Source of the DNA: Sphingomonas sp.
GTDB taxonomy: Bacteria > Pseudomonadota > Alphaproteobacteria > Sphingomonadales > Sphingomonadaceae
DNA: 34,323 nt
Direction of reading: 5' to 3'
Assembly (NCBI GenBank): GCA_025980335.1
Contig: JAICXO010000013.1
Span: 1-34,323, forward strand
The stretch's first letter is position 1; each line of letters begins with the position of its first letter. The notes under the pieces are model-generated. The model was given only the letters and a program-made list of their open reading frames with translations. It searched no databases and was not told where the DNA came from. Shown here piece by piece: positions 1 through 34,323 of this stretch. Both the position numbers and the translations under genes were made by a program.

Positions 1-950
<950 letters not shown>

Positions 951-988
951 TCGGCCTTACGCGGCTCGCTTGCCGCGCGCCAGTCCGC

Positions 989-1594
989 TCAGCCGGCGGC
1001 GCGGATGTTCATCGCAACGGAAATGCGCTCGCCCGACCCGTGCCACGGCTCGACGCTGTGCGACAGCCAGCCGGGGAAGAGCACCAACAGTCCTTCGCGC
1101 GGCCTGATCTCGGCCTTGAGCTCCGGGCCCATGTTGCGGAAACGCAGCGTCGGGGCATGCATCCTGAGGGCCGGCATGCGCGGGTCGTGGAGGACGAGCT
1201 GCCCGCCGTCGCCGTCGCCGACACGGACGTAATAGACCGCGGCCCAGTAGGTGCCGCCGTGGACGTGCGGCATGTTGAAGGCGCCGGGTCCGCTGATGTT
1301 GGCCCAGGCTTCGACCCTCCAGCCAGGCGCGCCGCCGTCGCCACGCTGCGCATGCGCACTTGCGAGCGCGAGCGCGCGGGCGATCACCGCGCGGCCCTCC
1401 TCGCCCGACCAGGCGGCGAAATCGTGGCTCGATTGCCAGCCGCCGCGGTTCGAGAGCTTGAGCCCGGAATCTGCGGCCCGCCGCTCGGCAATGGTCCGCC
1501 CGAGAGCGGCATTGAGCGCATCGGCGTCCTGCAGCTCGTCGATTATGACGGGCGTAGCGAACAGCGCGCGCACGCGCCCGGCGTCCGTGGTCAT
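989..1594 (-). CDS. 2OG-Fe(II) oxygenase family protein (TIGR02466-like)
   Basis: 201 aa; contains WANISGPGAFNMPHVHGGTYWAAVYYVRVGDGDGGQLVLHDPR and LLVLFPGWLSHSVEPWHGSGERISVAMNIR. The HxH..(H)SVEP/R pattern is typical of this family. Confidence 0.82.
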   Translation of the reverse strand: MTTDAGRVRALFATPVIIDELQDADALNAALGRTIAERRAADSGLKLSNRGGWQSSHDFAAWSGEEGRAVIARALALASAHAQRGDGGAPGWRVEAWANISGPGAFNMPHVHGGTYWAAVYYVRVGDGDGGQLVLHDPRMPALRMHAPTLRFRNMGPELKAEIRPREGLLVLFPGWLSHSVEPWHGSGERISVAMNIRAAG

Positions 1595-1659
1595 GCGCCC
1601 CTCACGCTTCGTCGACCGCAGCGCAGGCGGATGCCGCGCGCTGCCGGTCGCTGCCCAGA

Positions 1660-2217
1660 CTAGCGCTTGCGCGACGCGGTGCGGCTGGTCTGCGCCGCCT
1701 GGCGCTCGGCCGCGCTGATGACGCCGTCATGGTTGGTGTCGAGCTTGTCGAACGTCGCGAGCTTGGGCGCGCGATATTCGTCGAGGCTGATCTTGCCGTC
1801 CTTGTTGCGGTCGAGCTGCTGGAGCGCGGGCTCGCCGTTGGGAGCCGTCGTCGGCGCCTGCGGCGAGGCGGCGAGGAACTCGGCCTTGCTGAGCTGCCCG
1901 TCGTGGTTGGTGTCGAGCTTGTTGAACTCGGCCTCGAAACGCGTCCGCACTGCCGCGGCGCGCTGCTGGAGCATCTTCAGTTCCGCCGCGCTGATCTCGG
2001 CTGCGCTGAGCACGCCGTCGCCGTTGGTGTCCATCGCCTTGAAGCTCGCGTCGAGATCCTTGGTCAGCGCGACGCGCGTGATCGTCTGCTGCGGCTGCGC
2101 AGCCGCCGGCGCGCGCGCAGCGGGCTTCGGAGCCGCGGGCGCAACCGCCGTTGCGAGCGCCGGAGAGCCCGCCGCAACCGCGAGCACCGCGCCGAGCGTG
2201 AAGTAAAGTTTCGCCAA
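1660..2217 (-). CDS. Secreted EF-hand calcium-binding protein
   Basis: Four EF-hand-like loops: MDTNGDGVLSAAE, LDTNHDGQLSKAE, LDRNKDGKISLDE, LDTNHDGVISAAE. N-terminal hydrophobic signal AKLYFTLGAVLAVAAGSPALATA. A TTG at 2217 preceded by a purine-rich 'ggggag' is a better start than the longer ORF start at 2259. Confidence 0.85.
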   Translation of the reverse strand: MAKLYFTLGAVLAVAAGSPALATAVAPAAPKPAARAPAAAQPQQTITRVALTKDLDASFKAMDTNGDGVLSAAEISAAELKMLQQRAAAVRTRFEAEFNKLDTNHDGQLSKAEFLAASPQAPTTAPNGEPALQQLDRNKDGKISLDEYRAPKLATFDKLDTNHDGVISAAERQAAQTSRTASRKR

Positions 2218-2504
2218 TTCAATCTCCCCTGAACCTGGAGCGGATAATCCCGAGCGCACCCGTAGCGATTCGCTTCAGGCCCGTCGACTGGCGCTGTGTC
2301 GGAGCGGCAACCTTGCTGTGCAGTGAATTCGAAAAAGCACCGGAACCGCACCCACTACCCTCAATTACGCGCGTGCGCGCGCGACCCCCTGTTGCAACAA
2401 GGCCACAAGGGGGGCGACAAAGCGTGACTAATTGCAATTCGGATCAACTTTTCCACTTTGCTTTTCGAGATCATCAGCGATAAGTCATGGTCAGAGGAAT
2501 GTCT

Positions 2505-2556
2505 CGCCTTGGGGGCGGGCCTGCACGCGTGTAACTGTGCAGACCATCCAAGGGCG
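2505..2556 (+). promoter_or_regulatory. Stem-loop in the presumed 5' leader of the giant autotransporter gene
   Basis: Outer arms cgccttgg (2505-2512) / ccaagggcg (2548-2556, one bulge); inner arms ctgcac (2521-2526) / gtgcag (2537-2542). Confidence 0.5.
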
Positions 2557-2614
2557 GAACACTCCACGGAGTAAACGAGTCCGCGGCCGCGGCTGAAACA
2601 GGGGAATACAACAC

Positions 2615-5600
2615 ATGACGACGACGCAACGGCGTATCGCTCTTCTCACGGGCGCCTCGCTCGCAACGCTGGTCACCGCGGTGCCGGCCTATGCTGCAAA
2701 CGTCACGGTGCCGGACATTCTGCATGTCGGGTTGATTGGCGCCCCTGATGTCACGGATACGTTGACGATCTGCCTCGCGACCGACAATTGCGTGGTCGGA
2801 GGGGAGTTCGGAACGTTCTCGTCGGCCACGCCGGTCGGGTTTGTCGGCGGCCATTTTCCGCCGGTGGTCGAGCAGAGCGCGACTGCGTCGGGTAACGCGA
2901 CGCTCAAGATCGAGAATCTGGGGACGGCATTCGTCGGCGCGACTGAAGTCCTCAACGCCACGGCAGGCGCGGCCCAGGGCACGGTGAACAACTTCACGTC
3001 GGGCGTGATTGCACAGCACGCGCAGGTCGCCGGCGCCGGCAAGCTCACGCTCAGCAACCAGGGCGCAATGAATGTCGGCCTGAACTTCGCGGCCAACGGC
3101 GTGGCGGGCGTCAACGAAGCAATGGCGATCGGCGGAATCGCGCAAACGGCGACGGGCGGCACGTCGGCGGCAATCGCCCTCACAAATTCGTCCCCACTCC
3201 ACGTTGCCGCGAACCTGACCGTCAACGCCGCCGCCGCCGGAACGGCAACGGCGACTCTCGATTTCGGGTTCCGCCAGCACGGCACAGCGACGGGCGCCGT
3301 CGATCTTGGCGTCAACAATAAGTCGACCCTCGCGGCGGTCGGCCACGCTGCCGCCTACGGCACGGTCGCGAACGCGAGCGGCAATCTCGGCACCGGGTTC
3401 GAGCAGACCGGCACCGGAACGGCCGTCAACGTCCACTTCACCAACGCGGCCGGCGCAACCGCCGATTTCAGGGCCTATTCGACGGCGACGGCAACGGTCG
3501 GCAACGCCGTTGCGAATGCCAGCGCGGACGGCGTCCACCAAATCGCCAATGGCACCAACGCCGCGACGGCATCATATGTGAACTACGGCACGCTCGACGT
3601 CGCGGCGACCGCGAACGCGCATTCTCCGGCGCTCGCGAGCGCGAACGCGCACGTCAGCTACGGCATCGACCAGACGGCGCACGTCACCGGCAACGGCGAC
3701 GCGACCGCGCGGGTTGATAACCGCGGGCTGATCGACATCACGGCGATCGCCAATGCCGGCGGCGTTGCCACTGCAACTTACGCGACGGCGATTGCGACGC
3801 CGGCGACGGCGGCCAATGCGAACGCCACTATCGGCAATGGAATCATCCAGCACGCGACCGTCGGCGGCAGCCACGGCAGCGCGGTCGCGGCGGTCACGAA
3901 CCACGCTGGTGACACGATCAACATCAATGCCTCCGCCAACGCGACAGCCTCCGGGCTCGTGCATGCGGTGGCGCAGGTCGGCACCGAAGGTGGCGCCGGG
4001 ATCAAGCAGGATGCTTCTGGGCCGAGCGCGCTCGCGAGCGTGAACAATGCAGGCACGATCAACGTCGGTGCAGCCGCCTACGCGGCGGGAACGCAGGCTG
4101 GCATGCAGACGTCGTCTGTAGCCTTCTCTCTCCCGGGATTCTTCACGGTGATCGACGTTTACCCGATCATGGGCGCGTCCGCGCATGTGAACGCCGGGAT
4201 CGTCCAGGATGCGAACGCAAGCGGCACCTACCAGACGATGGTCGCCGGCAAGCCCGTCATTGTCGTCGGCGATGCGAATGCGACACTGACGAACAGCGGC
4301 ACGCTCAACATTCATGCGACGGCGACTGCGAATGCCACCGCGAACGTCTACAACACGGGCCTTGCGCTCGCGTCGGCCGGAGTCGGCACGGGCGTGAACC
4401 AGCATGCTCATGCCGTGGGCGGGGACGCAACGGCTAGCCTCAACAACGGCGGAACGCTGAACATTACGGCGGCGGCCAATGCCGATGGCGGCATCGTTGC
4501 CGCGACATCGGGTGAGATCTTTGTCGAGTTCGGCTCGCCGTTCAACGACACCCATGCAGCTCCGGGGGCCCGTGCCTCCGTCCACGAGGGCATTCTACAG
4601 TCCGCTACCGCTAACCCGGTCGTGACCGGGACCGGCCTCAATGCAAGCGAGGGCGCCTACAACACGGGAGTGCAGTTCGGTAACGCGCTTGCTTCGCTGA
4701 CTAACGGCGGAACGATCAACATCAACGCGACCGCTCATGGAACAGCCTACGCGTCGGCGCTCGCGTCGGCGGAGGTCGGAGTCGGAATCGACCAGCACGC
4801 CGAAGCCGGAGCGATGGCGATGGGCACCGGCGACACGTCGACGGTGGTCGGTGGCAACGCGCGGGCATCGCTCGCGAACGCGGCGGGCGGGCTGATCAAC
4901 GTCGGCGCGACGGCCTATGCGTCGGGCCAGGTCAGTGGTCTTGCCGGCGCGCATGTGAGCTCGGGCGTCTTCCAGGCGGCGAGTGCGCACGCCGGCAATG
5001 CGTCCGTCGATCTCACGAATGACGGAACCATCGACATCCACGCCAACGCGAGCGGGACGGGGGCGAATGCCTACCATTCCGGGATCGGCGGCGCGGCAGC
5101 GTTCGTCGCGCACGGCATCGGTCAGTATGCGGACGGCCACGGCGGCAACGCCGCGGCAAGCCTCGCCAATGCCGGGACTCTCGACATCACCGCGACGGCG
5201 AATGCCAGCGGCGATTCGGCGCAGGTCACCGACTCCGGCGACCATTATCCGGGCGCCGAGGCGGGAGTCGGAACCGGGATCAACCAGGTCGCGACGGCTC
5301 ACCCGCTGGTGCTTGGCGTCGGTTCCACCGGGAGCGGCAACGAATATGTGACCGCGGCTCAGGCCGGGAACGCATCGGTGTCTCTGACCAACGCGGGCAC
5401 GATCGACATCCATGCCGGTGCGAACGCGAACGCTTATCACTCGGCGTCGGCTTCGGCCGGCATCGGCGCGGGCATTCACCAGCTTGCGCGTGCCGAAACG
5501 ATGACGGTCGGAACCGGCGTCTACACGTCGGTCGTGGGCGGTAACGCTACCGCATACATGACGAACGCTGCGGCCGGCGTGATCAACGTCAGCGCCGCGG

Positions 5601-8600
5601 CGAACGCAGTCGCCGGAAGCGCCGCCAATGCGAAGGCGAGCGTAACTTCGGGCGTCTTCCAGACGGCCTATGCCGGTGCCGGCAACTCGCTCGCGAGCCT
5701 GACCAACAACGGCGCAATCAACATCCGCGCCGGCGCTTACGCGACCGGCAGCAACGCGCACGCGGCTGCGGCGATCAACGGCGGAATCCGGCAGTTCGCC
5801 GGCACGATGACCGAAGGCGGCTTCAGCGAGGGTGGGATTAATGCGCTCGCGGTCCAGGCGACCGCGGGCGGGCCTTATTCGACGGCCGTGATCGTCAACA
5901 ACGGCACGATCAACGTCGACGCGACCGCAGTTGCGCACGCGACCGGGCCGCTCGGCGATAACGCGACGGCAACCGCCGTGGTCAACGGCGGCATCGTCCA
6001 GCACGCCAATGCCGTCGGCGGGAATGCACTGGTCAGCCTGACCGGCACCGGGACGATCGACATCGGCGCGATGGCCAGCGCGGTCGCCGACAGCGGCGTC
6101 GGCAAGGCCAATGCGACGGTCAACACTGCGCTCTCGCAGTCGGCGGTCGCGCATGGCGGAACCGCCTCCGCGATCCTGTCGCAGGCGGGTATCAACATCC
6201 ATGCGAACGCTTATGCGAGCGGCCTGACCGGCGCTTCCGCGCATGCCTCCGTCAACGGCGGCATCGGCCAATATGCGAGCGCCAGCGGGACGGGCAACCA
6301 GGTTGCCAACGTCTCGCTGACGAACGCCGGCGCGCTCAATGTCGTCGCTGCTGCGACGGCGATGGCTCCGGGCCTGACGGTCGTTTCGACCGGGAACGTC
6401 TCGAGCACCCACATCGCCACGCCGGCGGCGCACGCCACGGCCGGTGTCGCCAACGGCATCTGGCAGTCGGCTCACGCCAACCAGGTCACCGAAGGCACGG
6501 TGAAGGCCGGCAAGCCCGGCGCTTACGGCACGGTGACCTACAACTACACCTATGCCGGTGCTGCGGACGCGTCGGCGTCGCTGACCAACAGCGGTGCGAT
6601 CACGATCGGTGCAGACGCACTGGCGTCGGCCGCGTCCGCATTCGCCAATGCGGCGGTTGGGACCGGCATCTATCAGAATGCCCGGGCAACGGGCGGGACT
6701 GCTGCTTATGCGACCGCCGGGCTGTCGAACGGCGCGGCCGGGAGCATCATGGTCGGCGCGGTCGCGTCGGCTCACGGCTCCACGAATGCCGATGCCCACG
6801 CCCGCGTCGGGATGGGCATCGACCAGAACGCCGCCGCCCACATCGACTATGGCACCGCGGTGGCCAGTGCTGCGCTGACCAATGCCGGCGCGATCACCGT
6901 CGGGGCGAGCGCGGTTGCGACCGCGAGCGGGCCTGGCGTGCTCGGCAAGCCGGCAGCGGGCCCGGCGGATGCGTCGGCGCATGTCGGGACCGGCATTTCG
7001 CAGAACGCCTTCGCCAGCGGCCATGGGCTCGCTAGCGTGGTGGTCGGCCTGCGGACCGCGAAGGGCGATTACACGACGTTCGACACCTTCCAGGGTGCCG
7101 GTTCGGCCAGTGTTGCCCTGAACAACAGCGGATCGATCGCGGTCACCGCGAACGCTTCGGCGGCGGGCACGGATGCTTCCGCCACTGCCGACATCGATGA
7201 CGGCATCCGCCAGTTCGCCCACGGCTATGGGGCCAGTGCTGCCAATGCGGTCGCGATGATGACCAATGGCGCGTACGGCACGATGCAGGTGATGGCGAAC
7301 GCCGCGGCAACCGGATCGGATGTCAATGCGGTTGCGCGGGTCGGAACCGGCATCAGCCAGGTTGCGAGCGCAAATGCCACCACCGGGTCGGCAAACGCGG
7401 TTGCGAACATGACGAACGCCGGGGCGATCGCGATCGGTGCGGTCGCGAAGGCCACCGGAACGAGAGCAGACGCAACTGCGCAGGTCACCCGCCAGGCCAT
7501 CTACCAGCAGGCAACGGCAGCGGGCACGGCGGGGACGGCGACTGCCAACATCACCAACAGCGGCAACATCACGATCGACGCGAGCGCGGTTGCGAATGCG
7601 GCCACCGGGTCGGCGCAGGGTTATGCCTGGGTCCGCACCGGGCTGTGGCAGCGGGCGACCGGTGTCGACCACGCGGTCGCATCGATCAGCAACGCCGCCT
7701 ACGGGACGATCGCGATCGGCGCGAACGCCAACGCTTCGGGTCAAAGCGGCGGCTTCGCCGACGCGACCATCGGCGTCGGCCTCGCCCAGAACGCGAACGC
7801 GCACACCGACCAGGTCGGCAGCTACGCGACCGGTTCGATCACCAACAACGGTGCAATCTCGATCGCCGCGAGCGCGAATGCGTTCGGCGGTCGCGAAGGC
7901 GACGCCCAGGCTGGCGCGTTCGTCAGCAACCCGGTGATCCAGACCGCTCACGCCTACAGCAGCGCCGCGGTCAACCTGACCAACAACGGCACGCTCAACA
8001 TCCTCGCCGCGGCGAACGCGTCGGGCGATGAGGGTGCAAGTGCGACTGCGCGCCTCGGTGCTACCACCGAGGGCGGTCTCCGCGCGGTGATCTTCCAGTC
8101 GGCCGGAGCGCGGGGCGACAAGGGCAATGCATCGGTCGGGTTCACCAACACCGGCACGATCGACATTGCCGCCATGGCCAATGCGGTCGGCGGCGAAGAC
8201 GTGTTCGCGAGCGCGCTCGCCTATCACGGCATCGATCAGCGGGCGTTCGGCGGGGCCAGCGGCACGGCCAACGTGACCTTCACCAACGAAGGTCCGCTGA
8301 CGGTCAGCGCCTATGCGAGCGCGCTTGGCGGCGGCGAGGGCACGGCTCTCGCTCATGCGAGCGGCATCCATCAGGTCGCGGCTGCCGGCTCCGGCGCGAT
8401 GGCGAACGTGTACAACACGAACGCGATTGCGGTGTCGGCCACGGCGAACGTCACGGTCGGGAACGCGGCGCACCGCGGCTCCTATGCCCTGGCAAGCGCA
8501 AGCGCGAGCGGCATCAGCCAGAGCGTGTCGGCCGGGCTTCCGACCTCGCACGTCGGGCATGTCACCTATGCAACGCTGACCGCGGCCTACAAGACCTCGT

Positions 8601-11600
8601 CGACGCACAAGGAAGGCTTTGCCCAGGTCAACACCAGCTCGGAGTTCGCTCCGAGCGGACCGGTGGTCGCTACCCTGACCAACACGGGCTCGCTGACGGT
8701 CAACGCCAACGCCAATGCGGTTGGCGAACCGGGAGGCCTCGCCTACGCCGGCGCAACCGCGGTCAACCAGCACGTGTTCGGAAGCAGCGCGGCGGCAACA
8801 GTGATCAACTACGGGACCATTGCGGCGCACGCTTCGGCTGTCGCATCGGCGCTCAACGGTGCTTCTGCCACGGCCGGCGCGGTCGGCATCCGTCAGGATG
8901 TCGTCGCCGGCGGGACGCAGAATACGGTCACCAACCGCGGGCAGGTAACGCTCCACGCTACGGCTTATGGAACGACGATCCAGGCGATGGGTCCGACGAC
9001 CTACGTCACCTCGACGATGACGACGGCGCCGGTTGGACCGGCGACCGCCTTCGTCAGCAACGCGGGTGTGATCGACGTCGCCGCCCACGCCAGCGCGGTC
9101 AACGCCAACGGTGGCCCGGCGATCGGTGCGACCAACACGACTCCTGCCTTCGCCCAGGCTTACGGCCTTGGCGTCGCGCAGAACGCCGCAGGCACGTCGG
9201 TAGCACTGACTGCCAACAACAGCGGCACGATCGACGTAGCGGCCTATGCGACGGCGACCGGCGGCACGGCGGCGTTCGCGTCGGCCGGTGCGCAGGGCAT
9301 CGTGCAGGAGGGCATTGCCGACACGCTCCGGCTGGTAACGCACTCGTCGTTGCAGGCGAGCACGAGGGGCAATGGTCATGTGACCACGGTCATGCTCCCG
9401 GCCAGCTCTTCGGCGACCTACACTGCCGAAGGTCCGGTTAGCGAGACGGTGACCAACACGGGCACCATCAGCGCCCATGCGGCCGCGAATGCGAATGCCG
9501 GCAGCTCTGCAACCGCTGTCGCTTTCGCGACCGGCGTCGTGCAGGCCATCGGCACGACCGGGATGAACGGCGCGACGTCCGCAAGCATGCATGTCGACAA
9601 CGCCGGCCTGATCTCGGCGGCGGCCAACGCCGCAGCCTACGGCACCGCAGCATTCGCCAGCGCGAGTGCGAACGGCGTCCTGCAGCTCGCGAACGCAACC
9701 TCTGCCAACCTCAGCATCGTGAACTACAACACGGTGGCTGCAACCGCGAACGCCCACGCCTACGGCACCGGCTTCGCGAGTGCGACGGCGAACGCCGTCG
9801 GGCTCAAGCAGCTCGCGATGGGGACGGCAGGCCTCTCCGGCGGATCGGCGGTGATCACCAACTACGGCACGATCAACGTCGGCGCGCATGCAAATGCGAC
9901 CGGTGGAAGCGCGGCCAATGCCTACGCGAAGGCGGTTGGCGTCTGGCAGGGTGCGGGAACGCTCCCGCTGACCTTCGACAACGAGGGCGTCGTCAACGTC
10001 AACGCCGCGGCGGTTGCCGCGGGGACGACAGGCTACGCTTCCGCGACGGCGATCGGCTACTTCGGATCGGCCGCTGGCGGCGGGTACGAGACTGCGGCGG
10101 TCGTCAACGCCGGCACGATGAACGTCAGCGCCACGGCGGTCGCTCCGGTGACCGCACATGCGCTGGCCCAGGGCATCGAGGTCAGCAACGCGGCGGTCGG
10201 CGGGGTCGGCCAGCGACTCAACGGCTCGATCACGAACAGCGGCACGCTGAACGTGATGGCGTCGGCGAGCGGCGGCGCGAACAGCTACGCGACGGCGACG
10301 GGCATCGGGGTCGACGGTGGCGTCAACAACATGACGATCACCAACTCGGGCGCGATCAACGTCGACGCGATCACGGCCAATGGCGGCAGCGCGAATGCCT
10401 ACGGCATCCGCGTCGGTACCAACGGCACCGTGACGGCGGGGGCGACGGATGTCGTCACGATCAACAATTCGGGTGACATCATCGCCCGGATCTCGACCGA
10501 TGGCGGCACCACGTTCCAGCGCGGCACGGCGATCGACGTCAGCGGCGCTCCGAACCGGTCGGTCATCAACCTGATGGCCGCGGCGGACACGCCGGCGAAC
10601 ATCTACGGCAATATCGAGCTGCGCAGCGACGCGGACGTGATCAACGTCACGACCGGCGAGACGCTGTTCAACGGCGTGATCAACTCCGGCTGCATGCCTG
10701 CCGGCGGTCCGACCGCGCTGACGCTCGACAATGCGGCGCAGAACGACTGCGGCGTGGGTACGCTCAACATCAACAGCGGAGGCAATCTCCACCTGTTGAA
10801 CGTTGCTGCGGACGGTCCGTCCTATGTGTTCATGAACACGCTCAACATGGGTGCTGACGGCACGATCACCTTCGACCTGCCGGCGCCGGTGGGCGGCGGC
10901 GCGAACGAGCCGATCGGGACCTACCCGCAGATGTTCGTGGATACGGCCAACCTCGACGGCACGATCGTCGCGAACATCGCGGCGCCGGCCAACGGGCTGT
11001 GGGATACGACCACCTACCAGAACGTGATCGATGCCACGACGCGCAACGGCCAGTTCGCAACCTGCACGATCAACGGCCTGCCCGCGGGCTCGCTGCTGAT
11101 CAGCGCCGGGTGCATCTACGACAACGCCGCCAACGTCGACATCGGCATCACTCGGGCGCCGTTCGAAAGCGTTACGGGCCTCAACGGCAACGGCACTGCC
11201 GTCGCCACGGGCCTCGACAGCTACTTCAACGTCAATCTGACGGGCGGGGCTGCGACGATGTTCGCCGACCTGTTCACGATCAGCAACGCGGCGAACTACA
11301 ACACCGCGCTGAACATGCTGTCGGGATCGGTCTATGCGAACTACCTGAACTCGTTCCCGAGCCTGGGTGTTCACGAGAACGACCTGACCGACCACGCGAC
11401 GAACTGCGAGATCCCGGCGCTTGCCGGATCGGTACTCGAGTGCCGTGCGTCCTCGCCGATCCACATCTGGGGTCAGGTCGACTACCAGACGCGGAAGGCG
11501 GACGGCGACATCGAAGCCGGATCGACCAGGTCGAAGCGGTTCACCGGCCTGCTCGGGGTGGATGCGAACGTCGGCAACGCAGCGATCGTCGGTGTGGATG

Positions 11601-12436
11601 CGGGCTATCTGACCAACCACGTCCGCGACCACCAGTTCGGCGACGACGCGAACGGCGACGGCTGGACCGCCGGTGCCTACGCGGTCTACGATCCGGGCGC
11701 GTTCTACCTGAAGGGTGTGACGACCTACAGCTCGCTCAACGGCAAGTCGGACCGTCACATCAACTTCGGCGGGCTCGCAACCGGCGCGACCTTCCTGGCC
11801 AACCCGAACGGCAGCCCGGACGTCACGATGTGGACCGGCGGTCTGCATGGCGGAGCCCGGTTCCCGATCAGCGCCACGTCGGTCCTGACTCCGTACCTGA
11901 ACCTCGACTATGTCCATGCGAAGCTGAAGGGCTTCGACGAGGACAACGGGAACGGTGCGGGCCTGACCATCGCCAGCTCCAACTCCAACCACACCTACCT
12001 GACGGGCGGCGTGAAGTGGGCGACGCAAATGGGTGGCGTGGTTCCGGAGATCAACCTCGGCTACCGCTACCGCTTCGGCGACACGCGCAGCTCGGTCCAC
12101 GAGTGGTTCACGCCGGACCCGGAGAACGATTTCGACATCGTCTCGGCGGCCCAGAAGCGCGGAACCTTCCTTGCGGGCGTCAGCGTCGGCGGGAAGCTTG
12201 GTCCGGTCGACGTGAGGATCGGCTACGAGGGCGAGTTCAACGGCAGCGTCACCAGCCACAGCGGCAACTTCAAGTTCGTCCTGCCGCTAGGCGGCCATGC
12301 GGCTCCGCCGCCTCCGCCGCCGCCGCCTCCCCCGCCGCCTCCTCCGCCGCAGGTGGAACAGCCGGCTCCGCCGCCTCCGCCTCCGCCTCCCCCGCCGCCT
12401 CCGGCGCCGGTCGAGCGCGGCGAGCGCGGCCAGTAA
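2615..12436 (+). CDS. Giant repetitive autotransporter-like adhesin (3273 aa): signal peptide, repeat solenoid, C-terminal beta-barrel, polyproline tail
   Basis: Continuous ORF. N-terminal signal MTTTQRRIALLTGASLATLVTAVPAYAA; about 40 degenerate repeats with NxGxIxI and GIxQ motifs; C-terminal region WGQVDYQTRKADG...GVDAGYLTNHV...AYAVYDPGAFYLKGVTTYSS...LTPYLNLDYVHAK...INLGYRYRFGD...VDVRIGYEGEFNGSVTSHSGNFKFVLPL is like an autotransporter beta-domain. Confidence 0.92.
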   Translation: MTTTQRRIALLTGASLATLVTAVPAYAANVTVPDILHVGLIGAPDVTDTLTICLATDNCVVGGEFGTFSSATPVGFVGGHFPPVVEQSATASGNATLKIENLGTAFVGATEVLNATAGAAQGTVNNFTSGVIAQHAQVAGAGKLTLSNQGAMNVGLNFAANGVAGVNEAMAIGGIAQTATGGTSAAIALTNSSPLHVAANLTVNAAAAGTATATLDFGFRQHGTATGAVDLGVNNKSTLAAVGHAAAYGTVANASGNLGTGFEQTGTGTAVNVHFTNAAGATADFRAYSTATATVGNAVANASADGVHQIANGTNAATASYVNYGTLDVAATANAHSPALASANAHVSYGIDQTAHVTGNGDATARVDNRGLIDITAIANAGGVATATYATAIATPATAANANATIGNGIIQHATVGGSHGSAVAAVTNHAGDTININASANATASGLVHAVAQVGTEGGAGIKQDASGPSALASVNNAGTINVGAAAYAAGTQAGMQTSSVAFSLPGFFTVIDVYPIMGASAHVNAGIVQDANASGTYQTMVAGKPVIVVGDANATLTNSGTLNIHATATANATANVYNTGLALASAGVGTGVNQHAHAVGGDATASLNNGGTLNITAAANADGGIVAATSGEIFVEFGSPFNDTHAAPGARASVHEGILQSATANPVVTGTGLNASEGAYNTGVQFGNALASLTNGGTININATAHGTAYASALASAEVGVGIDQHAEAGAMAMGTGDTSTVVGGNARASLANAAGGLINVGATAYASGQVSGLAGAHVSSGVFQAASAHAGNASVDLTNDGTIDIHANASGTGANAYHSGIGGAAAFVAHGIGQYADGHGGNAAASLANAGTLDITATANASGDSAQVTDSGDHYPGAEAGVGTGINQVATAHPLVLGVGSTGSGNEYVTAAQAGNASVSLTNAGTIDIHAGANANAYHSASASAGIGAGIHQLARAETMTVGTGVYTSVVGGNATAYMTNAAAGVINVSAAANAVAGSAANAKASVTSGVFQTAYAGAGNSLASLTNNGAINIRAGAYATGSNAHAAAAINGGIRQFAGTMTEGGFSEGGINALAVQATAGGPYSTAVIVNNGTINVDATAVAHATGPLGDNATATAVVNGGIVQHANAVGGNALVSLTGTGTIDIGAMASAVADSGVGKANATVNTALSQSAVAHGGTASAILSQAGINIHANAYASGLTGASAHASVNGGIGQYASASGTGNQVANVSLTNAGALNVVAAATAMAPGLTVVSTGNVSSTHIATPAAHATAGVANGIWQSAHANQVTEGTVKAGKPGAYGTVTYNYTYAGAADASASLTNSGAITIGADALASAASAFANAAVGTGIYQNARATGGTAAYATAGLSNGAAGSIMVGAVASAHGSTNADAHARVGMGIDQNAAAHIDYGTAVASAALTNAGAITVGASAVATASGPGVLGKPAAGPADASAHVGTGISQNAFASGHGLASVVVGLRTAKGDYTTFDTFQGAGSASVALNNSGSIAVTANASAAGTDASATADIDDGIRQFAHGYGASAANAVAMMTNGAYGTMQVMANAAATGSDVNAVARVGTGISQVASANATTGSANAVANMTNAGAIAIGAVAKATGTRADATAQVTRQAIYQQATAAGTAGTATANITNSGNITIDASAVANAATGSAQGYAWVRTGLWQRATGVDHAVASISNAAYGTIAIGANANASGQSGGFADATIGVGLAQNANAHTDQVGSYATGSITNNGAISIAASANAFGGREGDAQAGAFVSNPVIQTAHAYSSAAVNLTNNGTLNILAAANASGDEGASATARLGATTEGGLRAVIFQSAGARGDKGNASVGFTNTGTIDIAAMANAVGGEDVFASALAYHGIDQRAFGGASGTANVTFTNEGPLTVSAYASALGGGEGTALAHASGIHQVAAAGSGAMANVYNTNAIAVSATANVTVGNAAHRGSYALASASASGISQSVSAGLPTSHVGHVTYATLTAAYKTSSTHKEGFAQVNTSSEFAPSGPVVATLTNTGSLTVNANANAVGEPGGLAYAGATAVNQHVFGSSAAATVINYGTIAAHASAVASALNGASATAGAVGIRQDVVAGGTQNTVTNRGQVTLHATAYGTTIQAMGPTTYVTSTMTTAPVGPATAFVSNAGVIDVAAHASAVNANGGPAIGATNTTPAFAQAYGLGVAQNAAGTSVALTANNSGTIDVAAYATATGGTAAFASAGAQGIVQEGIADTLRLVTHSSLQASTRGNGHVTTVMLPASSSATYTAEGPVSETVTNTGTISAHAAANANAGSSATAVAFATGVVQAIGTTGMNGATSASMHVDNAGLISAAANAAAYGTAAFASASANGVLQLANATSANLSIVNYNTVAATANAHAYGTGFASATANAVGLKQLAMGTAGLSGGSAVITNYGTINVGAHANATGGSAANAYAKAVGVWQGAGTLPLTFDNEGVVNVNAAAVAAGTTGYASATAIGYFGSAAGGGYETAAVVNAGTMNVSATAVAPVTAHALAQGIEVSNAAVGGVGQRLNGSITNSGTLNVMASASGGANSYATATGIGVDGGVNNMTITNSGAINVDAITANGGSANAYGIRVGTNGTVTAGATDVVTINNSGDIIARISTDGGTTFQRGTAIDVSGAPNRSVINLMAAADTPANIYGNIELRSDADVINVTTGETLFNGVINSGCMPAGGPTALTLDNAAQNDCGVGTLNINSGGNLHLLNVAADGPSYVFMNTLNMGADGTITFDLPAPVGGGANEPIGTYPQMFVDTANLDGTIVANIAAPANGLWDTTTYQNVIDATTRNGQFATCTINGLPAGSLLISAGCIYDNAANVDIGITRAPFESVTGLNGNGTAVATGLDSYFNVNLTGGAATMFADLFTISNAANYNTALNMLSGSVYANYLNSFPSLGVHENDLTDHATNCEIPALAGSVLECRASSPIHIWGQVDYQTRKADGDIEAGSTRSKRFTGLLGVDANVGNAAIVGVDAGYLTNHVRDHQFGDDANGDGWTAGAYAVYDPGAFYLKGVTTYSSLNGKSDRHINFGGLATGATFLANPNGSPDVTMWTGGLHGGARFPISATSVLTPYLNLDYVHAKLKGFDEDNGNGAGLTIASSNSNHTYLTGGVKWATQMGGVVPEINLGYRYRFGDTRSSVHEWFTPDPENDFDIVSAAQKRGTFLAGVSVGGKLGPVDVRIGYEGEFNGSVTSHSGNFKFVLPLGGHAAPPPPPPPPPPPPPPPQVEQPAPPPPPPPPPPPPAPVERGERGQ
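2855..10600 (+). repeat. Protein-level degenerate repeat array (about 40+ units, roughly 45-70 aa each) encoded in the giant gene
   Basis: Recurring pattern 'A-x-L-T-N-x-G-x-I-[ND]-[IV]-x-A-x-A-x-A...A-x-[VI]-x-x-G-I-x-Q-x-A-x-A-x-G' (e.g. GIDQTAHVTG, GVNQHAHAVG, GIHQLARAET, GIYQNARATG, GISQVASANA). Hand count gives about 42 GxxQ-type motifs. Boundaries approximate. Confidence 0.85.
12302..12411 (+). repeat. CCG/CCT-rich tract encoding two polyproline runs at the C-terminus of the giant protein
   Basis: Encodes APPPPPPPPPPPPPPPQVEQPAPPPPPPPPPPPPAP; DNA is imperfect (ccgcct)n-like tandem repeat. Confidence 0.95.
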
Positions 12437-12448
12437 GCAACGACGGGC

Positions 12449-12472
12449 GGGTGGGGCTTTTTGGCCCCACCC
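12449..12472 (+). terminator. Hairpin downstream of the giant gene (stem gggtggggc/gccccaccc, loop tttttg)
   Basis: 9-bp perfect inverted repeat 13 nt after the stop codon; no U-tract follows, so termination role is uncertain. Confidence 0.55.
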
Positions 12473-12502
12473 CTCCACGAAGCAGCCAGGTTCAACTATG
12501 GG

Positions 12503-12535
12503 AGAAGAGGGAAGCGATTCCCTCTTCTTTCCTTT
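12503..12535 (+). terminator. Intrinsic (rho-independent) terminator
   Basis: agaagagggaa-gcga-ttccctcttct: 11-bp perfect stem with GCGA (GNRA) tetraloop followed by ttccttttt-like tract (tttccttttg). Confidence 0.8.
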
Positions 12536-12606
12536 TGGGCCGAGCGGCGGTCTTTTTTGGGGACGAAGGCCTTTAACTACCGGAACTTACGGGTAAAAGA
12601 ACTGCC

Positions 12607-14928
12607 ATGAGCAACAGCAAGACCAGCACCGCGGCCAAGCCCGCAAGCAAATCCCCTGCGCCCGCCGCGACGGCCCGTCCGAATCAACCGCAAGGCGGAG
12701 CCGCAGGCCAGCGCCCGCAGCATGTCCGCCGAGGGCCGAGCAGTATCGACGAGACGATCACCAAGGCCCAGCACGGACGGGTGAACGTGACGCCCGCGAA
12801 GGCGATCGAGATGGCCGGGCAGCTCTATTCGCGGCGCCAGTTCGGCCAGGCGGAACGCGTCTGCCGGCAGATCATCGCAGCGCGGCCGGGCAACGCGGAC
12901 GCGCACAACATCCTCGGCGTTTCGCTGGCGGCGCTCGGCAATTCGAAGGAAGCCGTCGCCGAGCTCAGGCGCGCGATCAAGATCAACGCCCAGGCGCCGA
13001 GCTATCAGGCGAACCTCGGCGAGATCCTGCGCCAAAACGGCAAGCTCGACGAAGCGGCCGAGGTCCTCGAAGCTGCCGTCAAGCTCGACCCGAACAATGC
13101 GCAGGTGCTGAACAACCTCGGCATCATCGCCTATGAACGGCGCAATTTCGCCCAGGCGGTCGACTATTACCGGCGGGCGCTGGCGCTCAACCCGAACATG
13201 GCCGAGGCGCTCAACAACCTCGGCAATGCGCTGCGCATGACCGGCGATATCGACGGCGCGATGCATGCCTACCAGGAAGCGCTGACCCAACGGGCGGTGT
13301 ACCCGGAGGTTTACAACAATCTCGGCACGTTGCTCCAGCAGGACCGCAAGCTCGAGGAGGCCGAGCACGCGCTGCGCAAGGCGATCCAGCAGAACGCGCG
13401 CTATGTCGAGGCGCACACGAACCTCGCGACGCTGCTGTTCGCGCAGCAGAACGAGGTCGAAGCGCTGCGAATCCTCGGCGAAGCGCTGAAGTTCGCACCG
13501 AGCAGCGTGCCGACGCTGCTGCTGACCGCGAAGATCCAGCTCAAGCGCAACAATCTCCAGGCGGCCGAGCAGGCAGCCCGGCTGGCGCTGAAGGAAGAGC
13601 CCGAGAGCACGGAGGCTCTGACGCTTCTCGGGCAGGTGCTGCACGAGACCGATCGCTACGACGAGGCGATCGACGTGCTCGACCGCGCGCTTCAGAAGTC
13701 TCCGGAGAACCCGGAAGCCCTGAACTTCTACGGGGTCGCGCTGAAGTCCGTCGGCCGGCTCGACGACGCGCGCGAATACATTCTCAAGGCGCTCCGGCTC
13801 AACGACGGGATGTACGGCGCCTATGCGAACCTCAACGACCTGGTCGATTTTTCGGAAGGGATCGGCGAGGAGCTGTTCAACCGCATGGAAGCGATCTTCG
13901 AATCCGTGCCGAACAAGGAAGCGGACCCGTTCCTCGCGCTTCATTTCGCTTACGCGAAGGCGCTCGATGATCGCGGCCAGCACGAGAAGGCGCTCGAGCA
14001 TTACATCATCGGCGGCCGGATGAAGCGCGCGCAGCTCGATTATAAGGAAGACGAGACGCACGGCTTCTTCGACGCGATCCGCGACGCCTTCCCCAAGGAA
14101 GCGTTCGAGAACCGCAAGTACGAAGGCCTCGACGACGATCGTCCGGTGTTCATCGTCGGAATGCCCCGCTCGGGCTCGACGCTGGTCGAGCAGATCCTGT
14201 CGAGCCACCCCGACGTCTATGGCGCGGGCGAAGTGAAATATCTCGCGCGGGCGCTCGGCCAGCTCCGCGACCGCTTCCCGTCGCTGCCCAAATATCCGGA
14301 CATGATGGCGAAGATCACCCCGGCGCAGCTCGGGATCACCGCGAAGAACTACCAGCAGGCGCTGAGCCAGGGCGCGGGCGACGCCAAGCGCATCACCGAC
14401 AAGCTGCTGACCAATTACTTCTTCCTCGGGCTGATCAACCTGCTGTTCCCGAAGGCGAAGGTGATCCACACGCAGCGCGATCCGGTCGACACCTGCCTTT
14501 CCGGCTTCACCAAGCTGTTCAAGGACGACATGCCGCACAGCTACGATCTCGCCGAGCTCGGCCGCTATTACGGCAAGTATCGCGAGCTGATGGAGCATTG
14601 GGAGAAGGTGCTGCCCGAAGGGTTCATGACGACGGTCGTCTATGAGGACGTGGTTGCCGACACCGAGAAGGAGGCGAGGCGCCTGATCGAGTTCCTGGGG
14701 CTTCCATGGAACGAGAAGTGCGTCGACTTCCACAAGTCCGACCGGCCGGTGAAGACCGCAAGCGTCGCCCAGGTGCGCAAGCCGATCTACAAGACCTCGG
14801 TCCAACGCTGGAAGAAGTACGGCGCCGGGCTGCAGCCGCTCGTCGACGCCGTCGGCGGCAAGTCGGCTGAAAAGCAGCCTCCGAAGCCGAAGGGCAAGGC
14901 AAAGACGAAGGTCAAGGAAAACGCCTGA
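12607..14928 (+). CDS. TPR-repeat-containing sulfotransferase family protein
   Basis: 773 aa; N-terminal series of TPRs (e.g. [61 protein letters not shown]) followed by sulfotransferase domain with 5'-PSB motif [33 protein letters not shown] and later [16 protein letters not shown] (3'-PB-like). Confidence 0.95.
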
Positions 14929-14998
14929 TCATTCGTCGGCGGCGGCGCGCGCATTCGAGCGAGCGCCTCAAGATCTGAAGCGGGGACTTAACGCAAGC

Positions 14999-15898
14999 GT
15001 GCGCGCACTCACGCATCTCGACCGGCTCGAGGCCGAAAGCATTCACATCCTTCGCGAGACCGTCGCGGAGGCGGACAAGCCCGTGATGCTCTATTCGATC
15101 GGCAAGGATTCGGCCGTGATGCTGCACCTTGCGAAGAAGGCCTTCTATCCAAGCCCGCTGCCGTTCCCGCTGCTCCACGTCGATACGACGTGGAAGTTCA
15201 GGGCGATGTACGCGCTTCGCGACAAGGTCGCGGCCGAGCCCGGAATCGAGCTGATCGTCCACAAGAACCCCGAGGCGGTGAGCCAGGGCATCAATCCGTT
15301 CGACCATGGGCCGGTCCACACCGACATGTGGAAGACCCAGGGCCTCAAGCAGGCGCTCGACAAGTACGGCTTCGATGCGGCGTTCGGCGGTGCACGGCGG
15401 GACGAAGAGAAGAGCCGCGCGAAGGAGCGGGTGTTCAGCTTCCGCGACCGCAACCACCGCTGGGACCCCAAGCGCCAGCGGCCCGAGCTGTGGGACCTTT
15501 ACAACGTCAAGAAGAACAAGGGCGAGAGCATGCGCGTCTTCCCCTTGTCCAACTGGACCGAGCTCGACGTCTGGCAATATATCATGCGCGAGGGCATCGA
15601 GATCGTGCCGCTCTATTTCGCCGCCGATCGGCCGACGGTGACGCGCGATGGGCTGATCCTGATGGTCGACGACGATCGCTATCCGCTGAACGGCGAGACG
15701 CCGGTCATCCGCAAGGTGCGGTTCCGTACGCTCGGCTGCTATCCGCTCTCGGGCGCGGTCGAGAGCGACGCGGAGACGGTCGAGGAAATCGTTGCCGAGA
15801 TGCTGCTGACCAAGACGAGCGAGCGGCAGGGCCGCGCGATCGACAAGGACGCCGGAAGCGCGTCGATGGAGAAGAAGAAGCAGGAGGGGTATTTCTAA
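14999..15898 (+). CDS. cysD: Sulfate adenylyltransferase subunit 2
   Basis: GTG start; [46 protein letters not shown]...[14 protein letters not shown]...[18 protein letters not shown]...[11 protein letters not shown]; canonical CysD. Confidence 0.98.
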
Positions 15899-17821
15899 GT
15901 GTCCCGCCCGCTCGAATCCGAAGAAGACCTCATCCGCCACGATGTGCGCACCTGGCTCGCGCAGCAGGAGGCGAAGGAGCTGCTGCGGTTCATCACCTGC
16001 GGCAGCGTCGACGACGGCAAGTCGACCCTGATCGGGCGGCTGCTCTACGAATCGAAGCAGATCTTCGACGACCAGCTCGACGCGCTCGAAAGCGACAGCA
16101 AGCGCCATGGGACGCAGGGGCAGAAGATCGACTTCGCCTTGCTCGTGGACGGGCTCTCGGCCGAGCGCGAGCAGGGCATCACGATCGACGTCGCCTATCG
16201 CTTCTTCACCAGCGCACGGCGCAAGTTCATCGTCGCCGATACGCCGGGGCACGAGCAATATACGCGCAACATGGTGACCGGCGCGTCGACGGCGGGCCTC
16301 GCGGTGCTTCTGGTCGATGCGCGCAAGGGCGTGCTGACCCAGACCCGGCGCCACTCCTACCTCGCGAAGCTGGTCGGAATCCGCCGGTTCGTGCTCGCGG
16401 TGAACAAGATGGACCTGGTCGATTACGATCAGGCGGCGTTCGACGCGATCTGCGCCGATTATCGCGCGTTCGCCGAGCAGACCGGGATCGAGGACTGGGT
16501 CGCGATCCCCGTCTCGGGGCTCAACGGCGACAATATCATGAGCCGGAGCGAGGCGACGGCTTGGTACGGCGGCCCGACGCTGCTCGAACATCTCGACACG
16601 GTACCGCTCGACGCCGCCGCCGACGCGCAGAAGCCGATGCGCATGCCGGTGCAGTGGGTCAACCGCCCGAACCAGAATTTCCGCGGGTTCTCCGGGCAGA
16701 TCGCGTCGGGGTCAATGGGACCGGGCGCCGAGGTGCGGGTCCTCCCCTCGGGACGGACGACGCGCATCGATCGTGTGGTGACCATGGACGGCGACCTCGA
16801 CGAAGCGGCGGCGGGGCAATCGGTGACGGTGACCTTCGCCGACGAAATCGACTGCTCGCGCGGCGACGTGATCGCTGCTGCGGGCGACCCGCCCGAGGCT
16901 GCCGACCAGTTCGAAGCGACGATCGTGTGGATGGCGGACGAGGAGCTGCTGCCCGGCCGCGGCTACTGGATGAAGCTCGGGACCCAGATGGTCACGGCGA
17001 TGGTCCAAGAGCCCAAATACGAGATCAACGTCAATACGCTCGAGCATCTCGCGGCCAAGACGCTGAGCCTCAATGGGATCGGCGTTGCCGAAATCTCGAC
17101 GGACCGCGAGATCGTGTTCGAACCCTATGCGGTCGAGGGTTCGAGCCCGAACAAGGCGCTCGGCGGGTTCATCCTGATCGACAAGCTGACCAATGCGACC
17201 GTCGGCTGCGGGATGATCCATTTCGCGCTGCGCCGGGCGCTCAACATCCATCGCCAGCACCTCGACGTCGGACGCGAGACGCACGCCGCGGTGAAGGGCC
17301 AGAAGCCCGCGGTGTTGTGGTTCACTGGCCTTTCGGGCGCGGGCAAGTCGACCATCGCCAACCTCGTCGAAAAGAAGCTCGCCGCGCGCGGGCGGCACAC
17401 CTTCCTGCTCGACGGCGACAACATCCGTCACGGCCTCAACCGCGACCTCGGCTTCACCGAGGCGGACCGGATCGAGAATATCCGCCGCGTCGGCGAGGTC
17501 GCGCGGCTGATGGCAGACGCCGGCCTGATCGTGCTCACTGCCTTCATCTCTCCGTTCCGCGCCGAGCGGCACATGGTGCGGCGGATGATCCCCGACGGCG
17601 AGTTCTTCGAGATCTTCGTCGATACGCCGCTCGCCGACGCCGAGAAGCGCGACGTCAAGGGTCTCTACGCCAAGGCGCGCGCCGGCGAGCTCAAGAATTT
17701 CACCGGGATCGACAGCCCGTACGAACCGCCCGAGCATGCCGAAATCCATATCGACACGACCAGCCTTGGCCCCGACGAGGCCGCGGACCTGATCGTCGAG
17801 AAGCTCCTCGGCCGGCGCTGA
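15899..17821 (+). CDS. cysNC: Bifunctional sulfate adenylyltransferase subunit 1 / adenylylsulfate kinase
   Basis: GTPase motifs [43 protein letters not shown]-terminal APS kinase [21 protein letters not shown]...[15 protein letters not shown]. Starts at the base after the cysD stop. Confidence 0.98.
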
Positions 17822-17896
17822 CGCGCTGGGGGTTTGAGATTGCGGAGGCGGCAGCGAGCGCCGTAAAGCGCGACAGTTTGCAGCGTGGGTGGATCA

Positions 17897-18793
17897 GTGG
17901 CGCGTACATTCAGCATCATAACGACCTGCAAGGGGAGGCTCGACCACCTCAAGGCAAGCCTTCCGACCATGCTCGCTCAGCAGTGCAATGAAGTCGTTGT
18001 CGTCGACTATTCCTGTCCCCAGGGCACCGGCGCATTCGTGTCGGAGAACTTTCCTTCGGTTCGGCTGGTGTCCGTCGAGGGGCAGCATCATTTCTCGAAC
18101 TGGAAAGCGAGGAACGCCGGCGCCGCCGTCGCGAGCTCGAACGTGCTGGTGTTCGTCGACGCCGACACCCTCCTTGCCGAGGGCGCGATCGAGTGGCTCG
18201 CGGCGCATCTTCCGCCCCGTTCATACGGCTATTTCGACAGCGCGACATCGAGGGCGTTCAACCGCAGCGGCCCGCGGGTCGCGGCCAATCAGCTCAAAGG
18301 GTTTCAGGTAATCCCGACGCCCGCTTTCCGGCGCGTCGGCGGATATGACGAGATCCTCGAAGGCTATGCTGCCGGCGCGGACACGGATCTGGAGCAGCGC
18401 CTGTCGCTCGTCGGGCTAAGCAGGTTCGCCCTCGATGCGTGTCTCGTCAAATCGGTCATTCAACACGATGCCGCAAGCCGGACTCAGCATCATGCGCAAC
18501 CGATCAGGACCAGCTACGCGGCCGGCCTGCTGTACCGCGCCGCGAAGCGAATCCTGCTGCGAATGAACGGGCGGGCGGAGCTGCCGATCGCGGTGAGGCG
18601 CAATCTCTACCGTGCCGCGGCGCAAGCGGCGCGCGGCCTCGGGCCGGCACGCAGTCGCGTCACGATGAACGTGAAGCTGGGCGACGAGCCGATACTGATG
18701 CCGAGACAGCTCGGTTTCGAGCGCGGACAGCAATCGCTGTCGCTGCAACTCGAACTCTCGCTCGAGGACGCGCTCAGGGAGACCGCGGCTTAG
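17897..18793 (+). CDS. Family 2 glycosyltransferase
   Basis: GT-A N-terminus FSIITTCKGRLDHLKASLPTMLAQ..EVVVVDYSCPQGT...NAGAAVASSNVLVFVDADTLL (DAD motif) and later FQVIPTPAFRRVGGYDEILEGYAAGADTDLEQRL. GTG 17897 preferred over 17885. Confidence 0.88.
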   Translation: MARTFSIITTCKGRLDHLKASLPTMLAQQCNEVVVVDYSCPQGTGAFVSENFPSVRLVSVEGQHHFSNWKARNAGAAVASSNVLVFVDADTLLAEGAIEWLAAHLPPRSYGYFDSATSRAFNRSGPRVAANQLKGFQVIPTPAFRRVGGYDEILEGYAAGADTDLEQRLSLVGLSRFALDACLVKSVIQHDAASRTQHHAQPIRTSYAAGLLYRAAKRILLRMNGRAELPIAVRRNLYRAAAQAARGLGPARSRVTMNVKLGDEPILMPRQLGFERGQQSLSLQLELSLEDALRETAA

Positions 18794-18797
18794 CCGC

Positions 18798-19754
18798 TTA
18801 TCGAGCGGCGGCGACAGCCACGGGAGCGCTTGGCCGCTCACCGTCCTCGTTGCGGATTTCGAACATGTCGCGCGCCCATTGCCGCATTCGCGGCGGCGCT
18901 CCGCTCCACTCCCACAGCCCGTCCGACCCGATGCGGATATGCGCGTCGGGGTTGAAGCCGAAAGTCATGAACTGCTGGTTCATCATCGCGTAGCGGCGGT
19001 CTCCGAGATCGCCGTGCCACAGGTGAAGAATCCGCCCGGGAACGACGCCTAGCTTTCCCCCGACGAAGTCTCTCGCTTTGACTGCCCAACGCACGAAATG
19101 CTGCCTGTAGGCCGGCGATGGTCCGAGCATGTGGGGGATGCACGGCGACTTCGCGACTGCCGCGGCAAACGCGTGGGCCATCAAATGATCGCCGCTGCCG
19201 GTCAGGCACGCATCGTAAAAGCCGCATTCGTTCACGAACTCGCGGCGCGCCGCCCAGGCGAAGCCGGTGTGGCCGTGAGCGTTGAACAATTTGGTCCGCG
19301 CGAGGCTCGGGTCGCGCACGAACAGCGAGGCAAAGGATTCGTAGAGGAGGCCGCTGCCGTCATCCTCGTTCCCGCGGTTCAGCCGCACCGCGTGGCTGAA
19401 CGGCTGAACCACGACCGAATGCTCGAGTGCCTCGGACGTGCGTTCGAGCCAGTCCGGCTCCTTGAAGATCAAATCGGCGTCGAACCATCCGACTTTCGTG
19501 CAGGATTCCGGCAAGCGGCCGACGGCAACGTTGAGCAGCCGCTCCTTCTGCCACATGACGTCGGTCCCCCTGAACTGGAGGACATGCTCGCCGGGATCGA
19601 GCTCGAAATCGTCGTCTCCGAACGCCAGCTCGACCACCCGCACGTCCGCGCCGACCTTCGCCATTCCCTCGATGAACGCGTCGAAGTTCCGCCGCTTCGT
19701 CTTGTAACGGGCAGGGTTGAAGTAGGACGTGATGATGCAGAAGTCGGAACTCAC
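18798..19754 (-). CDS. Glycosyltransferase-like protein, paralog A
   Basis: 318 aa MSSDFCIITSYFNPARYKTKRRNFDAF...VMWQKERLLNVAVGRLPESCTKVGWFDADLIFKEPDWLERT...TGSGDHLMAHAF; DAD motif; very similar to 26156-27133. Confidence 0.75.
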   Translation of the reverse strand: MSSDFCIITSYFNPARYKTKRRNFDAFIEGMAKVGADVRVVELAFGDDDFELDPGEHVLQFRGTDVMWQKERLLNVAVGRLPESCTKVGWFDADLIFKEPDWLERTSEALEHSVVVQPFSHAVRLNRGNEDDGSGLLYESFASLFVRDPSLARTKLFNAHGHTGFAWAARREFVNECGFYDACLTGSGDHLMAHAFAAAVAKSPCIPHMLGPSPAYRQHFVRWAVKARDFVGGKLGVVPGRILHLWHGDLGDRRYAMMNQQFMTFGFNPDAHIRIGSDGLWEWSGAPPRMRQWARDMFEIRNEDGERPSAPVAVAAAR

Positions 19755-19919
19755 TTTATCTCTCGTTCGGTGCGTTCGGGGAAGCCGGCACAGTGGCGGC
19801 GCCGCTCACTATGTCAAGCGGAAGCGCCGTCCAAACAGGCGCTTAGCGCTCCCCCGCCAGATGCCGAGCCGGCCGATACGGGTGTGCAACCAAATGTTGC
19901 AACATCGGTTTCCGCAAGG

Positions 19920-20696
19920 ATGAAGCATCTGCTGATCGCCGTGGCTGCCGTGCTGCCCGCCTGGAGCGCTGCCGCCGCTCAGGACAGCAACGACATTCGT
20001 GTCCGGGTCGGGCTGGGTGCGCAGTTGCAGCCTCAGTACATCGGTGCGGACGGGACGAGCGTGGCGCCGCTGTTCCATATCAACACTGCACGCGGCACAA
20101 ACGAATTCAGGTTCGCGGCGCCGGACGACAGCTTCGGCATCGGCGTGGCGTCGACAGGCGGATTCTCGTTCGGACCGGCCGGCAACATCGAAGGACGGCG
20201 CAAACAGTCCGATGTCGGTGCGCCGGTCGGGAATGTTGCGAGGACCTTCGAGGCAGGCGCATTCGCCCAGTATGAAGTGGCCGATTCCTTTCGATTTCGG
20301 GCGGAGCTCCTGAAGGGTATCGGCGGCAATGGGGGACTCGTCGGCACGATCAGCGCGGACAAGATCTGGCGAAGCGGTGACCGGTATGTCTTTTCGATCG
20401 GCCCGCGCGTGATGTTTTCCGATGCGCGCTACCAGCGTGCGTACTTCGGCATCACGCCCGCGGCATCGCTCGCATCCGGGCTGCCGGTCTACCGCCCCGG
20501 CGGCGGCATCCACGCCGTCGCACTCGCAAGCGGCATCTCGTACGAGCTCAGCAGCCGTTGGGGCCTGTTCGGCTTCGCGCGCTACGAGCGCCTGGTCGGA
20601 GACGCCGCCAGGTCCCCGATCGTTCGAGACTTCGGCTCACGCAATCAGCTGTCGGGCGGCATCGGGCTCGACTACACGTTCACCATCGGGCGGTAA
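19920..20696 (+). CDS. MipA/OmpV family outer membrane protein
   Basis: From ATG 19920: signal MKHLLIAVAAVLPAWSAAAAQ; DIRVRVGLGAQLQPQYIGADGTSVAPLFHI...; ends GGIGLDYTFTIGR with beta-barrel character. The longer listed ORF start (19098) is antisense to the neighbouring gene. Confidence 0.82.
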   Translation: MKHLLIAVAAVLPAWSAAAAQDSNDIRVRVGLGAQLQPQYIGADGTSVAPLFHINTARGTNEFRFAAPDDSFGIGVASTGGFSFGPAGNIEGRRKQSDVGAPVGNVARTFEAGAFAQYEVADSFRFRAELLKGIGGNGGLVGTISADKIWRSGDRYVFSIGPRVMFSDARYQRAYFGITPAASLASGLPVYRPGGGIHAVALASGISYELSSRWGLFGFARYERLVGDAARSPIVRDFGSRNQLSGGIGLDYTFTIGR

Positions 20697-20729
20697 GCTT
20701 GTGGCCGGATGTGCGCGAGGTCGCGCGGC

Positions 20730-21068
20730 CTAGTCGCCCGTGCCGCCGTCGGGCGTGAAATATTTATCGTACTTGCCCTCTTCACCCTTGTGCTCGTCGG
20801 CGTCGGCGGGGCTGTCCTTCTTGCGCGTGATGTTCGGCCAGTCGGAGGAGAAGTTCGAGTTGAGCTCGAGCCATTTCTCCAGGCCGCTCTCGGTGTCGGG
20901 CAGGATCGCTTCGGCCGGGCATTCGGGCTCGCACACGCCGCAGTCGATGCACTCGTTGGGGTTGATGACGAGCATCACCTCGCCCTCGTAGAAGCAATCG
21001 ACGGGGCAGACCTCGACGCAGTCCATATATTTGCATTTGATGCAGGCGTCGGTGACGACGTAGGTCAT
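20730..21068 (-). CDS. fdxA: 7Fe-8S type ferredoxin FdxA
   Basis: [55 protein letters not shown]...; standard FdxA cysteine pattern. Confidence 0.96.
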
Positions 21069-21095
21069 TGATGCGCGCTCCCTTTACGAGCCTCG

Positions 21096-21368
21096 CTATG
21101 TCGCTCCCTTCGGCTCGTCAATTCCCAGCTCTTCGTAGCAGGCGCGGGCTTCGGCGGCGGGGCCGCGGCGTTGCGGCAGCGAGAGGACCCGCAGGATCCG
21201 AACGCGTCCCTGAAGGGGAAGCGCGACAATGCTTCCCATGCGGACATCCTCGCTCGATTTCTCGACCCGCTTGCCGTCGATGCGGGCGTGGCCGCCTTCG
21301 ATCACCGACTGCGCGAGCGTGCGGCTCTTCACGAGGCGGATGAAGAACAGGAATCGGTCGATCCTCAC
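21096..21368 (-). CDS. RNA-binding S4 domain protein (Hsp15-like)
   Basis: From GTG 21368: VRIDRFLFFIRLVKSRTLAQSVIEGGHARIDGKRVEKSSEDVRMGSIVALPL. The listed ORF start at 21569 reads through an interspersed repeat (HCEERSDEPQ...HGLLRSARNG), so the shorter start is preferred. Confidence 0.85.
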   Translation of the reverse strand: MRIDRFLFFIRLVKSRTLAQSVIEGGHARIDGKRVEKSSEDVRMGSIVALPLQGRVRILRVLSLPQRRGPAAEARACYEELGIDEPKGAT

Positions 21369-21376
21369 GCGACCGC

Positions 21377-21470
21377 CATTGCGAGCGGAGCGAAGCAATC
21401 CATGGCCGCGCAGCTGGATTGGTTGACCTGCGGTCGCCTGCGGCTCGTCGCTGCGCTCCTCGCAATGACG
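21377..21470 (+). repeat. Interspersed palindromic repeat (cattgcgag...ctcgcaatg type)
   Basis: cattgcgagcggagcgaagcaatccatgg...ctcgtcgctgcgctcctcgcaatgacg; perfect 9-bp inverted ends; antisense translation gives the familiar 'CEERSDE...LLRSARN' peptide seen in many proteobacterial genomes. Confidence 0.85.
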
Positions 21471-21474
21471 ACCG

Positions 21475-23997
21475 TCACTTCCTCTTGAGCTTTGCCAGCT
21501 CGGCGAAAGCGTGGCTGGCGCGCTTCTGCTCGCCTGGGCGGTGCCGGCGTCCGCGCCAGCGCCAGGCATCGCCCGCGCGGGTGAATCCGACGTCGTTCAT
21601 CAGCCGGCCGATCGCTTCCTCGTCGAGGCCGATCGATGTCGCGAGGACGGTGTCGACCGGGTCGACGCCTCCGGCCGAGCGGACCTTGCGGGCGTGGCTC
21701 GCCAGACGATCGGCGAGATCGATGCGCACCCAGGTTCCGCCTGCCCGCCGGTAGGCGAGTGTGGCGCCGCGCGGATCGGCCTCGGCGCCGAGCGTTGCAG
21801 CGCCGCGCGGCGGAAGCGCCGGCATCGGCTGACCCTCGCGGACCGCGAGCAAGGCGGCGCGCCAGAACTGCGCCGACGGCTTCAGGAGCGGGGGGAGGAA
21901 GACGTCTAGTGGGCCGAGGCGGACGCGAAGCCGGTGCAGCGCGTGCCGGTCGGCCTGCTCGAGATGCGCGATCGCGCTGAGCGCGGCCTTGCGCGGGAGC
22001 ACGCCGGCGGCGTCGGTCAGCATCGCGGCAAGCGCGCGCACGCCCGGCGAGCTCGCCGGATCGGTCGCGGCCGCGGCAAGGGTCCCGAGTGCGCGGAGTT
22101 GATGATCGACCTGCGCGTCGAGCCAGCGCTCGAGCCGCGCGCGGAGCGCCGCGCGCGTCTGCGCCGACAAACGATCAAGCGCGCGGGCGGTGCGGAGCGC
22201 CGGCTCGAGCAGCGAGCGGCCTGGAGCAAGCCGCGCGAGGACATGCTCGCCCCAACCGACCGCGAGGCCGCCGCCCTCCTCGATCACGAGCGCGAAGGTT
22301 TCGTCGGGCGCTTCGACCAGCGCGGTGGCGCGGCGGTCGAGCTCCTCTCCAAGCCGGCGTTCCGCCGCCGCGAGCAGCAGGCGTTTGTCGGCGAGGCGAG
22401 CGGATGGGTCGACGCGGAATTCGAAGCCGGAGAGATGACCGATCGGCTCGGGACCGACGCTGACCTCGCCATCGGCGGCCACGGTCATCGGAAGCGCGTC
22501 CGCGCCGCGCGCGCCAATGTCGCGAACCAGAACCGCGGTCCGGCGGTCGACGAAGCGCTGGGTCAGCCGCTCGTGGAGCGCGTCGGACAAACGCCCCTCG
22601 ACCTCGCGCGTGCGCTCGGCCCATTTGGCGGGCTCCTTCAGCCAGTCCGAGCGGTGCGCGATATAGGCCCAGCTGCGGATGCCGGCGAGCCGATCGGCGA
22701 GCGCCTCGATGTCGCCGCTCATGTTGTCGAGCCGCGTGACCTCGGCCGCGAACCATTCGTGCGGCACATGTCCGCCCTCCCCGATGTAGCTGAACAGCCG
22801 GCGGACCATGCGCGCGTGGTGCATCGGGCCGACCTTGCGGAAGTCGGGAAGCCCGCACACGGCCCACAGCCGCCGCGCCTGCGCGCCTTTCCTTGCGACG
22901 ATGGCGGGGTCCTCGGCAATCAGCTTGAGGACCGCGAGGTCGATCGCTTCGGGGGCTGCCCGGAGCGCCGGATCGTTGGGCTTCTCTTCCAGACTGGCGA
23001 TCAGCGCGCGCACGTCGGTAAAATCGACGTCGGCGTTGCGCCAATAGATCCAGTCGAGCGGGCGGAAGCGATGGTCTTCGATCGCCGCGACCTCCGAGTC
23101 GCTGAAACCGCCGCTTTCCTCGGAAAGGCCGAGCGTGCCGAAGGTGCCGTCCTTCTGGTGGCGGCCGGCGCGGCCGGCGATCTGCGCCATCTCGGCGATG
23201 GTCAGGCGGCGGTCGCGGCGCCCGTCGAATTTCTCGAGTCCGGCGAAGGCGACGTGGGTCACATCCATGTTGAGGCCCATGCCGATCGCATCGGTCGCGA
23301 CCAGATAGTCGACTTCGCCGCGCTGGAACATCGCGACCTGGGCGTTGCGGGTGGCGGGGGAGAGCGCGCCCATGACCACTGCGGCGCCGCCGCGGAAGCG
23401 CCGGAGCATCTCGGCCAGCGCATAAACCTGCTCGGCGGAGAAGGCGACGACCGCCGAGCGCGGCGGCAGGCGCGACAGCTTGACGCTGCCCGAGTAACGC
23501 AGCGTCGAGAAGCGCGGGCGCGTGACGATCTCGGCGTCGGGGAGCAGTTCGCGGATGATCGGCTTGAGGCTTTCGGAGCCGAGGATCAACGTCTCCTCGC
23601 GGCCCCGGGCGCGCAGCATCCGGTCGGTGAAGACGTGGCCGCGCTCCGGGTCGATGCCGAGCTGGGCCTCGTCGATCGCGGCGAAGGCGAATTCGCGGGC
23701 TGCGCCGGGAGCTCCGGCTGGCCCCTCGCCCTCATTGCCGACGGGCATCGATTCGGCCGTGCACAGGAAATAGCGCGCCTGCGGCGGTACGATCCGTTCC
23801 TCGCCGGTCAGAAGAGCGACCTGCTTCTCGCCCTTCATCGCGACGACGCGGTCATAGACCTCGCGCGCGAGGAGCCGCAGCGGGAAGCCGATCACCCCGG
23901 AGCTGTGGCCGCACATCCGCTCGATCGCGAGGTGGGTCTTGCCGGTGTTGGTCGGCCCGAGGATCGCCCGGACCGGAGCGTCTGAACGCGGCGCCAT
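21475..23997 (-). CDS. Suv3-like ATP-dependent RNA helicase
   Basis: 840 aa; Walker A RAILGPTNTGKTHLAIERM, DEAQ box FAAIDEAQLGIDPERGHVFTDRML, ATDAIGMGLNMDVTHVAFAGLEKFDG, QIAGRAGRHQKDGTFGTL. Confidence 0.93.
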   Translation of the reverse strand: MAPRSDAPVRAILGPTNTGKTHLAIERMCGHSSGVIGFPLRLLAREVYDRVVAMKGEKQVALLTGEERIVPPQARYFLCTAESMPVGNEGEGPAGAPGAAREFAFAAIDEAQLGIDPERGHVFTDRMLRARGREETLILGSESLKPIIRELLPDAEIVTRPRFSTLRYSGSVKLSRLPPRSAVVAFSAEQVYALAEMLRRFRGGAAVVMGALSPATRNAQVAMFQRGEVDYLVATDAIGMGLNMDVTHVAFAGLEKFDGRRDRRLTIAEMAQIAGRAGRHQKDGTFGTLGLSEESGGFSDSEVAAIEDHRFRPLDWIYWRNADVDFTDVRALIASLEEKPNDPALRAAPEAIDLAVLKLIAEDPAIVARKGAQARRLWAVCGLPDFRKVGPMHHARMVRRLFSYIGEGGHVPHEWFAAEVTRLDNMSGDIEALADRLAGIRSWAYIAHRSDWLKEPAKWAERTREVEGRLSDALHERLTQRFVDRRTAVLVRDIGARGADALPMTVAADGEVSVGPEPIGHLSGFEFRVDPSARLADKRLLLAAAERRLGEELDRRATALVEAPDETFALVIEEGGGLAVGWGEHVLARLAPGRSLLEPALRTARALDRLSAQTRAALRARLERWLDAQVDHQLRALGTLAAAATDPASSPGVRALAAMLTDAAGVLPRKAALSAIAHLEQADRHALHRLRVRLGPLDVFLPPLLKPSAQFWRAALLAVREGQPMPALPPRGAATLGAEADPRGATLAYRRAGGTWVRIDLADRLASHARKVRSAGGVDPVDTVLATSIGLDEEAIGRLMNDVGFTRAGDAWRWRGRRHRPGEQKRASHAFAELAKLKRK

Positions 23998-24210
23998 GGG
24001 TTCGAATGTGGCAGTCAGCGGAGCGAACGCAAGAGGCGATCGAGCGCCCAGCGATTGACGGGCACTCCTCTCTCGGACATGCTCGGGAGCTCAGACCTGC
24101 CGCTGATCCGCGGCAGATTCCCGGCGTCTTTTGCTTGATCGGTGCGCGTGGCGCGGCCAATCTGGCGCCAGGCAAAGGGTTCGATCCGTGGGATTTTCGA
24201 AGGAGATCGC

Positions 24211-25191
24211 ATGTCTCGAGTTTATGGGGCCAGGACGCGTGTCCTGGTCACTGGAGGCGCAGGTTTTTTGGGTTCGCATCTGTGCGAACGGCTCATCAAC
24301 GACGGACACGAAGTCTTGTGCGTCGACAATCTGTTCACCGGCACCAGGGCGAACATCGCGCATTTGCTCAACCATCCCCGCTTCGAGTTCGAGCGGCACG
24401 ACGTCACGTTTCCGCTCTATGTCGAGGTCGACGAGATCTACAATCTCGCCTGCCCGGCTTCGCCGGTCCATTACCAGCACGACCCCGTCCAGACGACCAA
24501 GACCAGCGTTCACGGCGCAATCAACATGCTCGGCCTCGCCAAGCGGACCGGCGCCAAAATCCTCCAGGCATCGACGAGCGAGGTCTATGGCGATCCCGAA
24601 GTTCACCCGCAGACCGAGGAATATTGGGGGCGCGTCAACCCGATCGGGACACGGTCGTGCTACGACGAGGGCAAGAGGTGCGCCGAGACCTTGTTCTTCG
24701 ACTATCACCGGCAGCTCGGCGTGAGGATCAAGGTCGCGCGAATCTTCAATACCTACGGACCGCGCATGCACCCGAATGACGGCCGCGTGGTGTCGAACTT
24801 CGTCGTTCAGGCGATCCAGGGGCAGCCGCTGACCATCTATGGCGACGGCAGCCAGACGCGGAGCTTCTGTTATGTCGACGACCTGATCGACGGGCTCGTG
24901 CGCCTGATGAACACCGACGATTCGGTGACCGGGCCGATCAACATCGGCAACCCCGGTGAGTTTTCGGTTCGAGAGCTCGCCGAGCAGCTTTTGGCGAAGC
25001 TCCGGAGCAACGCCGGGATCATCTCGAAGCCGCTGCCTTCGGACGATCCGCGGCAGCGCCAGCCGGACATCAGCAAGGCGCGGGAGCTGCTGGGCTGGGA
25101 GCCGAAGGTGCCGCTCGGCGAAGGACTCGACCACACGATCGCCTACTTCAAGGAGCAGCTGGAGGCTGAGGGCGCCTTCGCGACCCGCTGA
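24211..25191 (+). CDS. NAD-dependent epimerase/decarboxylase, UDP-glucuronate decarboxylase (UXS)-like
   Basis: [40 protein letters not shown]...[20 protein letters not shown]...[40 protein letters not shown]...; ATG 24211 preceded by aaggag. Confidence 0.9.
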
Positions 25192-25221
25192 TCCTCCCGG
25201 CGGGTTCGTCGGGCGCGAAGC

Positions 25222-25893
25222 TCAGTCGAGCCCGCCCGTCTGCTGCCTCGCGACCGCAAACGGCCGGAAGTGCCGCCACGAGCGATCGTCGTCCTTGAGC
25301 TTCTCGAGGGCCAGCATTCGATTGCTGCGCTGCGGGACCGGGCGATAGGCGCGGTTTGCAAGCACGAACGAGGCAACGGTGCGAATCGAAGCCATCCACG
25401 TGTCGTCGAGCACCATCAGGCCGCCGACTTCGAGCACCTGGTCGGCGAGGTAGAAGTCGACCAGCACATCGTCGAAGCGATGATTTCCGTCGATGAAGAT
25501 GAAATCGAACCGTTCGCCGGCGCGGATGAAATCGGACAGCACGTGGATCGAATAATCTTCGAGCAGCTCGAACCGCTTGGCCGTCAGTCTTCGCGCCTGG
25601 GTCGCGCCGACACCGTGCCACATGCCCGACTGGAAGGGGTCCAATGCGATGTGAGAGCCGCCCTCTGCGAGCGCGTCCATGATCCAGATGGTCGAAAAGC
25701 CGTAGGCGAGACCGATCTCGAGCGACTTTTTGGCGCCGCTTTCGCGCACCAGCCGATTCAGCTCCGACCCGGCGGTCTTGTCGACCCTGGTGATCGGATC
25801 GATCTCGACCGGCCCATCCTGGCCCTGCAGTTTCGGCGCCGTGTACATCTCATCCAAAATCGCTTCGGCTTCTGAACTCAACATCGTCTGCAA
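25222..25893 (-). CDS. Class I SAM-dependent methyltransferase
   Basis: SLEIGLAYGFSTIWIMDAL (motif I), FDFIFIDGNHRFDDVLVDFYLADQVLEVGGLMVLDDTW. Confidence 0.88.
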   Translation of the reverse strand: MQTMLSSEAEAILDEMYTAPKLQGQDGPVEIDPITRVDKTAGSELNRLVRESGAKKSLEIGLAYGFSTIWIMDALAEGGSHIALDPFQSGMWHGVGATQARRLTAKRFELLEDYSIHVLSDFIRAGERFDFIFIDGNHRFDDVLVDFYLADQVLEVGGLMVLDDTWMASIRTVASFVLANRAYRPVPQRSNRMLALEKLKDDDRSWRHFRPFAVARQQTGGLD

Positions 25894-26155
25894 CTCTCCC
25901 TGGCAAATTGTCCGGACGAATCCCGGAAGCGATTGGCCGTGGCCGCACTAGAGCATAGCGGGCGACAATAAACCCCGTTCGCGGGCCGGATCGGCTGCCC
26001 GCCGGCCGCATCGATCGGTCAATCGGTTCCGTTTCAACGGCTTTTGCCTTGTCGTCGCCGCTCGCGCGGTTAGGTACAGCGGTAAGGCGGAAGCACGTCG
26101 GGCGCGCAGGCACGCGACGCGCCTCCTCGATCGTGCGGTTCAACGAGGATATCGA

Positions 26156-27133
26156 ATGAGTTCCGATTTCTGGGTGATCACCTGCTACTTCAATCCGGCG
26201 CGCTTCAAGACGAAGCGGCTCAATTTCGACGCCTTCATGGCCGGAATGCACAAGGCGGGCGCGAACGTCCTCGTGGTCGAATCGGCGTTCGGCGACGATC
26301 CGTTCGAGCTCGATCTGGGCGAAAATGTGCTCCAGCTCAGGGGCACCGGCGTGATGTGGCAGAAGGAGCGGCTGCTCAACATCGCTGCAGCGCAGCTGCC
26401 GGCGTCGGCGCGCAAGATCGGCTGGTTCGACGGCGACATCATCTTCAAGGAGCCCGACTGGCTCGAACGCACGTCGCAGGCGCTCGATCGCTACATGGTC
26501 GTCCAGCCGTTCAGCCACGCGGTGCGCCTCAACCGCGACAACCGCGACAACGGCACAGGAGTGCTCGACGAATCCTTCGCGTCGGTGTTCGTGCGCGACC
26601 CGCGACCGGCGCGTATCGCCCGCTATCACCAGCACGGCCACCCCGGCTACGCCTGGGCCGCGCGGCGCGAGTTGTTCGACCAATGCGGCCTCTATGACGC
26701 TTGCCTGACGGGCAGCGGCGATCACCTGATGGCGCATGCGTTCGGCGGCGCGATGGTCAAGTCGCCGTGCATGCGCCACACGTTCCGCGGCTCGCCGCAC
26801 TATGCCGAGCATTTCTTCCGCTGGGGGGTTTCGGCGCGCGATCTGGTTCGCGGGAACATCGGCGTGGTGCCCGGGCGAATCCTGCATTTATGGCATGGCG
26901 ACCTCGCGGACCGGCGCTATGCCGATCGCGAGCGCGAGTTCAGGGCGTTGAACTTCAATCCCGTGCAGGATCTTCGCTTGGACGAAAGCGGCCTTTGGGA
27001 ATGGTCCGATGCCGCCCCGGACCATGTGCGCGCGTGGACGAACAATTCCTTCGGTCAGCGCAACGAGGACGGTGACCGCAAGACGGCCGCGAACGTCGAG
27101 CTTCCACGGCAGCGGGCGTCCGCCGTTCGCTGA
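26156..27133 (+). CDS. Glycosyltransferase-like protein, paralog B
   Basis: 325 aa MSSDFWVITCYFNPARFKTKRLNFDAFMAGM...GWFDGDIIFKEPDWLERTSQAL...TGSGDHLMAHAF...GVVPGRILHLWHGDLADRRY; close paralog of 18798-19754. Confidence 0.75.
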   Translation: MSSDFWVITCYFNPARFKTKRLNFDAFMAGMHKAGANVLVVESAFGDDPFELDLGENVLQLRGTGVMWQKERLLNIAAAQLPASARKIGWFDGDIIFKEPDWLERTSQALDRYMVVQPFSHAVRLNRDNRDNGTGVLDESFASVFVRDPRPARIARYHQHGHPGYAWAARRELFDQCGLYDACLTGSGDHLMAHAFGGAMVKSPCMRHTFRGSPHYAEHFFRWGVSARDLVRGNIGVVPGRILHLWHGDLADRRYADREREFRALNFNPVQDLRLDESGLWEWSDAAPDHVRAWTNNSFGQRNEDGDRKTAANVELPRQRASAVR

Positions 27134-27219
27134 CTCGGCCCGGGAATCGGTAACTCTGGCGTCGTCTTCGGAAGGGCTGCTTTAGGGCGCCCTTAACCTT
27201 GTTTCGCCATTGACGGGGC

Positions 27220-28302
27220 GTGTTCACGACCCGAAGCCACGCGCATCCGCTGCGCCGGGCACTCGCCCCCAATTGGAAGCGGTCGGGATGGACCGGCGCG
27301 GGCGCATTGGCGCTTCTGTGCAGCACCGTCGCCTGGGCCTCGTTTCCTCATCGCGCGGCGCTTCCCGGCGACCAGCAGCGGCAGTGGCAGGCGCTCGGGC
27401 TGGCCCCGCTTTCGAGCGGAGGCGCGACCGGGATCAGGATGGCATCGAGCGACGCCGCCGAGTCGATCGAGTTCGCGCCGAGGCGCGCGTTCGTTGCGCA
27501 AGCGCCTGTCGGGATGGCGCAACCGCCACGCAGCGCCGACGGGCCGCTGCGCATCCGCGGCGTCGCAGGCGACGGACTGTACTGGTCGCTGCGCGCGGCC
27601 GGCGCGAGCCCTGAGATCGCCGCGCAATATCTCGCCGCACTGGCGACCGAAATCGACGTCGGCGCGGTCGGACCATCGGACAGCTTCGACCTGGTGCTCG
27701 GGAGCAACCACCAGCTCCTCTACGCCGGTCTCGAGCGGGTCGGCCAATCGGCGCTGCAGCTGGTCAAATGGAGCGCGGATGGCCGAAGCGAGTGGGTCGA
27801 CGCCGCGAACAGTCAGCCGCAGGAGTCATCGGCCGGCGGCATGATGATGCCCGTCGACGGCCACATCACCTCCTATTTCGGCTATCGCTATCACCCGATC
27901 CTGCATTTCACCCGCTTTCACGCCGGGCTCGACATCGGCGCGAGCTGGGGCAGCCCCATCGTCGCCGCAGCCGACGGCCGCATCGTCGCCGCGGGCTGGG
28001 CGGGTGGCTACGGCCGCGAGGTCCAGATCGCGCACGGCGGCGGAGTCATCAGCCTCTACGGGCACATGAGCCAGATCGTCGCGCAAGCCGGCAGCTTCGT
28101 GCGGCAGGGGCAAGTGATCGGCTATGTCGGCTCGAGCGGGCTTTCGACCGGGCCGCACGTCCACTTCGAAGTGCGCGAGAACGGCACCCCGGTGAACCCG
28201 CTGGGCGTGCGCTTCACCAGCGCGCCGGTGGTCGACACCCGCCTCGCCGACGCAGTGAAGGCGCGGCTGAAGGTGCTTCTCGGCGTTGGAGCGCGGGGGT
28301 GA
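27220..28302 (+). CDS. M23 family metallopeptidase (LytM-like)
   Basis: FTRFHAGLDIGASWGSPIVAAADGRIVAAGWAGGYGREVQIAHGGGVISLYGHMSQI...GQVIGYVGSSGLSTGPHVHFEVRENGTPVNP; HxxxD and HxH motifs. Confidence 0.95.
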   Translation: MFTTRSHAHPLRRALAPNWKRSGWTGAGALALLCSTVAWASFPHRAALPGDQQRQWQALGLAPLSSGGATGIRMASSDAAESIEFAPRRAFVAQAPVGMAQPPRSADGPLRIRGVAGDGLYWSLRAAGASPEIAAQYLAALATEIDVGAVGPSDSFDLVLGSNHQLLYAGLERVGQSALQLVKWSADGRSEWVDAANSQPQESSAGGMMMPVDGHITSYFGYRYHPILHFTRFHAGLDIGASWGSPIVAAADGRIVAAGWAGGYGREVQIAHGGGVISLYGHMSQIVAQAGSFVRQGQVIGYVGSSGLSTGPHVHFEVRENGTPVNPLGVRFTSAPVVDTRLADAVKARLKVLLGVGARG

Positions 28303-28317
28303 CGTCTGCGTGTTACG

Positions 28318-28340
28318 TGCCAAAAGCGGACGTTGCTGGT
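28318..28340 (+). repeat. Remnant of interspersed 'PKAD' element
   Basis: tgccaaaagcggacgttgctg (translates PKADV); resembles the half-site of a widespread alphaproteobacterial interspersed element. Confidence 0.5.
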
Positions 28341-28440
28341 TATTTCGGCTTACGAACGCTCACAATTCTTTCGAGCAGGACGGTGCTGGTACCGTCGCCG
28401 AGGTATTGTTTTGGATGCTGATGGAGGCTGACACGGCCGA

Positions 28441-28755
28441 TTAGCCTACGATGAAGGTTCCTTCGGGTGCTTTGGACTTTATCTGATGTGCGGCCCTTCG
28501 CGCCTCCGCATCCAGCTGCTCACAAGTGTGCGCTACACATTTGATCGACGCTCCATCTTCCGAAGTAAGGACACGCCCATCCGGTTCTCGGCAGCTTTCG
28601 AAGCGGCTATTTTCGAAGTTGGTGAACCATGTGCAGGTGAGCGTTAGGCGTGGCCCGAAGGCCATTCGTTCGACCATTGATCCGCCAGGAGGAAGGGAGC
28701 CAATGTAGGGCTCTGGCGTCCCCAAGAGCAAAGCAAGAACGAACAACTGCCACAT
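28441..28755 (-). CDS. Hypothetical small secreted protein
   Basis: 104 aa; hydrophobic N-terminus MWQLFVLALLLG; four cysteines (TCTWF, ESCRE, IKCVAHTCEQ). No recognised family. Locally lower GC. Confidence 0.5.
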   Translation of the reverse strand: MWQLFVLALLLGTPEPYIGSLPPGGSMVERMAFGPRLTLTCTWFTNFENSRFESCREPDGRVLTSEDGASIKCVAHTCEQLDAEARRAAHQIKSKAPEGTFIVG

Positions 28756-28773
28756 GCTGTCAGACTACAGCCG

Positions 28774-28800
28774 CTGCGAATGTCCGCAACGGGTCGAAAG
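28774..28800 (+). repeat. Remnant of interspersed 'VRNGSKAD' element
   Basis: gcgaatgtccgcaacgggtcgaaagcg translates NVRNGSKA, the peptide signature of a widespread interspersed element. Confidence 0.55.
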
Positions 28801-28958
28801 CGCGGTGCGACGAAAGGCGCCACGCGGAGTGAATCCGCGTGACGTCGGTCCTGTCGCTCCGCGCGCCTAAGGGCGCTTGAGCGCAGGCCGGCCGGGGTTC
28901 GCCGTCTCTTCGCGCTGCGCCGGCGACGCTTCGCGTCGGCGTCGCTACGCTCGGCGGC

Positions 28959-30656
28959 TCAGCGGCCGTGCCCTCTCCAGCGCTTGAGCGTGCGGCTGAT
29001 GATTCCGGCCTCGTCGCCGGTCTCGCGCCACAGGCGGGCGAAGCTTGGGTCGGACGAGGCCGGCCGCTTCTCGGGCTCGAGATCGTCGAAGCGGACGCGG
29101 ATCGGGATCGCGACGCCCTCGCCGCAGACAATGCATTCGCGGTTGCGAAGCGCCGGGATGGCGTCGAGGAAGCCGCGCGCGCCCTCGGGCATGGCTGCCC
29201 GGACGCACGCCTGGTCGCGGTCGTTGTTGAGGCGCATCGAGACGATCGTGCCGCACTGCGACAGCACGCCTTCGGCGAGGTCCGACGGGCGCTGGGTGAT
29301 GAGGCCGAGGCTGACGCCGTACTTGCGGCCTTCCTTGGCAATGCGCTCGAGGATCTTGCGGACGGCTTGGCCGCCTTCCTGATGCTCGTCCTTGGGGACG
29401 TAGCGGTGCGCTTCTTCGCAGACGAGCAGCAGCGGCTTCTGAGCCTCGGTGCGCGACCAGATCGCATAGTCGAACACCATGCGCGCGAGCACCGAGACCA
29501 CGACCGACGTGATCTCCGACGGAACGCCGGAAACGTCGACGATCGAGATCGGACGGCCCTGGCTCGGCAGCCGGAACAGCTTGGCGATCAGGCCCGGCAT
29601 CGAGTCGGAAACCAGCATTCCGGAGAACATGAACGTGTAGCGGGGATCGGCGCGAAGCTCCTCGATCTTGGTTTTGAGCCGCTGGAAAGGGAGCGAATCG
29701 CCGGCGCGGTCGAGCTTGCCCATCTCGTTAACGATGATCCCGTGGAGGTCCGTCAGTAGATAGGGGATCGGGCTGTCGACGGTGACCTTGCCGTACTGGC
29801 TGAGGTCCTTGCCTTTGGTGCGCGCGGCAAGCAGGCACTTGGCGAGGATGTCGCCGTCGCGCTGCCGCTCGGGACCGTGGGTGGTCAGGAGGACCTCGCA
29901 ATGCTCCTCGAAGTTCATCAGCCAATAGGGGAGCTGGAGGTTGTCGACGTTGAAGATCTCGCCGCAGCTCTTGAACGCGGCGGAATATTCGCCGTGCGGG
30001 TCGATCATCAGGATGTGACCCTCGGGGCTGAGCTGCGAAATCCGGTGGAGGATCAGCGCGACCGAGGTCGACTTGCCGGTGCCCGTCGAGCCAAGCACCG
30101 CGAAATGCTTCGACAGCATCGGATCGACGTAAAGCGCGCCGCGGATGTCGTCGGTCGGATACACGGTGCCGATCTCGATGTTCGGCTCGTCGCTGGCCGC
30201 GAAAATCGCACGCAGGTCGTCGGTGGTGACCGGCAGAACGTCGGCGCCCGGAATCGGATAACGGGTGACGCCGCGGCGGAAGTTGCTGAGCGTCCCGGCC
30301 GAATCCTTGCTGCCTTCGCCGAGGAAGTCGACGTGCGCGACGAGCTCGCCGCCGTCCTCGCCGCGCAAGGTGCGGACGTTGGCGATCAGCCAGCAATTGC
30401 CGACGACCATCTTCACCTGGCTGCCAACCTGACCGGACATGGCGACCGACGGGTCCTTGTGCGTCTGGAGCGCCGTCAGCGCGGCGGCATCCATCCGGAT
30501 CTGCGATCCCGAACCGGCGATCTCCACCACCTGGCCGACTGCGGCGAGCTTCGCCGGCGCAGACCTAGCGGGTGCGGGAGCTGCTTCGTCCTCGCTGAAG
30601 CTGCTGACTTCGTTGAGGAATTCACGCAGGTTCGGCTGGTCGTCCATTATTCTCAC
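28959..30656 (-). CDS. HerA-like ATPase / DUF87-type ATP-binding protein
   Basis: HFAVLGSTGTGKSTSVALILHRI (Walker A), GHILMIDPHGEYSAAF, LLLVCEEAHRYVPKD (Walker B), SLGLITQRPSDLAEGVLSQCGT. GTG 30656 or ATG 30647 start. Confidence 0.9.
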   Translation of the reverse strand: MRIMDDQPNLREFLNEVSSFSEDEAAPAPARSAPAKLAAVGQVVEIAGSGSQIRMDAAALTALQTHKDPSVAMSGQVGSQVKMVVGNCWLIANVRTLRGEDGGELVAHVDFLGEGSKDSAGTLSNFRRGVTRYPIPGADVLPVTTDDLRAIFAASDEPNIEIGTVYPTDDIRGALYVDPMLSKHFAVLGSTGTGKSTSVALILHRISQLSPEGHILMIDPHGEYSAAFKSCGEIFNVDNLQLPYWLMNFEEHCEVLLTTHGPERQRDGDILAKCLLAARTKGKDLSQYGKVTVDSPIPYLLTDLHGIIVNEMGKLDRAGDSLPFQRLKTKIEELRADPRYTFMFSGMLVSDSMPGLIAKLFRLPSQGRPISIVDVSGVPSEITSVVVSVLARMVFDYAIWSRTEAQKPLLLVCEEAHRYVPKDEHQEGGQAVRKILERIAKEGRKYGVSLGLITQRPSDLAEGVLSQCGTIVSMRLNNDRDQACVRAAMPEGARGFLDAIPALRNRECIVCGEGVAIPIRVRFDDLEPEKRPASSDPSFARLWRETGDEAGIISRTLKRWRGHGR

Positions 30657-30724
30657 GCTCCCGGGACAAATGGCTTTGGGAGCGGGCTACGCCTGAGCGG
30701 TTAAAATTAACTTAGGCCAATCGC

Positions 30725-31513
30725 TTAGATTCGGCGGCGGAACGCGACCGCGGCGGCCCAGCCGAGGCTCAAGGACATGACCACGCAGGCGATCCCGTAG
30801 AGGAAGCGGTCGCGGCGCGATGCGAGCCACACGTCCCGCTCGAACCCCGATTTATCGATCTGGACGTCGCGCGTGGCGACGGCGACGACCTTGCCGCCGT
30901 GAGCGGAGTCGGGGTTCGGCTCGATCAGGAAGGTCTCGGCCGTGTAGGTGCCGACCGGGACCTGGCTCGGGATCGTCACGACCGCGCGGTAGAGAACCCC
31001 GTCGGTGATCTCGACCCCGTGCGGGTTCTCCGAATAGAGGCCGGCGCGCGAGCGCAGGTCGAGCAGCCCGGCCTCGAAATGGCGCTCCTTTTCGGGAAGC
31101 GAGCCGCCGCCGGGCGAAAGCTGGAGGTTGTGGATGCCGAGCTCGTAGATCGAGGCGGTGCGGTCGTCGACGAGCTCGCGGATCGGGCGCGATGAGGCGA
31201 CTGCATAATAGCTCGGCGCCGAGCGGAAGCGGCTCGAATCGGCGTTCATCCAGATGCCGGCGATCTTCTGTTTCTCGCGCACCAGGATCGGTTGGACGGG
31301 GCCGCGCAGGACGACGGCGATGTCGGCGGGACGATCGGGCGTGCGGCCGTTCGGATAGGCGATCGCGCCGAACAGCAGCAGCTGGGCCCCGGAAAAGCTG
31401 TAGCGGATCTCGACCTGCCGCGCCGAGATGTCGGGCACGAGAGTCGGCTTCGCCGCGCCCACGAGCAGCGGCGCGAGCAGCGCGAGGACGAGGGGGGGAA
31501 GGGCTTGCCTCAC
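30725..31513 (-). CDS. TIGR02186-like membrane-anchored protein
   Basis: GTG at 31513: (M)RQALPPLVLALLAPLLVGAAKPTLVPDISARQVEIRYSFSGAQLLLFGAI...; C-terminal TM GIACVVMSLSLGWAAAVAFRRRI. 4-nt GTGA overlap with upstream gene. Confidence 0.85.
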   Translation of the reverse strand: MRQALPPLVLALLAPLLVGAAKPTLVPDISARQVEIRYSFSGAQLLLFGAIAYPNGRTPDRPADIAVVLRGPVQPILVREKQKIAGIWMNADSSRFRSAPSYYAVASSRPIRELVDDRTASIYELGIHNLQLSPGGGSLPEKERHFEAGLLDLRSRAGLYSENPHGVEITDGVLYRAVVTIPSQVPVGTYTAETFLIEPNPDSAHGGKVVAVATRDVQIDKSGFERDVWLASRRDRFLYGIACVVMSLSLGWAAAVAFRRRI

Positions 31514-32424
31514 AGATATTCGATCGAGAAAATCTCGTCGGGCCGCCAGGCGAGGCCCAGCAGCATCCTTAAGCCCACGAGCAGGATCACGACCGCGAGC
31601 GCAAGGCGCAGCATGTCGGGCTTGATCCGGAGCGCGAGGAGCGCGCCATATTGCGCGCCGATCACGCCGCCGACGAGCAGCAGCCCGGCGAGCACGATGT
31701 CCACCGATCGCGTGGTCACCGAATGGACCATCGTCGTTGCCGCGCTGACCGCGAGGACCATCGCCAGGCTGGTCCCGATCACCACGCGCGCCGGCATTCC
31801 GAGCAGATAGATCATCGCGGGGACGATGATGAACCCGCCGCCGATGCCGAGAAGCACCGTCAGCACGCCGGCACCGAAGCCGATGGCGAGCGGCGCGACC
31901 GGCGAGATGTAGAGGCCCGACGAATAGAAGCGCCAGCGCAGCGGGAGCGAGGCGACCCAGCGGTTGTGCCGCGGAGTCTCCTTCTTGGCGTCGGCCTTGT
32001 TCAGGACGATGCCGAGCGCGACCAGTCCGTCCTTGAGCATGATCGTGCCGATCCACCCGAGGATCAGCACGTAGAGACAGCTGATGACGACGTCGATCTG
32101 GCCGCTCGCCTGGAGCATTCGGAACAGCGCCGCGCCGACCAGCGAGCCGAAGAAGCCGCCGACGGTCATCACGCCGGCCATTTTCAAATCCACCCCGCCG
32201 CGGCGCATGTGGACCATCGCGCCCGATACGCTCGCGCCGGTGATCTGGGTGGTCGCCGAGGCGACCGCGACCGTCGGCGGGATTCCGTAGAAGATCAGCA
32301 GGGGGGTTGTGAGAAACCCGCCGCCGATCCCGAACATGCCGGAAAGCACCCCGACCCCGAAGCCGAGCAGGATCATGAAGACGGCGTTCACCGACTGGCC
32401 TGCGATGGGGAGGTAGATGTGCAT
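31510..32424 (-). CDS. Sulfite exporter TauE/SafE family protein
   Basis: MHIYLPIAGQSVNAVFMILLGFGVGVLSGMFGIGGGFLTTPLLIFYGIPP...GFGAGVLTVLLGIGGGFIIVPAMIYLLGMPARVVIGTSL; two GIGGGF motifs; ATG 32424. Confidence 0.93.
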   Translation of the reverse strand: MHIYLPIAGQSVNAVFMILLGFGVGVLSGMFGIGGGFLTTPLLIFYGIPPTVAVASATTQITGASVSGAMVHMRRGGVDLKMAGVMTVGGFFGSLVGAALFRMLQASGQIDVVISCLYVLILGWIGTIMLKDGLVALGIVLNKADAKKETPRHNRWVASLPLRWRFYSSGLYISPVAPLAIGFGAGVLTVLLGIGGGFIIVPAMIYLLGMPARVVIGTSLAMVLAVSAATTMVHSVTTRSVDIVLAGLLLVGGVIGAQYGALLALRIKPDMLRLALAVVILLVGLRMLLGLAWRPDEIFSIEYL

Positions 32425-32482
32425 CGGCCCTGCCGAGACTAGCCGCAAACGGCGGTCGCGGCCAAGCCGTGGAGGCGCGGCT

Positions 32483-32896
32483 CTAGTGCGCCGGCGTTTC
32501 CATGATTTCGGTGAGCACGCCGCCCATGTCCTTGGGGTGCACGAAGAACACCGGCGTGCCGTGCGCGCCGATGCGCGGTTCGCCGAGCACGCGTACACCC
32601 CTGGCCTCGAGCTCGGCCTTGGCGGCGTGGATGTCGGGCACCTCGAAGCAGACATGGTGCTGTCCGCCGAGCGCGTTCTTGTCGAGGAACTTCGCGATGG
32701 GTGAATCTTCGCCCAACGGCTCGATCAGCTCGATCTGGCTGTTGGGCGTGTCGACGAAGCACACGCGGACGCCTTGCGCCGGAAGGTCGAACGGCGCGCC
32801 ATGCGGTTCCGCGCCGAACATCGTGCGGTAGAGCTCGAGGCTCTTCTCGATCGACGGCGTCGCCACGCCGACATGGTTGAGGCGGCCGAGTTTCAT
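32483..32896 (-). CDS. mce: Methylmalonyl-CoA epimerase
   Basis: MKLGRLNHVGVATPSIEKSLELYRTMFGAEP...GQHHVCFEVPDIHAAKAELEARGVRVL...FFVHPKDMGGVLTEIMETPAH. Confidence 0.93.
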   Translation of the reverse strand: MKLGRLNHVGVATPSIEKSLELYRTMFGAEPHGAPFDLPAQGVRVCFVDTPNSQIELIEPLGEDSPIAKFLDKNALGGQHHVCFEVPDIHAAKAELEARGVRVLGEPRIGAHGTPVFFVHPKDMGGVLTEIMETPAH

Positions 32897-32916
32897 TTTC
32901 GATTCTCCATCGTCGC

Positions 32917-33047
32917 GTCATTGCGAGCCGCGGAGCGGCGCGGCAATCCAGAAAAATCGGTTCACACGAAGACACGAAGAACACGAAGATCGCAAAGGCG
33001 CCGCGTACCTCTTCGTGTCCTTCGTGGTCTTCGTGCCTTCGTGTGAA
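32917..33047 (+). repeat. Composite interspersed repeat: cattgcgag half-element plus 'cacgaag' palindrome
   Basis: gtcattgcgagccgcggagcggcgcggcaatccag followed by ttcacacgaagacacgaagaacacgaag...cttcgtgtccttcgtggtcttcgtgccttcgtgtgaa (inverted arms 32961-33047). Confidence 0.85.
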
Positions 33048-33079
33048 AAATGGACCGCGGCGCTGCGCTTGCGGTCGGG

Positions 33080-33538
33080 TTAGTGCTCGACCGTCACCTC
33101 GGTGGTCACGGAATTGGCGATGAAGCAGGCCTCGTGCGCGCGGTGGTGGAGTTCGGCGATGGCGGCTTCGTCCGGCGGAATGCCGCCCCAGGTGACGCGC
33201 GGATGGAGCGTGACCCGGCTCATCCACATCTTCCCGTCGGCGCGCTTCTCGAGCACGCCTTCCGCCTCGTCGACATAGGAGTCGACCACGAACCCCGCGC
33301 GCCGCGCGAAGTCGACGAAGAACAGCATGTGGCACGACGAGAGCGAGGCGACGAACGCCTCCTCCGGATCGACTCCGGCCTGGTCCGACCAGGGCGCCGG
33401 AACCACGTGCGGGCTCGGGCTCGCCGGAACCACCGCGCCGCCGTCGAACGCCCACTCATGCGCGCGGCTGTACTGACCCTTGGCGAAGTCGGTGCTCGGG
33501 TCGCGGGTCCAGCGGACGGTGGCGGTGTAGGTGCTCAA
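33080..33538 (-). CDS. OsmC family protein
   Basis: DPEEAFVASLSSCHMLFFVDFARRAGFVVDSYVDEAEGVLE...RVTLHPRVTWGG...HHRAHEACFIANSVTTEV; catalytic Cys pattern; TTG start overlapping the upstream stop (TTGA). Confidence 0.9.
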   Translation of the reverse strand: MSTYTATVRWTRDPSTDFAKGQYSRAHEWAFDGGAVVPASPSPHVVPAPWSDQAGVDPEEAFVASLSSCHMLFFVDFARRAGFVVDSYVDEAEGVLEKRADGKMWMSRVTLHPRVTWGGIPPDEAAIAELHHRAHEACFIANSVTTEVTVEH

Positions 33539-33852
33539 ACGATTTTTCTGAACAGTCCGATACCTGCGCCGACAGCAGCGCCAAGCACCGGCCCAACAAA
33601 CGGGATTGGAACCGCTACAATGGCTCCGACCGCTGCACAGGCGGCAACACTCTTGCCGACATCACTTTTCAGACCGGTCTTTGCGAGTTGAGCTGCTTCC
33701 TTCGCAACGATTTTGCCTTCGCTCAATACGTCTGTCGCGTAGTCTTTCGCTTCAGCGGCCGCTTCGTTCGAAGGGACGGGTGCGGCGGCGCCGCAGTTTC
33801 CACAGAACTTCGCTTTGAAGGCAATCCGTTCATTACAAGCGGCACAACGCAT
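33535..33852 (-). CDS. Small zinc-ribbon protein with C-terminal glycine-rich hydrophobic segment
   Basis: MRCAACNERIAFKAKFCGNCGAA (two CxxC) and VAACAAVGAIVAVPIPFVGPVLGAAVGAGIGLFRKIV. Confidence 0.75.
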   Translation of the reverse strand: MRCAACNERIAFKAKFCGNCGAAAPVPSNEAAAEAKDYATDVLSEGKIVAKEAAQLAKTGLKSDVGKSVAACAAVGAIVAVPIPFVGPVLGAAVGAGIGLFRKIV

Positions 33853-33864
33853 AACATTTCCCCC

Positions 33865-34323
33865 TCAGAGAGGGATGTTGTCGTGCTTCTTCCACGGGTT
33901 CTCAAGCTGTTTATTGCGCAGCTTGCGCAGTCCCATCGCGATGCGCCGGCGTGTTGAATGGGGCATGATCACCTCGTCGATGAAGCCCTTGCTTGCGGCG
34001 ACGAAGGGGTTGGCGAAGCGCTCTTCGTATTCGGCGGTGCGTTTGGCGATTTCGTCGGGGTTGCCGGCGTCCTTTCGGAAAATGATCTCGACCGCGCCTT
34101 TCGCGCCCATCACCGCGATCTCGGCGGACGGCCACGCGTAGTTAATGTCTCCCCGCAGGTGCTTGCTGCTCATCACGTCATACGCGCCGCCATAGGCCTT
34201 GCGGGTGATGACGGTGATCTTGGGCACGGTGGCCTCGGCATAGGCGAAAAGCAGCTTCGCGCCATGGCGGATCAGGCCGCCCTGCTCCTGTTTGGTGCCC
34301 GGCATGAAGCCCGGCACGTCGAC
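33865..34323 (-). CDS. pccB: Propionyl-CoA carboxylase beta subunit, C-terminal part (truncated by window edge)
   Basis: [85 protein letters not shown]...[16 protein letters not shown]. Confidence 0.96.

Follow-up and report, generated by a model that had tools for sequence, protein, structure and literature searches.

A giant Sphingomonas autotransporter with a probable alanine-packed beta-solenoid passenger, and the tyrosine-sulfotransferase-like enzyme encoded beside it

What is made by a single uninterrupted reading frame of 3273 codons filled with alanine-rich repeats, and what might the genes behind it do to the product? We addressed this in a stretch of 34,323 nucleotides from Sphingomonas sp. 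(contig JAICXO010000013.1), hereafter the window, where the frame occupies positions 2615-12436 on the + strand. An initial annotation had described the repeats; it was silent on the class of protein, which is apparent in its last ~650 residues, and on the sulfotransferase operon. The gene divides as follows:

2615..12436, + strand: giant type Va autotransporter, 3273 aa, a single open frame
2615..2695, + strand: putative Sec-type signal peptide, MTTTQRRIALLTGASLATLVTAVPAYA, read by eye from the translation
3038..10438, + strand: array of about 46-48 alanine-packed solenoid units of ~42 core residues each (unit HMM, shuffles)
7103..7966, + strand: six compact consecutive units (residues 1497-1784), the input for AF2 (pLDDT 97.1, pTM 0.92, all-beta)
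10451..11155, + strand: non-repetitive beta-rich stretch leading from the units to the translocator, in an autochaperone-like position (AF2 of residues 2440-3215, pLDDT 90.5)
11186..11401, + strand: predicted helical linker into the barrel (helices 419-490 of that same model)
11465..12205, + strand: autotransporter beta-domain PF03797 (E 3.4e-42 and 1.2e-40), with a fold like EstA, NalP and EspP
12305..12433, + strand: poly-proline periplasmic tail with the C-terminal PVERGERGQ (translation)

We found the giant protein to be a classical type Va autotransporter, with a putative signal peptide, a solenoid passenger, a PF03797 barrel and a poly-proline/ERG tail, since its last ~650 residues form a translocator. 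The C-terminal barrel was matched at E 1.2e-40 in a Pfam scan of protein slices, while hmmscan of the whole protein returned no family, not even the barrel, which is a filter effect. Upon comparing the barrel model with solved structures by Foldseek, we obtained EstA (E 1e-12) and NalP (TMt 0.84), both at a probability of 1.00. The helical linker before the barrel and the solenoid passenger are present as AF2 models only. The same start is kept in genome G033, and the nearest named relatives are from Sphingomonas. Relatives from other genera carry an OmpA peptidoglycan-binding domain after the barrel, at the position of the poly-proline tail; this domain is absent from the present protein, whose tail ends ERGERGQ. 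For the contig scan for barrels we used a four-barrel alignment, a seven-barrel version being too diverse. The order of parts, from putative signal peptide through a long beta-solenoid passenger and helical linker to the PF03797 barrel, equals that of pertactin, Ag43, AIDA-I and EspP. Unlike these, the protein described here has 46-48 units of ~42 core residues, in which the strands are Ala-x-Ala and a Gln, apparently inward, is invariant; it has no Pfam passenger family, and carries a post-barrel poly-Pro/ERG tail (the OmpA domain in other genera).

The repeats themselves proved to be real and slightly more numerous than first proposed. An HMM built from the units of this protein found 47 units above 10 bits without composition correction and 38 with it, compared to a mean of 0.02 units above 5 bits per copy (best 6.7 bits) in 50 shuffled, composition-corrected copies. 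After rebuilding the HMM with relatives, 46 units exceeded 10 bits, at residues ~142-2608 (window ~3038-10438), and a weak partial unit lay ahead of the array at ~2894; hence the initial count of about 40 was somewhat low, while its coordinates of 2855-10600 were about right. Exact G[IVLF]xQ motifs numbered 39. In the near-complete units (n=39), the GIxQ Gln, previously called nearly invariant, was present in 100%, the TN Asn in 97% and the Gly after it in 87%, and the units from other proteins kept the Gln at ~95% (TN Asn 97-98% overall). The reported lack of cysteine holds for residues 81-2650. Alanine makes up 23.6%, and the extreme Ala-x-Ala alternation noted earlier is borne out, with Ala at 51% of inward-phase versus 9% of outward-phase positions, and charged residues at 0.2-0.3% versus 9%. 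The distance from one GIxQ to the next varies from 35 to 150 residues, because two loops accept insertions, which reach ~23 residues inside the aligned unit.

AF2 modeling of the six compact units gave an all-beta, beta-solenoid-like structure with a pLDDT of 97.1 and a pTM of 0.92 (all five models between 91 and 97), in line with the original proposal of a beta-solenoid rather than disorder. Since AF2 is known to turn near-perfect repeats into solenoids that are wrong despite high confidence, as it did for many random perfect repeats (PMC11795689), the fold is only likely, not proven, and the region might not fold as predicted, the model being an artefact of repetitive sequence. We consider such an artefact very improbable: the input alignment consisted of non-overlapping six-unit segments that are diverged, with rows only ~30-56% identical to the query, and for four diverged natural repeat families prediction methods are reported to agree (PMC11795689). 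Moreover, charged residues are nearly absent from the inward positions, insertions are almost confined to the predicted turns when the alignment is set against the model, and type V passengers, of which this region is one, are as a rule solenoids.

The units matched no family in Pfam or NCBIfam and no PDB sequence, as expected for the uncharacterised repeat family that had been suspected. At the Pfam cut-off, no family (PATR, pertactin, haemagglutinin and curlin included) was found in passenger slices, and 30 six-unit segments gave no consistent match. Foldseek of the six-unit model against solved structures returned none at E<=0.001 (all E >0.04, listed TM-scores up to about 0.2), and nothing significant against viral models. 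We conclude that the repeats probably form an alanine-packed beta-solenoid of a kind not described before, which would be the surface fibre of this giant autotransporter. FapC ranked second in the Foldseek list, non-significantly, and together with an Asn and a Gln nearly invariant once per unit this would fit a fibre that self-associates or behaves like a functional amyloid (compare curli, Fap and Ag43), its ladders driving lateral or end-to-end aggregation. However, Pfam gave no match for the passenger, curlin included, the unit HMM scored Ag43 of E. coli K-12 below 1 bit per unit, no Foldseek E value fell below 0.04, and the sequence phase puts Asn and Gln inside rather than on the surface, which makes an amyloid-like passenger improbable.

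For the alanine-packed solenoid, we place the TN Asn and the GIxQ Gln in what would be ladders inside the fibre. The phase part of the initial idea of a Gln ladder fits, as I35, Q37, A39 and A41 of the unit are predicted to share the inward face; the ladder itself is what we infer. Ladder-type correlations occurred between equal positions of successive units, and the volumes at positions 3 and 39 were anticorrelated both inside units and across neighbouring units. Against these two effects, an arrangement with two coils per unit (S1 and S2, then S3) is less favoured, and we favour one coil per unit, a reading that is not settled because most other predicted facing pairs in the units gave no correlation signal.

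Downstream on the same strand lie a candidate modifying enzyme and two genes of sulfate activation:

12607..14928, + strand: TPR + Sulfotransfer_3 protein, 773 aa, no evident signal peptide (Pfam PF13469, E 1.2e-45)
14999..15898, + strand: CysD, sulfate adenylyltransferase small subunit (NCBIfam, E 6.8e-157)
15899..17821, + strand: CysNC, sulfate adenylyltransferase subunit 1 / adenylylsulfate kinase (NCBIfam PRK05506, 1026 bits)

CysD and CysNC make PAPS, the donor for sulfotransferases. The nearest solved structures to the TPR-sulfotransferase are protein-tyrosine sulfotransferases (8w5z, E 4.7e-11), and the PAPS-site motif PRSG[ST]TL and the active-site Glu and Lys motifs are kept in all orthologs. 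By its domain and these motifs the enzyme is TPST-like, and it may transfer sulfate to protein Tyr. It resembles animal TPST1/2 in sequence match, PAPS motif and the Glu and Lys at catalytic positions; unlike it, these lack a TPR arm and reside in the Golgi in animals. Tyr in the units was at 4.3% of outward versus 0.1% of inward positions; we rejected Tyr enrichment as proof of sulfation, as the Tyr content of the units, between 0 and 4%, does not follow the presence of the enzyme.

In most cases the solenoid gene is accompanied by a tyrosine-sulfotransferase-like enzyme of its own. Autotransporter and TPR-sulfotransferase adjoin on one strand in eight genomes (G000, G033, G014, G025, G002, G137, G063 and G489) that span another genus and another alphaproteobacterial family, with CysD-CysNC next in G000, G033, G014 and G002. 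The sulfotransferase-CysD-CysNC block of G318 and of G204 begins ~300 nt from a contig end, and contig ends truncate the autotransporters there. In a set of 61 relatives, orthologs of the sulfotransferase at 60% identity or more occurred only in G000, G033, G014, G025, G002 and G055, all six of which also carry the solenoid. Across 299 genomes of the order, the ortholog was present in 10 of 13 solenoid carriers versus 1 of 286 others (Fisher p 2e-15, uncorrected for relatedness). Three genomes (G064, G251, G262) have the solenoid but no close relative of the sulfotransferase, and G243 has both, apart. At 19 control loci with paralogous sulfotransferases, only the sister group in G054 adjoins an autotransporter.

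Further downstream in the window are a GT2-type glycosyltransferase gene and a 4,6-dehydratase/epimerase-like gene, and the former means that the sulfated substrate could be a glycan. The protein would then be an ordinary long adhesin with an undescribed solenoid, and the sulfotransferase, CysD and CysNC, merely adjoining it, would make a sulfated exopolysaccharide or lipid. The common occurrence of sulfotransferase paralogs without autotransporters would agree with this, as would the spread of CysD through the genus, for which we rejected CysD/CysNC as a solenoid-specific trait. For seven solenoid carriers within the genus, PF01507 matched CysD and no CysH-type reductase, so that PAPS there is without such an assimilatory outlet; CysD without CysH is common across the genus. 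Yet it is the ortholog and not the paralogs that tracks the solenoid across genera, it lies immediately behind the solenoid in eight genomes, a different family included, and the solved structures nearest to it are of enzymes that modify protein tyrosine. We regard a glycan or lipid product as less likely.

Instead, we propose, with a probability of roughly 60%, that the passenger is a Sec/type Va-exported solenoid fibre sulfated in the cytosol by the neighbouring enzyme. The TPR part would serve as a substrate-binding arm, and the enzyme would most likely sulfate the still unfolded passenger before export, with PAPS supplied by CysD and CysNC; the modified residues would be Tyr or the outward-facing Ser/Thr, which are abundant. 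The autotransporter would cross the inner membrane by Sec, the PF03797 barrel, reached through the helical linker, would insert in the outer membrane, and the ~48 repeats would fold outside the cell into an alanine-packed beta-solenoid that is long and thin. A unit would probably make up one wide three-strand coil, contributing one TN Asn and one GIxQ Gln to the stacks in the interior. Sulfation would give this surface fibre a negative charge, and it may act in adhesion, aggregation or hydration. The full combination, a dedicated, TPR-guided, TPST-like sulfation with its own PAPS supply, acting before export on a passenger that is a new solenoid class (a ~42-residue alanine-packed coil per unit with buried Asn/Gln ladders), we hold more tentatively, at slightly under even odds.

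Sulfation of protein tyrosines is familiar from animals and plants, whereas bacteria offer few cases (RaxX). The proposal has parallels in known systems, among them RaxST of Xanthomonas oryzae, a protein-tyrosine sulfotransferase encoded beside its exported substrate RaxX (PMC6637879), although that substrate is a 60-residue peptide precursor and the one proposed here is a 3273-aa autotransporter. BAHT heptosyltransferases such as TibC modify TibA/AIDA-I before export (PMC4358343) and HMW1C so modifies HMW1, a type V-secreted adhesin (PMC3012730); the proposed enzyme would likewise be dedicated to a type V-secreted adhesin and act before export, but is a predicted sulfotransferase of unrelated sequence with PAPS-making genes. 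FlmG, a modular cytoplasmic TPR-glycosyltransferase for Caulobacter flagellins (PMC7591256), shares an N-terminal TPR arm fused to the domain that carries out the modification, a (here presumed) cytoplasmic location, the alphaproteobacterial host and a surface fibre protein as (here proposed) substrate, whereas its C-terminal domain is a GT-B glycosyltransferase in place of a TPST-like sulfotransferase. In the portions of the literature covered by a search for sulfotransferase and autotransporter, we found no described sulfotransferase dedicated to an autotransporter.

Overall, the well-defined repeat may represent a new class of solenoid, and its hundreds of natural units offer ample material for study; the gene pairing suggests that these bacteria sulfate a surface fibre. 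If so, type V adhesins would undergo sulfation as well as glycosylation in the cytosol, and neighbouring genes would point to testable substrates for the many TPR-sulfotransferases of bacteria.

A single stop-free reading frame (window 2615-12436, + strand) encodes a 3273-residue protein that is a classical type Va autotransporter. Its C-terminus is an autotransporter beta-domain (PF03797, E = 1.2e-40), which stayed invisible in whole-protein scans because of composition filters. A model of residues 2440-3215 (pLDDT 90.5) ran from the final repeat units through a beta-rich stretch and a helical linker into the barrel, with EstA, AaaA, NalP and EspP as its top matches among solved structures (Foldseek). 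An antisense open frame overlapping the autotransporter (window 4595-12259, - strand, 2554 aa) matched no family and is most likely a shadow of the repeat codon bias.

We found the repeat array to span residues ~142-2608. The initial annotation was accurate on the content of the units, while its count of ~40 fell short of the about 46-48 related units present. At a cut-off of 10 bits, an HMM derived from the units retrieved 47 of them uncorrected for composition and 38 once corrected. Shuffled copies of the same residues, scored with the correction on, yielded a mean of 0.02 units over 5 bits, indicating that the array is no by-product of composition. The profile, drawn from 332 units of the window protein and related proteins, is well defined (A1 x A3 x L5 T N7 x G9 x I11 x V13 x A15 x A17 x A19 x G21 - loop - A25 x A27 x A29 x V31 x x G34 I35 x Q37 x A39 x A41 - loop). 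Small or hydrophobic residues fill the odd positions (0.2% charged) and polar ones the even positions (16% charged; Ser/Thr 35%), and insertions are almost confined to the loops and the position right behind the Asn. N7 occurs in 97-98% of units, and the once-per-unit Gln, proposed earlier to be almost invariant, indeed occupies Q37 in 100% of units in the window protein and 95% in relatives.

For six compact units, aligned with 29 homologous segments each 30-56% identical to the query, structure prediction gave a solenoid, as proposed from sequence (pLDDT 97.1, pTM 0.92; all five models at least 91), with strands coinciding with the places expected from the profile. Near-perfect repeats can make AF2 invent confident solenoids (PMC11795689). 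We think that the predicted fold class is right, because the segments share only 30-56% identity with the query, the inside is charge-free and the insertions fall at turns; we are less sure of the exact coil geometry. Positions 3 and 39 showed anticorrelated side-chain volumes, both within a unit (r = -0.24) and with the next unit (r = -0.34), in each case more strongly than in any of 500 within-protein permutations; such a pattern would arise if strand 1 lay opposite the end of strand 3 over a thin core. From one unit to the next, several inward positions tended to resemble their counterpart and several outward positions to avoid it, which is the expectation for direct stacking. Both patterns favour one coil per unit, but most other predicted facing pairs were silent. 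If each of the ~48 units is one 4.8-Angstrom coil, the fibre would be very roughly 20-25 nm long. The phase of the sequence places Q37 on the inward side together with I35, A39 and A41, and a Gln ladder would therefore be internal to the fibre. Searching the six-unit model against the PDB with Foldseek gave no match at E ≤ 0.001, with TM-scores of about 0.2 or less among the matches listed; the barrel fragment matched at probability 1.00, so the search itself works. The repeat is genuine, has no description in the libraries searched and is predicted to form an ordered solenoid.

The solenoid is rare and mainly sphingomonad. Its profile occurs in 13 of the 299 genomes sampled from the order and in 5 of 385 in a class-wide sample (2 of them beyond the order), and a phylum-wide sample gave none beyond the family. 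Loci related to the window occur in Sphingomonas segetis YJ09 and Sphingomonas cremea G124. The C-termini vary behind the barrel:

Window 12305-12433: poly-proline tail ending PVERGERGQ, behind the barrel
Loci L073, L074, L078, L079, L080, L081: OmpA-bearing C-termini (PF00691 behind the autotransporter barrel)

The OmpA peptidoglycan-binding domain takes the position of the tail in relatives from other sphingomonad genera, possibly anchoring these autotransporters to the cell wall; the proteins of genomes G014 (copy a) and G025 terminate at the barrel. A proline/ERG tail (ERG or ERGERGQ/R end) also closes four other proteins of the genome that contains the window (L085-L088), judged from sequence to be two long TonB-type-receptor-like ORFs, a porin-like barrel and a lipoprotein-like protein; across the genus, this tail may be a common device for periplasmic anchoring or sorting.

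Directly after the autotransporter lies a candidate modifying enzyme, itself followed by CysD and CysNC, the PAPS-making enzymes:

Window 12607-14928: TPR repeats + Sulfotransfer_3 gene, next after the autotransporter

The closest solved relatives of its Sulfotransfer_3 domain are protein-tyrosine sulfotransferases (8w5z, E = 4.7e-11, then TPST1 and TPST2). The PAPS motif and the active-site Glu and Lys, whose roles we presume after TPST2, are kept in all orthologs. The two genes adjoin on one strand in eight genomes (G000, G033, G014, G025, G002, G137, G063 and G489), including another genus (G137, G063) and another alphaproteobacterial family (G489), with CysD and CysNC next in 4 of the eight. 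G318 and G204 have the sulfotransferase-CysD-CysNC block starting ~300 nt from a contig end and autotransporters truncated by contig ends, a pattern that assembly breaks in the repeats would produce. A MipA-family outer membrane protein (window 19098-20696, + strand) has homologs after CysNC in G033 and G318, and the conserved neighbourhood may extend to it. In G006, a short passenger-less barrel with a proline/ERG tail (C1:618935-620990; barrel part in L007) immediately precedes CysD and looks like an eroded form of the operon.

Sulfotransferase orthologs of at least 60% identity occurred in only six genomes among 61 relatives, all solenoid carriers. Across the 299 genomes of the order, a close ortholog was present in 10 of 13 carriers and in 1 of 286 non-carriers (Fisher p = 2e-15, treating genomes as independent of shared ancestry). 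Among 19 control loci around paralogous sulfotransferases, an autotransporter adjoined only a sister pair in G054, indicating that the association is a property of this enzyme clade. That pair (L120, 1683-11692) comprises a sister-group sulfotransferase divergent to an autotransporter of 2530 aa whose solenoid is of another, NxGTI type. The G055 genome holds 16 matches to the sulfotransferase domain, with four TPR-sulfotransferase genes in tandem at L136 (contig C91, 619-7818).

A PF01507 search of the seven solenoid genomes of the genus found CysD and no PAPS reductase. Many other genomes of the genus likewise have CysD but no CysH-type reductase, suggesting that PAPS is made for sulfation rather than sulfur assimilation; the pattern therefore speaks for PAPS serving sulfation generally, not in this operon alone. 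Dedicated modifying enzymes of type V adhesins include TibC-type heptosyltransferases (PMC4358343) and HMW1C (PMC3012730), and in Caulobacter flagellins are modified in the cytoplasm by FlmG, a fusion of an N-terminal TPR domain and a glycosyltransferase (PMC7591256). Analogously, we propose that the TPR-sulfotransferase, which shares the TPR arm with FlmG but not its glycosyltransferase domain, would bind the passenger while it is unfolded and sulfate it ahead of Sec export. From homology, Tyr is our best guess for the residue that would be sulfated. It is nearly confined to outward positions, but its frequency in the units ranges from 0 to 4% and does not track the enzyme; Ser and Thr together account for 35% of outward positions. 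The outcome would be a negatively charged fibre. Overall, the autotransporter-sulfotransferase system is a variant on a known kind of system, and sulfation of the passenger, at present a strong but purely genomic inference, would be its most interesting point.
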